This document shows, piece after piece, positions 1 to 64,000 of a DNA stretch of 64,000 nt; within the stretch, counting starts at the first letter, position 1; the number at the start of each line of letters is the position of its first letter. The DNA is from Mitsuaria sp. GD03876. GTDB lineage: Bacteria > Pseudomonadota > Gammaproteobacteria > Burkholderiales > Burkholderiaceae_C. The notes under the pieces were generated by a model that saw only the letters and a list, made by a program, of their open reading frames with translations, did not search any database and was not told the origin of the DNA. The stretch is taken from contig NZ_JAOCCU010000002.1 of the NCBI RefSeq assembly GCF_029840635.1, forward strand, positions 186,001 through 250,000. The letters are read 5' to 3'. The translations under genes were made by a program, and so were the position numbers.

Positions 1-623
1 CGCATGCGGGCGAAGCGGACCCGGCGGGACTGCGCCCAGCCACGGCGCGGCTGCCAGCGGCCTTCGTCCCAGACCTGGATCGGCTCGCCGCAATAGCTCA
101 GCACCGCCGCGAGCGTCGCTTCGCCGCGCGGCGCCGTCTGCGCGGGCGCGATGCAGAGGTCGATGCTGCGCAGCGACCGCCAGCCGGACGTGAGCGCCGT
201 CACCACCGCCGACGACAAGGCCGGCACGGTGCTCGCGCCGGCGATGCCGACCCGGCCCGCCGCGCGGAAGGCCGCGTCGAGCGAGGGGGGGAAGTCGCAG
301 ACGAAGCGGCGTCCGTCCGCCAGGTCGATGTAGTGGCAGCCCGCCTGCGCCGCGGCCCGCGCCACGTCGTAGGACTGGCCCTGGAACGGGCCCGCGGTGT
401 GGATCAGCAGTTCGACGCCCAGTTGCCGCAGCCGATCGGAGAACCCGGGCGCCGCGAGGTCGATGGCGACGCCTTCGGCACCGCCGCCGAGCGTCGCCGC
501 CAACTGCCTCGCGCGCGACGCGTCGCGTCCGCCGACCAGCAGCTGAATCCCCGGATCCCCCGCCAGCGCGCGGCAGATGCGCGCGCCAAAGTTCCCGTAG
601 CCCCCAAGCACCAATGTCTTCAA
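1..623 (-). CDS. Saccharopine dehydrogenase-like NAD(P)-binding protein (partial, 3' end outside window)
   Basis: The gene runs off the left edge; 207 codons are visible. I start it at TTG 621-623 because AGGGAG lies 6 nt upstream and translation opens at once into a Rossmann fingerprint (VLGGYGNFGARICRAL). Further in are HTAGPFQGQSYDVARA and CHYIDLADG, which match the second-strand and NAD-side segments of the saccharopine dehydrogenase NADP-binding family. The frame is open to position 1. The family includes lysine-pathway enzymes and many uncharacterised oxidoreductases, so the substrate cannot be named. No signal peptide, hence cytoplasmic. Its nearest neighbour is an unrelated divergent envelope gene. 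Confidence 0.75.
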   Translation of the reverse strand, partial: MKTLVLGGYGNFGARICRALAGDPGIQLLVGGRDASRARQLAATLGGGAEGVAIDLAAPGFSDRLRQLGVELLIHTAGPFQGQSYDVARAAAQAGCHYIDLADGRRFVCDFPPSLDAAFRAAGRVGIAGASTVPALSSAVVTALTSGWRSLRSIDLCIAPAQTAPRGEATLAAVLSYCGEPIQVWDEGRWQPRRGWAQSRRVRFARM

Positions 624-851
624 GTCTTGCTCCCTGTCGGGGCCGGAGTCTACGAGGGCCCGGGCCGCGCCTCGTGGCGCGCGTTCGTGTCGACATCGGC
701 GTCCGAGGCGGACCGCCCACGGGCATGGCACTTGCCGTCCTGAAGGCGATGCACACCATCACCCGTGTGTTGCCCTCAGCGTGTCGATGAGGTGAGCGCC
801 TCGTCGGCCGGCGAGGTGCAACGTGGACTCACCGCTTCAAGGAGACACCTC

Positions 852-1157
852 ATGAACACCTCCCTCATCCGCTCCGCCGGCCTCGTCGTCGTCTGCGCCG
901 CCTTGTCGGTCGGTTGCGCCTCGGATCGTCAACAGCGTCATGACGACGCCCGCAACGCGGCGGTCGGCGCCGTCGGCGGCGCGGTGATCGGCGCGGCCAC
1001 CGGCGGCAACGCGCTGACCGGCGCCGCCGTCGGCGCCGTGGCGGGCGCCCTGATCGGACGCCTGATGGTCGACGGCCGCGAACGCGAGGTCTATTCCGAC
1101 GGCCGCGGCGGCCGCTACTGGCGCGACGAGGACGGCCGCCACCACCCCGTCCGTTAA
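852..1157 (+). CDS. Small glycine-zipper envelope protein, possible lipoprotein
   Basis: Encodes 101 residues. The start at 852 is set by AAGGAG (838-843) 8 nt upstream. An N-terminal hydrophobic segment (SAGLVVVCAALSVGC) ends at Cys22, a weak lipobox because position -3 is Ser. It is followed by a glycine-zipper stretch (AVGAVGGAVIGAATGGNALT, then AVGAVAGALIGRL), the pattern of Gly-zipper 2TM/OmpA-like proteins of the envelope. The tail is charged (REREVYSDGRGGRYWRDEDG). Family members are small envelope-associated proteins often linked to stress; the role here is not shown. It stands alone between a divergent oxidoreductase and a PEP-CTERM gene. Confidence 0.75.
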   Translation: MNTSLIRSAGLVVVCAALSVGCASDRQQRHDDARNAAVGAVGGAVIGAATGGNALTGAAVGAVAGALIGRLMVDGREREVYSDGRGGRYWRDEDGRHHPVR

Positions 1158-1180
1158 GGGGACACGCCTCCCTAACCTTT

Positions 1181-1265
1181 GGGATGGCTATTTTGGTGTC
1201 GAGGTTTTTTACAGATGTCAGCCATCCCCTTCACCGTATCCAGACTTTCCGTTGTGTGACAACGG
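1181..1265. promoter_or_regulatory. Two inverted repeats upstream of the sigma-54 promoter
   Basis: GGGATGGCT at 1181-1189 is repeated as its perfect complement AGCCATCCC at 1220-1228 (9 bp, 30-nt spacer). Immediately before the -24 element is a second perfect dyad CCGTTGT-GTG-ACAACGG (1249-1265). The wide repeat could be an enhancer site for a bacterial enhancer-binding protein (about 50-110 bp upstream of the -24 box) or the end hairpin of the preceding gene. The close dyad is well placed for a second regulator. Function is inference; the repeats are directly visible. Confidence 0.5.
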
Positions 1266-1274
1266 GTTACCGAG

Positions 1275-1293
1275 TTGGCACGCGACCTGCTTA
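1275..1293 (+). promoter_or_regulatory. Sigma-54 (-24/-12) promoter of the PEP-CTERM gene
   Basis: TTGGCACGCGACCTGCTTA matches the RpoN consensus TGGCACG-N4-TTGC(A/T) closely. The invariant GG (1277-1278) and GC (1289-1290) are separated by exactly 10 nt. The element lies 71 nt before the start codon of the downstream PEP-CTERM gene. Sigma-54 control of PEP-CTERM genes, often with the PrsK/PrsR two-component system, is established for exosortase-bearing proteobacteria. No such regulator is encoded in this window. Confidence 0.75.
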
Positions 1294-1363
1294 GGGATCC
1301 GCTTTTCCGCGATGGCCTCACGAGGGGGGCCATCCTCATTCCAAGAAGCCACGAAAGAAAACC

Positions 1364-1957
1364 ATGAAGAAGATCCTGCTGGGAGCCGCCCTGTCCCTGT
1401 CCGCCCTGATCGCCGCCGCCACGCCGGTGAGCATCAACTTCAACGGCTACAGCAACTTCGCGCCCGTTGCCAACACGCAAGACGTCCAGTTCCAGCTGCT
1501 GGGCGGCCCGATCAACGGCACCCCGACCGTCAGCTCCTTCGTCATCGACGGCCAGCGCCTGCTGACCAACTCGCTGACCGGCGGCTCCTACCCGACCGCC
1601 AACATCCTGCGCGCGACCTTCGACGGCGCGGCGGACGACCTGACCTTCAGCTTCTTCAACGCCGGCTTCTCCGGCAGCGGCGGCGGCGCGTCGTTCTTCA
1701 CCGCCTACGACCTGGCCGGCAACGTGCTCCAGACCGGTTCGCTGGCCGCCAGCGCCAGCAACGTGGTCAGCTTCGCGCTGACCGTCGACGGCGTGCACAG
1801 CATCGAGTTCAACAACAACACCGGCGGCGCCAGCAACTGGTGGTTCGGCCTGGCCTCGCTGTCCGCCGACGTGAACGACGTGCCGGAACCCGCCTCGCTG
1901 GCCCTGGCCGGCCTGGCGCTGGTCGGCCTGGCCTTCGCGCGTCGCCGTCAGGCTTGA
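1364..1957 (+). CDS. PEP-CTERM sorting domain protein
   Basis: Encodes 197 residues. A signal peptide (KKILLGAALSLSALIAAATP) is followed by a beta-rich, Asn/Ser/Gly-rich ectodomain. The C-terminal tripartite sorting signal has VPEPASLAL, a short hydrophobic helix (AGLALVGLAFA) and the basic tail RRRQA. This is the exosortase (XrtA/EpsH-type) recognition signal: the protein is exported, processed near the PEP motif and placed on or released from the surface, usually linked to exopolysaccharide and floc formation. No exosortase gene is in the window. The start is preceded by a purine-rich GAAAGAAAA. It is monocistronic, with a sigma-54 promoter upstream and a strong terminator downstream. Confidence 0.92.
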   Translation: MKKILLGAALSLSALIAAATPVSINFNGYSNFAPVANTQDVQFQLLGGPINGTPTVSSFVIDGQRLLTNSLTGGSYPTANILRATFDGAADDLTFSFFNAGFSGSGGGASFFTAYDLAGNVLQTGSLAASASNVVSFALTVDGVHSIEFNNNTGGASNWWFGLASLSADVNDVPEPASLALAGLALVGLAFARRRQA

Positions 1958-2006
1958 TCGCCGACTGCTGATCGCGCGGAACACCCGCCGCCGATCGCCA
2001 AACGAG

Positions 2007-2037
2007 AAGGGCGCCCGACAGGGCGCCCTTTCGTTTT
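2007..2037 (+). terminator. Rho-independent terminator after the PEP-CTERM gene
   Basis: A perfect stem AAGGGCGCCC / GGGCGCCCTT with a 4-nt loop (2007-2030) is followed by TTTCGTTTT. It closes the PEP-CTERM transcript and separates it from the convergent EAL gene. Confidence 0.9.
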
Positions 2038-2108
2038 GGGGCTTGGACGTGGCCGCGATCGCCCACCCGGTGCAGCGTGGGCGTCCGGACGGCGCTCGCG
2101 GGCGGCGC

Positions 2109-3980
2109 TCAATCGGCGCGTTCTCCGCGCGCGGGCGTCGTGGTCGTCGCGGCCATCACCGCCGATGCCGCCGCGCCCGCCAGCAACGCCTCGACCTGCG
2201 CCGGTGCCACCGGCTTGCAGAACCCGAAGCCCTGCATCAGGTCGCAGCCCATCGCCACCAGCGCGGCCTCGTCCGCGTCGAGCTCGACGCCCTCGGCCAC
2301 CACCGTCATGCGCATCGCATGGGCCACGCGCACCATCGACTCCACCAGCATGCGCGAGTCGTCGTTGGCCGCGATCCCGTGCACGAAGAGCCGGTCGATC
2401 TTGATCTTGCGGCAGCGCAGCCGCCGCAGGTAGGCCAGCGAGCTGTAGCCGGTGCCGAAGTCGTCGATCGCCAGGCCGTAGCCCAGCCCCTGCAGCGTGA
2501 AGACGAACGAATCCGGCTGGTCGATGTCCTCGAAGTTCAGGCTCTCGGTCAGCTCGAACTCCACCTCGCCCGGTCCCAGCGGCAGCGCCTTGAGCTGCTG
2601 CAGGAAGCGCTCGCGATGCTGCGGCTTGCGGCACTGCTCCCAGGACAGGTTGATCGCGATCGGCGGACAGCCCAGGCCCTTGGCCTTCCACGCGTCCAGG
2701 TCGCGGCGCAGCTGCGCCAGCATCGTCAGCCCGAGCTCGACGATCAGCCCCGAGGACTCCGCCACCGGGATGAACTCGGCCGGGGACACCCAGCCGCGCT
2801 CCGGATGGCGCCAGCGGGCCAGCGCCTCGAAGCCGCGGATGCGGCGCGCGGCGTCGTACTGCGGTTGGTAGGCGAGCTGGAACTCGCCCTGCACCAGCCC
2901 CTCGCGCAGGTCGTTCTCCAGCGCCAGCCGCGACTGCAGCGCCTCGCCCAGCGCCGGCGTGAACAGCTGGAAGGTGTCCTTGCCCAGGTGCTTGGCCTGG
3001 CGCATCGCCGCGTCCGCGCAGCGCATCGCGTCGCTGGCGTCGCCGGCCTGGTCCGGCAGCAGCACCGCGCCGGTGCTGGCGCGCAGGTGCAGCCAGTGGC
3101 CGTCGAAGAACAGCGGCTGTGCCAGCCCCGTCTGCAGCCGGCTCGCATAGGCCTGGAGCGCCGACGCGTCGGGCCGCGGCGTGAGCAGCACGGCGAACTC
3201 GTCGGCCGACAGCCGCGCCGCCGTGTCGCCCGGTCGGCAGAGCTGGCGCAGGCGCTGGCCGGTCGCCTGCAGCGCGGCGTCGCCGGCCGCGTGGCCGAAC
3301 TGGTCGTTGATCTGGGTGAAGTTGTCCAGGTCCAGCAGCAGCAGCGCCGCGCCGCCGTCCTGGCGCAGCGCCTTGTCCAGCAGGCGGCGCAGGTGCTCGC
3401 GGTTGGGCAGGTCGGTCAGGGCGTCGAAGCGCGCCAGGTAACGCGTGCGGCGCTCCGCCTCCTGCATCTGCGCGCGCAGCCGCTTGGACAGCAGCCAGGC
3501 CAGGCCCGCGGTCGCGGCCAGCGTGCCCAGCGTCGCCACGATGAACTGCGCCAGGTCCGACCACATCGGCCAGCGGCTCGCCGCCAGCGACAGCGTGCCC
3601 ACCGGATGGCCGTCGGCCAGGACCGGCACCTCCAGCGTCACCTCGCCGGCCCAGTCCTCCAGGCGCGAGCGCTGCGCCGGCGGCCGCGCGTACAGCGCCA
3701 TCGAGCTGCCGTCGCGCTTGAGCAGCCGCGCCCGCAGCGTGGCCGGGTTCTGGCGCAGCGCCTGCAGGATCTCGCCGGCGTCCTCGCGGCTGTCGAAGAC
3801 CAGCGCGGCGGAGGCGGTCTGCGCCACGATGCCCGCCTGCGTGCGCAGGTCCTCGAGCTGGCGGTCCTGCAGCCGCCAGTACTGCAGCACGCTGAGCAGC
3901 AGGGCGAAGGTCAGCAGCGCGGCCAGCGAGACGGCCAGCTCGCGCCAGCGCTCCAGCGCATCGAGGATCCGTGCGTTCAT
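2109..3980 (-). CDS. CHASE8-GGDEF-EAL membrane protein, probable c-di-GMP phosphodiesterase
   Basis: Encodes 623 residues in this order: transmembrane helix (about 16-34), periplasmic CHASE8-like sensor (about 40-135, with [16 protein letters not shown] and [11 protein letters not shown]), second helix (about 144-166), GGDEF domain (about 175-340) and EAL domain (about 355-600). The GGDEF signature is degenerate (ARLSADEF), so cyclase activity is doubtful. The EAL domain keeps GFEALARW (385-387), [22 protein letters not shown] and AEGVE, so hydrolysis of c-di-GMP is expected. The start codon overlaps the stop of the yfiR-like gene (ATGA), indicating translational coupling. CHASE8 is the sensor of YfiN/TpbB, the known partner of YfiR. 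Here the output domain is EAL instead of an active GGDEF. Confidence 0.9.
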
Positions 3981-4585
3981 GGGGAGGAGGATTGATGGCG
4001 GACGTAGCGGGCCAGGCGCAGCAGCTTCGCGCTGATCGCCAGGCCGGCGCGGCGCGCCGCGTCGAGGTCGACGTCGAAGACGATACGCCCGTCCTCGACG
4101 CCCAGGTTCAGCATCGCGCCGTGGTCGAGCATGCCGGCCGCGTCGGACAGCACGAGCAGCGTCGGCTGCTCCAGCGCCGCGTGCCAGGCGGGCTGTTCCT
4201 CCGGCAGGTAGAGCAGGTGGCAGCCGGCGAGCTGTTCCGGCCGCGTGACGCGGCGCGGCTCGATCGCGAGCTGCCGGATCGAGCGTCCGGCCAGGGCCAG
4301 CATCGCGGTCCCCAGCCGGCTCTCGCCGGCCAGGCACAGCTGCAGCGTGCGGCCGGCCTCGCGCTCGGCGGGCCAGGTCACGAACATCAGCGCGCGGTAG
4401 ACCACCTCCGCCTTCAGCGCGTCCGGCCCGGCCGCCTGCGCCGCCGCCGGCTGCGCGGCGACGAGGCCGCCCAGCAGCAGCCACAACGCAGCGAACGCCC
4501 GCCAGGCGCGCCCGCGGCCCGGACGGCCCCGGGCGCTTGCGTGCATCGACATCGGCGGCATCGGCATCGGCATCGGCATCGGCAT
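3977..4585 (-). CDS. YfiR-like periplasmic protein (DUF4154)
   Basis: Encodes 202 residues from ATG 4585, or 189 if translation begins at the ATG at 4546. Neither has a clear ribosome site, so coupling to the upstream receptor gene is likely. After a long basic n-region comes a signal peptide ([21 protein letters not shown]). The mature part has the DUF4154/YfiR pattern: [19 protein letters not shown] at the start, then [28 protein letters not shown] and a C-terminal [21 protein letters not shown]. YfiR is a periplasmic repressor of the CHASE8 cyclase YfiN in Pseudomonas. By analogy this protein should gate the downstream CHASE8-EAL protein. Confidence 0.85.
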
Positions 4586-4586
4586 C
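4557..4586. repeat. Five GGCATC hexanucleotide repeats over the yfiR-like start
   Basis: GGCATC is repeated five times without change. Read on the minus strand it gives alternating Met-Pro codons, so each unit adds an in-frame ATG to the beginning of the yfiR-like gene. Unit loss or gain would not shift the frame but would change the number and spacing of possible start codons. Confidence 0.85.
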
Positions 4587-4596
4587 GTCGCGGCGT

Positions 4597-6561
4597 TCAG
4601 AACGACAGCCGCCAGTCCAGCCGCCAGGCGCGGCGGGGCTGCGGGATCGCGCTCAAGGCCGCATCGGGCGAGGACGGGTCCAGGTTGGCCCGGTCCAGCA
4701 GGTTGTCGACATGCAGGGCGACGCTCTGGCGGGTGTCGATGCGGTAGCGCAGGTGCGCGTTGACGACCACCTCCGGCGGCACCCTGACGCGTCCGAGCCG
4801 CGCGCCCAGCGCGGTGCCCTCGACGCCGAGCTGCCACGGGCCCCACTCGGGCGTGATCGCATGGCCCTTGAGCATCCAGCCCGGCGCGTTGCTCAGGCGG
4901 CGGCCCTGGTCGTCGCGGGCGTCCATCCAGGACGCGCTGGCGCGCCACAGCCAGCCGCCGTCGACGCGCTGCTCGATGCCCAGGTCCAGCCCCCGCATCC
5001 GCACGCGGCCGCGGTTGACGAACTGCAGCACCGCGTCGGGATCGTCGCCGAGCGGGACCTGCTCGATCAGCCGGTTCAGGCGCGTGTCGTAGACGTTGGC
5101 GCTGACCGCCTGGCCCGAGGGCAGCAGGACTTCCCAGGCCAGTTCGGCGGAACTCAGGCGCTCGGGTTCCAGCGACGGATTGGCGAGCTGGGTCTGGCCG
5201 CCGTCGCTGTAGTAGCGCTCGTACAGGTTGGGCGCGCGGAAGGAGCGCGCCCACATCAGCTTGAGCGTCTGGCGGTCGTCGGGCCGGTAGACCAGCACCG
5301 TGCGCGGCGACAGCGCCGGCGCGAAGCCGCGCGCGTGGTCCAGCCGCAGCCCCGTGGTCAGCTGCCACGCCTGCGACAGGCGCCACTGGTCCTGCACCGA
5401 CAACGCGGCGGAGTCCTGCGTGACGTTGGCGTCCAGCCGCGACTCGTACGGCGCGACGCGGTAGTTGCGCTGCACGCCGTACGGCGAGGTGCGGACCTCG
5501 GCGCCGGCCATCAGTTCATGGTTGAGCAGGCCGCGCCACAGGACGCGCGCGTCCAGCGTCAGCCACTGCGTGTAGGCCTCGTCCTTGTCGATGAGGTCGG
5601 GGGACTGGCCGTAGACGTAGCGGCCGCGGAAGTCGTACTGCGCCAGCGCGAGCCGGACGCTGCGCCGCAGCTCGTCCTGCCAGCCTTCGTCGTAGGCGGC
5701 CTCGACCATCAACTCACGGTCGGTGTAGCGGGTGCCCGACGCGCCGGGCAGCGTGCCGTAGGGCGCGGTGGCAGCTTCCTTGTCGCGCTGCACGGCGGCC
5801 ATCGACAGCTTCCAGCGGCCCAGCCGGTACTTCGCCAGCACCGAGGCCTGGCGCTCGCCGTCGAGGCCGCGGACCCAGCCGTCGGGCGTGCCGAGCTCGG
5901 GCACGAAGAGGTCCTCGCCGGCGCCGCGCTGCAGGTTCACGCCGAGGAACAGGTCGCCGCCGGCCGCGTCGGCCAGGCCGTAGTGCATCTCCGCGCGGCG
6001 CTGGCCGCGCTCGCCGACGCTGCCCAATACCGACAGGCCCGGCGCATCGGCGCCGTCCAGCGTGACGACGTTGACGACGCCGAGCAGCGCATTGCTGCCG
6101 TAGATCGACGAGCCCGGTCCCTGGACCAGTTCGACCCGCTTGACCCATTCCGCGACGACGGGGAACTCCAGTTGCGGCAGGCCCTGGTCGTAGATCGCGT
6201 CGTTGACGCGCTGGCCGTCGATGGCCATCAGGATCCGGGAGTTGTAGTCGCCGGGGCGGTTGAAGCCGCGCAGGCCCATGTTGCTGTAGCTGCGCGTGTT
6301 GCCCAGGTAGACGCCGGGCAGCCGGGACAGCATGTCGCCGACCGTCTGGTGGCCCAGCGCCGCCGATTCCTGGCGGCCGAGGACGCTGACCGCGGCGGGC
6401 GCGTCCATCAGGCTCTGCGCGTATCGCGACGGGCCCTGCACCTCGCGCTTGAGCAGCGCCTCGAGTTGTTCCTCCTCGGCGGGCGTCGTCGCGGCGACGG
6501 CCGGCGCGGCCAGGGCCAGGAGCAACGGGCCCCAGGCGGACCAGACGAGCGTGTGCTTCAC
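4597..6561 (-). CDS. TonB-dependent outer-membrane receptor
   Basis: Encodes 654 residues from a GTG start (AAG CAC follows). Signal peptide [20 protein letters not shown] is followed by a plug domain with [42 protein letters not shown] and [20 protein letters not shown]. The 22-strand barrel ends in WRLDWRLSF with the terminal Phe typical of outer-membrane proteins. Plug and barrel match catecholate/vitamin-type receptors, but the ligand is not evident. It is the first gene of a unit with the yfiR-like gene 11 nt downstream and the CHASE8-EAL gene overlapping that. Similar receptor/YfiR/c-di-GMP clusters suggest ligand sensing at the outer membrane. No Fur box or cobalamin riboswitch was seen upstream. 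Confidence 0.9.
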
Positions 6562-6774
6562 GGGAGGAGCGCCCGTCGGGGCGCGGAATCGGGAGGAGGC
6601 GCAGCTTATCGGCGCGGTGCCCGGCCCGCGTCGTCAGAGTTCACGGAATGCGCGGGCCGACCGTAACAGCGCCCCGAGGCGTGAAGGCGTGCGCCTCCTG
6701 CGGGCGCGCGTTGGTTCGCCTGTCGATAAACCGGTCGCGCCGACGCGGGGGGCGCCGGCGCGAGGGTCGCTCGC

Positions 6775-7521
6775 TCAGGCCGCGAAGCCGCCGTCGATCA
6801 GCAGGTCCGCGCCGGTGACGAAGGCCGCTTCCGGGCTGGCCAGGTAGGCGACCATGCCCGCGATCTCGTCGGCCTTGGCATGGCGGCGCAGCGCCATCAG
6901 GTCGTGCAGGCCGGTGCCGAAGTCGGTGTGGGCGGGGTTCATGTCGGTGTCGACCGGGCCGGGGGCCACGTTGTTGACGGTGATGCCGCGCGGGCCCAGG
7001 TCGCGCGCCATGCCCTTGACCAGGCCGATCAGCGCCGACTTGCTCATCGCGTACACCGCGCCGCCCGCGAACGGGATGCGCTGCGCGTTGGTGCTGCCGA
7101 TGTTGATGATCCGGCCGCCGTCGCCCATGTGCCGGGCCGCCGCCTGCGAGGCGACGAACACCGAGCGCACGTTGACCGCGAGCGTCTGGTCGAGGTCCTC
7201 CAGCGAGAAGGACTCGGTCGGGCCGACGCGCAGCACGCCGGCGCTGTTGACCAGGATGTCCAGCCGGCCGAAGCGTTCGGCCACGCCGTCGATGGCGCGG
7301 GTCAGCGCGGCGGCGTCGGTGGCGTCGGCCTTGACGGCGATGGCCTTGCCGCCGGCGGCGGCGATCTCCTCGACCAGCGCTTCGGCCGCGATCGCGGAGG
7401 CGGCGTAGCCGATGGCGACGGTGGCGCCGTCGCGGGCCAGGCGGCGGGCGGTGGCGGCGCCGATGCCGCGCGAACCGCCGTGGATGAAGGCGACCTTGCC
7501 GGTGAAAGTGGTGTTGCTCAT
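6775..7521 (-). CDS. SDR-family NAD(P)-dependent oxidoreductase
   Basis: Encodes 248 residues from ATG 7521, preceded by AAAGGAAA. The classical short-chain dehydrogenase layout is complete: GGSRGIGAATA cofactor loop, DILVNSAG (NAG-type), the catalytic Ser in IGSTNAQR and YAMSK (Y-x-x-x-K), then NNVAPGPVDTDMNP. The size and ending (GADLLIDGGF) are those of FabG-like enzymes. The acidic/basic residue after the second strand cannot be interpreted safely, so NADH versus NADPH is open. It is transcribed divergently from a LysR gene 118 bp away, whose product probably controls it. Substrate unknown. Confidence 0.9.
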   Translation of the reverse strand: MSNTTFTGKVAFIHGGSRGIGAATARRLARDGATVAIGYAASAIAAEALVEEIAAAGGKAIAVKADATDAAALTRAIDGVAERFGRLDILVNSAGVLRVGPTESFSLEDLDQTLAVNVRSVFVASQAAARHMGDGGRIINIGSTNAQRIPFAGGAVYAMSKSALIGLVKGMARDLGPRGITVNNVAPGPVDTDMNPAHTDFGTGLHDLMALRRHAKADEIAGMVAYLASPEAAFVTGADLLIDGGFAA

Positions 7522-7608
7522 GACGTGTTTCCTTTCGGAGAGGGGGTGGTTGATGAGCAGAGTTTGGGCGTCACGACCTGATTCCGGTAGTCGCAAAGCG
7601 GCGCGTTC

Positions 7609-7631
7609 AGCTTCAACCATTGGTATAAGCT
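7609..7631. promoter_or_regulatory. Candidate LysR operator between the SDR and lysR genes
   Basis: A symmetrical dyad AGCTT-N2-ACCA-T-TGGT-N2-AAGCT is centred on 7620, 9 bp before the lysR start and in the divergent intergenic region. It fits the T-N11-A class of interrupted dyads bound by LysR-type regulators. The arms are perfect; the two N2 pairs are not complementary. Confidence 0.55.
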
Positions 7632-7639
7632 GCGCCGCC

Positions 7640-8569
7640 ATGTCGACCGAACTGCGCAGCCACCTCGACGCCTTCATCGCCGCCGCGGACGAGGGCAGCT
7701 TCTCCGCCGCGGCGCGGCGCCTCGGGCTCACGCCCGCGGGCGTCAGCAAGAGCGTGGCGCAATTCGAGGCGCGGCTCGGCGTGCGGCTGTTCCAGCGCAG
7801 CACGCGGCGGCTGGCGCTGACCACGGACGGCGAGCGGCTGTACGCCCAGGTGCGGCTGCCCTGGAGCGAGATCGGCGACGCGCTGACCGACCTGCGCCAG
7901 GGCGCGGGCAAGCCGGCGGGCACGCTGAAGGTGGCGCTGGCCTACACGGTGGGGCGGGAGTACTTCGTCCCGATGATGGGCGAGTTCACGCGCCGTTATC
8001 CGGACGTCGTGCCGGACCTGCACTTCGACAACCGGCAGGTGGACCTGATCGCGCAGGGCTTCGATGTCGCCATCGGCGGCGGCATCGAGCTGACCGACGC
8101 GCTGATCGCGCGCGAGCTCGCACGGCTGCGCATCGTGCTGGTCGCGTCGCCGGCCTACCTGAAGGCGCATCCGGCGCCGAAGCATCCGTCGGACCTGGCG
8201 CGGCATCGTGGGCTGCTGCGGCGCTCGCTGGGCTCGGGCCGGCTGGTGCCGTGGGCGCTCAAGAGCAAGGCCGGCGAGGAGGTGGTGGCCAGCGTGCGGC
8301 CGGTGATGGTGCTGGACGACCCGGAGGCGATGGCCCGCGCGGCGGCCAGCGGCATGGGCATCGCGCTGCTGCCGCGGCCGCATGCGCTGCCGCTGCTGGA
8401 GCGCGGCGAGCTGGTGCGGGTGCTGTCGGACTGGTCGGCCGATTCGCGGCCGCTGTCGATCTACTTCACCAGCCGGCGGCTGGTGCCGGCGAAGGTGCGG
8501 GTGTTCGTCGACTTCGTCGTCGAGGAGTTCCGCGCGCGCGGGCATGCGGGGCGCTTCGGGCAGGGGTGA
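7640..8569 (+). CDS. LysR-family transcriptional regulator
   Basis: Encodes 309 residues. The N-terminal winged HTH reads LRSHLDAFIAAADEGSFSAA through LTPAGVSKSVAQFEARLGVRLFQRSTRRL. A periplasmic-binding-like effector domain follows from about residue 90 (GTLKVALAYTVGREYFVPMM, FDVAIGGG). The subfamily resembles regulators that sit divergently from short-chain dehydrogenases and quinone oxidoreductases. The start at 7640 keeps the full HTH; longer in-frame starts would run into the divergent gene. The dyad at 7609-7631 would serve autoregulation and activation of the SDR gene. Effector unknown. Confidence 0.9.
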   Translation: MSTELRSHLDAFIAAADEGSFSAAARRLGLTPAGVSKSVAQFEARLGVRLFQRSTRRLALTTDGERLYAQVRLPWSEIGDALTDLRQGAGKPAGTLKVALAYTVGREYFVPMMGEFTRRYPDVVPDLHFDNRQVDLIAQGFDVAIGGGIELTDALIARELARLRIVLVASPAYLKAHPAPKHPSDLARHRGLLRRSLGSGRLVPWALKSKAGEEVVASVRPVMVLDDPEAMARAAASGMGIALLPRPHALPLLERGELVRVLSDWSADSRPLSIYFTSRRLVPAKVRVFVDFVVEEFRARGHAGRFGQG

Positions 8570-8616
8570 ACCCTCGGACGAACGATTACGCGTGGGTACG
8601 CCCCTAGCATCGGGCG

Positions 8617-9861
8617 ATGACCCACCTTCCTTCCCGTCGTCAGCTCCTCGGGCTGGCCGCAGCGGCCGCCACGGCCTCGATCTCCTCCGCGGCCTTCGGC
8701 GCAGCATCCCCGATCGCCACGCGCGCCGCCGCGGGCGCGACGCCGCTGCGGCTGTCGCCACGGCGCCTCGAGCAGGCGCTGCGGCGCATGGTGACGTCGG
8801 GCCGCGCTGCCGGTGTCTCGGCGGTGGTCTGGCAGGACGGCGCGGAGCGCTGGTTCGGCGCCTTCGGCCAGGCCGACCGCGAGGCGCGGCGGCCGATGGC
8901 GCGCGACACGATGGTGCGCCTGTGGTCGATGACCAAGCCGGTGGCGTCGGTGGCGCTGATGCGGCAGTGGGATGCCGGGCGTTTCCGGCTGGACGACCCG
9001 CTGGGCCAGTACCTGCCGGAGTTCAAGGCGATGCGCGTGTTGGCCGACGATGGCCGCGGCGAGCGGCCGGCCGAGCGGCCGATCCTCGTGCGCGACATCC
9101 TGCGGCACACCTCGGGCCTGACCTACGGCATGCTGGACGGCCCGGCCGATCGCGCGTTCCGGGCCGCGGCGCCGTTCGAGACATCGCGCGACCTGGCCGC
9201 GTTCAGCCGCGCGGTGGCGGCGCTGCCGCTGCGCCACGAGCCCGGAACGGCTTGGCACTACGGCACGTCCACCGACATCGTGGCGCGGCTGGTGGAGGTG
9301 CTGGCCGACGAGCCCTTCGACGTCCATGTGCGCGAGCGCCTGTTGCGGCCGCTGGGCATGCGGGACACGGACTGGACGCTGCCCGACGCGCGCCGGGATC
9401 GCATGGCCGCGACCTACGGGGCCGAGGCGGGCGGGGCGCTGAAGCGCGAGGCGGACATCGATTTCGCCTTCGCCAGCGGCGGGGCCGGGCTGATCGGCCC
9501 GATCGACGACTACCTGCGCTTCGCGCGCATGCTGCTGGGCGAGGGCGCGCTGGGCGACACGCGCGTGCTGCGGCCGGCGACGGTGCGGCTGATGATGGCG
9601 GATCACCTCGATCCGGCCCTCACCGAGCGCCACTTCCACAGGAGCCCGGGACTGGGCTTCGGGCTGGGCGGCTCGGTGCGCATCGCGCCGCCGGCGGCCG
9701 ACGAGCCGGCGGGCGCGGTGGGCGAGTTCTCGTGGGGCGGCATGGCCTCGACGCTGTTCTGGGTCGATCCGGCGAACCGGCTGGCGGTGGTGTTCTTCGC
9801 CCAGAAGGTGCCGTTCGACGAGGCACTGCATCGCGAGTTGCGGCGCGCCGTCTACGGCTGA
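8617..9861 (+). CDS. Exported serine hydrolase of the beta-lactamase (class C/EstB-like) family
   Basis: Encodes 414 residues. A Tat-like leader (SRRQLLGLAAAAATASISSA) leads into a penicillin-binding-like fold with S104-M-T-K107 (SxxK nucleophile), the Tyr of WHYGTSTD at 215, and a late SWGGMAST in the place of the KTG-type motif. Members include carboxylesterases of the EstB type, D-aminopeptidases and true AmpC enzymes. The Y-G-T-S motif and the lack of K-T-G argue for an esterase rather than a beta-lactamase. It begins 47 nt after the lysR stop and may share that transcript. A heptanucleotide repeat follows the stop codon. Confidence 0.85.
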   Translation: MTHLPSRRQLLGLAAAAATASISSAAFGAASPIATRAAAGATPLRLSPRRLEQALRRMVTSGRAAGVSAVVWQDGAERWFGAFGQADREARRPMARDTMVRLWSMTKPVASVALMRQWDAGRFRLDDPLGQYLPEFKAMRVLADDGRGERPAERPILVRDILRHTSGLTYGMLDGPADRAFRAAAPFETSRDLAAFSRAVAALPLRHEPGTAWHYGTSTDIVARLVEVLADEPFDVHVRERLLRPLGMRDTDWTLPDARRDRMAATYGAEAGGALKREADIDFAFASGGAGLIGPIDDYLRFARMLLGEGALGDTRVLRPATVRLMMADHLDPALTERHFHRSPGLGFGLGGSVRIAPPAADEPAGAVGEFSWGGMASTLFWVDPANRLAVVFFAQKVPFDEALHRELRRAVYG

Positions 9862-9863
9862 GC

Positions 9864-9919
9864 GCCCGACGCCCGACGCCCGACGCCTGACGCCTGGCAC
9901 CCGACGCCTGACGCCCGAG
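9864..9919. repeat. Eight 7-bp tandem repeats (GCCCGAC type)
   Basis: Three perfect GCCCGAC units are followed by GCCTGAC, GCCTGGC, ACCCGAC, GCCTGAC and GCCCGAG, all in register, straight after the serine hydrolase stop codon. GCGACGGGCGACGGGCGGG at 9931-9949 is a nearby inverted relative. The array lies between two convergent genes. Confidence 0.9.
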
Positions 9920-9955
9920 CCTGCGGTGTGGCGACGGGCGACGGGCGGGTCTGGA

Positions 9956-10879
9956 CTACCAGAGCTTGTGCTCGGTCTTGGCGAGTCCGCCCTGGGAGTT
10001 GAACGGGCGCGCGACGCGGGCGACGGTGCTGTCCATGATGATCTGGGCGGGGTTGATCATCCCGGGATAGCAGTAGTTCGAGACCGAGTAGACGCATTCG
10101 AAGCCCAGGGTGAGGGCCCAGCAGTCGACGATGCGCGCGTCGGTGTTCCATTCGACGGAATTGGGCAGCAGGCCGCTGCGGCCGCGCGGTCCGGCGCGGC
10201 CGACGACGACGAAGCAATGCTTGGCCATGCCCTTGCCTTCCCAGGAGACGATCTCCAGGCGCGGCCGGGCGGTGCGCATCGGCGTGGTGCCCAGGACGTG
10301 GCCGGCGTAGTAGGCATAGGCGGTGCATTCGCCGGCGCGGTTGCGGTTGACGTTCATGAAGGCCTGCTCGAGCGCGGGCGCGTTCCAGGCGGCGGTGGGG
10401 TCGACCAGCAGCGGCATGCCGGTCTTGAGGGCGCCGCGTTCGCGGATGGCGTCCTGGCGGCTCTTGGGCAGGGCGGTGTTGACGCACTGGGGGAAGGTGC
10501 CGACGTCGTTGCAGGCGTAGTTCCGGCATTGCTCGAGGGTGACGCGCGCGGCGTTGATGAGCGCCATCACGCTGCCGCCGACCGGGGCCGCGGCGACGGT
10601 GGCGACGGGGGCCGGCGGGGTGCGGGCGTAGTCGTTGCTGGTGCCCCAGACGACGACCAGCGAGCGCAGCGCGGGGTCGTACTTGGCGAGGCGGCGATCG
10701 TTGGGATCGGCGCAATGGCGCTTGGCGGCGGCGACGTCGGCCAGCCGGGTGGCCTGGTTGGTGGGGGTGCGCAGCCAGGCCAGGAGGTTGCGCAGGCTGC
10801 TGCGGCTCTCGGTGAACTTGTCGGTGCTGTCCGTGACGTGCGCGATGAACGCGGCGATCTGCTGCGCAGGGGTCATCAT
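9956..10879 (-). CDS. Hypothetical protein with a possible Cys-His-Asp hydrolase core
   Basis: Encodes 307 residues. I do not recognise the family. There is no signal peptide or membrane helix. The first 100 residues are mostly helical and end in a Pro/Ala/Val linker (TPPAPVATVAAAPVGG). The second half carries a Cys in RAGECTAYAYYAGHVL (C185), a His in GMAKHCFVVVG (H221) and an Asp in ARIVDCWALTLGFEC (D252). That order and spacing resemble papain-like or transglutaminase-like thiol enzymes. Ten cysteines in all is high for a cytoplasmic protein. GGAG lies 8-9 nt before the start. It is a single gene, convergent with the serine hydrolase. The triad assignment is inference. Confidence 0.7.
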   Translation of the reverse strand: MMTPAQQIAAFIAHVTDSTDKFTESRSSLRNLLAWLRTPTNQATRLADVAAAKRHCADPNDRRLAKYDPALRSLVVVWGTSNDYARTPPAPVATVAAAPVGGSVMALINAARVTLEQCRNYACNDVGTFPQCVNTALPKSRQDAIRERGALKTGMPLLVDPTAAWNAPALEQAFMNVNRNRAGECTAYAYYAGHVLGTTPMRTARPRLEIVSWEGKGMAKHCFVVVGRAGPRGRSGLLPNSVEWNTDARIVDCWALTLGFECVYSVSNYCYPGMINPAQIIMDSTVARVARPFNSQGGLAKTEHKLW

Positions 10880-11007
10880 GGCTTCGCTCCGTCGCCGTCC
10901 TGGATCGGAGGAACGTAGGCGGCGTGTCGGGTGGATTCAAGATCCAAAGTCACTTGCCGATTCGATGGGCCCGCCAGAGGCCGTGCGCCTTGCGATGAGC
11001 GCCGCCT

Positions 11008-11826
11008 TCACACCCCCGGCACGCACACCATCGCGATGCTGGCCCACACGCCGAAGCTGAAGTACGGCGTGAGCCACAGCGCATCGGCCTTCCACGCGTC
11101 CCAGCTGCTGCCCGGCACGCGGCGATGCCAGGCGTCGCGCGCGCCTTCGTCCAGGCGCATGTAGACCAGGCCGCTGGCGCGGCCGTGGCGATAGCGCCGG
11201 CAGTACATCGGCACGTCCACGCCCAGCACGTACGCGACGAAGGACAGCGAGCCGAAGATGCCGAGCATCGCCAGCGCATGCACCCAGCCCGTGCTGTCCA
11301 CCGCGACCACGCCCAGCAGGATCGCGATCCACGAGAAGCCCGCGGCCCACAGCGAGGACTCGACCGCCTGGGTGATGTGGTTGAGCGTCAGCACGCTGTG
11401 CCAGCAGAAGCCCTGCGCGACGATCATGAACATCGGCACCGACCACGCGGCCCGCTGCACCCACGCATTGCCGACGTGCGCGCCCAGTTGGTGGACCAGC
11501 AGCCCGAGCTGCAACGCGAAGCAGATCTCGGCGACGGTGGCCGCGGCGCGGCCCAGGAAGATGCTGGACAGCCGGTGGTCGACGACCACCAGGCGCTCGA
11601 GGTCCACGCGGGGGAACAGCGAGCGGTAGGCGCAGACCAGCACGTAGACGCCGGACAGCGCGAGCTGCAGGTGCGCGTGGAAGCCGCTGACCGGCGCGAC
11701 GTTGAGCACCACCAACCACAGCCCGATGTTGAGCACGGCCAACCCGCGCAGGGCCCGCCACCAGGACAACACCCGGGCATCCGGGCCGACGATCGCTAGC
11801 GAAGAAATATGGCGGTTTGATGACAT
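11008..11826 (-). CDS. Multi-spanning membrane protein of unknown function
   Basis: Encodes 272 residues with about six or seven hydrophobic helices, for example GLAVLNIGLWLVVLNVA, LQLALSGVYVLVCAY, AEICFALQLGLLVHQL, SVPMFMIVAQGFCW, WIAILLGVVAV and LAMLGIFGSLSFVAYVLGV. A Cys-His pair (GFCWHSVLTLNHIT) in the centre and an intracellular loop PMYCRRYRHGRASG are the most distinctive features and could bind metal or heme. I do not recognise a named family. It lies 62 nt downstream of the HEMLH-protein gene on the same strand. Confidence 0.75.
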   Translation of the reverse strand: MSSNRHISSLAIVGPDARVLSWWRALRGLAVLNIGLWLVVLNVAPVSGFHAHLQLALSGVYVLVCAYRSLFPRVDLERLVVVDHRLSSIFLGRAAATVAEICFALQLGLLVHQLGAHVGNAWVQRAAWSVPMFMIVAQGFCWHSVLTLNHITQAVESSLWAAGFSWIAILLGVVAVDSTGWVHALAMLGIFGSLSFVAYVLGVDVPMYCRRYRHGRASGLVYMRLDEGARDAWHRRVPGSSWDAWKADALWLTPYFSFGVWASIAMVCVPGV

Positions 11827-11888
11827 GGCCCCGCCAGCCTAACCGGCTGTCGGCCCCGCGGGAGAACGTCCCTGCGCGTCATCGGGTC

Positions 11889-13058
11889 TCAAGGGGCTCG
11901 AACGGGCCATAGGGCATTCACCGGGCGCTCCAGCACGCGCGAGGCGACGGGATGGAAGACCTCGGGCGCCAGCCGGCCGTCGGCGACGGCCTTGGCGAGC
12001 CACTGCTCCAGCGACCCGCCGGTCTCGATCCAGCGATCCTGGCGCAGCAGCCCGTACAGGCCGGCGGCGATCACGTGCATGCCGTCGTCGGCCTTGCGCC
12101 AGCGATCGGCGGGATTGCGTCCCACGCCCAGCGCCTCGCTGATCAGCTGGTCGAGGGCCTGGACCAGGTCCTCGTTGAGCATGCCCTTGAGCGTCGTGTA
12201 GCCCCAGCGCGGATCGTGGTCGCGCACGATCGTCGTGATCAGCGTGTCGCGCTCGAAGGCGGCGAGGGCGGCGGTCGCGGCCGGGCCCTCCATCGGCACC
12301 GGCGGATGGAGCATCTCGTGCGCGGCGATGCGCACGGTGGTCGCTGTGTCGTAGTCGGCCGACTGCAGGAAGGTCTGGCCCTGCACCTTGATGCCGTGCG
12401 GCTTGGAGAACTGCAGCAGCACGATCTGGATCTCGGGATCGAAGCGCCGGCCGGTGAGCTTCTCCTGCCAGGTGATCACGTCGAAGCCGGCCAGCGCGCG
12501 GCTGACCTCGGCGATGCGGCGGTCCAGGTCGGTGCCGATGCGCTCCTGGCGGAAGGCGGCGAAGCCGGCCTCGCGCATCGCGCCGAGGATCGCGTCGAGC
12601 CGGGGCGCCGCGCGATCGAACCAGGCCCAGTCGGACTCGCTCCAGTAGCTGCTGGCCTGGTAGCCCGGGAGGATCAGCGTCTGCCGCGACTGCAGCGCGG
12701 TCAGCAGCGTGTCGATCGTCGCGTCGTTGCCGTTGGCCGAGAACAGCACCTGCAGGTTGGGACCGAGCAGGCCGAAGCCGTCCTTCGTCGCCTCGTTCCA
12801 CAAGCGGCCGACGTCCGCGCGGATCGCCTCGGGCAGCCGGGGCGCGAAGGCGGCGGCATCGTCGGCGTAGAAGTCCAGGTAGAGCTGCGTGCCCGACAGC
12901 GGCCCGAGGAAGGCGATCGCGTCGGCGCCCTCGGAGGCGCGCACCTTCCACCGGGTGCGGTTGACCTCGGGCTTGGGCTGGGCGGCCGCGGGCGCGCTGG
13001 GCAGGAGGGTGGCGGCCCAGGCGGCCAGGGGCGCGGAGAGGAGGGTTCGGCGTTGCAT
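11889..13058 (-). CDS. Exported HEMLH-motif protein, possible zinc metalloprotease
   Basis: Encodes 389 residues with a signal peptide (QRRTLLSAPLAAWAATLLPSAPAAAQ). In the middle is RIAAHEMLHPP (H247-E248-M-L-H251), the HExxH zinc motif, followed 45-60 residues on by acidic residues in MLNEDLVQAL (E296) and QLISEALG (E308) that could complete a gluzincin-type site. The rest matches no family I know. Trp/Tyr-rich segments (YWSESDWAWFDRA) stand out. The start at 13058 gives a full leader. It lies downstream of an AraC gene on the same strand, 44 nt away, so the regulator may share its transcript. Confidence 0.7.
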   Translation of the reverse strand: MQRRTLLSAPLAAWAATLLPSAPAAAQPKPEVNRTRWKVRASEGADAIAFLGPLSGTQLYLDFYADDAAAFAPRLPEAIRADVGRLWNEATKDGFGLLGPNLQVLFSANGNDATIDTLLTALQSRQTLILPGYQASSYWSESDWAWFDRAAPRLDAILGAMREAGFAAFRQERIGTDLDRRIAEVSRALAGFDVITWQEKLTGRRFDPEIQIVLLQFSKPHGIKVQGQTFLQSADYDTATTVRIAAHEMLHPPVPMEGPAATAALAAFERDTLITTIVRDHDPRWGYTTLKGMLNEDLVQALDQLISEALGVGRNPADRWRKADDGMHVIAAGLYGLLRQDRWIETGGSLEQWLAKAVADGRLAPEVFHPVASRVLERPVNALWPVRAP

Positions 13059-13102
13059 GGCCCCGATGCTAGGCAGCGCGGGCCGTCCGTTCTTGAACGG
13101 AC

Positions 13103-13771
13103 TTAACCCAACAGGCGCTTCGGCGTCAGGCCGGTGAGGGCGACCAGGGCGCGGGTGAGGTGGGCCTGGTCGGCGAAACCGGTTTCGGCCGCGAGCGTCG
13201 CCAGCGAGCCCTGCCAGCCGCGCATCTGGCGCAGCGCCTGCATGGCGCGCAGCTCGAGGCGGTAGCGCTTCGGGCTGGTGCCGTAGGCGCGGCGGAAGCC
13301 GCGGCTGATCGAGGGTGGCGCGATGCCCATGGCGTCGGCCCACTCGGTGAGGTTGAGCGCCGGATCCGACGCGAGCGCCGCGGCCAGCAGGTCGGGCCAG
13401 TCGTCGAGGCGGGCGGTGGAGGGACGGAAGGTCTGGCGCAGCAGCTCGGCGGCCTCCAGGGGATCGCGCTCGGCAAGCCGGGCGATCGCGTCGGGGTCGG
13501 CGACGTGGCCCAGCAACTGGCCGAGGTCGCCCGCCGGCACCGGCAAGTTCAGCACCTGGGCGCCGACGCGGAAGAACTCGTTCTGATGGGACTCGTGCTC
13601 GGCGTGGAAGACGGCCTGGCCGGCCTCGACGCGCAGGCGGCCGCGATCGCCGGCCTCCACGTAGCCCCCCGCGAGCACGAGCGCGACATAGCCGTGCCGA
13701 TGGCGGTGGCGGGTCATGCGCTCGAAGGCGGGGTGCAGGGAGATCGCGGACGTCACGGGGAGGCCTCTCAC
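13103..13771 (-). CDS. AraC-family transcriptional regulator
   Basis: Encodes 222 residues from GTG 13771; a GTG seven codons later (13753) is an alternative. A short cupin-like N-terminal half (HRHRHGYVALVLAGGYVEAG, EAGQAVFHAEHESH) is followed by two HTH motifs. The first contains LNLTEWADAMGIAPPSISRGF and the second SLATLAAETGFADQAHLTRAL, with the typical AraC signature RAYGTSPKRYRLELRAMQAL between them. The His-rich start suggests a small-molecule or metal-sensing cupin. Targets are unknown; the HEMLH protein gene directly downstream is the first candidate. Confidence 0.9.
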   Translation of the reverse strand: MRGLPVTSAISLHPAFERMTRHRHRHGYVALVLAGGYVEAGDRGRLRVEAGQAVFHAEHESHQNEFFRVGAQVLNLPVPAGDLGQLLGHVADPDAIARLAERDPLEAAELLRQTFRPSTARLDDWPDLLAAALASDPALNLTEWADAMGIAPPSISRGFRRAYGTSPKRYRLELRAMQALRQMRGWQGSLATLAAETGFADQAHLTRALVALTGLTPKRLLG

Positions 13772-13851
13772 GAGATCGGAATCACGGAGCCGGCGCGAGG
13801 CGGGCTACGGAGCGGGGCAGTATCGCCGTCTCCTCACGGACATCCCGTTGG

Positions 13852-15369
13852 TCAGGCTCCCCGGTGTTCACCCCTGCGTCGCAGGCCGAGATAACCCACC
13901 AGCAGCGCCATCACCGCCACGCCCACCCACATGGACACCTGCCAGCCCTCGACGAACGCGCCGCGCGCGGCCGAGAGCAGCCTGGCATCGGCGGTCTGCG
14001 GACCGGCCGAGGCCAAGTGCGAGAGCCCCTTGCGCGCCAGCGCCAATCCGGATCCCTGTACGTCGCTCAAGCGCGCGTCGACGGCCCGGCCGTAGCCCGC
14101 CGCGAACACCGCGCCCAGCAGCGCGACGCCCAACGCGGTGCCCAGCTCCCGCGTCACGTCGTTGAGCGCCGACGCCACGCCCTGCTTCTCCATCGGCAGC
14201 GCCGACGTGATCGCTTCCGTGGCGGGGGCCATCGCCAGGCCCGTGCCCAGTCCCCACAGCAGCATGCCCGGCAGGATCGAGGCATAACCGCCGTCGATGG
14301 TGACGAAGTGCGCCATGGCCGCCAGCCCCGCGCCTCCCAGCGCGACGCCGCACGACATCGTCGGCCAGGCGCCGAATCGCCGCGCGGCACGCGGCGCGAT
14401 CCCGGAGAACAGCATCATCATGAAAGCCATCGGCATCAGCGCCGAGGTCGCGCGCAGTCCGGACCATCCCAGCACGCCTTGGAAGAACGGGAACAGCACG
14501 ATGAACACGCCGGCCTGGACGCCGAAGAGCACGGTCAGCGTCGCCGATCCCGCGGACAGGCCGCGGTCGCGCAGCACCGCCAGGTCCAGCAGCGGCGCCG
14601 GATGTCGCCGCTCCCAGAGCACGAACGCCACCGCGCCCGCGAGGAACACCGCCAGTCCCGACAGGGCCCACGGCGTCCCCCAGCCCTGCTTGGGTCCCTC
14701 GTCGAGGGCGAAGCACAGCCCCACGATGCTCACGGCGGAGAGCAGGGCGCCGATCAGGTCGTAGCGCTGCGCGCCCGGACCGGTCGAGTTGGGCACATCG
14801 CGCCAGGTCATGACCAGCGAGACCAGCACCAGCGCGACCGGCAACGCGAAGAGCCAGCGCCAGGTCACGAAGTCCACGAGCGCGGCGGACAGGAACATCC
14901 CGATCACCCCGCCGCCGCCGGCCACGCCGGTCCAGATGCCGATGGCCTTGGAGCGCTCCTCGGCCGGAAAGACCGCGGTGATGACGGCGAGCGTGATCGG
15001 CATGATCAGCGCCGCGCCCACGCCGCTGAGGACGCGCGAAGCCAGCATGAATTCGGTGCTCGTGCTCAGCGCGGCCCCGAGGTTGGCGAGTCCGAACAGC
15101 ACCAGTCCCCCCAGCAGCGCGGGCTTGCGCCCCCACCGGTCGCCCAGGGCGCCGAGCGGCAGCAGCAAGGCCGCCAGGACCACCGCGTAGCTGTTGATGA
15201 GCCACAGCACGTCGCTCTGCGAGGCGTCCAGCGCGAGGGCCATCTGCGGCTGCGCGACGTTCAAGCCGGAGACGGAGGCGATCACCGCCATGAGCGCGAG
15301 GCACACGCTCGTCAGGATGCGCCGACGCTGCCGGGCGAGGGCGTCCGAAATCTGATTGTCGTTTGTCAT
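13852..15369 (-). CDS. MFS drug efflux transporter, DHA2 (EmrB/QacA) type
   Basis: Encodes 505 residues with about 14 hydrophobic helices. Motif A after helix 2 reads LGDRWGRKPALLGGL, motif C in helix 5 is IWTGVAGGGGVIGMFLSAAL, and INSYAVVLAALLLPLGAL covers helix 2. This is a proton-driven exporter of drugs or organic compounds. The start is uncertain among ATG 15369, ATG 15378 and further upstream. I chose 15369 because a near-consensus -35 (TTGACG, complement of 15400-15405) and an operator-like dyad lie directly over the upstream options. An ArsR-type regulator gene is next upstream on the same strand. Confidence 0.9.
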   Translation of the reverse strand: MTNDNQISDALARQRRRILTSVCLALMAVIASVSGLNVAQPQMALALDASQSDVLWLINSYAVVLAALLLPLGALGDRWGRKPALLGGLVLFGLANLGAALSTSTEFMLASRVLSGVGAALIMPITLAVITAVFPAEERSKAIGIWTGVAGGGGVIGMFLSAALVDFVTWRWLFALPVALVLVSLVMTWRDVPNSTGPGAQRYDLIGALLSAVSIVGLCFALDEGPKQGWGTPWALSGLAVFLAGAVAFVLWERRHPAPLLDLAVLRDRGLSAGSATLTVLFGVQAGVFIVLFPFFQGVLGWSGLRATSALMPMAFMMMLFSGIAPRAARRFGAWPTMSCGVALGGAGLAAMAHFVTIDGGYASILPGMLLWGLGTGLAMAPATEAITSALPMEKQGVASALNDVTRELGTALGVALLGAVFAAGYGRAVDARLSDVQGSGLALARKGLSHLASAGPQTADARLLSAARGAFVEGWQVSMWVGVAVMALLVGYLGLRRRGEHRGA

Positions 15370-15388
15370 GCAACTCATGATGTTGCAT
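15368..15388. promoter_or_regulatory. Operator-like dyad at the MFS transporter promoter
   Basis: ATGCAAC-N7-GTTGCAT is a perfect 7-bp inverted repeat, and its spacer TCATGAT is itself nearly palindromic. It overlaps the expected -10 region 12 bp downstream of a TTGACG -35 on the minus strand and touches the chosen start codon. That is the usual place for a TetR- or MarR-type repressor of an efflux pump. No gene for such a regulator is adjacent. Confidence 0.6.
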
Positions 15389-15520
15389 AAAAAGTCGAGC
15401 GTCAAGCGATCACGGGTCGCGGCGTGCTCGACGCGTGAGAAACGTCCGCAGCGGCGGACTCGTGGGAATCGGTGTTGGAGGAGGGAGGAGGGCGGCGGGC
15501 GCCGAGACGGAAGCGGACGC

Positions 15521-15832
15521 CTAGAGCTCGCGCGCCAGCCGCTTGGCGATGGCGGCGATCGCGCGTTCGTCGCGCTTGTAGTAGGACCACTTGCCCGCGC
15601 GCTTGACGGTCACCACGCCGATGGCGGCGAGGTCCGCGAGGTACTTCGAGGTGGTCGAGAACGCCAGGCCCTGGCCCGCCTGGATCGACGACACGCACAC
15701 GCCGTCGACCTCGGGATCGCCCTCGTCCTGGGGCGGGAAGCTGCCGGGCGTCTTGAGCTTGCGCAGGATGTCCAGGCGCTGGGCGTTGGACAGCACCACG
15801 AGCACGCGAACCAACGGCATTTCTTCGGACAT
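15521..15832 (-). CDS. ArsR-family winged-helix regulator
   Basis: Encodes 103 residues. Compact winged HTH: LVRVLVVLSNAQRLDILRKL, then GVCVSSIQAGQGLAFSTTSKYLADLAAIGVVTVKRAGKWSYYKRDE, which is the ArsR recognition helix plus wing. The usual metal-binding ELCVCDL Cys pair is missing; one Cys remains (VDGVCVSS). The signal is therefore probably organic or redox rather than arsenite. The start is uncertain: ATG at 15832 lacks a strong ribosome site, and an upstream in-frame ATG adds only a few residues. It is divergent from a quinone oxidoreductase with an operator-like dyad between them. Confidence 0.85.
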   Translation of the reverse strand: MSEEMPLVRVLVVLSNAQRLDILRKLKTPGSFPPQDEGDPEVDGVCVSSIQAGQGLAFSTTSKYLADLAAIGVVTVKRAGKWSYYKRDERAIAAIAKRLAREL

Positions 15833-15922
15833 GGGCGGCATCGATCGAGAGGTCGGGCAGTGTAGGTCGCCATTGTCCCGGACGCCGGCAGGGACGAATT
15901 CCGTCGACTCGACGTATCGGCA

Positions 15923-15939
15923 ATTGTCGAAATGACAAT
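15923..15939. promoter_or_regulatory. Candidate ArsR-family operator
   Basis: ATTGTC-N5-GACAAT is a perfect inverted repeat in the 163-bp region between the divergent arsR-type and oxidoreductase genes. An extra half-site ATTGTC occurs at 15872-15877. The local AT richness against a GC-rich background and the location fit an operator controlling both genes. Confidence 0.55.
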
Positions 15940-15995
15940 GGCGCCGCTCCGTTGATGTCGACGGAGCGACCCACACCTCAACTTCGCGAGTTCCC

Positions 15996-16967
15996 ATGAA
16001 AGCCATCGTCCTGACCGCCTTCGGCGGCGTCGACAACCTGCAACTGCAAGACATCCCGGTGCCGGACGTCGCGCCCGGCGAACTGCTGGTGCGCGTCCAC
16101 GCCACGTCCATCAATCCGCTGGACTACCAGATCCGTCGTGGCGACTACCCGGCCTACGTGCCGCTGCCTGCGGTCATCGGACACGACGTGTCCGGCGTGG
16201 TGGAGCGCGTGGGCGCTGGCGTGCACGACTTCAGGCCCGGCGACGAGGTCTTCTACACGCCGAAGATCTTCGGGCCGAAGGGCGGCAGCTACGCGGAGTT
16301 CAACGTCGTGCCGCAGGAGCTGGTGACGCACAAGCCGCGCAACCTCACGCATGCGGAGGCCGCGTCCACGACGCTGGTCGGCGGCACGGCCTGGGAGGCG
16401 CTGGTGTCCCGGGCGCGGCTGCAGCCGGCGGAAACGGTGCTGATCCACGGCGGGGCGGGCGGTGTCGGCTCGATGGCCATCCAGCTGGCGAAGTCGATGG
16501 GCGCGCGGGTGCTGACCACCTGCCGGTCAGCGCAGGCCGACTTCGTCCGGTCGCTGGGCGCGGACGAGGCCATCGACTACGAGGCCGGGGACTATGTCGA
16601 GCAGGTGGCCGAGCTGACGGGCGCGGGCGGCGTGAACATCGTGCTGGACACCATCGGCGGGCAGACGCTGGAGCGTTCGCCGCAGGTGCTGGCGGACGCG
16701 GGGCGGGTGGTGTCGATCGTGGACATCGCCACGCCGCAGAACCTGATGGCCGCCTGGGGCGTGAACGCGGAGTACCACTTCGTCTTCACGCGGCAGAACC
16801 GCGGCAAGCTGCTCGCGCTGAAGGCGCTGCTGGAACGCGGGCGCATCCGGCCGGTCATCGGCGCGACCTTCCCGCTGGCGGAGATCGGCGCGGCGCACAC
16901 CGCGCTGGAACAGGGGACGCACCAGGGGCGGTCGATCCGGGGCAAGGTGGTCATCGAGCTGGGGTGA
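15996..16967 (+). CDS. NADPH:quinone oxidoreductase-like MDR protein
   Basis: Encodes 323 residues of the medium-chain dehydrogenase/reductase family, zinc-free quinone oxidoreductase branch. It opens with MKAIVLTAFGGVDNLQLQDI, has the GroES-like part up to about residue 120 (VIGHDVSGVVERVGAGV, FRPGDEVFY) and the nucleotide motif HGGAGGVGSMAIQLAKSMGA. Neither the catalytic-zinc nor the structural-zinc cysteines are present. Such enzymes reduce quinones or enones with NADPH. Divergent location beside an ArsR-type regulator suggests induction by an electrophile or quinone, which is inference. A VOC-family gene follows 16 nt after the stop and is probably co-transcribed. Confidence 0.9.
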   Translation: MKAIVLTAFGGVDNLQLQDIPVPDVAPGELLVRVHATSINPLDYQIRRGDYPAYVPLPAVIGHDVSGVVERVGAGVHDFRPGDEVFYTPKIFGPKGGSYAEFNVVPQELVTHKPRNLTHAEAASTTLVGGTAWEALVSRARLQPAETVLIHGGAGGVGSMAIQLAKSMGARVLTTCRSAQADFVRSLGADEAIDYEAGDYVEQVAELTGAGGVNIVLDTIGGQTLERSPQVLADAGRVVSIVDIATPQNLMAAWGVNAEYHFVFTRQNRGKLLALKALLERGRIRPVIGATFPLAEIGAAHTALEQGTHQGRSIRGKVVIELG

Positions 16968-16983
16968 TGCTTAAGATCGCGCG

Positions 16984-17352
16984 ATGAAATTCGCTCGCAC
17001 CACGCCCATCCTGCGCATGTTCGACGAGGCCAAGGCCCTGGAGTTCTACGTGCGGTTCCTCGGCTTCAAGGTCGATTGGGAGCATCGGTTCGAACCGGGG
17101 CTGCCGCTGTATCTGCAGATCTCCCGGGACGGCTGCGTGCTGCATCTCTCGGAACACCACGGCGACGGCTGCCCGGGCGCGGCGATGCGGATCGAGACGG
17201 ATGACATCGAGGGCTTCCACGCGGAGCTGAGCGCCAAGCAGTACGGCTACGCGCGACCGGGGCTGGAAGACACGCCGTGGGGCTCCAAGGATGTCTGCGT
17301 GACCGACCCGTTCGGGAATCGGTTGACGTTCACGAATGCGATCAGCACCTGA
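16984..17352 (+). CDS. VOC-family glyoxalase/bleomycin-resistance-like protein
   Basis: Encodes 122 residues, one VOC module with two beta-alpha-beta-beta-beta units. It starts with TTPILRMFDEAKALEFYVRFLGFKV, has the central LHLSEHHGDG and AAMRIETDDI, and ends DVCVTDPFGNRLTF. Candidate metal ligands are His in HLSEHH and the Asp/Asn of DPFGN. The N-terminal pattern is shared with bleomycin/phleomycin-binding proteins and small glyoxalase-like dioxygenases. It lies 16 nt downstream of the quinone oxidoreductase and ends just before a strong hairpin, so the two form one unit. Confidence 0.9.
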   Translation: MKFARTTPILRMFDEAKALEFYVRFLGFKVDWEHRFEPGLPLYLQISRDGCVLHLSEHHGDGCPGAAMRIETDDIEGFHAELSAKQYGYARPGLEDTPWGSKDVCVTDPFGNRLTFTNAIST

Positions 17353-17357
17353 ACCCG

Positions 17358-17390
17358 AAGGGACCTCGACGCGCGACGTCGAGGTCCCTT
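17358..17390. terminator. Strong hairpin after the VOC gene
   Basis: A perfect 13-bp stem (17358-17370 with 17378-17390) closes a 7-nt loop. No T tract follows, so termination may need Rho, or the hairpin may only protect the 3' end. Confidence 0.65.
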
Positions 17391-17402
17391 CGCGCAACGC
17401 CA

Positions 17403-17729
17403 ATGACCATCAATCCTCAAGAGGAATCGCCGGCGATCGATCGGGCCTGCGAGAACACCGCAGCCATCGAGACTCCCGTCGTTCGGCTCACCGGGTGGAA
17501 CAAGGGCGCGTTGACCGTGTCTGCGATCCAGGCGGTTCGCCGGCATTCGTCTCTTGGCCTGTCATCAGCAAAGCAATTGGTCGAGGCTTGCCTGGATGGC
17601 GAGCGGCCTGTCGTCCTGACACGGTCCTTGGAAACGGCCAAGGCGATGGCGTCGGAACTGGCGTCGTTTGGGTTCCAGGCAGAAGTCTGCGATGCGGTCG
17701 AAGAACGCCTCGGTCCGGCGGAGGGATGA
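17403..17729 (+). CDS. Stand-alone ribosomal L7/L12 C-terminal-like domain protein
   Basis: Encodes 108 residues. After a 30-residue N-terminal tail comes VRLTGWNKGALTVSAIQAVR, then LGLSSAKQLVEACLDGERPVVLTRSLETAKAMASELASFGFQAEV. The order K..A-I.AVR....-LGL..AK.LVE....P..L.....A...A.EL..FG...EV is that of the L7/L12 C-terminal domain, which binds translation GTPases. The N-terminal dimerisation half of the ribosomal protein is absent. Small proteins of this kind occur in proteobacteria without known function. GC content looks lower than in neighbours. A 101-residue unknown follows 3 nt later. Fold assignment is by eye. Confidence 0.65.
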   Translation: MTINPQEESPAIDRACENTAAIETPVVRLTGWNKGALTVSAIQAVRRHSSLGLSSAKQLVEACLDGERPVVLTRSLETAKAMASELASFGFQAEVCDAVEERLGPAEG

Positions 17730-17732
17730 GGG

Positions 17733-18038
17733 ATGCCGAAGTCTCTTGAACTCAGGGAACTTGAAGCCTTGGTTGAGGCGGCGCTTCAGCGCTGTACGCC
17801 GGACCAGAGGGACGCGTTCTCGCGCTACCGCGTTCCCTTCTACGAAGTGCCCATTCGTCGAGGCGATGCCTTGGAACGGGTCCATGTCGTCGCCCATCTG
17901 CCGCTCGGCCTGCTGTACTACGAAGACGTGGAAGAAGGCTTCGAGGTGTCGACGTTGGCGGCCGACGGCGCGATTGCCGAGCCCGGCGCCAATCAATTCG
18001 ACCTCCGCCACATCCTTTTCCAGATGGGCCATCGGTAA
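17733..18038 (+). CDS. Hypothetical protein, co-transcribed with the L7/L12-like gene
   Basis: Encodes 101 residues. A purine-rich ribosome site (GGAGGGATGAGGG, 17719-17731) overlaps the end of the preceding gene and sits directly before ATG 17733. The sequence has an N-terminal helix (ELRELEALVEAALQRCTPDQ) and a beta-rich second half (VHVVAHLPLGLLYYEDVEEGFEVSTL). I recognise no family. There is no signal peptide or membrane segment. Tight coupling to the L7/L12-like gene suggests the two products act together. Confidence 0.7.
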   Translation: MPKSLELRELEALVEAALQRCTPDQRDAFSRYRVPFYEVPIRRGDALERVHVVAHLPLGLLYYEDVEEGFEVSTLAADGAIAEPGANQFDLRHILFQMGHR

Positions 18039-18114
18039 GGGCGGAGGCGGGTCGTCGACGCTGCCGTGCGAGCTTCGAGAAGTCACCTCGGCCGGACCAG
18101 ATCGGCGTCACACG

Positions 18115-18531
18115 TCATTCGTTGACGGATGGACTGGGCGGCACCTGCGCCGAGGCCGCCTCTTCAGCGGCCGCCTGACGCGCCCGCGCCCGTCGCTTGA
18201 GGAAGACCTCGATCTCCTTGATCGACTGCAGGTCGCCTCGTTCACGGGCGGCTTCCAGGCCGTGATGCCAGACGACCTCGGCCTCATCCCCGCGGTCCAG
18301 CCGCTCCAGCGCCTTGCCGAGCAGCTTCCAGGCGGCGGAGTAGCTCGGATCCTGCCGGGTGGCCTCCCGCAAGTGGCCTTCGGCCGCTGCGAACTGCTCT
18401 TCGCGCAGGAGCGCCTGGCCCAGGCCGTAGCGCAGCATGGCGCCGTCGCGGCCGCTCGCCAGCAAGCGCTCCAGGTTGGCTCGCAGGCTCTGGGTGGTGG
18501 GAATCGTGGGATTGCCTTGATGGGTCGTCAT
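18115..18531 (-). CDS. TPR-repeat protein
   Basis: Encodes 138 residues with about two to three tetratricopeptide repeats: LRYGLGQALLREEQFAAAEGHLREA, YSAAWKLLGKALERLDRGDEAEVVWHHGLEAA, and a capping helix GDLQSIKEIEVFLKRR. Helix spacing and the small residues at TPR positions 8 and 20 are as expected. It is cytoplasmic, a protein-protein adaptor, partner unknown. The start at 18531 is supported by GAGGTGAAAT upstream. It lies alone in a gene-poor stretch. Confidence 0.8.
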   Translation of the reverse strand: MTTHQGNPTIPTTQSLRANLERLLASGRDGAMLRYGLGQALLREEQFAAAEGHLREATRQDPSYSAAWKLLGKALERLDRGDEAEVVWHHGLEAARERGDLQSIKEIEVFLKRRARARQAAAEEAASAQVPPSPSVNE

Positions 18532-18648
18532 GGGGAGATTTCACCTCTGATTGATTCACCTCACCGGCGCCCCTGCTTGAATCTCGCGTTTCCAGTCATC
18601 CGCATCGGCCCGGCGAACGTAGAACGAGGGTCCAGACTTCGGGACCGC

Positions 18649-18885
18649 ATGATGCGCCGCAGCGAAATGTCCTTCAGGCGATGGCGGGAGGCTGAGTTCC
18701 AGGCTCACCGCCTTCAGGAGGCGCTCGCCGGAGCAGGCGGCGCCAGCCGGGAGACGTTGGCACAACTGGTGGCCCACAGGGCCGTGGCGGCCATGCTGCT
18801 GCGCGAGTACCTGCGCGACACCGCGTCCGACGCCGCGGCGAGCCGGCCCGCCGAGCTCAGGGGAACAGGGCCGGCCTTCCAGTAG
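18649..18885 (+). CDS. Small hypothetical protein, uncertain
   Basis: Encodes 78 residues from ATG 18649, or 71 from ATG 18670. The composition is that of a charged helical protein (FRRWREAEFQAHRLQEALAG, ETLAQLVAHRAVAAMLLREY), plausible for a short helical hairpin. No ribosome site is convincing and no family is recognised. A shorter frame on the other strand (18556-18705, ending FYVRRADADDWKREIQ) overlaps it and has similar claims, so only one of the two can be real. Confidence 0.4.
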   Translation: MMRRSEMSFRRWREAEFQAHRLQEALAGAGGASRETLAQLVAHRAVAAMLLREYLRDTASDAAASRPAELRGTGPAFQ

Positions 18886-18905
18886 GGGCAACGGGAAGCG
18901 CGGCG

Positions 18906-19040
18906 CTAGCGGGCCGCCGTCAACACCCTGTCGACCACGACATCGAGCCAGCCATCGTTCGCCACCGCCTCCGACCGCGCGGCATCGTGGCCCACCTGAA
19001 GGGCGATCTCCGCGTCGCGACCGTGCGCAAGCGCCTCGGG
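18906..19040 (-). other. Open C-terminal-like fragment after the small membrane protein gene
   Basis: Directly after the TGA of the next gene the same frame stays open for 44 codons and ends at TAG (18906-18908). It reads EALAHGRDAEIALQVGHDAA then WLDVVVDRVLTAAR, with protein-like composition but no ATG or GTG near its beginning. It may be the remnant of a truncated gene. Nothing else was seen in 18886-19040. Confidence 0.3.
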
Positions 19041-19298
19041 TCAGCCCGTCTTGATGAGCTTGACCCCGATCACCGCGCTGCCCAGGCCAATCGCGAACCA
19101 CAGCGCCGCAAGCACCCGTTGACCGCCTTCTTCTCCCAGCAGTTCGGCTGCGATGAGCGAGAGCCCGCAAAGGGCTCGGCAGGAAAGGCCTGACGGCGGG
19201 CGTCCATCCGCCACCAACAACTGACGACCAGCGTCAGCCATCACGACGATGCCAACGGCAAGTGCCAACCAAGCGAACCATTTGATGCCACGAGTCAT
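19041..19298 (-). CDS. Small two-helix membrane protein
   Basis: Encodes 85 residues. The first hydrophobic helix is WFAWLALAVGIVVMADAG, the second AALWFAIGLGSAVIGVKLI, with a loop containing SCRALCGLSLIAAELLGEEG between them. The two cysteines could form a disulfide if the loop faces the periplasm. No family recognised. The ATG at 19298 precedes a basic residue and the first helix, as for an inner-membrane protein. It is flanked on both sides by apparent gene remnants. Confidence 0.6.
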   Translation of the reverse strand: MTRGIKWFAWLALAVGIVVMADAGRQLLVADGRPPSGLSCRALCGLSLIAAELLGEEGGQRVLAALWFAIGLGSAVIGVKLIKTG

Positions 19299-19317
19299 CG
19301 AGCGATGGTAAGGGGAG

Positions 19318-19425
19318 GTGCTTCGCGAGCTGTTTCCGACGCGCGAGATCGTGCAGCTGAACATCGACGCGATCGCCGCGGGCGGCGGCGGCATCCACTG
19401 CACGACGCAGCAGCAGCCCGCGTGA
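19318..19425 (+). pseudogene. aguA: 3' remnant of an agmatine deiminase gene
   Basis: The plus strand reads VLRELFPTREIVQLNIDAIA then AGGGGIHCTTQQQPA and a TGA stop at 19423-19425. The GGGGIHC-T-QQ-P ending carries the catalytic Cys of agmatine deiminases (peptidyl-arginine deiminase family, putrescine synthesis) and is almost invariant at their C-terminus. Whole enzymes are about 340-370 residues. Here only 35 codons remain, and upstream lies the 5' end of an unrelated minus-strand gene. The rest was lost by deletion or replacement. Confidence 0.8.
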
Positions 19426-19444
19426 GGCGCAACGGTCCGATCGC

Positions 19445-20902
19445 TCAGCCCTGCTGACCGGCTTGAACGATCCCGGCTTCCCCGGCCTCGTTCCCCTCCA
19501 GCGACCCCAGCGCCCGCCGCAAGCTGCTCGCGCTCGGCTTGTCGACGAACACGCATTGCTTGTTGTGCCGCTTGCAGTGGTCCTTCACCCGCCAGTACGC
19601 GTCGTGGCTGATGCATCCCGTCTGGCAGATCACCAGGTCCGCCGCGGCCAGGCTCGCGTCGAGCTTGGCCACCGCGTCCTCCTCCCCGCCGTCGTGATGC
19701 AGGAACCGTCCGCCCGTGCGCTCGATCAACTGGCGATAGATCGGCACCACCGCCGGCCGTCCGCCGACGCACAGCACCGAGCGCTCGTCCAGTGACGGCA
19801 GCGCCGGCTCGATGGCCAGGGGCGCTTCCGCCTGGCGCGCGCTCTCCGCGTACTGCGCGAGCTGGCGCTCCATCTGCGACAGCGTCTGCTGCAGCTCATC
19901 CGCGCGTCGCTGCTCCCGCTCCGCCTGCTGCCGAGCGGCCAGCAGCGCGCGTTTCAGCTGATGCAGCCGTTCCTGCTGCGTCTGCAGCTGCCGCGCCTGC
20001 TCATGCCGATGCCGCAAGCCGGGAATGCTTTCCTCGAGTTGCTGCATCTCCTCCCGCAACCCGGCCGTCAGCGTGTCGCGCGCCATCAGCTCGCCGCGCA
20101 GCCGCAGGCACTCCGCCTGCGACGCCTCCAGCGCCTGCGCCCGCTCCGCCAGCAGCCGCGTGCTGCGCGATTGCGCCTGCGCCAGCTCGCGCGCCAGCAC
20201 CGCGTTCTCGTCGTGCAGTTCATCGAGCCGCTGCAGGTCGGCCCGGTTGGCCGAGCCCACCTGGTGCTGCAGCATGTGGATGTCGCGCAGCACCTGCTCC
20301 TGCAGCGCCGCGTCGCAGCGCGCGTGCGTCAGCGCGCCCCACAGCGCGCCGCCGACGTCGTTGCCCTGCTGCGCCGCGTTCCACCAGCGCGTCAGCGCCT
20401 CGGCCGTCTTGTGCTGCGACGACTGCCGCAGCGCGATCGCATAGCGCTGGTCCAGCTCCTTCTGCAGCATCTCCGACACCGCACCGCGACGCGCGCATTC
20501 GTTGATCGCGCCGCAGTGCATCTCGTAGTCGTTGGTCAGCGTCTGACCGCCGAGCACCTTGCCCAGCTTGCGCCGCAGCACCGGCATCGGCAGGCACACG
20601 CCGATCACCGGGCACAGCGCCTGCGACGGCAGTTCCCACAGCCGGCGCCGCCGCGAGCCGCGCGGCACCGGCGTCTCGTCCGAGGCCGAGGACGGCGCCT
20701 CGCCGCGCGCCAGCGCCTGGGCCAGCGGCAGCCCCGCCACCGCGGCCGGCACCGCGTCGCCTTCCTGCAGGAAGACACCGCCGCCGGTCACCGCGCCCGC
20801 GGCGGACCCGAGCAGCGGGAAGTCGCCGCTGGAGCCCGCGGGGCCGGCGTCCGGCCGGGCCAGCAGGTTCAGGAGCGAGAGGGAAGAGGGCTTGTCGCAC
20901 AT
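19445..20902 (-). CDS. DUF2325 coiled-coil protein, last gene of the hemin operon
   Basis: Encodes 485 residues. About 200 N-terminal residues of unclear fold (CPVIGVCLPMPVLRRKLGKV, DYEMHCGAINECARRG) are followed by a long coiled coil (about 200-370, Gln/Leu/Arg/Glu heptads). The C-terminal DUF2325 domain reads SVLCVGGRPAVVPIYRQLIE, GRFLHHDGG, ADLVICQTGCISHDAYWRVK, DHCKRHNKQCVFVDKPS. DUF2325 proteins of Burkholderiales often sit in hemin-uptake clusters. The conserved Cys/His residues could bind heme or metal, but no function is established to my knowledge. It starts 12 nt after tonB, so it is part of the same operon. Confidence 0.85.
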   Translation of the reverse strand: MCDKPSSLSLLNLLARPDAGPAGSSGDFPLLGSAAGAVTGGGVFLQEGDAVPAAVAGLPLAQALARGEAPSSASDETPVPRGSRRRRLWELPSQALCPVIGVCLPMPVLRRKLGKVLGGQTLTNDYEMHCGAINECARRGAVSEMLQKELDQRYAIALRQSSQHKTAEALTRWWNAAQQGNDVGGALWGALTHARCDAALQEQVLRDIHMLQHQVGSANRADLQRLDELHDENAVLARELAQAQSRSTRLLAERAQALEASQAECLRLRGELMARDTLTAGLREEMQQLEESIPGLRHRHEQARQLQTQQERLHQLKRALLAARQQAEREQRRADELQQTLSQMERQLAQYAESARQAEAPLAIEPALPSLDERSVLCVGGRPAVVPIYRQLIERTGGRFLHHDGGEEDAVAKLDASLAAADLVICQTGCISHDAYWRVKDHCKRHNKQCVFVDKPSASSLRRALGSLEGNEAGEAGIVQAGQQG

Positions 20903-20914
20903 GGCGTGGACTCC

Positions 20915-21670
20915 TTACTGCAGGGTGGACGGCTGGAGCGCGAAACGCACCGGGTACTCGACCCAGCTGACCAGGCGCTGGTCGCCGCGCCGGGCCGGGA
21001 TGTAGGGACAGGACTCGGCCACGCGCCGCGCGGCCTCGTCCAGCAGCCGCCAGCCGCTGCCGCCGGCCACCACGACTTCCGCCGCGCGGCCCTCGGCATC
21101 GACCTTCACCCGCAGCAAGACCTGACCCTGGATGCCGCGCTCGCGCAGCATCGCCGGGTAGTGGTGCGTGGTCTGGCGCTCGCTGCACAGGCGGTGATCG
21201 GCCGGCAGGCCGGCCGGCGTTTCCGAAGGGACCGGCACGGGCGGCGGCGGCATCGTCGTCGCCGCGACGGCCGTGACCGCGGCCACCGCCACGGGACGCG
21301 GCGCGGTCGCCGAACTGAGCTCGGCGGCGATCGCCGGCGCGGACGCGCCTGGCGGGTCGAATCGCAAGGGCGTCGTCGCGACGGACACCGGCGGCGTCGC
21401 CTCGATCTGCACCGTCGGCGGCGGGATGTCGGGGACCGGCGGCGCGGACAGCATCGCGCGCGGCAGTTCCACCGGCACCGGCGTGGTCGTCGGCGCCGGC
21501 GCGGCCGAGGACGGCAGCAGGCGCGCGCTGATCGTCAGCGGGATCGCCGCCTTCGGCCGCGGCGCGAAGGCGCTGGCCAGCGCCAGCAGCAGCGCCGCGT
21601 GGACCGCGGCGGTCACCGCCCAGCCGCGCCAGCGCGGGCGGTCATGCAGCCGCAGGGTCAATGCGCTCAT
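20915..21670 (-). CDS. tonB: TonB energy-transducing protein
   Basis: Encodes 251 residues. One N-terminal signal anchor (WAVTAAVHAALLLALASAFA) contains the His of the S/H motif. A Pro/Ala/Val-rich periplasmic spacer follows (about 60-165). The C-terminal TonB domain reads YPAMLRERGIQGQVLLRVKV, DEAARRVAESCPYIPAR, VEYPVRFAL. TonB couples ExbBD proton-motive energy to outer-membrane receptors. No exbBD genes are here, so this copy must use ExbBD from elsewhere. The ATG overlaps the hmuV stop (ATGA), fixing the start and the operon order. It is probably dedicated to the hemin receptor encoded upstream. Confidence 0.92.
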   Translation of the reverse strand: MSALTLRLHDRPRWRGWAVTAAVHAALLLALASAFAPRPKAAIPLTISARLLPSSAAPAPTTTPVPVELPRAMLSAPPVPDIPPPTVQIEATPPVSVATTPLRFDPPGASAPAIAAELSSATAPRPVAVAAVTAVAATTMPPPPVPVPSETPAGLPADHRLCSERQTTHHYPAMLRERGIQGQVLLRVKVDAEGRAAEVVVAGGSGWRLLDEAARRVAESCPYIPARRGDQRLVSWVEYPVRFALQPSTLQ

Positions 21671-22455
21671 GCGCGCGCTCCCACGCGTGTCGTGAGCCGC
21701 GGCAGGACCGCGAGGCCGTGTTCGTCCTCGAGCAGCCGCAACGGCGTGTCGTAGAGCTGTTCCAGCAGCGGCAGCGCCGCGGGCACCGCGTCGCAGTCGG
21801 CCAGCATCCGGCCGGCCTTCATCAGCCACAGGCGCTCGAAGTGGTTCATCGCCAGGTTCAGGTCGTGCAGCACCGCGACCAGCGCATGCCCGCGCGCCGC
21901 AGCGAACTCGGACATCGCCGCCATCAGCGAGACGCTCAGTCCCGGATCGAGCGCCGCTACCGGCTCGTCGACCAGCAGCAGGCCGTCGCGCGCGTCCCAG
22001 GCCTGCGCGAACACCCGCGCCAGCTGCACGCGGGCCTGCTCGCCGCCCGACAGGGTGTCGAAACGCCGGCCGAGCAGATGCCCGGCCTGGGCTTGCGCCA
22101 GCGCCTCGCGCACGATCGTGTCCTGCTGACCGTCGCCCTGGCGCGCGACGCGGCCCAGCGCGACCACCAGCTCCACCGGCAGCCCGAAGGCGACGCCATG
22201 TTGCTGCGGCAGAACCGCGCGCCGGCGCGCCAATGCCGCCGGCGACCAGGTCTCCAGCGGCTGGCCGTCGAATCGAATCGTGCCGGCGGCCGGCCGCAGC
22301 TCGCGCGCGACGAGCCGCAGCAGCGTCGACTTGCCCGCGCCGCTCGGGCCGAGGATCGCGATGCGCTCGCCCGCGTCGACGCGCAGCGTCACCGGGCCGA
22401 TCGCGGCGCCGCCCAGCGTGACCCGCAGGTCCTGCAGGCTCAGCAGCGCCGGCAT
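21667..22455 (-). CDS. hmuV: Hemin ABC transporter ATP-binding protein HmuV
   Basis: Encodes 262 residues. It has Walker A GPSGAGKST, a Q-loop (VLPQQHG), signature LSGGEQARVQLAR, Walker B GLLLVDEPVAALD and the switch His in VAVLHDLNLA. It belongs to the FecCD/BtuCD-type ATPases. It powers HmuU for transport of heme from the periplasm. The ATG shares one base with the hmuU stop (TGATG), and its own stop overlaps tonB. The length is normal for HmuV. Confidence 0.95.
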   Translation of the reverse strand: MPALLSLQDLRVTLGGAAIGPVTLRVDAGERIAILGPSGAGKSTLLRLVARELRPAAGTIRFDGQPLETWSPAALARRRAVLPQQHGVAFGLPVELVVALGRVARQGDGQQDTIVREALAQAQAGHLLGRRFDTLSGGEQARVQLARVFAQAWDARDGLLLVDEPVAALDPGLSVSLMAAMSEFAAARGHALVAVLHDLNLAMNHFERLWLMKAGRMLADCDAVPAALPLLEQLYDTPLRLLEDEHGLAVLPRLTTRVGARA

Positions 22456-23528
22456 CACGCGCTCCCCAGGCGGCGCACCGCGCCGCGCAGCAGGAACAGG
22501 AACCACGGCGCGCCGATCAGCGCGCTGAACACGCCGACCGGGATCTCCGCCGGCACCGCCAGCGTCCGCGCGAAGGTGTCCGCGATCACCAGCAGCAGCG
22601 CGCCGGCGAGCATCGCGCTGGGCAGCACGCGGCGCTGATCCGCGTCGACCAGCTGGCGCGCCAGGTGCGGCGCCATCAGGCCGATGAAGGCGATGTTCCC
22701 GCACCAGGCGACCGCCAGCGCCGACAGCAGCGCGACCATCGTGATGCACTGCCAGCGCAGCCGCTCGACGTCGATGCCGACGTGGGCCGCCGCCGCCTCG
22801 CCCAGCGCCAGCGCGTTCAGGCGCGGCGCCACGCGCAGCGCGACGGCGCCCAGCACCAGCAGCGCGCCGCCCATCGCCGCGGCCATGATCCAGTTGGCGC
22901 CGGCCAGCGAGCCCAGCGTCCAGAAGTTGATCGCGCGCAGCTGCTCGTCGTTGGCGATGAAGCTGCACAGGCCGACGATCGCGAAGGTCATGGCCTGCAG
23001 CGCCAGCCCGCACAGCAGCAGCGCCGCGATCGAGCCCGGCGCCAGCCAGCGCGACAACCGGTCCAGCGAGAAACACACCGCCAGCGCGCCGCCGAAACCG
23101 ACCAGCGGCAGCAGCCACAGGCGCGCCTCGGCGGGCAGCGCCGCGTGCAGGCCGGCGAAGACGGTCAGCGTCAGCGCCACCGCCGCGGCCGCGCCGCTGG
23201 TGACGCCCAGCAGGCTGGGCTCCGCCATCGGATTGCGGAACAGCGCCTGGCTGAGCGCGCCGGCCAGGCCCAGCGCCGCGCCCACCGCCAGCGTCAGCCC
23301 GATGCGCGGCAGCCGCAGCTGCCACAGCACATGCGCGCCGCCGGTCTTGGCCGCGTCGCTCCACGGCCCGTTGAGCCAGTCCGCCGCCGCGATCGGCACC
23401 GCGCCGAACTGCACGGCCACGATCACCGTCAGCGCCAGCGCGACGGCCAGCAGCAGCGGCCGCGGCCAGGCCCGCCGCGCCGTCGCGAGCGCGACCGGCG
23501 GGGGCAGGGCGGAACCGAGCGTGCTCAT
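22455..23528 (-). CDS. hmuU: Hemin ABC transporter permease HmuU
   Basis: Encodes 357 residues of the FecCD permease family, about 10 membrane helices. Family landmarks are LRLPRIGLTLAVGAALGLAG, QALFRNPMAEPSLLGVTSGA, WTLGSLAGANW and CGNIAFIGLMAPHLAR, the coupling region to the ATPase. The inner-membrane channel works as a dimer with two HmuV. The start ATG 23528 follows hmuT by 22 nt; the stop overlaps hmuV. Confidence 0.95.
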   Translation of the reverse strand: MSTLGSALPPPVALATARRAWPRPLLLAVALALTVIVAVQFGAVPIAAADWLNGPWSDAAKTGGAHVLWQLRLPRIGLTLAVGAALGLAGALSQALFRNPMAEPSLLGVTSGAAAAVALTLTVFAGLHAALPAEARLWLLPLVGFGGALAVCFSLDRLSRWLAPGSIAALLLCGLALQAMTFAIVGLCSFIANDEQLRAINFWTLGSLAGANWIMAAAMGGALLVLGAVALRVAPRLNALALGEAAAAHVGIDVERLRWQCITMVALLSALAVAWCGNIAFIGLMAPHLARQLVDADQRRVLPSAMLAGALLLVIADTFARTLAVPAEIPVGVFSALIGAPWFLFLLRGAVRRLGSA

Positions 23529-23550
23529 CGCCGTGTCCGTCGAGCGGCGT

Positions 23551-24426
23551 TCACGCCGTCTTGCCCGCCGGCGCATGCAGACCCTGCGCCAGCGTGGCCA
23601 GCGCCCGCGGCGCGCGCGGCCCGAAACCGAGCAGCTCCATCGTCTCCATGACGAGGACGCGCCGCTGCTGGCCGGCCGGCGTCTGCGCCAGGCCCGGCAG
23701 CTTGAGCAGGCCGTCGACGCCGCCGCTGGCCTCGACACCCTGCGTCGTCGCCAGGATCACGTCGGGCGCCGCGGCGATCGCCGCCTCGGGCGACAGCATC
23801 TTGTAGCCCTGCGCGTCGGCCAGCGCATTGGTCCCGCCGGCGTAGACGATCATCGCGTCCGCGCCGGTGGCCGAGCCCGCGATGCGCGCCTGGTTCGCGG
23901 CGTTGGACAGCACGAACAGCACGCGCGGCGCGCGGTGGCCGGCGGCCAGCGTCGTCACCCGCGCGCGGCTGGCGGCCCATTCGGCCTGCAGCTTCTGCGC
24001 GAGCGCCGCGGCCTGCGCCTCGCGGCCCAGCAGCTCGCCCAGGCGCCTGGTGCGCTCGAGCACGCCTTCGAAATGAAACTCGGAGCGCAGCACGTGAAGC
24101 GGCACCTTGGCCGCCTCCAGCTGGCGCAGCACCGGCGGCGGGCCGGCCTCCTCGGTGGCGACGACCAGCGTCGGCGCCAGCGACAGCAGGCCTTCGGCGG
24201 CCAGCGTGCGCGCGTAGCCGACGTTGGGCAGCTTCGTCGCCGCGGCCGGGTACAGCGAGGTGCTGTCCACGCCCACCAGCTCGCCTTGCGCGCCGAGCTC
24301 GTAGATCAGCTCGGTCAGCGCGCCGCCGATGCTGATGATCCGGCGCGGCGCGGCCGAGGCGCGGCCGCCGACGCCCATCAGCGCCGCGGCCGGCACGATC
24401 GACAGGACCTGGCGCCGGCTCAGCAC
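23551..24426 (-). CDS. hmuT: Periplasmic hemin-binding protein HmuT
   Basis: Encodes 291 residues from GTG 24426, four bases inside the end of hmuS. This start gives a Tat-like leader (LSRRQVLSIVPAAALMGVGG RASA region). The mature protein is a class III binding protein: RRIISIGGALTELIYELGAQ, LVGVDSTSLYP, LPNVGYARTLAAEGLLSLAP, then AGGTNALADAQGYKMLSPE. The Tyr in the YAR loop is a likely heme ligand in this family (Tyr-based HmuT/ShuT). It hands heme to HmuUV. Confidence 0.92.
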   Translation of the reverse strand: MLSRRQVLSIVPAAALMGVGGRASAAPRRIISIGGALTELIYELGAQGELVGVDSTSLYPAAATKLPNVGYARTLAAEGLLSLAPTLVVATEEAGPPPVLRQLEAAKVPLHVLRSEFHFEGVLERTRRLGELLGREAQAAALAQKLQAEWAASRARVTTLAAGHRAPRVLFVLSNAANQARIAGSATGADAMIVYAGGTNALADAQGYKMLSPEAAIAAAPDVILATTQGVEASGGVDGLLKLPGLAQTPAGQQRRVLVMETMELLGFGPRAPRALATLAQGLHAPAGKTA

Positions 24427-25514
24427 GGCACCGCCTCCGGCGAGCCCTCGACCAGGCTTTCCAGCAGGTTGCGCCAGTCGCAGCGCTCGGCCTGGCCGGG
24501 CTTGCGTTCGCCGAACAGCATCGCGATCGTGCGGCCCTGCGCGTCGAACAGCTCCAGCGAGCAGACCAGCCCGTCGACCGTTGGCTTGCGCACCAGCCAG
24601 GCGCTGGCGATGTGGTCCTCGCGCAGGTGCAGGTTGAAGCCTGCGTCCAGCACGTTGATCCACGGGCCCATCATCGCGACCTTGTGCACCGGGCCGCCGT
24701 GGATCTGGATCATCCCGGGGTTGCCGACGAAGACCATGATGGACACGCCTTCCTGCGCGGCCCGGCTCAGCAGCTCCTGCGCGCTGGACAGCGGCAGCGG
24801 CTGCGCGAAGCGCGGGTCGGCGAGGCGCAGCGCCTGCGTGCGGCTCAGGCCGTGGCGCTTGAGCAGGCCGAAGAAGTCGTGCGTGTCGCGCAGCGACGCC
24901 CATTCGTTGCGGAAGGCCGCGACGTCGACGCCGGCGTCCGGCGCCTCGGCCGGCTCCCGCCACGCGTCGCCGGGCTCGAAGCCGGGCTGCTGGTCCTCGG
25001 CCAGGAAGCGCTCGACCAGCGCCTCGTAGGCCGGCAGGTCGCTGTCGGGCCGCAGGAAGACCTTGTGGATGGCCTGGCCCGCGGCGTCGAAGAACTGCAG
25101 GCTGCGCTGCTCGGCGCCGTCGGACAGCCGCTCCACCACGGCGAAGCCATGGCGCCAGTGGCTGTAGAACACGCGCAGGTCGATCGCGCCGCCCAGCACC
25201 AGCCCCACCAGCCGCTGCGGTCCCTGCGCGCTGACGTCGCGGTAGACGCCGACCTTCTCGTGCACGCAGGACTCGTTGCGGGTCAGCGCCATCAGCGGGC
25301 CCAGCGGCTCCAGCGACGCGACCAGGTCCTGCCAGTCGGCGCGCAGGCGGCGCGCGCGCAGCGGGGACTCGGCGTCGGCGAAGGGGCCGGCGTGGGCGGC
25401 CAGCAACTCGCCCTCGGAGATGCTCAGGGCGCTGGCGATGTCGCGGTGGCGGGCCTTGCGCTCCTGGCGCGCGGTCGCGAAGGCCTGTCGCAGGGCGGTG
25501 AAGCTGGCATGCAT
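24420..25514 (-). CDS. hmuS: Hemin-degrading/heme-chaperone protein HmuS
   Basis: Encodes 364 residues from ATG 25514, with AGGAG about 10 nt upstream. The HemS/ChuX fold is duplicated: the N-terminal half has MALTRNESCVHEKVGVYRDV (the conserved NxxxVHxxxG with the likely proximal His) and FYSHWRHGFAV. The C-terminal half has IMVFVGNPGMIQIHGGPVH, NVLDAGFNLHLREDHIASAW and the ending ERCDWRNLLESL. HmuS/HemS proteins accept heme in the cytoplasm and either store it or break it open to release iron. It is followed by an overlapping hmuT. Confidence 0.93.
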   Translation of the reverse strand: MHASFTALRQAFATARQERKARHRDIASALSISEGELLAAHAGPFADAESPLRARRLRADWQDLVASLEPLGPLMALTRNESCVHEKVGVYRDVSAQGPQRLVGLVLGGAIDLRVFYSHWRHGFAVVERLSDGAEQRSLQFFDAAGQAIHKVFLRPDSDLPAYEALVERFLAEDQQPGFEPGDAWREPAEAPDAGVDVAAFRNEWASLRDTHDFFGLLKRHGLSRTQALRLADPRFAQPLPLSSAQELLSRAAQEGVSIMVFVGNPGMIQIHGGPVHKVAMMGPWINVLDAGFNLHLREDHIASAWLVRKPTVDGLVCSLELFDAQGRTIAMLFGERKPGQAERCDWRNLLESLVEGSPEAVPC

Positions 25515-25530
25515 GGGTCGGAACTCCTGG

Positions 25531-27744
25531 TCAGAAATCGGCGCGCACCGACACCTGCAGGGCGCGGCCGGGGGCGGTGAAGGCGTCGACGACGGCCAGG
25601 CCGGCCGGCGTGCTCGCCGCGCCCTGGACATCGCTCCAGCGCCAGTACTTCTTGTCGAAGACGTTGGTGACGTAGGCCGCGACGGTCCAGGTCTGGGACA
25701 GGCGGTAGCTGCCGCCCGCGTCGACGACGTCGTACTTGCTCGGCGCGTACTGCGTCGTGCGCGGCGCGACGTAGATGTCGGACGACTTCTTGCCCGAGCT
25801 GTGCACCCAGCTGGCGTTGGCCGTCCACGGGCCCGACTCGTAGCGCACGCCGAGCTGGCCGCGCAGCGGCTGCACGCTGTTCAGCGGACGCTTCTCGCCG
25901 TTGAAGTAGCTGTGGCCGCGCGACTTGGCGACCGACGCGTTGACGCTCAGCCCGGAGGTGACGTTCCAGACCGCGCGCGCCTCGACGCCCTTGATGCGGG
26001 CCTGCGCCAGGTTGACGAACTGGTAGATCGCCGGGTCCACGTTCGGGCGGAAGGTGCCGCCGACCTGCTCCTGCGAGATGAAGTCGCGGTAGCGGTTGTC
26101 GTAGGCGCTCAGCTGCCAGCGCAGCACCTCGTCGAAGCGGCCGCGCAGGCCCAGCTCCCAGCTGGTGGAGTGCTCCGGCTTCAGGTCGGGATTGGCGATG
26201 CTCTTGTAGCCCTGCGCCGGGTTCTCGAAGCCGTTGTTGACCTGGTCCGGCGCCGGCGCGCGGAAGCCCTGCGCCCATTGCACGTAGGGCTGCAGCGTCG
26301 GCAGCGCGCGCCAGATCACGCCCACGCGCGGCGTCACGGCGTTGTCGCTCAGCGGCACCGCGGCGCCGCTGTAGCCGCCCGCCTTGGGCTTGAGGCGGTA
26401 GCTCTCGAAGCGCAGCGCGGGGATGACGGTGAAGTCGCCCGCCTCGATCTCGTCCTGCACGAAGGCGCCGGCCAGCGTGTAGGTGGTGTCGGGGAAGGGC
26501 TTGCTCGGGAAGGTCTCGCCCACCGGCGGCACCGTGCCGTTGCGCACGCCCTCGATGGTGTTGCGGCTCAGGTCGATGCCGTAGCTCAGGCGCTGGTTGG
26601 CCAGCTGCGTCTGCGCCTGCGAGCTCAGGCCGATCACGCGTTCCTTGTAGGTGCCCAGCCGCGTGCGGTCGACCGCGTTGTTGCGATCCTCTTCCGAGGC
26701 CTGGCGGGTCTCGCTGTCCTGCACGTAGAGGTGGGTCGTGGCCTGCTGCAGCCAGACCGCGTTCAGGTCCTCGTAGCGGTGCTCCAGCGAGAAGCGCGTG
26801 CGGTCGAGCTTGTCGCGGGCGGTCAGCGCGGCCGTCGTCGGCGCCGTGGCGCTCAGCGGCGGCGCGGTCACCGCCGACAGCACGTCGGTGTCGGTCTTGC
26901 GCTGGCGGTACTCCAGCGTGCCCATCAGCCGGTGGTTCGCGTTGACGCGGTACCCCAGCTTGGCCATCACGCTGTTGGTGTCGATGTCGGTCGGATTGGC
27001 CTTGGTGCGGTTGGCGTTGGGCGAGCCGTTGTCGCCTTGCGTGCGGGTCTCGTGGCCGCGGCGCACGCTGGCCTGCACCAGCGCGCTCCAGTCGCCGGAG
27101 CCGAACGCGACCGTGCCGCTGGCGGTCTTCGAATGGTCCATCGTCGCCAGGCCGAGCTTGGCGCTGCCGGCGAAGGTCTTGCCGTTGACCAGCAGGTCCT
27201 CGGGCGACAGGGTGCGCAGGCTCAGCGCGCCGGCCAGGCCGTCGCTGCCGTAGGAGGTCGAGGTCGGGCCGCGCAGGACTTCCAGGCCCGCCAGGCTGTC
27301 CAGGTCGACGAAATCGGCCCGGCCGCTGGAGAACGCGCCGAAGGCGTAGGCCTGCGGCAGCCGGATGCCGTCCACCATCATCAGCACGCGGTTGCCCTCG
27401 AGCCCGCGGATGTTGATGCCCTCGTTGCCGGCGCGGCCGATCGAGCCGCCCGCGGCGGTGAAGCGCGGCGTCGGCGCGCTGACGCTGAGGTCGACCTCGT
27501 CGGCCAGCAGGTCCTTCAGGTCGCGCGCGTCGCGGCGCTCGAGCTGCTTGCGGTTCTTGACGGTGACCGTGTTGGGCACCGCGTCGACGGAACGTTCGGT
27601 CCGGGTCGCGGAGACGGTCAGTTCGCCGAGCTGCTGGGGCTTGTCGGCGGTGGCGGGGTTCGTGGAAGCCGGGGTCGTCTGGGCGAAAGCCAGCGGGAAT
27701 GCCAACGACAGGGCGAGCGCGACGGGCGTCGGGCGCAGTTGCAT
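25531..27744 (-). CDS. TonB-dependent hemin/hemoglobin receptor
   Basis: Encodes 737 residues. Signal peptide RPTPVALALSLAFPLAFAQ, TonB box-like LGELTVSATRTER, plug with DLKDLLADEVDLSV, GINIRGLEGNRVLMMVDGIR, ADFVDLDSLAGLEVLRGPTS. The barrel ends GRALQVSVRADF with a terminal Phe. The family's FRAP/NPNL region reads QGFRAPAPDQVNNGFENPAQ followed by NPDLKPEHS. This is the HmbR/HemR/HmuR class that takes heme from free hemin or hemoglobin. It is second in the Fur-controlled operon after hemP, 154 bp downstream of it, and 16 nt before hmuS. Confidence 0.93.
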   Translation of the reverse strand: MQLRPTPVALALSLAFPLAFAQTTPASTNPATADKPQQLGELTVSATRTERSVDAVPNTVTVKNRKQLERRDARDLKDLLADEVDLSVSAPTPRFTAAGGSIGRAGNEGINIRGLEGNRVLMMVDGIRLPQAYAFGAFSSGRADFVDLDSLAGLEVLRGPTSTSYGSDGLAGALSLRTLSPEDLLVNGKTFAGSAKLGLATMDHSKTASGTVAFGSGDWSALVQASVRRGHETRTQGDNGSPNANRTKANPTDIDTNSVMAKLGYRVNANHRLMGTLEYRQRKTDTDVLSAVTAPPLSATAPTTAALTARDKLDRTRFSLEHRYEDLNAVWLQQATTHLYVQDSETRQASEEDRNNAVDRTRLGTYKERVIGLSSQAQTQLANQRLSYGIDLSRNTIEGVRNGTVPPVGETFPSKPFPDTTYTLAGAFVQDEIEAGDFTVIPALRFESYRLKPKAGGYSGAAVPLSDNAVTPRVGVIWRALPTLQPYVQWAQGFRAPAPDQVNNGFENPAQGYKSIANPDLKPEHSTSWELGLRGRFDEVLRWQLSAYDNRYRDFISQEQVGGTFRPNVDPAIYQFVNLAQARIKGVEARAVWNVTSGLSVNASVAKSRGHSYFNGEKRPLNSVQPLRGQLGVRYESGPWTANASWVHSSGKKSSDIYVAPRTTQYAPSKYDVVDAGGSYRLSQTWTVAAYVTNVFDKKYWRWSDVQGAASTPAGLAVVDAFTAPGRALQVSVRADF

Positions 27745-27898
27745 GGTGTCGAAATCCTTGTAGTTCTTGGATCTCGCACGGGCTGGCTCGACGCGGGCTG
27801 GTGCGGGCGGTCCTCTCGGACGGCCGGGGTTCGGAGAAAAGGGAAACCGCGATGGCGCGAACGGCGGACCGGTCCTCGGCCGGCCGCCGCCCGGCGCA

Positions 27899-28123
27899 TC
27901 ACTTGGTCAGGATGAGCTTGCCCAGCGAGGTCACGCGCAACCGGTAGAGCTGGCCGGCGTGCTCGATCTCGACCTCGCGGTCGTTGCCCATCAGGGCCTG
28001 GCTGCTGATGCGACGACGCTGGATCAGCGGAACCGCTTCGCGCGGCGATCCTGCGGCGACCCGCGCGCCTTCCAGCGCGACGGCTTGCAGGGCCTCGATG
28101 GGGGGGTGGTGGTGGGCGTTCAT
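27899..28123 (-). CDS. hemP: Hemin uptake protein HemP
   Basis: Encodes 74 residues. The C-terminal half is the conserved HemP core, [20 protein letters not shown] then [15 protein letters not shown], found in first genes of hemin operons. Its N-terminal part ([18 protein letters not shown]) is variable. The ATG at 28123 is chosen because longer frames would start inside the promoter. HemP (HmuP) is needed for full activation of the receptor gene in Bradyrhizobium and Burkholderia; the mechanism is unsettled. It leads the operon. Confidence 0.9.
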
Positions 28124-28130
28124 GCATCGC

Positions 28131-28159
28131 ATCTTAATGAGAACGATTCGCAATAGCAA
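28131..28159 (-). promoter_or_regulatory. Fur-controlled promoter of the hemin operon
   Basis: On the minus strand -35 TTGCTA (28154-28159) and -10 TAAGAT (28131-28136) are separated by exactly 17 bp. The spacer carries a Fur box: TAATGAGAACGATTCGCAAT on the plus strand (28135-28154), close to the AATGAGAAT-x-ATTCTCATT form. Repression by Fur-Fe(II) would block RNA polymerase directly. The predicted transcription start lies within one or two bases of the hemP ATG. Confidence 0.8.
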
Positions 28160-28217
28160 CCGAGAATCGTCGCGATTGACGTTTTCTTGATCGATCGGTG
28201 TTCACGCGGGGAACCAA

Positions 28218-28238
28218 AAGCGTCTGCGAACGCTTCGC
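28218..28238. promoter_or_regulatory. Interlocked dyads upstream of bfr
   Basis: AAGCGT-N6-ACGCTT (28218-28235) and GCGAA-CGC-TTCGC (28226-28238) overlap in the hemP/bfr intergenic region. They could be a regulator site for bfr. No Fur box was seen for bfr itself. Confidence 0.35.
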
Positions 28239-28328
28239 AACCAGAGCGCCGACGGCGGGTCTTGTCCCCATTCACCGTAGGGATGAGCACAATGCGCGCC
28301 TATCCCGTAGGAATTCCAGGAGAAGAAC

Positions 28329-28805
28329 ATGAAGGGCGACGCCAAGGTCATCGAGTACTTGAACGCGCAGCTGAAGAACGAGCTCACCGCGATCAACCAG
28401 TACTTCCTGCATTACCGGATGCTCAAGAGCTGGGGCTTCGAGAAGCTGGCCAAGCACGAGTACGCCGAGTCCATCGAGGAAATGAAGCACGCCGACAAGC
28501 TGATGGACCGCATCCTGATGCTCGAAGGCCTGCCCAACCTGCAGGACCTGGGCAAGCTGTACATCGGCGAGAACGCCGTCGAGGTCCAGCACTGCGACCT
28601 GAAGATCGAGATGGGCAGCCACCCGCTGCTCAAGGAAGCCATCGCCTACTGCGAGTCCGTGCGCGACTACGTGTCGCGCGAGGTGCTCGAGGAGATCCTC
28701 TCCGACACCGAAGAGCACATCGACCACCTGGAGACGCAGATCGAGCTGATCGCCCAGGTCGGCGAACAGAACTGGCTGCAAAGCCAGATGGGCGACGCCA
28801 GCTGA
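28329..28805 (+). CDS. bfr: Bacterioferritin
   Basis: Encodes 158 residues, the standard size. A four-helix ferritin monomer with ligands E18, E51, H54, E94 and H130 at E. coli numbering, and M52 as the heme ligand between two subunits. At position 127, where E. coli has Glu, this protein has Thr (SDTEEHID), with Glu at 128 and 129; many betaproteobacterial Bfr sequences share this, as far as I recall. It stores iron as a 24-mer mineral shell. AGGAG lies 8 nt before the ATG. It is followed by a strong terminator, then by bfd, which has its own Fur promoter. Confidence 0.95.
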
Positions 28806-28852
28806 CGCCAGCCACGTCCATCCCTGGGGACCCAGCCGGCGCCAGGCCCCCG

Positions 28853-28880
28853 AAAGCCCCGCTCGGCGGGGCTTTTTTTC
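28853..28880 (+). terminator. Rho-independent terminator after bfr
   Basis: Stem AAAGCCCCGC / GCGGGGCTTT with loop TCG (28853-28875) is followed by a run of T. It ends the bfr transcript before the bfd promoter. Confidence 0.9.
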
Positions 28881-28993
28881 GTCCGGCTTTCCTCCCCCGC
28901 GTCGGCGTGGCGGGTGTTGTCGAGACGTTCCGTGGCGTTTCGTGGCGTTGTTCACCGGCAGTTGTCCGACGCCGGGCAGGGGCTCTGCAATCT

Positions 28994-29024
28994 AATTGAG
29001 AGGAATTCGCGTTTGCGTTAGTAT
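28994..29024 (+). promoter_or_regulatory. bfd promoter with Fur box
   Basis: -35 TTGAGA (28996-29001), 17-bp spacer, -10 TAGTAT (29019-29024). The stretch AATTGAGAGGAATTCGCGTT (28994-29013) resembles a Fur box of the same class as at hemP and covers the -35 and spacer. Iron limitation should therefore induce bfd, to mobilise iron from Bfr. Confidence 0.75.
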
Positions 29025-29060
29025 CTCGGCCATCCCAGGTTCATCCTGATTCGCCGACCC

Positions 29061-29294
29061 ATGATCGTCTGTCTCTGCCACCGAGTTTCCGACCGCGACA
29101 TCCGCCGCACCGTGGCTGACGGCGTCCACAACTTCGAAGTGCTCCAGGACGAGACGCAGGTGGCGTCCGCCTGCGGCAGCTGCCACGACTGCGCGCGCGA
29201 GGTGTTCGACGAGGCGCGGCGCGCCTGCGCCGCGGCGCACGGCGTGACCTGCTCGACCCCCGCCCGCGTCATCCCGATCGCGCAACTGGCCTGA
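29061..29294 (+). CDS. bfd: Bacterioferritin-associated ferredoxin
   Basis: Encodes 77 residues. It has the four [2Fe-2S] cysteines in the Bfd arrangement, C4-x-C6 and C38-x-x-C41 (MIVCLCHRVSDRDIRR, ACGSCHDC). Bfd docks on the heme site of bacterioferritin and passes electrons to reduce and release stored iron. Two further cysteines occur in the C-terminal tail (RACAAAHGVTC). It is monocistronic between its Fur promoter and a terminator. Confidence 0.95.
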   Translation: MIVCLCHRVSDRDIRRTVADGVHNFEVLQDETQVASACGSCHDCAREVFDEARRACAAAHGVTCSTPARVIPIAQLA

Positions 29295-29369
29295 TCGCCA
29301 GGTCCAGGCGACCCCCAACGGCCTCCAGGCCACCTCGGACGGCGCTCCCGGCGCCGCCTCCGCAAGGAA

Positions 29370-29410
29370 AAAACCGCAGACCGGTCACCCGGTGCTGCGG
29401 TTTCTTTTTT
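29370..29410 (+). terminator. Rho-independent terminator after bfd
   Basis: An AAACCGCA / TGCGGTTT outer stem with an inner ACCGG / CCGGT stem (29371-29403) is followed by TTTCTTTTTT. It may serve both strands, since the next gene converges. Confidence 0.85.
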
Positions 29411-29463
29411 GACGCCTCGGGATCGCGCGGGGCGCTCCCGAGGGCGTCAGCCGATCCGGAGGA

Positions 29464-29721
29464 TCACTTGGCGGCGGAAGCGCCCTCGGCCGGCTTTTCG
29501 GCCTTCTTGTGACTCTTGTGCGCGGCCTTGTCGCCAGTGGCCGCCTTGTGGTGCTTTCCCTTGTGCTCGGCCTTCGCGTCGGAGGCCGGGGCGGCGGTCG
29601 CCGCCGGCGCGGCTTGCGTGGCGGGCGCGGCCGGGGTGGCGGTGCCTTGGGCCATCGCGGCGCCGGCAATCAGCAGGGCGGGGATCAGGGCCAGGGTCTT
29701 GATGGTCTTGAAGGCTTGCAT
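29464..29721 (-). CDS. Small secreted Ala/Lys/His-rich protein
   Basis: Encodes 85 residues. Signal peptide KTIKTLALIPALLIAGAAMA, then a low-complexity mature chain: an Ala/Pro/Thr segment and a Lys/His-rich segment (KAEHKGKHHKAATGDKAAHK). The composition resembles acid-shock (Asr-like) periplasmic proteins and histone-H1-like tails, but such low complexity does not prove kinship. His clusters could bind metal, of interest beside iron genes. The start at 29721 gives a normal leader. Confidence 0.7.
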   Translation of the reverse strand: MQAFKTIKTLALIPALLIAGAAMAQGTATPAAPATQAAPAATAAPASDAKAEHKGKHHKAATGDKAAHKSHKKAEKPAEGASAAK

Positions 29722-29925
29722 CTGGGTTACTCCAGCGGGTTGAACAAGGTGAGCGGACAACGGCATCGCGTCGCGATGTGTTGACACTGGTTCGTTGCTT
29801 TGCAATGAGTTACGAGATCCGCACGGGTCCTTCACGCGTCAGGTCTTGCGCGCTGTCGCGGGCCAGGCGGCTCGGGCAAGATCGACCGGATCGCATCGGC
29901 CCCCCGGCCCGTCTCAGGAGACCCC

Positions 29926-31557
29926 ATGTCCGCCATCCCCCACGCCTTCGACTGGACCCGCGGCTACGCCAGCCAGCGCAGCCCGGTCTTCGCGCGCAAC
30001 GTCGTGTCGACCTCGCACCCGCTCGCCGCGCAGGCGGGCCTGCGCATCCTGGCGCAGGGTGGCAACGCGGTCGACGCCGCCATCGCGGCCGCCGCCTGCA
30101 TGACGCTGGTCGAGCCCTGCAGCAATGGCCTGGGTTCGGACGCCTTCGCGATCGTCTGGGACGGCCGGTCGCTGCAAGGGCTGAATGCCTCCGGCATCGC
30201 GCCGCGCGCCTGGACGCCCGAGTTCTTCGACCGCAAGTACGGCGCCGGCTCCGGCATGCCGCTGCGCGGCTGGGACGCGGTGACCGTGCCGGGCGCCGTC
30301 GGCGGCTGGGTCGCGTTGAGCGAGCGTTACGGCAAGCTGCCCTTCGCCGACCTGATGGCGCCGGCGATCGAGATCGCGGAGCGCGGTTATGCCGTGCCGG
30401 TGGTCGTGCAGGGCAAGTGGCGCCTGGCCGCGCAGGTGAAGGAGCTGGTGTCGCAGCCCGGCTTCGCCGAGGCCTTCCTGCCCAAGGGCCGCGCGCCCGA
30501 GGTCGGCGAGCAGTTCCGCTTCGCCGCCGCCGCACGCACGCTGCGCCTGATCGCCGAGACCCGGGGCGAGGCCTTCTACCGCGGCGAGGTCGCCGAGGCC
30601 ACCGCCGCCTTCGCGCGCGAGACCGGCGGCGCGATCACCGCGGCGGACTTCGCCGACTACGCGCCGGAGTGGGTCGACACGATCTCGATGGACTACGCCG
30701 GCCACACGCTGCACGAGATCCCGCCCAACGGGCAGGGCATCGCGGCGCTGATCGCGCTGGGCATCCTGAAGCAGTTCGACGTGGCCGCGCTGCCGGTGGA
30801 CTCGGCGGCGTCCAAGCACCTGCAGATCGAGGCGATGAAACTGGCCTTCGCCGATGTCTACCGCTACGTCAGCGACCCGCGGACGATGCGGGTCCAGGTC
30901 GACGAGCTGCTGGACCCCGCCTACCTCGCCGACCGCGCGAAGCTCATCGACCCGAAGCGCGCGCAGGACTTCCAGGCCGGCAATCCGGTCAAGGGCGGGA
31001 CGATCTACCTCACCGCCGCCGACGAGAGCGGCATGATGGTCAGCTTCATCCAGAGCAACTACCTGGGCTTCGGCTCCGGCGTCGTGGTGCCCGGCTATGG
31101 GCTGTCGCTGCAGAACCGCGGCCACGGTTTCACCCGCGATCCCGAGAGCGCCAATGTCGTGGCGCCGGGCAAGCGGCCGTTCCACACGATCATCCCGGCC
31201 TTCCTGATGAAGGACGGCCAGCCGCGGATGAGCTACGGCGTGATGGGCGCCAACATGCAGCCGCAGGGCCACCTCCAGACGCTGGTGCGGATGCTCGACC
31301 ACCGCCAGCACCCGCAGGCCGCCTGCGACGCGCCGCGCTGGCGCTACAACGCCGGGCTGTCGATCAACGTCGAGTCGTCGATGAATCCCGAGGCCGTCGC
31401 CGGACTGCGCGAGCGCGGCCACCAGATCGCCGAGATCAACGACAGCTACCAGGACTTCGGCGCGGGGCAGTTCATCTGGCGCCTGGGCGACCCGGCGGTG
31501 GAGGGCTACGTCGCCGCGAGCGATCCACGTCGCGACGGCATCGCCGCGGGCTGGTGA
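29926..31557 (+). CDS. ggt: Gamma-glutamyltransferase family protein
   Basis: Encodes 543 residues, an Ntn-hydrolase precursor. The N-terminal subunit has SHPLAAQAGLRILAQGGNAV and CSNGLGSDAFAIVWDG. The autocatalytic Thr is the T of PVKGGTIYLTAADESG, followed by MMVSFIQSNYLGFGSGVVVP and the substrate-binding end region. It hydrolyses or transfers gamma-glutamyl groups, for example from glutathione. No signal peptide is obvious (SAIPHAFDWTRGY), so this may be a cytoplasmic YwrD-type member, shorter than the usual 580 residues. AGGAGA lies 7-8 nt before the ATG. Confidence 0.9.
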   Translation: MSAIPHAFDWTRGYASQRSPVFARNVVSTSHPLAAQAGLRILAQGGNAVDAAIAAAACMTLVEPCSNGLGSDAFAIVWDGRSLQGLNASGIAPRAWTPEFFDRKYGAGSGMPLRGWDAVTVPGAVGGWVALSERYGKLPFADLMAPAIEIAERGYAVPVVVQGKWRLAAQVKELVSQPGFAEAFLPKGRAPEVGEQFRFAAAARTLRLIAETRGEAFYRGEVAEATAAFARETGGAITAADFADYAPEWVDTISMDYAGHTLHEIPPNGQGIAALIALGILKQFDVAALPVDSAASKHLQIEAMKLAFADVYRYVSDPRTMRVQVDELLDPAYLADRAKLIDPKRAQDFQAGNPVKGGTIYLTAADESGMMVSFIQSNYLGFGSGVVVPGYGLSLQNRGHGFTRDPESANVVAPGKRPFHTIIPAFLMKDGQPRMSYGVMGANMQPQGHLQTLVRMLDHRQHPQAACDAPRWRYNAGLSINVESSMNPEAVAGLRERGHQIAEINDSYQDFGAGQFIWRLGDPAVEGYVAASDPRRDGIAAGW

Positions 31558-31959
31558 ACGCCGGCAGTGCCATTGCAGCTGCGATTGCAATCGCACGAAT
31601 CTGCGGAATCGTCGGCCATCCCCTGCCTTTCCTCACTTGTCGATGACATGAAGGTGTTGATAGCATCGGCCCCTTCTTCCTCCCCGGAAGCTCTCACGCC
31701 ACGATCCCCGATCGGAGCCCGACCATGACCAAGCTGCTCGACCGCACCAAACACGACGCCCTGGCGTCGGTGCGCCCGGCCGGCCTGCGTGGCGGCTCGG
31801 CGCGACGACCTTAGGGCGTCTCCGCGACGCCCCGCCGGCCCACCCCGGGCCGGTCCCCAGGTCCCTGGCTTTTCGCGACCGCCGCGCGTCATGCGCCGCT
31901 CTCGCCCGGTCCGCACCCGGCGCACGACGCCCCGCGCGGTCCGTTTCCGGAGTTCCGTC
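31558..31959 (+). promoter_or_regulatory. Promoter and structured leader of the MFS exporter gene
   Basis: This 402-bp gap holds a promoter-like pair TTGTCG (31637-31642) and TAGCAT (31661-31666), spaced 18 bp, so a leader of roughly 285 nt is expected. It contains a 29-codon ORF (31725-31814). Three consecutive hairpins follow directly: GGCGTC/GACGCC (31815-31831), CCGGCCC/GGGCCGG (31835-31853) and a short CCAG/CTGG stem followed by CTTTT (31857-31873). The layout fits translational or transcriptional attenuation, but no drug-responsive motif was identified. Confidence 0.45.
31725..31814 (+). CDS. Possible 29-residue leader peptide
   Basis: ATG 31725 follows GGAG (31713-31716) by 8 nt and encodes MTKLLDRTKHDALASVRPAG then LRGGSARRP before TAG. 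It ends at the first base of a hairpin in the leader of the MFS gene. A short translated ORF before an exporter with hairpins after it resembles ribosome-stalling leaders, but conservation has not been tested. It could equally be chance. Confidence 0.35.
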   Translation: MTKLLDRTKHDALASVRPAGLRGGSARRP

Positions 31960-33327
31960 ATGCTGCCCAAGAGGCCATCCACGTGGGTCGACCGTCTGCT
32001 CGACCGTTTCCTCGATCTGCTGCGGCTGCCCGCCGGCGACCTGCTGCGCAACCTGGTCTACCGGCGCCTGTGGACCTCGATCCTGATCAGCTCGCTGGGC
32101 GGGCAGATCACGCTGCTGGCGCTGCCGCTGACCGCGGCGGTGCTGCTGCACGCGTCGCCGACACAGATGGGCGTGCTCACCGCGATGGAGCTCGTGCCCT
32201 TCGTCCTGTTCTCGCTGCCCGCTGGCGTGTGGCTGGACCGCGTGCGCAAGCTGCCGGTCTACATCGTCGGCGAGCTGACGCTGGCGGTGGCCGTCGCCAG
32301 CGTGCCGGTCGCGCACTGGATGGGCTGGCTGGGCATGCCGTGGCTGTACTTCGTCGGCTTCCTGCTGGGCACCGTCTACACGATCGCCGGCAGCGCCTCG
32401 CAGATCGTGCTGACGCAGGTGGTGAGCCGCGACCGGCTGGTCGAGGCGCACGCCAAGAACGCGCTGGCCTCCTCCGGCGCGGAGGTCGCCGGCCCCGGCG
32501 TGGCGGGCGCGCTGATCAAGCTCGTCGGCGCGCCGCTGGCGCTGGCCGTCGACGCGCTGCTGCTGGTGGTGTCCGCGGCGATCCTGCGCGGCGTGAAGGT
32601 GACCGAGACGCTGCATCGCCTGGACGGCGCCGACTTCTGGCGCGACCTGAAAGCCGGCATCGCGTTCGTGCGCGGCAAGCGCATGCTGGTGGCGCTGGCC
32701 TGCGCGGTCGGCGGCTGGCAGATGTTCAACCAGGCGGCGCAGGTGGTGCAGATCCTCTTCGCGACGCGGGTGCTGGGGCTGTCGGCGCAGAGCGTGGGCC
32801 TGTCCTATATCGCGCTGGGCGCGGGCACGGTGCTGGCGAGCGCGCTGGGCCACCGCATCAGCGCGCGCTTCGGGCCCGGCCCCAGCCTGATCGGCGGCTT
32901 CGCGATGTGCGGCATCGGCTGGGCCGCGCTGTGCGTCGCGCCGGTGGGCCCCGTCGGCGTGGCCGCCTTCGCCTTCACGCTGTTCATGTTCGGCGTCGGC
33001 GCGGTGCTGATCTTCATCAACTTCCTGTCGTTGCGGCAGGCGGTGACGCCGGGGCCGCTGCTGGGCCGCATGACCAGCACGATGCGCTGGCTGATCCTGA
33101 TTCCCGCCGGCCCCGGCGCGCTGATCGGCGGCTGGCTGGGCGAGCACGTCAGCCTGCGCGCCGCGCTGGCCTTCGCCGGCGTGGGCGCGCTGCTGCTGGC
33201 GGCGCTGGCCTGGCAGTTCCCCGCGATCCGCGCGGTGAAGACGCTGCCCAAGGTCGAGGACGAGGAGACGCCGCTGGGCGCCGAGGCGATCCCGGGCGCG
33301 AACCTGCAACCGGCCAACGGCAACTGA
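31960..33327 (+). CDS. MFS transporter (EntS/MFS_3-like exporter)
   Basis: Encodes 455 residues from ATG 31960, with GGAG 10 nt upstream. Cytoplasmic start (PSTWVDRLLDRFLDLLRLPA), then about 12 helices. The motif A region is PAGVWLDRVRKLPVYIVGEL. SASQIVLTQVVSRDRLVEAH is typical of the MFS_3/EntS class, which exports siderophores, macrolides and related compounds. The C-terminus is hydrophilic (KTLPKVEDEETPLG). The substrate is unknown. An acetyltransferase gene follows 15 nt downstream, a common pairing in self-protection or modification-plus-export units. Confidence 0.88.
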   Translation: MLPKRPSTWVDRLLDRFLDLLRLPAGDLLRNLVYRRLWTSILISSLGGQITLLALPLTAAVLLHASPTQMGVLTAMELVPFVLFSLPAGVWLDRVRKLPVYIVGELTLAVAVASVPVAHWMGWLGMPWLYFVGFLLGTVYTIAGSASQIVLTQVVSRDRLVEAHAKNALASSGAEVAGPGVAGALIKLVGAPLALAVDALLLVVSAAILRGVKVTETLHRLDGADFWRDLKAGIAFVRGKRMLVALACAVGGWQMFNQAAQVVQILFATRVLGLSAQSVGLSYIALGAGTVLASALGHRISARFGPGPSLIGGFAMCGIGWAALCVAPVGPVGVAAFAFTLFMFGVGAVLIFINFLSLRQAVTPGPLLGRMTSTMRWLILIPAGPGALIGGWLGEHVSLRAALAFAGVGALLLAALAWQFPAIRAVKTLPKVEDEETPLGAEAIPGANLQPANGN

Positions 33328-33342
33328 TCGCCCCGATCCCCC

Positions 33343-33957
33343 ATGCGAGTCATGCCCAGCGACGACCCCATCCTCATCGACGTGCCCGAGCGCCTGGAGA
33401 CCGAGCGTCTCGTGCTGCTCAGCCCGCAGGCCGGCGACGGCGTGGCGCTGAACCGCGCGGTGCTCGAGGCCCGCGACCACCTGCTGCCTTGGATGCCGTG
33501 GGCGAGCGAGGTCCCCGGCGTCGAGCAGTCCGAGGCCGTCGCGCGCCGCATGCAGGCGCAGTTCTTGCAGCGCCAGCACCTGGCGTACTACGTGCACGAG
33601 CGCAACGCCGACGGCCACGCCGGCCGGCTGATCGGCGGCGCCGGGCTGCATACGCTCGAATGGAAGGTGCGGCGCTACGAGATCGGCTATTGGCTCGGTC
33701 CGTCCCACACCGGCCGCGGCCTGGCCAGCGAGGCGGTGCGGGCGCTGGTGCGGCTGGGCTTCGAGCGGCTGCGCGCGCGCCGCATGGAGATCCGCACCGA
33801 TGCCCGCAACACGGCCAGCCGCGCCGTCGCCGAGCGCTGCGGCTTCGTCCTCGAGGGGCTGCTGCGCCAGGACGCGCTCGATGTCGCCGGCGAATCCTGC
33901 GACACCTGCATCTACGGCATGACGGCGCTGGACGCGCTGCGCGACCCGGCGCGATGA
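33343..33957 (+). CDS. GNAT-family N-acetyltransferase (RimJ/RimL-like)
   Basis: Encodes 204 residues. It has LETERLVLLSPQAGDGVALN at the start, EIGYWLGPSHTGRGLASEAV as the acetyl-CoA loop (GxGxA-type), and the final ARNTASRAVAERCGFVLEGLLRQ, which is the RimJ/RimL ending. It transfers acetyl from acetyl-CoA to an amino group of a protein N-terminus, polyamine or antibiotic; the target is unknown. It lies 15 nt after the MFS exporter and is likely co-transcribed. The gene ends 40 bp before the convergent ugpQ. Confidence 0.88.
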   Translation: MRVMPSDDPILIDVPERLETERLVLLSPQAGDGVALNRAVLEARDHLLPWMPWASEVPGVEQSEAVARRMQAQFLQRQHLAYYVHERNADGHAGRLIGGAGLHTLEWKVRRYEIGYWLGPSHTGRGLASEAVRALVRLGFERLRARRMEIRTDARNTASRAVAERCGFVLEGLLRQDALDVAGESCDTCIYGMTALDALRDPAR

Positions 33958-33997
33958 GCGCCGGCCGCGATCACGCGACAGGCCCGGGCGGCGGACC

Positions 33998-34774
33998 TCA
34001 GGCGGTGGGGCTGAAGCGGTCGACCGCGTCGGTGATGATGCCGTCCACGCCGTTGGCGATCAGCCATTGCGCCGCGGCCGCGTCGTTGACGGTGTAGACC
34101 AGCGCCTTCATCTCGGCCTCGTGCAGCCGCGCGACCAGCGCCTGGTCCATCAGCGCGTAATGCGTGATCACCGCGCGGCAGCCCAGCGATTGCGCCAGCT
34201 GCAGCCAGCCGTCGCCGTCGAGCTTGTCCAGCAGCAGCCCGCGCGGCACCTGCGGCGCGCTTTCGCGGGCGCCGCGCAGCGCCTCCGGCTGGAAGCTGCT
34301 GAACAGCACCGACCCCGGCGCCGTCTCGCCCCACAGCCGCAGCACCTCGCGGCCGACGACCTCGCCGGTGACGAACTCGTCGCCCGGCGTGGGCTTGATC
34401 TCGATGTTCAGCGCGTGCTGGTTGCGGCGCACGAAGGCCGCGACCGCGTCCAGGCTCGGCGGCGGCTCGCCGGCGAAGGCGCGGCTGTGCCAGCGCCCCG
34501 CGTCCAGCCGCGACAGCTCGCTCCAGCTCAGCGCGGAGGCCGCGCCGCGGGTCGAGGTCGTGCGGTCCAGCGTCGCGTCGTGCAGCAGGAAGGGCACGCC
34601 GTCGGCGCTGAGCTTCACGTCGCATTCGAAGGCGCGGTAGCCGTGGCGCGCGCCCTCGCGGAACGCGGCCAGCGTGTTCTCCGGCGCGAGCTTGCCGGCG
34701 CCGCGGTGCGCGACCCAGAAGGGCAGCGACCACGGCCAGGTGGCGTCGTCGAGGGCTCGGGTGTGGACCGTCAT
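33998..34774 (-). CDS. ugpQ: Glycerophosphodiester phosphodiesterase UgpQ
   Basis: Encodes 258 residues of the GDPD TIM-barrel family. It carries WVAHRGAGKLAPENTLAAFR (catalytic HRG...PENT), FECDVKLSADGVPFLLHDATLDRTT (metal-binding E/D and HD), ALNIEIKP, LFSSFQPEAL and VYTVND. It splits glycerophosphodiesters brought in by the Ugp transporter into glycerol-3-phosphate and an alcohol. It is last in the ugpBAECQ operon, 37 nt after ugpC. Confidence 0.95.
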   Translation of the reverse strand: MTVHTRALDDATWPWSLPFWVAHRGAGKLAPENTLAAFREGARHGYRAFECDVKLSADGVPFLLHDATLDRTTSTRGAASALSWSELSRLDAGRWHSRAFAGEPPPSLDAVAAFVRRNQHALNIEIKPTPGDEFVTGEVVGREVLRLWGETAPGSVLFSSFQPEALRGARESAPQVPRGLLLDKLDGDGWLQLAQSLGCRAVITHYALMDQALVARLHEAEMKALVYTVNDAAAAQWLIANGVDGIITDAVDRFSPTA

Positions 34775-34811
34775 GTCGTTCTCCCTGGAGGCCGGCTGGC
34801 GCGCGGCCCGC

Positions 34812-35897
<1,086 letters not shown>

Positions 35898-35915
35898 CGG
35901 TGTTCTCTCTTGCTT

Positions 35916-36764
35916 TTACTTCTCGGCGTCCACGAGGCCCTTGACGAACCATCGCTGCATCAGCACGACGACCAGCGCCGGCGGCACCATCGCCAGCAGC
36001 GCGGTGGCCATGATGACGTTCCAGTCGTTGGCCGCGTCGCCGCCGCCGATCATCCGCTTGATGCCGATGACCACGGGGTACATGCTCTCGTCGGTCGTGA
36101 CCAGCAGCGGCCACAGGTACTGATTCCAGCCGTAGATGAACTGGATGACGAACAGCGCGGCGATGCTGGTCTTGGACAGCGGCAGCAGCACGTCGCGGAA
36201 GAAGCGCAGCGGCCCGGCGCCGTCGATGCGCGCGGCCTCGACCAGCTCGTCGGGCACCGTCAGGAAGAACTGCCGGAACAGGAAGGTCGCCGTCGCCGAC
36301 GCGATCAGCGGCACCGTCAGGCCGGCATAGCTGTTGAGCATCTTCAGGTCGGAGACGACCTGGTAGGTCGGCCCGATGCGCACCTCCACCGGCAGCATCA
36401 GCGTGACGAAGATGGCCCAGAAGAAGAAGTTGCGCGCCGGGAAGCGGAAGTAGACGATCGCGAAGGCCGACAGCAGCGAGATCGCGATCTTGCCCACCGC
36501 GATCACCATCGCGGAGACGAAGCTGATCCACATCATCGGCCCGACCGGCGCCTTCGACCCGGCGCCGGTGTTGCCGAACAGCGCGGCCGAGTAGTTGTCC
36601 ACCAGGTGCGAGCCCGGCACCAGCGACATCGGCGACTGCAGGATCTCGCCGGCGGTCTGCGTCGAGGCCACGAAGGCGACATACAGCGGGAAGGCGACGA
36701 TCACCACGCCGAGCACCAGCACCAGGTGCGACAGCATCGTCAGGACGGGGCGGCGTTCGATCAT
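35916..36764 (-). CDS. ugpE: sn-glycerol-3-phosphate ABC transporter permease UgpE
   Basis: Encodes 282 residues. MalG-type permease with about six helices. The EAA loop reads [20 protein letters not shown], and [20 protein letters not shown] is characteristic of UgpE. The ATG shares a base with the ugpA stop (TGATG). It forms the membrane channel with UgpA. Confidence 0.95.
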
Positions 36765-37651
36765 CAGTACTGCACCTTCTTCTCGACGAAGCGGAACTGC
36801 AGCACCGTCAGCGTGATCACGATCGCCATCAGCACCACGCTCTGCGCGGCGGAGCCGCCCAGGTCCAGCGCCTTGAAGCCGTCGTAGTAGACCTTGTAGA
36901 CCAGGATCGCGGTCTCCTTGCCGGGGCCGCCGTGGGTGGCCGCGTCGATGATGCCGAAGGTGTCGAAGAACGCGTAGACCACGTTGATCACGAGCAGGAA
37001 GAACGAGGTCGGCGACAGCAGCGGGAAGGTGATGGTCCAGAAGCGCCGCCACGGGCTGGCGCCGTCGATCGCGGCGGCCTCGATCAGCGACTTGGGGATC
37101 GACTGCAGCCCGGCCAGGAAGAACAGGAAGTTGTAGGACACCTGCTTCCAGACCGCGGCCATCACCACCAGCGCCATGGCCTGCTCGGGGTCGAGCACGT
37201 GGTTCCAGTCGATGCCCAGCCACTGCAGCCCGTGGGCGACGACGCCGATGGACGGCGCGAACATGAACAGCCACAGCACGCCCGCGATCGCCGGCGCGAC
37301 CGCGTAGGGCCAGATCAGCAGCGTCTTGTAGACCGAGGCGCCGCGCACCACGCGGTGCGCCATCGTCGCCAGCAGCAGCGAGACCGCCAGCCCGAGCACC
37401 GCCACCAGCACCGAGAACACCGCCGTCGTCTTGAACGAGGCGAGGTAGCTGTCGTCGGCCAGCAGCGTGCGGAAGTTGTCCAGGCCGACCCACTCGGTGG
37501 ACAGGCCGAAGGCGTCCTGCTGCTGCAGGCTCTGCAGCAGCGCCTGCGCGGCCGGCCAGAAGAAGAACACGCCGATCACCAGCGCCTGCGGCGCGAGCAG
37601 CAGCCACGGCAGCCAGCGCGATCGGAACACCACGCGTTTCTGTTGGGACAT
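36764..37651 (-). CDS. ugpA: sn-glycerol-3-phosphate ABC transporter permease UgpA
   Basis: Encodes 295 residues. MalF-type permease with six helices: [20 protein letters not shown] at the start, [19 protein letters not shown], and the EAA loop [20 protein letters not shown]. It pairs with UgpE. It starts 84 nt downstream of ugpB, across a terminator hairpin that should reduce expression relative to the binding protein. Confidence 0.95.
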
Positions 37652-37688
37652 CCGGAGTGGGCGTCGAAGGGGAGGGGAAAGCGAAAGG

Positions 37689-37721
37689 AAAAAGGGCCGG
37701 CGCGGACGGGGCCGCGCCGGC
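37689..37721 (-). terminator. Intra-operon terminator between ugpB and ugpA
   Basis: On the minus strand a perfect 10-bp GC stem (37712-37721 with 37696-37705) with a 6-nt loop is followed by CCCTTTTTCC. Partial readthrough here would give the usual excess of binding protein over permease. Confidence 0.8.
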
Positions 37722-37735
37722 GCTTCAGCCGGGGA

Positions 37736-39058
37736 TCAGGACTTGTTGGCCTTCTGGAAGCGTTCCAGCAGCTCGTTGCCGCGCTTGACCGCGGCGTCCA
37801 GGCCTTCCTTGGGCTGCTTCTTGCCGGCCCAGACCAGTTCGAGTTCCTCGTCGATCACCGTGCGGATCTGCGCGAAGTTGCCCAGGCGCACGCCGCGCGA
37901 CTTGTCGGTGGTCTTGCGGATCATCTGCTGCACCGCGACGTCGGTGCCGGGGTTCTGCTTGTAGAAGCCGCTCTGCTCGGTCAGCTCGTAGGCCGCCTTG
38001 GTCACCGGCAGGTAGCCGGTGCGCTTGTGGCTCTCGGAGGCGACCTCGGCCTTGGCCAGGTACTGGAAGAACGCGGCCACGCCCTTGTACTCGGCCGGCT
38101 TCTTGCCCGACATCACCCACAGGCTGGCGCCGCCGATGACGGTGTTCTGGGGCGCGCCCGGCACGTCGGGGTAGTAGGGCAGCGTCGAGATGCCGAAGTT
38201 GAACTTGGCGTTCTTCTTGACGTTGGCGTAGAGGCCGGAGGAGCCGGTCATCATGGCGCACTCGCCGGAGAAGTAGCTGGCGTCGGCGCTGTTGCCACGG
38301 CCCTTGTAGACGAACAGGCCCTGCTTGGCCATGTTGGCCAGGTTCTCGATGTGGCGCACGTGCAGCGGCGAGTTGAACGCCAGGCGCGCGTCCAGGCCGC
38401 CAAAGCCGTTGTTCTTCGTCGCGTACTCGACGTTGTGCCAGGCGGAGAAGCTCTCGAGCTGCGTCCAGCTGACCCAGCTGGTGGTGAACGGGCACTTGTG
38501 GCCGGAGGCCTTGAGCTTGGCCGCGGCGGCGGCCACTTCGGGCCAGGACGTCGGCGGCTTGTTGGGGTCCAGGCCGGCGGCCTTGAACGCGTCCTTGTTG
38601 TAGTGGAAGACCGTCGTCGAGCTGTTGAACGGGAAGCTCAGCATCTGGCCGTTGGGCGCGGTGTAGTAACCGGCGACGGCGGGGACGTAGGCGGCGTTGT
38701 CGAACTTGACGCCGGCCTGCTGCATCACCTGGCCCACCGGCACGATCGCGCCCTTGCTGGCCATCATCGTGGCGGTGCCGACCTCGAAGACCTGCAGCAC
38801 GTGCGGCGCGTTGCCGGCGCGGAACGCGGCGATCGCGCCGGCCATCGATTCGTCGTAGCTGCCCTTGTAGGTCGGGACGACCTTGTAGTCCTTCTGGCTG
38901 GCGTTGAAGTCCTTGGCCAGGTCGTTGACCCAGTCGCCCAGCGCGCCGCTCATCGAGTGCCACCACTGGATCTCGGTCTGGGCCGAGGCGGCGACGGGGG
39001 CGGTGAGCGCGGCCAGCGCGATGGACGCGGCCAGCAGGGAAGTCTTGAGGGGCTTCAT
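37736..39058 (-). CDS. ugpB: sn-glycerol-3-phosphate-binding protein UgpB
   Basis: Encodes 440 residues. Signal peptide KPLKTSLLAASIALAALTAP VAASA; the mature protein begins QTEIQWWHSMSGALGDWVND, the UgpB hallmark (WWHSM). SFPFNSSTTVFHYNKDAFKA, GKCPFTTSW-type and FSGECAMMTGSSGLY segments line the ligand site in this family. It binds glycerol-3-phosphate and glycerophosphodiesters in the periplasm. It is first gene of the operon. Confidence 0.96.
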   Translation of the reverse strand: MKPLKTSLLAASIALAALTAPVAASAQTEIQWWHSMSGALGDWVNDLAKDFNASQKDYKVVPTYKGSYDESMAGAIAAFRAGNAPHVLQVFEVGTATMMASKGAIVPVGQVMQQAGVKFDNAAYVPAVAGYYTAPNGQMLSFPFNSSTTVFHYNKDAFKAAGLDPNKPPTSWPEVAAAAAKLKASGHKCPFTTSWVSWTQLESFSAWHNVEYATKNNGFGGLDARLAFNSPLHVRHIENLANMAKQGLFVYKGRGNSADASYFSGECAMMTGSSGLYANVKKNAKFNFGISTLPYYPDVPGAPQNTVIGGASLWVMSGKKPAEYKGVAAFFQYLAKAEVASESHKRTGYLPVTKAAYELTEQSGFYKQNPGTDVAVQQMIRKTTDKSRGVRLGNFAQIRTVIDEELELVWAGKKQPKEGLDAAVKRGNELLERFQKANKS

Positions 39059-39416
39059 GGGTCTCCGATGCTCGAAGGGATGGTTCTGCGGACCGCTCCG
39101 GAGTCCGTCGGGTGGGACGGTCCGGCGGCGGGCCGGCGAGCTTATCGGGGCATTGTGACACTGGCGAACTTAGAGTCCCTCGCCCGGGATTGCCCTCTGG
39201 CGCTGGGTTAGGATTCCGCCCATTGCCCAGTCCGGGCCGGCCGCCGACCGCGGCCATCGCGAACGCCTCTTCCAATCCCGTGTCCAGCGGGGGCGGGGAC
39301 CACAAGTCCGGGGTGCCGTCCGGCCGCGGGTCCCAACGCTTTTCCCCAGCCTGGCATCGGCGTTCCGCCTCGGACGCCGGCCTGCCGCAACCCCGGTGCG
39401 CGAGCACCTGGCCGCC
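39059..39416. other. Divergent intergenic region between ugpB and the FAD/Fe-S oxidase
   Basis: This 358-bp gap must hold promoters for both directions. I looked for a Pho box before ugpB: only one TGTCACA-like half (39157-39163 region) is present, not the two 7-bp repeats at 11-bp spacing, so Pho control is not supported. No other clear element was seen. Confidence 0.5.
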
Positions 39417-42400
39417 ATGAACGCACCGCATCTGCCGATGCCCGCCGACCCCGCGATGGCCGGCGATCCGATCCAGCCGCACGCCAGCGCCGCCCGGCTG
39501 CGCGAGATTCCGTACAACTACACGTCCTTCTCCGATCGCGAAATCGTCCTTCGTCTGCTCGGCGCCCGTGCCTGGCAGCTGCTGGACCGCTTGCGCGGCG
39601 AGCGGCAGACCGGCCGCTCCGCGCGGATGCTGTACGAGGTGCTCGGCGACATCTGGGTGGTGCAGCGCAATCCGTACCTGCAGGACGACCTGCTGGACAA
39701 CCCCAAGCGCCGCGAGGCGCTGATCGGCGCCCTGCGCCACCGGCTCACCGAGGTGCAGCGCCGCCGCCATCCCGAGGACGACGCGCAGCGCGACGCCTGG
39801 GTCGGCGAGCTGCTGACCGCGGCGGAGGCCGCGGTGGCCGCGTTCTCCCACCAGTTCGACCAGGTGGCCGAGTTGCGCAAGCGCGCGGCCAAGGTCTTCG
39901 CCCGGACCACCGCGAAGGACAACGTCAAGTTCGACGGCCTGTCGCGCGTGGCGCACGTGACCGACGCGACCGACTGGCGCGTCGAGTACCCCTTCGTCGT
40001 GCTCACCCCCGACACCGAGGCCGAGATGGCCGCGCTGGTGGCGGGCTGCTTCGAGCTCGGGCTGACGGTGATCCCGCGCGGCGGCGGCACCGGCTACACC
40101 GGCGGCGCGGTGCCGCTGGTGTGGAACAGCGCGGTCATCAACACCGAGAAGCTCGAGGCCATGCGCGGCGTCGAGATGAAGGCGCTGCCGGGCCTGGACC
40201 GCGAGGTCGCGACGATCTGGACCGAGGCGGGCGTCGTCACGCAGCGCGTGTCGGACCTGGCGGAGCTGCACGGCTTCGTGTTCGCGGTCGATCCGACCTC
40301 GGCCGAGGCCTCGTGCGTCGGCGGCAACATCGCGATGAACGCGGGCGGCAAGAAGGCCGTGCTGTGGGGCACCGCGCTGGACAACCTGGCCTCGTGGCGC
40401 ATGGTGACGCCGGACGCGAAGTGGCTCGAGGTGGTGCGCGTCAACCACAACCTGGGCAAGATCCACGACGTCGAGGTCGCCAGCTTCGACCTGCACTACT
40501 ACGACGCCACCGGCAGGACGCTCGAGCGCACCGAGCGCCTGGACATCCCCGGCCGCACCTTCCGCAAGGAAGGCCTGGGCAAGGACGTCACCGACAAGTT
40601 CCTGGCCGGCCTGCCCGGCATCCAGAAGGAAGGCTGCGACGGCCTGATCACCAGCGCGCGCTGGATCGTGCACCGCATGCCGGCGCACGTGCGCACCGTC
40701 TGCCTGGAGTTCTTCGGCAACCCGAAGGACTGCGTGCCGTCGATCGTCGACATCAAGGACTTCATGTTCGGCGAGATGAAGAAGCCGAATGGCGCGATCC
40801 TCGCGGGCCTGGAGCACCTGGACGACCGCTACCTGAAGGCGGTCGGCTACGCGACCAAGAGCAAGCGCGGCGGGCTGCCGAAGATGGTGCTGATCGGCGA
40901 CATCGTCGGCGACGACGCGGACGAGGTCGCGCGCGCCACCAGCGAGGTCGTGCGCCTGGCCAACGGCCGCTCGGGCGAGGGCTTCGTCGCGGTCAGCGCC
41001 GACGCGCGCAAGAAGTTCTGGCTCGACCGCAAGCGCACCGCGGCGATCTCCAAGCACACGAACGCGTTCAAGGTGAACGAGGACGTGGTGATCCCGCTGC
41101 CGCGCATGGGCGAGTACACGCTGGGCATCGAGCGCATCAACATCGAGCTGTCGCTGCGCAACAAGCTGGCGCTGGTCGACGCGCTGCGCGAGTTCTTCGC
41201 CGCCGGCAACCTGCCGCTGGGCAAGAGCGACGACGCCGGCGAGATCCCCAGCGCCGAGCTGCTCGAGGACCGCGTGCAGCAGGCGCTGGCGCTGCTGGAC
41301 GAGGTCGGCGCGCAGTGGCGCACCTGGATGCAGGAACTCGACCTCCCGCGCGACGGCGACCGCACCTACTTCGAGCAGCTGCAGGACTACACGCAGCGCG
41401 CGAGCTGGAAGCGGCAGATCCTCAAGCCGCTGCAGGACGTGTTCGCCGGCGCCTCGTTCGCGCCGATCCTGGCCGAGTGCAAGCGCATCCACAAGGAGGT
41501 GCTGCGCGGCCGGGTCTGGGTGGCGCTGCACATGCATGCCGGCGACGGCAACGTGCACACCAACATCCCGGTGAACTCGGACAACTACGAGATGCTGCAG
41601 ACCGCGCACGAGGCGGTCGCGCGGATCATGACGCTGGCGCGCTCGCTGGACGGCGTGATCTCGGGCGAGCACGGCATCGGCATCACCAAGCTGGAGTTCC
41701 TCAACGACGAGGAGCTCGCGGGCTTCGCCGGCTACAAGGCGCGGGTCGACCCCGAGGGGCGCTTCAACAAGGGCAAGCTGCTGCGGCCCGGTTCCGGCGG
41801 GCAGGGCGGGCAGAACACCTTCGCCGACCTGACCAACGCCTACACGCCCAGCTTCGGGCTGATGGGACACGAGTCGCTGATCATGCAGCAGAGCGACATC
41901 GGCGCGATCAGCGAGTCGATCAAGGACTGCCTGCGCTGCGGCAAGTGCAAGCCGGTGTGCGCCACGCACGTGCCGCGCGCCAACCTGCTCTACAGCCCGC
42001 GCAACAAGATCCTGGCGACCTCGCTGCTGGTCGAGGCCTTCCTCTACGAGGAGCAGACCCGGCGCGGCGTGTCGATCAAGCACTGGGAGGAGTTCGAGGA
42101 CGTCGCCGACCACTGCACGGTCTGCCACAAGTGCGTCAACCCGTGCCCGGTGAAGATCGACTTCGGCGACGTCACGATGAACATGCGCAACCTGCTGCGC
42201 AAGATGGGCAAGAAGAGCTTCCGTCCCGGCAACGCCGCGGCGATGCTGATGCTCAACGCGACCAATCCGGAGACGATCAAGGTCGCGCGCGCGGCGATGG
42301 TCGGCGTCGGCTTCAAGGCGCAGCGCCTGGCCAACAGCCTGCTCAAGCGCGTGGCGCGCAAGCAGACCGGCGCGCCGCCGGCGACCGTGGGCACCGCTCC

Positions 42401-43340
42401 CGTCAAGGAGCAGGTGATCCACTTCATCAACAAGAAGCTGCCCGGCGGGCTGCCGAAGAAGACGGCGCGCGCGCTGCTCGACATCGAGGACAAGAACTAC
42501 GTCCCCATCATCCGCAACCCGCTCAAGACCTCGGCGGACGCGGAGGCGGTCTTCTACTTCCCGGGCTGCGGCTCGGAGCGGCTGTTCAGCCAGGTGGGGC
42601 TGGCCACGCAGGCGATGCTCTGGCACGCCGGCGTGCAGACGGTGCTGCCGCCCGGCTACCTGTGCTGCGGCTATCCGCAGCGCGGTTCGGGCCAGTTCGA
42701 CAAGGCCGAGCAGATCATCACGGACAACCGCGTGCTGTTCCATCGCGTGGCCAACACGCTGAACTACCTCGACATCAAGACGGTGGTGGTCAGCTGCGGC
42801 ACCTGCTACGACCAGCTGCAGGGCTACAAGTTCGAGGAGATCTTCCCCGGCTGCCGCATCGTCGACATCCACGAGTACCTGCTGGAGAAGGGCATCCAGC
42901 TCGACTCGAAGCAGGCCTACCTCTATCACGACCCCTGCCACTCGCCGATGAAGCTGCAGGAGCCGATGAAGACGGTCAAGGCGCTGGTCGGCCCCGAGGT
43001 CATGAAGAGCGAGCGCTGCTGCGGCGAGAGCGGCACGCTGGGCGTCACGCGGCCGGACGTGTCCACGCAGGTGCGCTTCCGCAAGGAAGAGGAGCTGCGC
43101 AAGGCCGAGACGCAGCTGCGCGACGCGGGCAAGGTCGGCGCCCAGGAGAACGTCAAGATCCTGACCAGCTGCCCGTCCTGCCTGCAGGGCCTGAGCCGCT
43201 ACGGCGGCGACCTGCAGAACGGCCTGCTCGAGGCGGACTACATCGTCGTCGAGATGGCTCGCAAGATCCTCGGCGAGGACTGGATGCCCGCCTACGTGGC
43301 CAAGGCCAACAACGGCGGCATCGAGCGGGTGTTGGTGTAG
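39417..43340 (+). CDS. Large FAD-linked oxidase with Fe-S and CCG domains (DUF3683 type)
   Basis: Encodes 1307 residues; an in-frame GTG at 39396 would add seven. Order: N-terminal DUF3683-like region ([20 protein letters not shown]), FAD-binding type 4 domain ([34 protein letters not shown]), FAD-oxidase C-terminal domain ([34 protein letters not shown]), two 4Fe-4S motifs ([16 protein letters not shown] and [16 protein letters not shown]), then two CCG-type domains ([11 protein letters not shown] with [20 protein letters not shown] with [10 protein letters not shown]). This is the GlcDEF/LldEF plan on one chain, so oxidation of a 2-hydroxy acid such as D-lactate or glycolate into the quinone pool is likely. 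The exact substrate is inference. Confidence 0.9.
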
Positions 43341-43551
43341 CCGGCGGGGAAGGCCGGCAGGGAAGGGGCTTGGGGCCCTCGGGACGCGACGCGCGCCACG
43401 CGTTGCGGTTCGTCAATCGAAGGCTGACGCGGAAGAACCGGTTCGATATCGGTTTGAACTAGGCGCGGTCTGTTGTCGAACTCGCGGCGCGTCGCTTCCC
43501 AGGCTCATCGGGAAAGGCGCGCCACCGCCTTGTCCCCTTTCCGGAGCCCCC

Positions 43552-44127
43552 ATGGACACCGTCATCCTGGTCAGCCGCCAGTTGCTGCTTTTCGCCCACC
43601 TCGTCGCGTTCGCGCTGGCCTTCGCCACCATCCTGCGGGAGGACCTGGCCTTGATGCGCTCGTGGCGCATCGACGTCGCGCAGCTGGAGCGCACCGGCCG
43701 GATCGTCGTGCTGCTGCTGGCCGCGCTGTGGCTGACCGGCGGCGGGCTGATCCTGCTGGACGTGGGCACCGACCTGTCGGCCTTCCTGAATCGTCCGAAG
43801 CTGATGACCAAGGTCGGCGTGGTGGCGCTGCTGACGATCAACGGCCTGCTGCTGCACACGGTCGCCTTCCCGATGCTGACCCGCCCGCAGAGCCATCCCG
43901 GCCGCGCCGCCGCCATCTGCGCGGTGCTGGGCGCGGTGAGCTCGGTGTCCTGGGGCTACGCCGCCTTCGTCGGCACCGCGCGCATCATCTCGCCGATGAT
44001 GACCCTCGAGTCCTTCCTGTCGCTGTACGTGATCGCGCTGGCCGTCGGCCTGGGCGTGGCGCTGGTGGTGGTGCGGCCGATGGTGCGCCACCTGATCCAG
44101 TCGGCCGGGAGGCCGGCCCTGGGCTGA
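43552..44127 (+). CDS. Five-helix membrane protein of unknown function
   Basis: Encodes 191 residues with about five hydrophobic helices: LLLFAHLVAFALAFATI, IVVLLLAALWLTGGGLILL, LMTKVGVVALLTINGLLLHT, AAAICAVLGAVSSVSWGYAA and YVIALAVGLGVALVVV. Histidines sit in or near helices (LFAHLV, LLLHTV), as in small cytochrome-b-like or DUF2214-type proteins; I cannot assign it firmly. CCGGAG lies 8 nt before the ATG. It lies 211 bp after the oxidase and may share its transcript. Confidence 0.75.
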   Translation: MDTVILVSRQLLLFAHLVAFALAFATILREDLALMRSWRIDVAQLERTGRIVVLLLAALWLTGGGLILLDVGTDLSAFLNRPKLMTKVGVVALLTINGLLLHTVAFPMLTRPQSHPGRAAAICAVLGAVSSVSWGYAAFVGTARIISPMMTLESFLSLYVIALAVGLGVALVVVRPMVRHLIQSAGRPALG

Positions 44128-44136
44128 GGCCCGCGA

Positions 44137-44164
44137 GGCGATGCGCGATTCCTCGCGCATCGCC
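44137..44164. terminator. Bidirectional hairpin between convergent genes
   Basis: GGCGATGCGCG and CGCGCATCGCC form a perfect 11-bp stem around a 6-nt loop, between the five-helix protein gene and the chemoreceptor gene. No T tract on either side. Confidence 0.6.
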
Positions 44165-44179
44165 GGGGAGCGTTCCGGG

Positions 44180-46114
44180 TCAGACCCGGAACTGCCCCAC
44201 CTGTTCCACCAGCCGATGCGCCTGCTCCCGCAGGCTTTCCGCGGCGGCGGTGCTTTCCTCGACGAGCGCGGCGTTCTGCTGCGTGCCCTGGTCCAGCTGG
44301 GCGACCGCGCCGTTGATGCGCGTCACGCCCTGGGACTGCTCCCGGGAGGCGGTCGAGATCTCTCCGATGATGTCGGTCACGCGCCGCACGCTGGCGACGA
44401 TGTCGCGCATCGCGTCGCCGGTGTCGCCGACGAGCTTGGCGCCGGACTCGACCCGCTCGCCGCTGGCGGTGATCAGGCCCTTGATCTGCTTGGCCGCTTC
44501 CGCGCTGCGCTGGGCGAGCTGGCGGACCTCGGCGGCGACCACCGCGAAGCCGCGGCCCTGTTCGCCGGCGCGCGCCGCCTCCACCGCGGCGTTCAGCGCC
44601 AGGATGTTGGTCTGGAACGCGATCGAGTCGATCGTGCCGATGATGTCGCCGATCTGGCGGCTGGCGGCGCTGATGTCGTCCATCGTGGTGACGACCTGCG
44701 CGACGACGTCGCCGCCGCGCTGCGCCGCGCGATCCGATTCACCGACCAGCTGATGCGCCTGCGCCGCCGAGGCCGCGGTCTGGCTCATCGAGCTGGCCAG
44801 CTCCTCCAGTGCCGAGGCGGTTTCCTGCAGGTGGCTGGCCGATTGCTCGGTGCGGGCCGACAGGTCGCGGCTGCCCGCGGCGACCTCGGCCGAGGCGGTG
44901 CCGATGCTGTCGGAGGCCTGGCGCACCTCGTTGATGGTGCGCGCGAGCTGCTGGCGCATGCGCTCGACGCCGTCGGCCAGCGCGCCGAGGTCGTCGCGCT
45001 GGTGCACGATCACCGGACGCGTCAGGTCGCCGGCGGCGACCGCGCCGACCGCTTCGTTGAGTTCCGCCAGCGGCTGGCCGACCCAGCGGCCCAGCATCCA
45101 GGTCACGCCCAGGCCCAGCAGCACGACCGTCGCCAGCATCAGGCCCCAGAGCACCCACAGCGTCGTGTTGTGCGCGGCGAGCGCCTGCGCGCGCGAGGCT
45201 TCCGCGACCACCCACCAGCCGGTCGCCTCGGACTTGCGGCCGACCGCGAACGCGTCCTGGTACTTGTCGCCGTAGACCGCCTGCACCCGCTCGAGCACGC
45301 CGTCCTGGTCCCCGGTCAGCGTCTTGACCAACTGCTCGGCCTGGTCGGCCGGCAGCAGCTCCGACAGCTTCTTGCCCTGCGCGCGCGGATGCGCCCGCAG
45401 CAGCGCGTCGGCCGGCGTCTTGCCCGGATCGAGCAGGTACAGGCCGCCGGTCTCGTAGAGCTTGACCGCGTCGGCCATGCGCACCAGTTCCTGCTGCAGG
45501 CCGCGCATGTCGAAGCCGATGTACAGGATGCCCACGACCTTGCCGCCGGCGTCCTTGATCGGCGAGTAGCGCGTCATGTACGGCACCTTGAACAGCGTGG
45601 CCGGGCCGATGTAGGTCTCGCCGGTGGACAGCTTGGCGTAGGCCGCGCCCGCGCGGTCCAGCGTCGTGCCGACGGCGCGCGAGCCGTCTTCCTTCTTCAC
45701 CGAGGTCGTGACGCGGATGAAGTCGTCGGCGCCCTTGCGCGCGAAGATCGTCGCGTTGCCGCCGGTCAGCCGGGTGAAGCGGTCCACCGCGTCGAAGTTG
45801 CCGTTGAGCTTCTGGCCGTTGAAGGCCAGCTCGCCGTCGCCCTCCAGCGTGAACGCGCCGCCGGCGAAGTCGCCGGCGAGCACGTCATAGAGCCGGTTGG
45901 CCGAATCCCGCGCCGTGCGGTCCAGCGCGTCGGCGACGCGCGCGACCGAGGCGGCCTCGGCCGACATGTAGTCCAGCGTGCGCTGCTGCGCCTGGTTGGT
46001 CAGCACCCAGGACAGGGCGCCGCAGATGACGATCAGCAGGGCCGCGATCGCGGCGCTCGACCAGAGGGAGACGCGACGGGCGACCGTCGCGCGCACGGCG
46101 TTGTTGTTGCTCAT
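44180..46114 (-). CDS. Methyl-accepting chemotaxis protein with a periplasmic Cache-type sensor
   Basis: Encodes 644 residues from the ATG at 46114. First helix [20 protein letters not shown], then a periplasmic single-Cache (Cache_3/2-like) sensor to about residue 300 with [40 protein letters not shown] and [11 protein letters not shown]. Then helix [23 protein letters not shown], and the signalling domain with the hairpin tip [20 protein letters not shown] then [20 protein letters not shown]. Glu/Gln pairs around [17 protein letters not shown] are methylation sites. No CheB-binding pentapeptide ends it (VEQVGQFRV). The ligand is likely a small organic acid for such sensors, but unproven. 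Confidence 0.93.
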
Positions 46115-46179
46115 GACTGGCGGCTCCACGGCGGCGCGGAGCAGGAGTGGTGGGAGTTCTCCAGCGCGTCGCGATCGAC

Positions 46180-46206
46180 CTGTCCTTGCGCCGGATCAAA
46201 ACTTTA
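46180..46206 (-). promoter_or_regulatory. Candidate FliA (sigma-28) promoter of the chemoreceptor gene
   Basis: On the minus strand TAAAGTTT (46199-46206) equals the sigma-28 -35 consensus exactly. After an 11-nt spacer comes AAGGACAG, which matches the -10 consensus GCCGATAA only in part (3 of 8). Location, 66 nt before the ATG of a chemotaxis gene, supports it. Confidence 0.45.
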
Positions 46207-46332
46207 TGCGCTCCGGGTCGCCAGTCGCACCGTCTTGTTACCCTTTTCAAGGGTTAACCCGCAGGTATCGCGTACCCCCGTGAACTAATGCGCGGCCGCG
46301 ACACCCGCCGGGCGGTCGGTTCACGCGCACGT

Positions 46333-46386
46333 CACCCGGGCATCAGCCGGGCATCAGCCGGGCATCACCCGGGCCCCACCCGGGCC
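46333..46386. repeat. Five 11-bp tandem repeats
   Basis: Units CACCCGGGCAT, CAGCCGGGCAT, CAGCCGGGCAT, CACCCGGGCCC and CACCCGGGCC lie head to tail between the chemoreceptor gene and the Bug-protein gene. The rest of the gap 46115-46412 holds an ACCCTT/AAGGGT dyad (46240-46254) and the sigma-28-like promoter. Confidence 0.85.
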
Positions 46387-46412
46387 ACGCACTGCCGCCG
46401 GCGCCGCCGCGG

Positions 46413-47414
46413 TCAATCGGCCGTGATGCCGCGGCTGCGGATCAGCGCATGCCACTTCTGCGTCTCCGCCTGGACGAAGCGCCCCAGCGCCGCGGCGTCG
46501 CCCGGGGCGACCTCCAGGCCGAAGTCCTCCAGCCGCGCCTTGAGCTCGGGTTGGCCGAGCGCCTTCGTCAGCTCGGCGCCCAGGCGCGCCACGATCGCCT
46601 CGGGCGTGCCCTTGGGGACGAACAGGCCCTGCCAGGCGCTGACGTCGACGCCGGCGATGCCGAGCTCCTCGAAGCTGGGCACGTCGGGCAGCGCCGCGAT
46701 GCGCCGGGGCGCGAGCACCGCCAGCGCCTTGAGCTTGCCCGCGCGCAGGTGCGGCAGCGCGGCGGCGGTGTCCAGGATGCCCATCGGCACGACGCCGGCG
46801 ATCAGGTCCTGCGTCGAGAACGCGGTGCCCCGATAGGGCACGTGGACGATGTAGCTGTGGGTGCGGTCCTTGAGCAGCTCCATCGCGAGGTGGTGCGGGC
46901 TGCCGATGCCGGGCGACGCGTAGCTGTACTTGCCGGGCCTGGCCTTGACGGCCTCCAGCCACTGCTTGGCGGAGGTGAAGCCGGCGGCCGGATTGACGAC
47001 CAGCAGCAGCGGGAAGCGGGCCATCAGGCCCACCGGCGCGAAGTCCGCCGGCGCGTAGGGCAGCTTCTTGTACAGCGCGCTGTTGAAGACCATCGCGCCG
47101 TTGTCGCCGGTCAGGATCGTGTAGCCGTCGGGCGGCGACTTGGCGGCGTTGTCGGTGCCGATGATGCCGGCGGCGCCGGGCTTGTTGTCGATGACCAGCG
47201 TCTGGCCGAGCGCCTTGCCCAGCACCGGCGCCAGCTGCCGCGCGAGGAAGTCAGACCCGCCGCCGGCCGGATAGGCGACGACCCAGCGGATCGGCTTGGC
47301 CGGCCAGGTGTCCGCGCGCGCCACGGCGGGCCAGCCGAGCGCGGCGGCGGCGGCGCCGGTCGCGCTCGAGAGCAGCAGGGAACGGCGCGCGAGGTCGGTG
47401 GGGCGGACGGGCAT
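46413..47414 (-). CDS. Bug-family (TctC) tripartite tricarboxylate transporter binding protein
   Basis: Encodes 333 residues from ATG 47414, with AAGGAGA at a good distance. Leader LARRSLLLSSATGAAAAALGW may be a Tat signal. The mature part starts WPAKPIRWVVAYPAGGGSDF (the P-x-R-x-V-x-P-x-x-x-G pattern), with VIDNKPGAAGIIGTDNAAKS and ALPDVPSFEELGIAGVDVSA, all Bug landmarks. These proteins bind carboxylates in the periplasm; most in Burkholderiales are orphans without TctAB partners, as here. Ligand unknown. Confidence 0.93.
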   Translation of the reverse strand: MPVRPTDLARRSLLLSSATGAAAAALGWPAVARADTWPAKPIRWVVAYPAGGGSDFLARQLAPVLGKALGQTLVIDNKPGAAGIIGTDNAAKSPPDGYTILTGDNGAMVFNSALYKKLPYAPADFAPVGLMARFPLLLVVNPAAGFTSAKQWLEAVKARPGKYSYASPGIGSPHHLAMELLKDRTHSYIVHVPYRGTAFSTQDLIAGVVPMGILDTAAALPHLRAGKLKALAVLAPRRIAALPDVPSFEELGIAGVDVSAWQGLFVPKGTPEAIVARLGAELTKALGQPELKARLEDFGLEVAPGDAAALGRFVQAETQKWHALIRSRGITAD

Positions 47415-47486
47415 GGAACAGGTCTCCTTGGGATGCTGGCCCATCCTAGCCAGCGCCCCGCGCGAGCCCCGTCCGGAACAACCCGA

Positions 47487-48002
47487 TCAGCGCCCGTCGG
47501 CCATCGGCGCGCTGGCCGCGACGGCGGACGAGCCCGCCGAGGTCGGCGCCAGGTCGATCAGCGCGACGCGGCTGCCGACGTCGTCGCCCGAGGGCTGGTT
47601 GCGGAACGAGATCTGCATCACGTAGAGCGTGTCGCGCGCCGGGCCCTGGCACTGCAGGCTGCGCACCGCGCGGCGCACCTCGGTGTCGTAGACGCGCGGG
47701 CCGCGGTTCTGGCGGGCCTCGGTGATGGTGCTGCCGTTGAGGCGGAAGCTGACGGTGGAGACGCCCTCGATGCCTTCGATGAACTGCGCCTTGCCCAGCC
47801 GCGCGCCGAGCGTGCGCTCGATGTCGGGGCAGGTGGCGCGCACGTCGGTGCGGGCGATCTCGCCGGGGCGCCGGCCGGAGATCTCGACGCGCTCCAGGTC
47901 GTCGGGCGCGGCGCGGGCGGCGCCGGCGGCCATCACGGCGAGGAGCGCGCCGAACGTGGCGCGGACGAGGGTCGTGTGGAAGGGGCGGGTGGTCGCTTGC
48001 AT
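47487..48002 (-). CDS. Small secreted protein with a TonB-C-like fold
   Basis: Encodes 171 residues. CAGGAG lies 7 nt before the ATG. Signal peptide region LVRATFGALLAVMAAGAARA, mature start PDDLERVEISGRRPGEI. The core STVSFRLNGSTITEARQNRG, then VRRAVRSLQCQGPARDTLYV and MQISFRN, resembles the beta-alpha-beta TonB C-terminal domain of free periplasmic proteins. Two Cys (RATCPDIE, SLQCQG) could pair. No transmembrane anchor follows the signal, so it is not a classical TonB. Function unknown. Confidence 0.7.
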   Translation of the reverse strand: MQATTRPFHTTLVRATFGALLAVMAAGAARAAPDDLERVEISGRRPGEIARTDVRATCPDIERTLGARLGKAQFIEGIEGVSTVSFRLNGSTITEARQNRGPRVYDTEVRRAVRSLQCQGPARDTLYVMQISFRNQPSGDDVGSRVALIDLAPTSAGSSAVAASAPMADGR

Positions 48003-48217
48003 GTCGTGCTCCTGAGGGCTGGGAAGCCGTCGCGGTCCGCGTGCTTGGCGGTGCGTGCGATCGGTCTTTTTTCAGCGTAGGCAGCGCGGCGGCGGCGACC
48101 AAGCGCCCGGCGACCAAGCGCAGAAGGCGAGGCCCGGAGCGCGCGAAAAGCGCGACGAAATGCGCGCGGGAACGACAGGCCGGAAATCGACTTTCCCCAG
48201 TATCCATCGGGTCGAAA

Positions 48218-48229
48218 GTCATGCATGAC
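48218..48229. promoter_or_regulatory. Palindrome upstream of the secreted-protein gene
   Basis: GTCATGCATGAC is a perfect 12-bp palindrome inside an AT-flanked element, 215 bp upstream of the minus-strand start at 48002. It could be an operator; no regulator is adjacent. Confidence 0.35.
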
Positions 48230-48342
48230 CTTTGCCGTCGGCGCGCGTGACGGCACCGTGACAAGACCTGGCACCGCGGCGTGAGGCGCCCGGCCCATGA
48301 CTTCCGCGCGGCCATGCCGGAAGACACGGGTCCGCAATGGCA

Positions 48343-48376
48343 CGGGGCCCGTCGCGCCTCACGGCGCGCGGGCCCC
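48343..48376 (-). terminator. Hairpin downstream of the M13 peptidase gene
   Basis: GGGGCCCG then CGCGCC pair with GGCGCG then CGGGCCCC around a short loop, with one unpaired T. It lies 18 bp beyond the minus-strand stop. No T tract. Confidence 0.6.
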
Positions 48377-48393
48377 GCGTCGGGTCCGGCGCG

Positions 48394-50439
48394 TTACCAG
48401 ACCTGGATCGGATCGCTCGCGACCATCGCGTCGCCGGCCTTGCAGTCGAAGGCCTTGGCGAACGCCGGCATGTTGGACATCGGCGCCAGCACGCGGTACT
48501 TGCCCGGCGAATGCGGGTCGGTGCGCAGTTGGTTCAGCAGCGCGGCCTCGCGCGACTTGCCGCGCCACACCAGCGCGTTGGACAGGAAGAAGCGCTGCTC
48601 CGGCGTGAAGCCGTCGATCTTCTGCGACGCCTTGTCCGGGCCGGCGCGGCGCAGCGCGTTCTGCAGCGCGTCGAACGCGATCGGCATGCCGGCCATGTCG
48701 GAGATGTTCTCGCCCAGCGTCAGCCGTCCGTTGATCGGCGTGCCCTTGACCGGCTCGTAGCGCTCGTACAGCGCGACGACGCGGTCCGCGCGCGCCTTGT
48801 AGTGCTCGGCGTCGGCGGCGGTCCACCAGTCGTTGAGGCTGCCGATGCTGTCGAACTGGCGGCCGCGGTCGTCGAAGTGGTGGACGATCTCATGCCCGAT
48901 CACCATGCCGATGCCGCCGTAGTTGAGCGCGTCGTCGGCGTTGGCGTCGAAGAACGGCGGCTGCAGGATGCCCGCGGGGAAGGTGATCTCGTTGAGGCCG
49001 CCGGCCTGCGCGTTCACGATGTAGGGCGACATCGTCCAGCGCGTGCGGTCGCTGGGGCGGTCCAGGTCCTTGACCTGCTCGCCGTGGTACCAGGCGGCGG
49101 CGCGCAGCTGGTTGCCGGCGAAGTCCTTCGGATCCAGCGCCATGCCGTCGTAGGTCGGCCAGGTCGCCGGCGCGCCGATCTTGGGCTGCATCGCCTCGAG
49201 CTTCTCCAGCGCCTTGACCTTGGTCTCGGGGCTCATCCAGGACAGGCGCTGGATGCGCGTCTTCATCGCCGCCTTGACGTCGCCGATCAGCAGCGTGGCG
49301 CGGCGCTGCGCCTCGGGCGAGAACGCCTTGGACACGAACACCTCGCCCAGCGCCAGCCCCAGCGGATTGCCGCCGGTGCGGCCGCCGATGAGCTGGATCA
49401 CCTCCTCGTCGCGTGGCGCGCGCTGCTCCTGGCCGGCGATCGCGACGCCGCGGTAGTCGAAATCGGCGTCGGCGAAGGCCTTGGGCAGGCGCGCCGCGCT
49501 GTTCTCCAGCACCCGCATCCGCAGGTAGGCCTGCCAGGTGGCCAGCGGGATGTGCTCGGCCATCAGCGCGACGCGGGTCATGAACGCGGGTTGCGCGACG
49601 ATCAGGCGCTCGACGCCGCCGGGACGGGTCTCGCTGCGGGTCAGCGCCTTCAGGTAGGCGTCCCAGGCCAGCCCGGGCGCCTTGCCGGCCAGCTCTGGCG
49701 TCGTCATCGGGTTGTAGACCTTGAGCGGATCGCGCAGCTCCGCGCGCGGCGTGGTGGCCTCGGCCAGTTGCGCCTCGAAGCCGACCAACGCGTCCAGCAC
49801 CGCCGGCGTCGCCTCGAACCCGGCCGACGCCAGCAGCCGCTGCGCATACAGCCGGTAGGCGGCGCGCAGCTTCTTGGCGATGTCGGTGTCCTTGAAGTAG
49901 TCGTCGCGGTCGGGCAGCCCCAGGCCGGCCTGGCCCAGCGTCAGCACGTTGACGCGGGTGTTCTTCACGTCGGCGCGCACGCCGGCGCCCAGCGGCGCGG
50001 CGATGCCGACGCGGCCCAGTTGGGCCAGCACGAAGGGCAGGTCCTGGGCGGACTTCATCGACGCGATCCGGTCCAGCAGCGGCTTGACCGGCTTGAGGCC
50101 CTGGGCCTCGATCGCGGCCTGGTCCATGCCGCTGGCGTAGAAGGCGGCGGCCTGCTTCAAGCCGGGCGTCTTCTGCAGCGCGGGCCTGGCGACCAGCTCC
50201 GCCAGCGCGGCGGCCAGCGTGCGGTCGTTGTTGACCCGCAGCGCGTCGAAGCTGCCGATGCGGGTGCGGTCGGCCGGGATCTCGGCGCTGGCGACCCAGG
50301 GGCCGTTCACGTAGTCATAGAAGTCCGCGCAGGGCGGGACGTCGGGCGAGAAGCTCGCGACGTCCAGCGCGCGCGCCGGCGCGGCGGCCAGCGCGAGGGT
50401 CGAGGCGGCCGCGGCGGCGATCAGGCGTAGAGGAAACAT
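48394..50439 (-). CDS. Secreted M13-family metallopeptidase (neprilysin/PepO type)
   Basis: Encodes 681 residues. Signal peptide FPLRLIAAAAASTLALAAAP ARA, then the peptidase M13 N-terminal domain with PPCADFYDYVNGPWVASAEI. The catalytic domain has VIGHEIVHHFDDRGRQFD (HExxH) and LGENISDMAGM (ExxxD, third zinc ligand and catalytic Asp), then FFLSNALVWRGKSREAALLN and the terminal W typical of M13. NAQAGGLNEITFPAGILQPP is the substrate-binding NA-Y-like strand. It cleaves small peptides in the periplasm or outside. Divergent from a secreted subtilase across 417 bp. Confidence 0.95.
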   Translation of the reverse strand: MFPLRLIAAAAASTLALAAAPARALDVASFSPDVPPCADFYDYVNGPWVASAEIPADRTRIGSFDALRVNNDRTLAAALAELVARPALQKTPGLKQAAAFYASGMDQAAIEAQGLKPVKPLLDRIASMKSAQDLPFVLAQLGRVGIAAPLGAGVRADVKNTRVNVLTLGQAGLGLPDRDDYFKDTDIAKKLRAAYRLYAQRLLASAGFEATPAVLDALVGFEAQLAEATTPRAELRDPLKVYNPMTTPELAGKAPGLAWDAYLKALTRSETRPGGVERLIVAQPAFMTRVALMAEHIPLATWQAYLRMRVLENSAARLPKAFADADFDYRGVAIAGQEQRAPRDEEVIQLIGGRTGGNPLGLALGEVFVSKAFSPEAQRRATLLIGDVKAAMKTRIQRLSWMSPETKVKALEKLEAMQPKIGAPATWPTYDGMALDPKDFAGNQLRAAAWYHGEQVKDLDRPSDRTRWTMSPYIVNAQAGGLNEITFPAGILQPPFFDANADDALNYGGIGMVIGHEIVHHFDDRGRQFDSIGSLNDWWTAADAEHYKARADRVVALYERYEPVKGTPINGRLTLGENISDMAGMPIAFDALQNALRRAGPDKASQKIDGFTPEQRFFLSNALVWRGKSREAALLNQLRTDPHSPGKYRVLAPMSNMPAFAKAFDCKAGDAMVASDPIQVW

Positions 50440-50856
50440 GGTTATTTGTCACCAATGTGTGGCGAAAACGACAAGCCGCACAGGCTAAACGAGCCCCCTC
50501 CGACCCGCCATCGGCGCCGTCCCGCGCATGCCTTCCGGCACCCGGGCACGCCGTTCGCGCACCCCTCGCAAATCGCGCGCAAACCTTACGAATCAGGCCC
50601 TTAGCTGTAAGGAAGTGGGCGATTGACGGACCAAAGTCTGCGTTCTGACACAAAAAAGTTATAGGGGTATTCCTTCCTGTTAACTGTTGCAGGGGGGGGC
50701 GGTTGCCGCCCGGAGAGCTTCCTACACTGCGCCGCACGCTGCCTGGCAAAGACCGGTCGGCGTGCCCCACCAGAGGTGCCAACGCGCCAGGGCGTTCGGG
50801 GCTTGCGGGCGTCGGTCACCACCGGCGTCGATTGAAAAACTCTGGAGATGACAAGC
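50440..50856. other. 417-bp divergent region between two secreted-protease genes
   Basis: It must contain the promoters of both protease genes. Visible features are an AT-rich stretch (50648-50690, with a TTATAG hexamer) and a run of eight G (50692-50699) about 160 bp before the subtilase ATG. No operator-like dyad or sigma-54 site was found, and no small gene. Confidence 0.5.
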
Positions 50857-52665
50857 ATGTTGCGATTGAACAAGCTCAGCCTCGCGCTGGCTGTGGGTCT
50901 CGTCACGATGGGTTCGGCCCAGGCGGGCGTGTCGTCGGTGGATGTCGACAAGGCCCCGCGTCAAATGAGCGAACAGACGGACCGTCTGATCGTGAAGTAC
51001 AAGGACGGCAGCACCGTCGTGCAAGGGCGCCTGGGCGCCGCGGTGCAGGCCCAGTCGGTGGCCAGCGAGGCCATCGGCGCCCGCGCCGAGCGGCTGCAGC
51101 AGCTGGCCGCGCCGCTGGGCGCGAAGATGACGCTGCTGCGCCAGATGGGCACCGGCGCCCACGTGTTCAAGCTGGACCGCCGCGTGTCGCTGCAGCAGCT
51201 GCGCCAGCTGGGCGAGCAGATCAAGGCGTCCGACGCCAACGTCGAGTACGTCGAGCCCGATCGCAAGATGTACCCGATGTTCACGCCGAACGATCCGTCG
51301 TTCTCGTCCCAGTGGGACCTGGGCGACGTGAACTCCGGCATCCGGGCGCAGGCCGCCTGGGAGAAGTCGACCGGCACCGGCGTGGTGGTCGCGGTGATCG
51401 ACACCGGCTACCGGCCGCACGCGGACCTGTCGGGCCAGATCGTCGCCGGCTACGACATGATCGCGGACACCGCGGTCTCGGTGGACGGCAACGGCCGCGA
51501 CAACGACCCGAGCGACCCCGGCGACTGGTACTCGGCCAACGAGTGCCAGCCCAACGACCCGGCCTCCGACTCGAGCTGGCACGGCACGCACGTGGCCGGC
51601 ACGATCGCGGCCAAGACCAACAACGGCGTCGGCGTGGCGGGCATCGCCTTCAACGCCAAGGTCCAGCCGGTGCGCGTGCTGGGCAAGTGCGGCGGCTACA
51701 CCTCCGACATCGCCGACGGCATCACCTGGGCCTCGGGCGGCAGCGTCTCGGGCGTGCCGGCCAACGCCACGCCGGCCAAGGTGCTGAACCTGTCGCTGGG
51801 CGGCGGCGGCACCTGCGACACCACGACGCAGACGGCGATCAACGGCGCCCGCTCGCGCGGCGCCAGCGTGATCGTGGCCGCGGGCAACGAGAACCAGAAC
51901 GCGTCGAACTCCAGCCCGGCGAACTGCTCGGGCGTGGTGACCGTCGCGGCGACCGACCGCTACGGCGCGCGGGCGTACTACTCGAACTACGGCTCGATCG
52001 TGACGCTGGCCGGTCCCGGCGGCGACGTGCGCGCCAGCGCCAGCAACGGCATCCTGTCGACGCTGAACGCCGGCAAGACCACCCCGGGCGCGGACAGCTA
52101 CGCGTACTACCAGGGCACGTCGATGGCGACCCCGCACGTCGCCGGCGTCGCGGCCCTGCTGTACGCCGCCAAGCCGACAGCCACGCCGGACCAGATCAAG
52201 ACCGCGCTGACGAGCAGCGCCCGTCCGTTCACCGGCACCTGCAGCCAGTGCGGCGCCGGCATGCTGGACGCGAACGCGGCGATCGACGCGATCCTGGGCG
52301 GCGGCGGCGGTGGCGGCACGGTCGCCGAGGTCGAGCCCAACGACAGCCGCGCGGCCGCGCAGGCGATCAACGCGCCGGTCACCGTCAACGGCAGCAGCTC
52401 CAGCAGCAACACCAACGACTACTTCAAGGTCGTGCTGCCGGCCGGCAAGACGCTGAGCGCGACGCTGACCCCGGCCGCCGGCAAGGACTTCGACCTGTAC
52501 CTGCAAAGCAGCACCGGCACGCAACTGCGCGCCAGCACGAACGGCGCCGGTTCGGTCGACAGCTTCTCCTACGCGAACACCGGTTCGGCTTCGGTCACCG
52601 TGTACGTGCGGGTCCTGTACTACTCGGGCACGAGCGGCACGTACACGCTCGGCCTGAACTGGTAA
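50857..52665 (+). CDS. Secreted subtilisin-like serine protease (S8) with C-terminal PPC domain
   Basis: Encodes 602 residues. I choose ATG 50857 over ATG 50848 because GGAG (50844-50847) lies 9 nt before the former and abuts the latter. Signal peptide LSLALAVGLVTMGSAQA, inhibitor-like propeptide (DRLIVKYKDGSTVVQGRLGA, ANVEYVEPDRKMYPM), then the catalytic domain with AVIDTGYRPHADL (Asp), HGTHVAGTIA (His), AAGNEN (oxyanion Asn region) and GTSMATPHVAGVAAL (Ser). A Gly linker leads to a bacterial pre-peptidase C-terminal domain (EVEPNDSRAAAQAI, DFDLYLQSS), usually removed after type II secretion. It is an extracellular protein degrader. Confidence 0.95.
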   Translation: MLRLNKLSLALAVGLVTMGSAQAGVSSVDVDKAPRQMSEQTDRLIVKYKDGSTVVQGRLGAAVQAQSVASEAIGARAERLQQLAAPLGAKMTLLRQMGTGAHVFKLDRRVSLQQLRQLGEQIKASDANVEYVEPDRKMYPMFTPNDPSFSSQWDLGDVNSGIRAQAAWEKSTGTGVVVAVIDTGYRPHADLSGQIVAGYDMIADTAVSVDGNGRDNDPSDPGDWYSANECQPNDPASDSSWHGTHVAGTIAAKTNNGVGVAGIAFNAKVQPVRVLGKCGGYTSDIADGITWASGGSVSGVPANATPAKVLNLSLGGGGTCDTTTQTAINGARSRGASVIVAAGNENQNASNSSPANCSGVVTVAATDRYGARAYYSNYGSIVTLAGPGGDVRASASNGILSTLNAGKTTPGADSYAYYQGTSMATPHVAGVAALLYAAKPTATPDQIKTALTSSARPFTGTCSQCGAGMLDANAAIDAILGGGGGGGTVAEVEPNDSRAAAQAINAPVTVNGSSSSSNTNDYFKVVLPAGKTLSATLTPAAGKDFDLYLQSSTGTQLRASTNGAGSVDSFSYANTGSASVTVYVRVLYYSGTSGTYTLGLNW

Positions 52666-52738
52666 GGAGCCGCCCACCGATTACCACTCTCCTCGTTTGG
52701 TAAGCCGGGTGCCCTGGGCCCGAACGGGGCTCCCGTTG

Positions 52739-52773
52739 AATCCCGCCGGTGAAAGCTGGCGGGATTTTTTTTT
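52739..52773 (+). terminator. Rho-independent terminator after the subtilase gene
   Basis: AATCCCGCC / GGCGGGATT stem with a 10-nt loop that can pair further, followed by nine T. Confidence 0.92.
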
Positions 52774-52826
52774 GACCGGGCCGGTACACTGCCACCCTTG
52801 TTTTTCCAGCGTCCCGCGCGCATCCC

Positions 52827-53261
52827 ATGGCCGGCCTCGACAGCAATTCGCCGCTTCCCACCGACATCGTGGTGCACCAGCAGTCCAAGGTGCTGGAACT
52901 CGCGTTCAACGACGGCGCGCGCTTCCGCATCCCGTTCGAGCTGATGCGCGTGCGCAGCCCGTCGGCGGAGGTGCAGGGCCACGGACCCGGCCAGGAGACG
53001 CTGCAGACCGGCAAGCGCGACGTGACCATCGTCGCGGTGCAGCAGGTCGGGCATTACGCGCTGCAGCCGCTGTTCTCCGACGGCCACGAGAGCGGCCTGT
53101 TCACCTGGGCCTACCTCTACGAGCTGGGCCGCGACCAGGACCGCCTGATGCGCGAATACGAAGCCCAGCTGGCCGCCGCGGGCCTGGACCGCGACGCGCC
53201 GATGCCGGCCAAGGCCGGCGGCGGTCATGCGCACGGCGGCGGCAGCTGCGGCAGCCATTGA
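52827..53261 (+). CDS. DUF971 / GBBH-like N-terminal domain protein
   Basis: Encodes 144 residues. [40 protein letters not shown] and the ending [20 protein letters not shown] then [12 protein letters not shown] are the DUF971 pattern (as in gamma-butyrobetaine hydroxylase N-termini and ApbC-linked proteins). A Gly/His-rich tail ([14 protein letters not shown]) may bind metal. In betaproteobacteria this gene commonly sits directly before ubiE, as here (46 nt), but its role is not established. Confidence 0.9.
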
Positions 53262-53307
53262 CCGAGCCCGTCCCCTTCGGACGCTCCCCCATTCAGCAGG
53301 ATTCCCC

Positions 53308-54039
53308 ATGAGCTCCACCCATTTCGGCTACGAGACCGTCGACGAGACCGCCAAGGCCCGGCGCGTGCGCGGCGTGTTCGACTCGGTCGCGGCGCGCTAC
53401 GACGTCATGAACGACCTGATGTCGATGGGCCTGCACCGCGCGTGGAAACGCTACACGCTGGCGGTGGCCAACCTGAAGGCCGGCGACCGCGTGCTGGACA
53501 TCGCCGGCGGCACCGGCGACATGGCCCGGCTGTTCGCGCGCAAGGTCGGCGAGCGCGGCATGGTCGTGCACACCGACATCAACGAGGCCATGCTGCGCAC
53601 CGGCCGCGAACGCCTGATCGACGAAGGCCTCGTGCTGCCCACCAACCTGTGCGACGCCGAGGCGCTGCCCTACAAGGACGGCTCCTTCGACCTCGTCTGC
53701 GTGGCCTTCGGCCTGCGCAACATGACGCACAAGGACAAGGCGCTCGCGGAGATGAACCGCGTGCTGCGCCCCGGCGGGCGGTTGCTGGTGCTGGAGTTCT
53801 CGCAGGTCGCGGAGCCGCTGCGCAAACCGTACGACTGGTACTCGTTCAAGGTCCTGCCGCGCATCGGCTCGCTCATCGCCGGGGACGCCGACAGCTACCG
53901 CTACCTCGCCGAATCCATCCGCATGCACCCGCCTCAGGCCGAACTCAAGGCCATGATGAAAACCGCCGGGTTCGGGCACGTCGACGTGCACAACCTCAGC
54001 GGCGGAGTCGTGGCGTTGCACGCAGGGATCAAGTGCTGA
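53308..54039 (+). CDS. ubiE: Ubiquinone/menaquinone C-methyltransferase UbiE
   Basis: Encodes 243 residues. SAM motif [33 protein letters not shown] at the N-terminus, [40 protein letters not shown] and [20 protein letters not shown] are the UbiE/COQ5 signatures. It methylates the ring carbon of demethoxy-ubiquinol precursors. The ATG follows the DUF971 gene by 46 nt. A very large inverted repeat lies after the stop. Confidence 0.97.
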
Positions 54040-54063
54040 GGCCTCCTGCGGGGACCAAGCGCG

Positions 54064-54151
54064 GAGAAGCCGGATTGCCGGTGCCCCTCTGCGCTCCACG
54101 CCTCCGCACGCTCGGCAGTCGCTTCGAGGGGCACCGGCAATCCGGCTTCTC
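54064..54151. repeat. 26-bp perfect inverted repeat downstream of ubiE
   Basis: Positions 54064-54089 are exactly complementary to 54126-54151 (arms begin GAGAAGCCGGATTGCCGG), separated by 36 nt. This is far longer than a normal terminator stem and no T tract follows directly. It may be a transcript-end structure, a REP/MITE-like element, or the scar of a small inverted duplication. Confidence 0.9.
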
Positions 54152-54196
54152 TTGATCCGTTGGGGCGTGCCGGGACTGGCCGGCGGCTCACGATTC

Positions 54197-54217
54197 GGGC
54201 CCCGCCTGGCGGGGCCC
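54197..54217. terminator. GC-rich hairpin between ubiE and the small acidic protein gene
   Basis: GGGCCCCGC / GCGGGGCCC (9 bp, loop CTG), followed on the plus strand by CCGTCATTTC. It is a likely terminator for convergent transcripts. Confidence 0.6.
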
Positions 54218-54224
54218 CGTCATT

Positions 54225-54479
54225 TCAGCAGGGGGCTTTCCACTCCCGGAGCTCGGTCGCGAGGATCGGGTGACCCTCCTCCTCCGCCCGGCGGGCGAGC
54301 GCGTCGACATTCCTGTCGGTGACGAACTCGTGGCCCACGCCCTTCACCAGCTGGCCGTAGACGCTGTCGAGATCATCGGCATCGACGTCGGCATCGGAAG
54401 AGGGGAACGGCGGCACGTCCGGCGGCAGTTCCGGCCGGAGTTGCGGCGTCGAGCGGGAAGAGGAGTTGGAAGCGGCCAT
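54225..54479 (-). CDS. Small acidic hypothetical protein
   Basis: Encodes 84 residues from ATG 54479, which has AAGGAG 7 nt upstream; an in-frame ATG at 54518 lacks one. The N-terminal half is Ser/Pro-rich and disordered-looking (ASNSSSRSTPQLRPELPPDV), followed by an acidic segment (SSDADVDADDLDSVYGQLVK) and a short helical end (RNVDALARRAEEEGHPILAT). No family recognised. It lies 59 nt downstream of the flavodoxin-fold gene on the same strand. Confidence 0.7.
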   Translation of the reverse strand: MAASNSSSRSTPQLRPELPPDVPPFPSSDADVDADDLDSVYGQLVKGVGHEFVTDRNVDALARRAEEEGHPILATELREWKAPC

Positions 54480-54538
54480 CGGAGTACTCCTTGAATCGAT
54501 GAGGTCGAGGGAGGTCATGCGAACTGGCGAGGCCCCCG

Positions 54539-55603
54539 TCACTTCGGACGAACGGCCCGGCGATTGGAACGGGGCAGGCGGCCCTCCCGCAACTGCTTGA
54601 CCGCGTCGCCGACGAGGTCGGCCACCAGCCGCACCTCGTCCTGCAGCGCCTCGTCGCGGTCGAGCGCCTCGTGGCTGTCGAAGTAGGGCTCGTAGTAGCC
54701 GAGGTAGCGGTCCAGACGCGCCTGGCTGCCCGCGTCGATCAACCCCATCCAGTCCAGCCAGTCGCTCAGGTTGCGGCGCTGGGACTCGACGCCGGCGACG
54801 TCGCCATGCACCACCAGCCCATAGACGCGGCCCTCGAGGTGCTTCGGATAGTCCCAACCCTTTTCCTCGATCGCCTTGGCCTCGGCGACCGTCTTGCCGT
54901 GGGTGGACGTCGGATCGGCGTTGCCGCCGTCGGCGCAGACCAGGCGGTCGATCATCAGCTTGAGCGCGCTGGGCGACTGGTACCAATAGGTGGGGGTGAA
55001 CAGGATGACGCCGTGGGCGGAGACCCAGCGCTCGTAGATCTCGTTCATCCAGTCGCTGGACTGGCCGAGCGCGTGATTCGGATAGCAGCTGCAGGGCCAG
55101 TGGCAGAGCGGCATCGCGGTGGAGACGCAACCCTTGCAGGGGTGGATCTCGCGGCCGTACTCCGAGACCATCAGGCTCAGGTCGAGCACGTCGACGATGA
55201 CGTCGTGCGAGGCCAGTTGCTCCTTGGCGATCTGGGTGAGGCGCCAGGTCTTGGACATCTCCCCGGGGCAGGTGCCGTCGTTGCGGTCGCTGCCGCAGAC
55301 CAGCAGGATCCGCGAGCGCGTGGCCGGGTCGCGCCAGCGCTGCTGGGCGAGCTTCAGGCGCTGGTGGGCGTCGAGCCATTCGACGGAGACCTCGTAGGTC
55401 GGGTCCTTGAAGCCGTTGCCGGCGGGCCGGGTGACGGGCGCCTTGCGGCCTTCCTTCATGGCCTGGAAGGCGATGGTCTCGAGCCGGGCGATGGCCTCGG
55501 CCTCGACCCGGAACGCCGGGTCGTGGAAGCGGCGCATGAAGCGCTCGTGGAACTGCTCGCGGGTCAACTCCGCGGGCTGCTGGCCCTTGCGGATCTCGGT
55601 CAT
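54539..55603 (-). CDS. Flavodoxin-fold NAD(P)H-dependent FMN reductase-like protein
   Basis: Encodes 354 residues. An N-terminal helical extension of about 95 residues (LTREQFHERFMRRFHDPAFR) precedes a flavodoxin-like domain: RSRILLVCGSDRNDGTCPGE (phosphate loop), then HPCKGCVSTAMPLCHWPCSC (unusual Cys cluster) and AHGVILFTPTYWYQSPSALK for the flavin ring. The C-terminal part (about 250-354) is helical. The Cys-rich insert resembles iron-sulfur flavoproteins but has its own spacing (C-x2-C-x8-C-x3-C-x-C). Substrate unknown; probably a cytoplasmic flavin or quinone reductase. Confidence 0.8.
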   Translation of the reverse strand: MTEIRKGQQPAELTREQFHERFMRRFHDPAFRVEAEAIARLETIAFQAMKEGRKAPVTRPAGNGFKDPTYEVSVEWLDAHQRLKLAQQRWRDPATRSRILLVCGSDRNDGTCPGEMSKTWRLTQIAKEQLASHDVIVDVLDLSLMVSEYGREIHPCKGCVSTAMPLCHWPCSCYPNHALGQSSDWMNEIYERWVSAHGVILFTPTYWYQSPSALKLMIDRLVCADGGNADPTSTHGKTVAEAKAIEEKGWDYPKHLEGRVYGLVVHGDVAGVESQRRNLSDWLDWMGLIDAGSQARLDRYLGYYEPYFDSHEALDRDEALQDEVRLVADLVGDAVKQLREGRLPRSNRRAVRPK

Positions 55604-55715
55604 CGGCGGCCCCTCGGGTGGCGATGGGCACAGTATTCGGGCCGCCTCCCGGCGACGCCGTCGGACGGCGGAGGGTTCTCGCGTTGGTCATGTCCTACGT
55701 TCGCCGTGACCGGCG

Positions 55716-55814
55716 TATGCCGTATCCAGCATGTTTGTCATTTATGCCGGATGAGGCATATTTGCAGAATATGCTTTATTCGGCATGAATGCCGTTTATG
55801 CTTGATTGAGCATG
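55716..55814. promoter_or_regulatory. Four HipB-type operators at an exact 27-bp period
   Basis: The 18-bp motif TATGC-N8-GCAT(A/G) occurs at 55716-55733, 55743-55760, 55770-55787 and 55797-55814. Start-to-start distance is 27 bp in every case, with 9-bp spacers. The whole element is AT-rich and sits just before hipB. E. coli hipBA also has four operators, of the form TATCC-N8-GGATA. The half-site here differs at one key position, so the HipB protein should have matching specificity. The promoter must lie within the array, giving tight autorepression. Confidence 0.88.
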
Positions 55815-55852
55815 TATTTCCCTTCGAGCAACTCAGCACATGGAGGTCACCC

Positions 55853-56140
55853 GTGATCTTCCGTCTTCAAACGCCCAGGCAGCTGGGGCCGCATCTGAGA
55901 GCGCTTCGCAGACGCCAAGGCATGAGCCAGGCGCAACTTGGCGAGCGGATCGGGGTCAGCCAGAGCCGCCTGGCCCGGATCGAAGGCGACCCCTCGAGCG
56001 TCAGTTTTGACCAGTTGTTGGATCTCCTCCACGCCCTCGGCACCCAACTGGTGCTGGAAACCGATGATCGAAAGCTGGGCGCCGATGGCGGCCCGCAGGG
56101 ATCGCCCGAGACGCCGTCGGCCTTGGATGAACCCTGGTGA
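55853..56140 (+). CDS. hipB: HipB-like antitoxin and autorepressor
   Basis: Encodes 95 residues from GTG 55853, with GGAGG (55842-55846) 6 nt upstream. It is an Xre-type HTH: LGPHLRALRRRQGMSQAQLG then ERIGVSQSRLARIEGDPSSV. After it comes SFDQLLDLLHALGTQLVLET, the dimer beta strand of HipB, and a flexible tail ending in Trp (ALDEPW), as E. coli HipB also ends in Trp. It neutralises HipA and represses the operon by binding the four upstream dyads. hipA follows 21 nt after the stop. Confidence 0.9.
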   Translation: MIFRLQTPRQLGPHLRALRRRQGMSQAQLGERIGVSQSRLARIEGDPSSVSFDQLLDLLHALGTQLVLETDDRKLGADGGPQGSPETPSALDEPW

Positions 56141-56161
56141 TTCGACCTCGGAGAGACATGC

Positions 56162-57493
56162 ATGGCCGCACTTCATTTGTGGATGAACGGACAGCCGGTG
56201 GGCACCTGGGAAGTCCAGTCGCGCACGGGCATCGCTTCGCTGCGCTATGAACGGTCGTGGCAGGACTCGCCACAGGGACGGGCGCTTTCCCTGTCATTGC
56301 CGTTCGATGCGGATCTCGGCTCGGAGATCGTCACGAACTACTTCGAGAACCTGCTTCCTGACAGTCGACATATCCGCCGGCGGATTCGGGAGCGGTTCCA
56401 TACGGGGTCCGACGAGGCCTTCGATCTTCTGAAGGCCATTGGCCGGGATTGCGTCGGTGCCCTGCAGATCCTTCCGCCAGACGAATCGCCGGAGGGTTGG
56501 AACCGCATCAGCGGCGATCCGCTGACGGAGTCGGAGGTCGGCCGCATCCTGGCCGGGGTGACCTCCCCGATCGCGCTCGGTCATGGCGACGAGAACGACT
56601 TCCGCGTCTCGATTGCCGGCGCGCAGGAAAAGACCGCTTTGCTCCGGATCGATGGGCAATGGCATCGACCGCGCGGGGCGACGCCCACGACCCACATCCT
56701 CAAGCTGCCGCTTGGACTGGTGGGGAATGTGCGCGCCGACATGACGGAGTCGGTGGAGAACGAGTGGCTCTGCGCGCAGATCCTGCGAGCGTTCGGCCTT
56801 CCCGTGGCCACCACGGAAATGGGCGTCTTCGGAGGCGCCAAGGCCCTGGTCGTCGAGCGCTTCGATCGCCTCTGGCAACAGGCGGCCCAGCCTTGGATCT
56901 TGCGATTGCCCCAGGAGGACTTCTGCCAGGCCATGGGATTGCCGCCGGACCTGAAGTACCAGTCCGACGGCGGCCCCACCATGCTGGGTTGCCTTCAGCA
57001 GTTGCGCATCAGCGAGCGCCTGGACGACGCCGCGACCTTCGCCATCGCGCAATTCGCGTTCTGGCTCCTCGCTGCCACGGACGGCCATGCAAAGAACTTC
57101 TCGATCCAGCATCTGCGGGCAGGCAAGTTCGCGATGACGCCGCTCTACGACGTGCTGTCGGTCTGGCCCGTCATCGGCCGGGGTGCCAACCAGATCGAGT
57201 ACCACCGCGCCAAGCTCGCCATGGGCCTGAAGTCCAAGAACATGCATTACCGGCTGAGCGAACTCCAGCCGCGGCATTGGCATGCCCTGGCCGCGCAGGC
57301 CGGCGGCGACGCCTGGCCGCGCATGCTCGACCTGGCCCATCGCGTGCCCGAGGCGCTCGACGCCGTGGAACGCCGGCTCCCCGCCGGATTCCCTGAGAGC
57401 ACCTGGCAGCCCATCGCCAGCGGCACCCGCCGCCACGCGCGACAGTTCCTCGACGACGCGCCGGGCCTCCGCCGCGCCTCCACCGCGGCCTGA
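56162..57493 (+). CDS. hipA: HipA-like serine/threonine kinase toxin
   Basis: Encodes 443 residues (E. coli HipA 440). N-terminal HipA_N domain (LWMNGQPVGTWEVQSRTGIA, ALSLSLPFDA), then the kinase core. The flexible loop reads FRVSIAGAQEKTALL with S150 and K181 at the same numbers as in E. coli. The catalytic loop is ATDGHAKNFS (D307, N312) and the metal Asp is in LYDVLS (D330). All catalytic residues are intact, so it should be active. HipA of E. coli phosphorylates glutamyl-tRNA synthetase, stops growth and promotes persistence. The GC content of hipBA looks slightly lower than that of neighbours, consistent with transfer. Confidence 0.93.
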   Translation: MAALHLWMNGQPVGTWEVQSRTGIASLRYERSWQDSPQGRALSLSLPFDADLGSEIVTNYFENLLPDSRHIRRRIRERFHTGSDEAFDLLKAIGRDCVGALQILPPDESPEGWNRISGDPLTESEVGRILAGVTSPIALGHGDENDFRVSIAGAQEKTALLRIDGQWHRPRGATPTTHILKLPLGLVGNVRADMTESVENEWLCAQILRAFGLPVATTEMGVFGGAKALVVERFDRLWQQAAQPWILRLPQEDFCQAMGLPPDLKYQSDGGPTMLGCLQQLRISERLDDAATFAIAQFAFWLLAATDGHAKNFSIQHLRAGKFAMTPLYDVLSVWPVIGRGANQIEYHRAKLAMGLKSKNMHYRLSELQPRHWHALAAQAGGDAWPRMLDLAHRVPEALDAVERRLPAGFPESTWQPIASGTRRHARQFLDDAPGLRRASTAA

Positions 57494-57539
57494 TCCCGCA
57501 GCCTGATCCCGCGGTCTCACCCCGCGGCCTCACCCCGCG
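57488..57539. repeat. Four 13-bp tandem repeats over the hipA stop codon
   Basis: GCCTGATCCCGCA, GCCTGATCCCGCG, GTCTCACCCCGCG and GCCTCACCCCGCG lie head to tail, beginning with the last codons of hipA. It is a local tandem duplication. Confidence 0.9.
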
Positions 57540-57734
57540 GCCTCGGCCGCGCCCCCACGGCCGGATCGCCCCGATCCGCCCCCTTCTATCCCCCTCGAAC
57601 GCGGGGGCAGGCCTTCCCGCACCCGGGCTTCCCCGCAACCGGCTTGTCACGAAGCGACCCTACGCTCCGGCCGTTCCTTTCCGCGCCAAGTCAAGCGCAG
57701 TTCTTCACACATTTGCTGACAAAGTTTTGCCGTA

Positions 57735-57749
57735 AACGTTTGCGCAAAC
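57735..57749. promoter_or_regulatory. LacI-type operator candidate before the second PEP-CTERM gene
   Basis: AACGTTTGCGCAAAC contains the perfect 12-bp palindrome GTTTGCGCAAAC (57738-57749) with a CG centre, as in LacI/GalR-family operators. It lies 35-49 bp before the ATG in an otherwise AT-rich 100-bp stretch. No sigma-54 site (GG-N10-GC) was found here, unlike at the first PEP-CTERM gene. Confidence 0.45.
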
Positions 57750-57783
57750 ATTTGTTTTAACTATTGACTGTCCGAGGGTCGCC

Positions 57784-58509
57784 ATGAAATTCAAATCCAT
57801 CCTGCTCGCCGCGGGCCTGCTGCTCAGCGGCCTCGCCCACGCCGACACCGTCGCGCTGTGGTCCTACACCCCCGACCGCGGCGGCGTGATCTCCCCCACC
57901 AAGCCGACGTACTCCGACCACGGCGGCAGCGATTCCCGCACGCTGGGCAACGTGTCCACCGCCTTCGTCAGCCAGACCGGCTCGTCGGACACCACCGCCG
58001 GCTCGTCGGCGCTGAACACCACCGGCTACGCCGCCCAGGGCACCGGCGACCGCACCACCGGCATCCAGTTCATGGTGGACACCACCGGCTTCCAGGACAT
58101 CGTCCTGACCTTCGACCAGCGCAACAGCGGCACCGCCTCGGCCTGGACCGCGCTGCTCTACACGCTGGACGGCGAGAACTGGATCGAGGCCACCACCTTC
58201 CGCATGCTGCGCGACAGCGTCTTCGTGAAGGGCCTGGGCTTCGACTTCAGCGACATCGCCGGCGTCGACAACAACGCCAACTTCGCGATCCAGCTGGTCA
58301 GCATGTTCGCCCCGAACACGACCGCCTACGCCGGCACCGGCAACAACTACGCCACCGGCGGGACCATCCGCTACGACATGGTCCAGTTCGCCGGCACGCT
58401 GATCCCTGAGGTCGAAGTGCCCGAAGTCCCCGAGCCCGCGTCGATCGCGCTGACCCTGGCCGCCCTGGGCGTCATGGGCGCCGTGGTCCGCCGCCGCAAG
58501 CAAGCCTGA
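57784..58509 (+). CDS. PEP-CTERM sorting domain protein
   Basis: Encodes 241 residues. Signal peptide KFKSILLAAGLLLSGLAHA, a beta-rich Thr/Ser/Gly ectodomain (TTGFQDIVLTFDQRNSGTAS AWTALL region) typical of lectin-like jelly rolls, then the sorting signal VPEVPEPASIALTLAALGVM and basic tail RRRKQA. It is exported and processed by an exosortase encoded elsewhere. The ectodomain pattern (TGFQDIVLTFDQR then DGENWIEATTFR) resembles Ig/jelly-roll domains fused to secreted nucleases and phosphatases in other bacteria. The lipoprotein gene starts 18 nt downstream, so the two are one unit. Confidence 0.92.
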   Translation: MKFKSILLAAGLLLSGLAHADTVALWSYTPDRGGVISPTKPTYSDHGGSDSRTLGNVSTAFVSQTGSSDTTAGSSALNTTGYAAQGTGDRTTGIQFMVDTTGFQDIVLTFDQRNSGTASAWTALLYTLDGENWIEATTFRMLRDSVFVKGLGFDFSDIAGVDNNANFAIQLVSMFAPNTTAYAGTGNNYATGGTIRYDMVQFAGTLIPEVEVPEVPEPASIALTLAALGVMGAVVRRRKQA

Positions 58510-58527
58510 GAAGAGGAGACCCCCACC

Positions 58528-61002
58528 ATGAACTTCCGCACCCTGTTCCCCCTGTCCGGACGCGCCGTGCTGCGCGTCACCACGCTGAGCGCCATGGCCG
58601 TCGTGCTGAGCGCCTGCGGCGGCGGCTTGAGCGGCGACAAGTCGCAGCAGTCGCAGCAGCAGGCCGCCGCGCCTGACGACCGCGCCACCGCGCAAGGCGC
58701 CGACCCGTCCGCGAAGTACCCCGACCACCATGAGTTCGAGGCCGCGCTCGACGTGCCGTTCACCGGCGCCGAGTCCACCGGCGCCCGCGACTTCGCCGTC
58801 CACCTCGACTACGTGGGCGCGCCCGCCGGCACGCTGCTGGCCTGGCGCGTCGAACTGCGCTCGCCCAGCGGCGCGCTGGTCAAGCGCTGGACCGGCGTCG
58901 AGCCGTACGCCGGCGCGGTCAAGACCGTGCCGCTGAGCTGGTCCGGCCGCGGCGACGCGAGCCTGGCCGACGGCGTCTACACCGCCACGCTGACCGCGCT
59001 GAGCGCCAAGGCCGGCACCGCGCTCAAGGGCAACGGCGCCGACGCGCAGTTCGCCGAGATCCTCGCCGCGCAGCAGGCCGGCGAACTGCAGGGCCACGAG
59101 GTCGAGCAGAGCTGGAACTTCGCCCTCGGCAAGCCGGCCAAGATCGCCATGGGCACGCTGCGTCCGCTGGCGATGGGCGCCTCGGGCGAGGCCGACCAGC
59201 GCGTGCGCGCGCAGTCGGCGGCGGTGGGCGCGGGCTCCTGGCCCTACACCATCTACTACGGCAGCTTCCACGGCCAGACCAACGACTCCGACGGCGGCGG
59301 CGCCATCGGCAGCTGCAGCTCGTCGCAGCCCGCGCAGACCGGCGCCTTCGGCCCGGACGCGGCCTTCCCGTACGCGAAGAACGCCGGCCTGGACATCTTC
59401 GCCAACACCGACCACAACCACTACTTCGACGGCTCCTCCAGCACCAACGCCAGCGGCAGCGCCACCGCGGCCAAGGCCCGCTACCAGCGCGGCCTGCAGA
59501 TCGCGTCGGACTACAGCGCCGCCAACCCCGGCTTCCTGGCCGTGTACGGCATGGAATGGGGCGTCATCAGCAACGGCGGCCACCTGAACATCTTCAACAG
59601 CAACGAGCTGTTCTCGTGGGAATACAACGCCCAGAACGAGCTGTTCGGCGATCGCTACATCGCCAAGAGCGACTACGCGTCGCTCTACTCGGTGATGCGC
59701 GCGCAGGGCCTGATCGGCCAGTTCAACCACCCCGACTCGAGCGGCCAGTTCATCATCAACGGCACCGACATGGCCTACAGCGCCGATGGCGACGAGGTGA
59801 TGGTGATGTCCGAGGTGATGAACACCTCCGCGTTCTCGTCCAACACGACCGAGAGCGAGACCTCGCGCAGCTCGTATGAAGGCTCGTGGAAGAAGCTGCT
59901 GGAACGCGGCTTCCACGTCGCGCCGGCGACCAACCAGGACAACCACTGCGCCAACTGGGGCAAGTCCTACACGAACCGCACCGCGGTGCTGATCCCCACC
60001 GGCACGCCGCTGAGCAAGGCCGCGCTGGTCGACGCGCTGAAGGCGCGCCGCGTCTTCGCGACGATGGACAAGAACTCGCAACTGATCTTCAGCGCCAACG
60101 GCAAGATCATGGGCGAGCGCTTCGACAACTCGGGCGCGCTGGCCATGAACGTCGGCTTCTACAACCCGAGCGGCCGCACCGTCGTGTCGACCGAGATCTG
60201 GGAAGGCGTGCCCGGACGCAACGGCACGGTGACGCTGCTGAGCAGCAGCCCGACGGCCACCGTCACCCCGGCCAACGGCAAGCACTTCTACTACGCCAAG
60301 GTCACGCAGGATGACGGCAAGGTGCTGTGGTCCGCGCCGATCTGGGTCAACCAGGGCATCAGCGGCGGCGACACCACGCCGCCGTCGGTGACCGCCTCGG
60401 TCAGCGGCACGACCGGCACCATCACCTTCTCGGCCACCGCCAGCGACAACGTCGGCGTGACGCAAGTCGAGTTCTGGCTGGACGGCGCGCTGCGCGAGAT
60501 CGACACGACCGCGCCGTACGCGATCAGCGTCAACTCGACGCAGCTGACCAACGGCACGCACAGCCTGGTGGCCAAGGCCTATGACGCCGCGGGCAACACG
60601 ACGACCTCGGCGCCGGTGAGCTTCACCGTCACCAACGTGGTCGACGCGGCGGACGAGGTTGAGCCCAACAACTCGGTCTCCTCGGCCAACGCGCTGGGCA
60701 GCCGCAACCAGCTGACCGGCTTCATCGGCAGCGAGACCGACGTCGACTTCTTCAAGGTCACCCTGGCCGCCAACCAGCGCCTGCGCGTGGACATGACCGG
60801 CCCGACCTCGTCGAGCATCGACTACGACCTGTACGTGGTCCGCTCCACCGGCACCGGCCTGGCGCGCTCGGAAGCGGTCGGGAGCACGGAGTCGCTGACC
60901 TACCAGAATGGCGCGACGGCGCAGACGGTCTACATCAAGGTGATGTCGTACACGGGATCGAGCACGACGTCCCCGTACAAGCTGACGATCAGCTATCCCT
61001 GA
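58528..61002 (+). CDS. Lipoprotein with PHP/CehA-like hydrolase, Ig-like and PPC domains
   Basis: Encodes 824 residues. Lipoprotein signal with lipobox LSAC (AMAVVLSACGGG). A FlgD-like/FN-like beta region (about 70-170) is followed by the hydrolase core: YYGSFHGQTNDSDGGG, LDIFANTDHNHYF, VYGMEWGVISNGGHLNIFNS, IGQFNHPDSSG and APATNQDNHC. The H-x-Q-T, TDHN, E-W, GH, NHP and DNH pattern is that of CehA/McbA-type PHP metallohydrolases acting on phosphoesters. Then an Ig-like domain (about 610-700, ATASDNVGVTQVEFWLDGAL) and a C-terminal PPC domain (EVEPNNSVSSANALGS, IDYDLYVV). It is surface- or outer-membrane-anchored. The substrate is inference. Confidence 0.85.
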   Translation: MNFRTLFPLSGRAVLRVTTLSAMAVVLSACGGGLSGDKSQQSQQQAAAPDDRATAQGADPSAKYPDHHEFEAALDVPFTGAESTGARDFAVHLDYVGAPAGTLLAWRVELRSPSGALVKRWTGVEPYAGAVKTVPLSWSGRGDASLADGVYTATLTALSAKAGTALKGNGADAQFAEILAAQQAGELQGHEVEQSWNFALGKPAKIAMGTLRPLAMGASGEADQRVRAQSAAVGAGSWPYTIYYGSFHGQTNDSDGGGAIGSCSSSQPAQTGAFGPDAAFPYAKNAGLDIFANTDHNHYFDGSSSTNASGSATAAKARYQRGLQIASDYSAANPGFLAVYGMEWGVISNGGHLNIFNSNELFSWEYNAQNELFGDRYIAKSDYASLYSVMRAQGLIGQFNHPDSSGQFIINGTDMAYSADGDEVMVMSEVMNTSAFSSNTTESETSRSSYEGSWKKLLERGFHVAPATNQDNHCANWGKSYTNRTAVLIPTGTPLSKAALVDALKARRVFATMDKNSQLIFSANGKIMGERFDNSGALAMNVGFYNPSGRTVVSTEIWEGVPGRNGTVTLLSSSPTATVTPANGKHFYYAKVTQDDGKVLWSAPIWVNQGISGGDTTPPSVTASVSGTTGTITFSATASDNVGVTQVEFWLDGALREIDTTAPYAISVNSTQLTNGTHSLVAKAYDAAGNTTTSAPVSFTVTNVVDAADEVEPNNSVSSANALGSRNQLTGFIGSETDVDFFKVTLAANQRLRVDMTGPTSSSIDYDLYVVRSTGTGLARSEAVGSTESLTYQNGATAQTVYIKVMSYTGSSTTSPYKLTISYP

Positions 61003-61050
61003 TGAAGGAACCAGGCCGCCGGTGAAGGCCGGCGGTCGAGGAGGAGGATG

Positions 61051-61086
61051 AAGGGCGGCCCCGGCGACGGGGCCGCCTTTGCTTTT
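61051..61086. terminator. Rho-independent terminator between convergent genes
   Basis: GGCGGCCCC / GGGGCCGCC (9 bp, loop of 6) is followed by TTTGCTTTT on the plus strand and flanked by AA on the other. It ends the PEP-CTERM/lipoprotein transcript. Confidence 0.85.
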
Positions 61087-61094
61087 GGCCTCGC

Positions 61095-62705
61095 TCAGGC
61101 CAGGGCGCGGGCCAGGCGCGCGAGCGCGTCGTCCATCTGGGCGGCGTCGATGCGGCCGTAGCCGAAGAGCAGGGCGTCGTCGTCGGTGCCGCTGCGAGGA
61201 AAGGCTGCATCGCCATGGCCGCTGCCGCCGACTCCGCGATCGGCGGCGTAGCGAGCGAGCGTCTCGACGCGCACCCGGTCCGCCGCGGCCCGCGCGGCGA
61301 TCGTCTCGAGCGGATCGTGCGAGGCGTTCAATCGCACCGCCATGTGCAGCCCCGCTTCGGACGGCAGCACCTCCGCCCGCGCGCCCAGGTGGCGCTCGAC
61401 CGCCGCGACCAGCGCCTCCCGCCTTGCGCGGTAGATCGCCTGCATCCGGCGCGCGTGGCGCAGCAGGTGACCCTCCTCGATGAAGGCCGCGACCATCTCC
61501 TGCGTCAGCGTGCAGGAGTTCCAGTCCGCGACATGCTTGGCCGCCACCAGCGCCGGCAGCGCCCAGCGCGGCGCCACGATGTAGCCCAGGCGCAGCGACG
61601 GATACAGGCTCTTCGAGAAGGTCCCGACATAGAAGACGCGGCCGCTGCGGTCCAGCGTCTTCAGCGCGTCCAGGGGCCGGCGGCCGAAACGGAACTCGCT
61701 GTCGTAGTCGTCCTCGATGACGACGGCCGGCGTGTCCTGGGCGAAGGCCATCAGCCGGCGGCGGCGTTCCGCGGAGAGCGTCACCCCGCGCGGGAACTGA
61801 TGCGATGGCGTGACGCAGACGATCTGGCATCCGGCGGGAATGCGTTCGACGTCCAGGCCGTGGTCGTCGACCCGCACCGGCGCCAGCCGCGCGCCCGCGG
61901 CGCTGAAGGCGGCACGCATCGGCGGATAGCCGGGATCCTCGATGGCCACGGTGGTCTGGCCGGGCGCCACCAGCACGCGGGCCAGCAGGTCGAAGGCCTG
62001 CTGCGCGCCTTGCGTGACGACGACATCCTCCGGCACGCACGCGACCGCCCGCGTGGCCGAGACATGCGAGGCGATGGCGGCGCGCATGCGCGCCAGGCCC
62101 TGCGACGACTCGTAGGTCGCGGGCGCGCGTTCGGCCGCCCGCAGCGAGCGCGCGGCCAGGCGCCGCATCACCGCGAAGGGCAGGGGAGCGATGGCGGGGA
62201 CGCCGACGGTGAAGTCATGTCGCCACGGCGGCGGCGTGGGCCCCGGCGTTGGCGTCGGCGATCGGCTGGACGCTGCCGCCTGCGCCGGCGCGGAGAACCA
62301 CACGGTCTTCGTCCACGGGCCCTTCGGCGCCACCGAGTCGTCCACCGCGGTCACGTCCGCGATCGAGGGCGCGTTGGAGAGCGCGTTCGAGGCCCCGGTC
62401 CTCGCCGCCGCCTTGCGCGCGGCAGGCAAGGCATGCGCGACCGTCGTCCCACCCTTGCCATGCGCGACGACATAGCCTTCGCTCGCCAGCAGGTCGTACA
62501 GCGCCACCGCCGTGTTGCGCGAGATCCCCAGCGCCTGCGCCAACGCCCGCGTCGGCGGCAGCTTCAACCCCGGCACCAACCGGCCACCCACGATCGCCGC
62601 CCGTAACGCGCGGTGCAGGGCCTTAAGCAACTGCCCACCCTCCGCCCTCGCGGCCTCGGCGAGGACGCCGACCACCGTCGATTCTGGTTCCATGGATTTG
62701 CTCAT
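61095..62705 (-). CDS. MocR-family regulator (GntR HTH fused to aminotransferase-like domain)
   Basis: Encodes 536 residues. N-terminal GntR winged HTH (LHRALRAAIVGGRLVPGLKL then RALAQALGISRNTAVALYDL), a Pro/Ala/Thr-rich linker (about 95-155), and a fold-type I aminotransferase domain with VVTQGAQQAFDLLARVLVAP, IEDPGYPPMRAAF, EDDYDSEFRFGRRP and the PLP lysine in VGTFSKSLYPSLRLGYIVAP. MocR/PdxR proteins sense PLP or amino-acid adducts. It is divergent from an MBL-fold hydrolase gene 82 bp away, a probable target. An in-frame ATG four codons later (62693) is an alternative start. Confidence 0.93.
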   Translation of the reverse strand: MSKSMEPESTVVGVLAEAARAEGGQLLKALHRALRAAIVGGRLVPGLKLPPTRALAQALGISRNTAVALYDLLASEGYVVAHGKGGTTVAHALPAARKAAARTGASNALSNAPSIADVTAVDDSVAPKGPWTKTVWFSAPAQAAASSRSPTPTPGPTPPPWRHDFTVGVPAIAPLPFAVMRRLAARSLRAAERAPATYESSQGLARMRAAIASHVSATRAVACVPEDVVVTQGAQQAFDLLARVLVAPGQTTVAIEDPGYPPMRAAFSAAGARLAPVRVDDHGLDVERIPAGCQIVCVTPSHQFPRGVTLSAERRRRLMAFAQDTPAVVIEDDYDSEFRFGRRPLDALKTLDRSGRVFYVGTFSKSLYPSLRLGYIVAPRWALPALVAAKHVADWNSCTLTQEMVAAFIEEGHLLRHARRMQAIYRARREALVAAVERHLGARAEVLPSEAGLHMAVRLNASHDPLETIAARAAADRVRVETLARYAADRGVGGSGHGDAAFPRSGTDDDALLFGYGRIDAAQMDDALARLARALA

Positions 62706-62787
62706 TTATGGCGCTTCTGGCGGTCCAAAGAATGAGCGATTCTGCGGCCTTCAACGGTCTTGCCACCGAGAACCTTGGGAGAGCCTC

Positions 62788-63606
62788 ATGCCGAGATTCA
62801 TTTGCCAGACGTGTGGAACGCAGCATGCGGAAGCCGCAGAGCCGCCGTCGTCCTGCCGGATCTGCTCGGATGAACGCCAGTACGTCGGGTGGGGCGGACA
62901 GAAGTGGACGACCCACGAGGCGCTCGCCGCCTCACATCGGCTGCGCCTCGACCTGGACGGCGACCTCCTGGGCATCGGGATCACGCCGGGCTTCGGCATC
63001 CCGCAGCGGGCGCTGCACCTCCAGACCGGCGCCGGCAACATCCTCTGGGAATGCGTCAGCCTCGTCACGCCCGATGCCGTCGAAGCCCTCAAGGCACGCG
63101 GCGGCGTCGACCTGATCGCCATCTCCCATCCCCACTTCTACGCCTCGATGGTCGAGTGGAGCGACGCCTTCGGCGGCATCCCCATCTACCTGCACGAGGC
63201 CGACCGCGAATGGATCTCGCGACCCGTCCCCCAGCTGCGCCTGTGGAGCGGCGACGAACTGCGACTCTCCGACGACGTGACCCTGCATCGCTGCCCCGGC
63301 CACTTCCCCGGCAGCACCGTCCTGCACTGGCGCGACGGACCCGGCGGCAAGCCGGTGCTGCTCGCCGGCGACGCCCTGCACGTCGTGCAGGACCGCCGCC
63401 ACGTCACCTTCATGTACTCGGTGCCCAACTACATCCCCGCCGACCCGGCCGACGTGCGCCGCATCCAGGCGCGCCTGGACGGGCTGCCCTTCGAGGACGT
63501 CTACGGCTACACCTGGGGCCTGAACATCGTCGGCAACGGCCGCTCGGCCGTCGACGAGTCCTTCGACCGCTACTTCCGCGCGATCGAGGGACGGCGCGCC
63601 GCCTGA
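62788..63606 (+). CDS. MBL-fold metallohydrolase with N-terminal zinc ribbon
   Basis: Encodes 272 residues. GGGAGAG lies 6 nt before the ATG. Two CxxC pairs (C6, C9 and C23, C26; RFICQTCGTQ and SCRICSDERQ) form a rubredoxin-like zinc ribbon. The metallo-beta-lactamase core follows, with AISHPHFYASMVEW in place of HxHxDH (so HPHFYAS is degenerate: the Asp-His pair is missing), HRCPGHFPGSTVLHW and LLAGDALHV. The altered first motif suggests one metal or a changed chemistry. Likely under control of the divergent MocR regulator. Confidence 0.85.
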   Translation: MPRFICQTCGTQHAEAAEPPSSCRICSDERQYVGWGGQKWTTHEALAASHRLRLDLDGDLLGIGITPGFGIPQRALHLQTGAGNILWECVSLVTPDAVEALKARGGVDLIAISHPHFYASMVEWSDAFGGIPIYLHEADREWISRPVPQLRLWSGDELRLSDDVTLHRCPGHFPGSTVLHWRDGPGGKPVLLAGDALHVVQDRRHVTFMYSVPNYIPADPADVRRIQARLDGLPFEDVYGYTWGLNIVGNGRSAVDESFDRYFRAIEGRRAA

Positions 63607-63662
63607 TCGCGTCTATCCCCGATGCCGGGTCCCGCCATGCCGGAACGTCCCATGAGCGCGCT

Positions 63663-64000
63663 CTACAGCCGTGAACTCGCCGTGCCGGAACGCTCCGCGC
63701 GCAGGTTCCGCGTGCCGGAGCTCCCCGTGCCGGCGCTCCGCGTGCCGGGATGGGCGCCCTCGCTGCTCATCGCGGCCACGCTGGCGGGCGTCTGCCTGCT
63801 GACCTCGGTCGGCGCGGGCGCCTCGTCCTGCGCGGTCGTCGTCGCGGATTCCCATCCGCCGCCCAGCGCCAGGAAGAGCTGCACCTGCTCGTCGATCAAG
63901 GCGGCATCGGACGCGGCGAGCGCCGCGTCGCTGGTGGCCAGCGCGCGCTCGGCATCGAGCGCGTCCAGGTAACCGACCTTGCCGCCCTGGTAGAGCCGCC
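63663..64000 (-). CDS. Outer-membrane efflux channel (TolC/NodT-like), C-terminal part
   Basis: Partial: the 5' end lies beyond the right edge. The visible 112 codons read RLYQGGKVGYLDALDAERAL then ATSDAALAASDAALIDEQVQ and LFLALGGGW, the standard ending of RND/MFS efflux outer-membrane factors (NodT family). An unusual 55-residue Ser/Thr/Ala/Gly-rich tail follows (ESATTTAQDEAPAPTEVSRQ onward), encoded over an imperfect repeat of about 15 bp (CGTGCCGG units on the plus strand, 63700-63760). The tail is not part of the barrel domain and may be a late addition. Confidence 0.85.
   Translation of the reverse strand, partial: RLYQGGKVGYLDALDAERALATSDAALAASDAALIDEQVQLFLALGGGWESATTTAQDEAPAPTEVSRQTPASVAAMSSEGAHPGTRSAGTGSSGTRNLRAERSGTASSRL

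Follow-up and report, generated by a model that had tools for sequence, protein, structure and literature searches.

An array of predicted HipB operators at 27-bp steps with TATGC half-sites precedes hipBA in a Mitsuaria genome and has counterparts in related hipBA operons

Introduction

HipBA is a model toxin-antitoxin system of persistence, and detailed knowledge of its operators comes from few species. According to the excerpts of the cited papers on which we draw, Escherichia coli HipB binds TATCCN8GGATA cooperatively at four sites (PMC3376134), and autoregulation has been reported for the E. coli hipBA operon (PMC3376134, PMC3920265). In the same kind of excerpts, the hipBA1 and hipBA2 promoters of Caulobacter crescentus are described as carrying a series of inverted repeats of identical sequence, whose spacing is stated to match the E. 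coli complex (PMC7029023), with three operator sites each (PMC8545095), and hence tandem inverted repeats before hipBA were already known from Caulobacter. Excerpted reports further state that HipB of the Legionella pneumophila HipBST system binds three operators upstream of its operon in EMSA (PMC10653801), and that EMSA also showed binding of HipB from Acidovorax citrulli, a relative associated with plants, to the hipBA promoter of that species (PMC11990009); the main text of the latter paper holds no operator, palindrome, inverted-repeat or binding-site wording. Among the literature matches listed, neither a HipB half-site code nor a promoter-locked period appeared in titles or the beginnings of abstracts, a scope outside which most subscription papers fell, and an earlier description is possible.

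Here, we analyze a hipBA locus within a stretch of 64,000 nucleotides from Mitsuaria sp. GD03876 (hereafter, the window). Like the O1-O4 operators of E. coli K-12 hipBA (PDB 3dnv, 4yg1, 5k98), which we represented by the operator DNA of a strain-H240 record, its array consists of four 18-bp palindromes upstream of hipB, with 5-bp arms and an 8-bp gap, and the two loci likewise share a helix-turn-helix (HTH) HipB with a C-terminal Trp and a HipA kinase.

Results

The window carries an intact-looking hipBA pair behind four exactly spaced TATGC palindromes

The locus has the make-up of a HipBA type II toxin-antitoxin module, with hipB directly upstream of hipA, both on the + strand, and tandem palindromic sites ahead of hipB (Table 1). 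HipA matched Couple_hipA (PF13657, E 2.4e-21) and HipA_C (PF07804, E 2.4e-45), as well as E. coli HipA (2wiu_A, E 1.3e-96), and HipB was recognized as a Cro/C1-type HTH protein (PF01381, E 2e-12, also HTH_31). The original prediction, made from the letters alone, had pointed to the kinase residues S150, K181, D307, N312 and D330 of HipA and to the C-terminal Trp of HipB; all five residues are indeed there and invariant across 18 aligned HipA, and the Trp is W95, a residue shared by 119 of the 120 HipB that we located. The catalytic roles of these HipA residues we take to be those of E. coli HipA. The two best fold matches of a predicted HipB model (mean pLDDT 78.7, with residues 79-93 under 50) were the HipB of E. 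coli HipBST and 4yg1, the E. coli HipB on O1-O2 (TM-score by target 0.89 for 4yg1_D). To judge from the sequence, the hipB-hipA pair appears intact.

Table 1. Features of the hipBA locus, in window positions
Feature	Position	Strand	Remarks
-35-like TTGTCA, inside linker 1 (55734-55742)	55735..55740	+	part of the sole promoter-like match in 55600-55860
-10-like CATATT, 3' edge of O2	55757..55762	+	16-bp spacer from TTGTCA
HipB operator O1 (predicted)	55716..55733	.	TATGCCGTATCCAGCATG
HipB operator O2 (predicted)	55743..55760	.	TATGCCGGATGAGGCATA; both arms fully palindromic
HipB operator O3 (predicted)	55770..55787	.	TATGCTTTATTCGGCATG
HipB operator O4 (predicted)	55797..55814	.	TATGCTTGATTGAGCATG
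Start-proximal operator slot at -29	55824..55841	.	degenerate in the window; filled in other class members (L004 -30, L005 -29, L014-L018 -28 to -30)
Shine-Dalgarno-like GGAGG	55842..55846	+	six bases before the hipB GTG
hipB, antitoxin and repressor, 95 aa	55853..56140	+	HTH_3/HTH_31; GTG start; predicted recognition helix 37-45; C-terminal Trp (W95)
hipA, HipA-type Ser/Thr kinase toxin, 443 aa	56162..57493	+	Couple_hipA and HipA_C

Upstream of hipB, TATGC-N8-GCAT(A/G) occurs four times with every step exactly 27 bp, as the original prediction had placed it, at -137, -110, -83 and -56 before the hipB start, followed by the degenerate slot at -29. The left arm is TATGC in all four copies and the right arms read GCATG, GCATA, GCATG and GCATG, O2 being the sole copy that ends in GCATA. 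TATGCN8GCATR returned five rows in the window, i.e., four sites with a palindromic one listed twice, as compared to 0.11 ± 0.35 in 100 shuffles, none of which reached five. With two mismatches permitted, the motif was not enriched in the window (5 matches, 7.7 expected), and the signal of the array hence lies in the exact form of the motif and its spacing. A repeat search of 55500-56000 returned nothing, probably because the copies are unlike each other outside the arms. Across the 6.36-Mb genome, TATGCN8GCAT gave 14 rows, or 13 distinct sites including the four of the array, and the reversed control pattern gave 3 rows. Taken together, O1-O4 are almost certainly HipB operators of the hipBA operon, with a half-site unlike the TATCC of E. 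coli.

The nine further TATGCN8GCAT sites of the genome, all outside the window, are single and scattered, and we rejected the idea of a TATGC regulon on that ground. A pattern search beside two weak HipA relatives in the same genome found no HTH partner. An open frame on the + strand (54671-56140) runs through the array, where 27 bp make nine codons, to the hipB stop; the array frame being continuous with hipB, a gene caller could assign HipB a false N-terminal extension. Directly 3' of the hipA stop codon, short GC-rich repeats (about CCCGCGGCCTCA) were seen by eye at 57494-57560, and a PEP-CTERM protein gene (57784-58509, +) and a gene whose product has PPC and bacterial Ig domains (58528-61002, +) follow downstream. 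A subtilase gene (Peptidase_S8, with a weak PPC match) lies at 50848-52665 (+).

Relatives with similar HipB residues carry the TATGC array

A HipA search yielded matches at E 1e-40 in 11 of 16 genomes of the genus and at 1e-60 in 70 of 299 genomes of the family, and at least 80 loci in contigs of named genomes, where the best locus among the matches listed came from a Rhizobacter metagenome-assembled genome (61% HipA identity). Relative to the start codon, the upstream sites of class members stand near -29, -56 and -83, to which some add -110 and -137; the locus L004 (75% HipA identity) bears five TATGC sites, with all steps exactly 27 bp. The original prediction had proposed to align homologous hipBA promoters for TATGC half-sites and 27-bp spacing. 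This check came out in its favor: where HipB has Arg39, Arg or Lys at 42 and Ser, Thr or Ala at 38, 14 of the 16 loci have TATGC-like sites at 27-bp steps, in a scan against TATGCCN6GGCATA that tolerated 4 mismatches of 12. All 14 contain one or more copies that deviate at no more than two positions, while some copies are up to four off; L020 and L047 show one 28-bp step each, and weak extra sites out of step were also picked in L001, L015 and L045. The two misses, L091 and L106, belong to a 26-bp class. The window itself shows the combination by which we propose to define a TATGC class, namely Arg39, Arg/Lys42 and Ser/Thr/Ala38 in HipB with ATGC half-sites at 27 bp.

Scanning in the reverse direction, from motif to gene, we searched 399 family genomes for two exact ATGCN8GCAT sites 27 bp apart and found them in 9, compared to 1 genome for the reversed control. 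In seven of the nine, the array lies directly before hipBA. Three of these seven were new (two of one genus), and each of the three HipB (L321, L324 and L325) combines Arg42 with Thr or Ala at 38. The other two matches (L322, L323) fall within GC-rich DNA, and the 3 kb read there contained neither a HipB nor a HipA match.

Two TATGCN8GCAT sites at 27 bp also occur in 18 viral contigs (L301-L318); the first copy is ATGCG in 14 of the 18, and one contig (L316) bears additional copies. In the stretches fetched, HipA matches were absent from all 18 and HTH matches were present in three (L302, L308, L312); these arrays are possibly operators of other repressors. Elsewhere, three hipA-like matches fall within about 8 kb of one contig (G280 C1, 406713-415010), a cluster that offers a natural case for insulation between hipBA operators.

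A 27-bp period is the commonest spacing of hipBA arrays

The spacing was analyzed in a first set of 115 distinct regions upstream of hipB, obtained after dropping four duplicates, L094 (upstream sequence too short) and L095 (no HipB), and in a hold-out of 165 loci, 158 of them with a HipB, that came down to 131 upon removal of 22 duplicates and 5 with short upstream sequence. Self-identity of the 115 regions peaked at a lag of 27 (0.401, compared to 0.303 in 112 control regions taken 350-470 bp upstream). The best lag was 27 in 74, 26 in 25 and 28 in 4 of the 115, as against 7, 1 and 3 of the 112 controls. Palindromic arrays called de novo exceeded the 95th percentile of shuffles, which kept base content and not dinucleotides, in 107 of the 115 regions, with a period of 27 in 77, 26 in 27 and 28 in 3; in the hold-out, 111 of 131 scored 13 or more (maximum of equally made shuffles 8.5), with periods of 27, 26 and 28 in 77, 23 and 11. 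The unit consists of an 18-bp operator and a 9-bp linker in the 27 class, of 17 and 9 bp in the 26 class, and of 18 and 10 bp in E. coli and Klebsiella. At least six switches of period were counted on a HipA tree with 195 rows.

Hence, the 27-bp period on which the original prediction had dwelt is exact in the window, but is not distinctive, being the commonest in the family, followed by 26 and 28 bp, and we rejected the view that it is special to this operon.

Linkers hold a -35-like element in register with the operators

The only promoter-like match in 55600-55860 is embedded in the array (Table 1), with 9 of 12 positions matching and a shuffle mean of 0.1; linker 3 holds no TTG. Similar elements are enriched in the linkers of the family, at places that shift with the period. 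Relative to shuffles within the linkers that preserved base content and not dinucleotides, TTGA or TTGC was found in 130 of 313 linkers of the 27 class (shuffle mean 23.2, maximum 34), spread over 101 of 143 loci, in 32 of 89 linkers of the 26 class (mean 5.7) and in 8 of 26 linkers of the 28 class (mean 2.2). The motif begins at linker position 3 in 80 of the 130 cases of the 27 class, at position 2 in 20 and 3 in 11 cases of the 26 class, and at positions 3 to 5, most commonly 4-5, in the 28 class. With the near-invariant TA of the operator reckoned as the start of the -10, these commonest positions give a spacer of 17 bp in the 27 and 26 classes and of 16-17 bp in the 28 class. A best promoter score of at least 9 was reached in 113 of 199 regions, compared to 31 of 199 shuffled ones. 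The repeat unit thus looks like a promoter plus an operator. In the window, the transcript would start near 55769, which would place O3 and O4 in the leader.

The original prediction had also proposed that neighboring dimers sit on alternating faces of the DNA, which might permit a wrapped repressor array. The arithmetic of the alternating faces is right, as neighbors lie about 206 degrees apart at 10.5 bp per turn, but the period is accounted for no less well by a 17-bp promoter spacer.

Half-sites vary with residues 38 and 42 of HipB

Upon refitting, 92 of the 115 first-set regions scored 13 or more, and 88 of these entered the mutual-information and code counts after L105 and L102, left out because they were fitted on the linker dyad, L047 and L076 had been removed; 85 of the 88 also had the HipA that some analyses needed. 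At least ten half-site types occur among hipBA arrays, TATGC being one of them. After the register of the 26-bp class was corrected, residues R42 and S38 of the recognition helix (44 and 40 in E. coli HipB) shared the most information with the half-site (summed mutual information of 1.93 and 1.84 bits, followed by 1.22 for the next residue), while before that correction residues 64, 38 and 42 were level (2.43, 2.42 and 2.39), with 64 first.

In the first set, Asp42 went with TCG at bases 3-5 in 11 of 11 loci, Arg42 with Ser, Thr or Ala at 38 went with ATG at bases 2-4 in 10 of 11 (the exception, L020, also bears a perfect TATGCC copy), Lys38 with Arg42 went with ACT in 13 of 13, and Gln38 with ACAG in 5 of 5. 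The hold-out gave TCG in 2 of 4 Asp42 loci (3 of 4 if CG at bases 4-5 is counted), ACT in 2 of 2 loci with Lys38 and Arg42, ACAG in 13 of 23 Gln38 loci, or 22 of 23 for a shorter ACA that was chosen after seeing the hold-out, and TATCC in 3 of 3 loci with the E. coli-like helix IKQATISNFE. Two close helices illustrate the pattern: VSQSRLARIE of L001, with TATGC, and VSQSRIADIE of L035, with TATCG, are distinguished by residues 40 and 42. Counter-examples exist as well, namely L184 (Arg42, Ala38, Thr39), the sole hold-out locus with Arg42 and Ala38, which has TATAC, and L091 and L106 (Lys42, Ser38), which have TATTC. TATGC also occurs in L185, L290 and L291, whose Glu38 helix (RQETIS or RQEMIS) does not have Arg39 and apparently constitutes another protein solution for this half-site. 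The 111 hold-out loci contain zero Arg39-type members of the window's class, a gap that the motif-first scan fills in part.

We examined how far descent accounts for this association. When HipA and the remainder of HipB were controlled for, the partial Mantel correlation between half-site and helix distances was 0.178 (none of 300 permutations as high; 85 loci), and that for HipA given the others was -0.024. Half-sites tended to change along with residue 38 or 42 among 92 disjoint nearest pairs (odds ratio 3.5, p 0.008); in the corresponding ranking of 60 columns, residue 9 came first, 42 second and 38 ninth. On supported branches, the five residue-to-half-site rules that we tried had 5, 2, 1, 2 and 5 independent pairs, numbers with which no rule was able to reach significance (median sign-test p 0.25 or worse), and the half-site moved the wrong way in hardly any pairing. 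We therefore rejected an independent-contrast proof of the residue code, as the tree holds too few independent switches. The link between residue and half-site is in part shared descent, and a code at residues 38 and 42 is likely, though not proved.

Discussion

The array is real and conserved, and the features first claimed as special to it are family-wide, such that its interest lies in the family pattern. We consider an autorepressing HipB/HipBA array with recoded specificity to be the most likely explanation. With high confidence, we regard the four sites as the operators of an autoregulated hipBA operon, whose embedded promoter HipB would repress with HipA as co-repressor, and whose TATGC specificity goes with Arg42 and, at position 38 of the recognition helix, a small residue. 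A HipB dimer would place its recognition helices on each TATGC-N8-GCATR site, presumably with contacts by residues 38 and 42, and HipB with HipA would fill the array cooperatively and silence a sigma-70-type promoter that has its -35 in linker 1 and its -10 on the edge of O2. Since the unit of an 18-bp operator and a 9-bp linker keeps a spacer of ~17 bp between the -35 of a linker and the -10 of the next operator, occupied operators would cover both promoter elements. Cooperative binding and autoregulation are here ascribed to HipB by analogy with E. coli.

As the array sits between two divergent genes, it might instead serve another regulator, e.g., one of the divergent gene at 54539-55603 (-), which encodes a member of the NADPH-dependent FMN reductase family (PF03358) and adjoins hipBA in L004 (92.5%) and L005 (89.6%) too, with hipBA as a mere neighbor. 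We consider this very improbable, given that half-sites differ between hipBA operons along with HipB residues and that the motif-first scan led directly to hipBA in most genomes; moreover, outside the window's genome the reductase-type neighbor was seen only in those two loci, yet 14 class loci have the array, a weak point as the loci span ~1 kb upstream. A different question concerns the cause of the spacing, where contacts between HipA and HipA or HipB and HipB of adjacent complexes could set the period and the promoter register could follow, which is compatible with an autorepressing array. The near-constant linker length (9, 9 and 10 bp in the 27, 26 and 28 classes) and the repeated switching of the period on the HipA tree speak for such contacts, while the -35 moves with the period and so preserves the spacer, which protein contacts alone do not predict; on balance, we find contact-driven spacing a serious possibility that we lean slightly against.

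Two further readings place the function of the repeats in the transcript or in a protein. Folded as RNA, the 99-nt array forms a single long hairpin (-47.9 kcal/mol, z -7.5), z is -8.1, -3.3, -6.1 and -4.1 for the arrays of L004, L005, L018 and L014, and one terminator-like match lies at 55781-55794 (shuffle mean 0.2), as would befit a long leader hairpin or attenuator. However, any run of palindromes folds into a long RNA hairpin, the core complementarity of mirror-image copies in the 27-bp class (0.455) does not exceed that of non-mirror copies (0.462), 367 of 5000 random class arrays reached the extra RNA pairing of the window, and 55500-57700 gave no Rfam match at the gathering threshold. 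We thus rejected a function of the hairpin, which we regard as a by-product of the palindromes, and give an RNA role slightly less credence still than another regulator. Least credible of all is that the repeats encode nine-residue units in the open frame joined to hipB: 27 bp do correspond to nine codons in a frame open from 54671, but the homologous 26- and 28-bp arrays would shift that frame, and this contradiction led us to reject a coding repeat. A GGAGG just before the GTG and the alignment of 12 HipB, whose common N-terminus starts at that GTG, also speak against it.

Beyond this locus, we tentatively propose that HipB across Pseudomonadota and beyond reads its operators via a code mainly at residues 38 and 42, such that the half-site becomes predictable, and that the 26/27/28-bp period is locked by the 17-bp promoter spacer, a generalization to which we assign a not quite even chance. 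If the 38/42 code were true, recoding would let hipBA modules diverge into mutually insulated systems that do not cross-regulate. Family-wide arrays with half-sites that track the helix would make HipB regulons, and cross-talk between the hipBA copies of one genome, predictable from sequence. A prediction at the level of a single residue follows, in that a change of Arg42 to Asp should shift the preference from TATGC to TATCG.

The comparison with known systems shows in which respects the window departs from them. The suggestion that it keeps the E. coli architecture with a changed half-site stands as to the four 18-bp sites and as to TATGC in place of TATCC, but fails on spacing, with steps of 27/27/27 bp here and an uneven 28/40/28 bp in E. 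coli; the recognition helices read VSQSRLARIE and IKQATISNFE, respectively. The proposal of a new HipB specificity class fares similarly, in that the half-site differs from that of E. coli and goes with helix residues, while TATGC is one type of many. In the excerpts cited above, the L. pneumophila operators are unlike those of the window, with six-base arms, 53-bp inter-operator gaps and a HipBST rather than HipBA system (PMC10653801), whereas the C. crescentus hipBA promoters resemble it in their tandem inverted repeats before hipBA.
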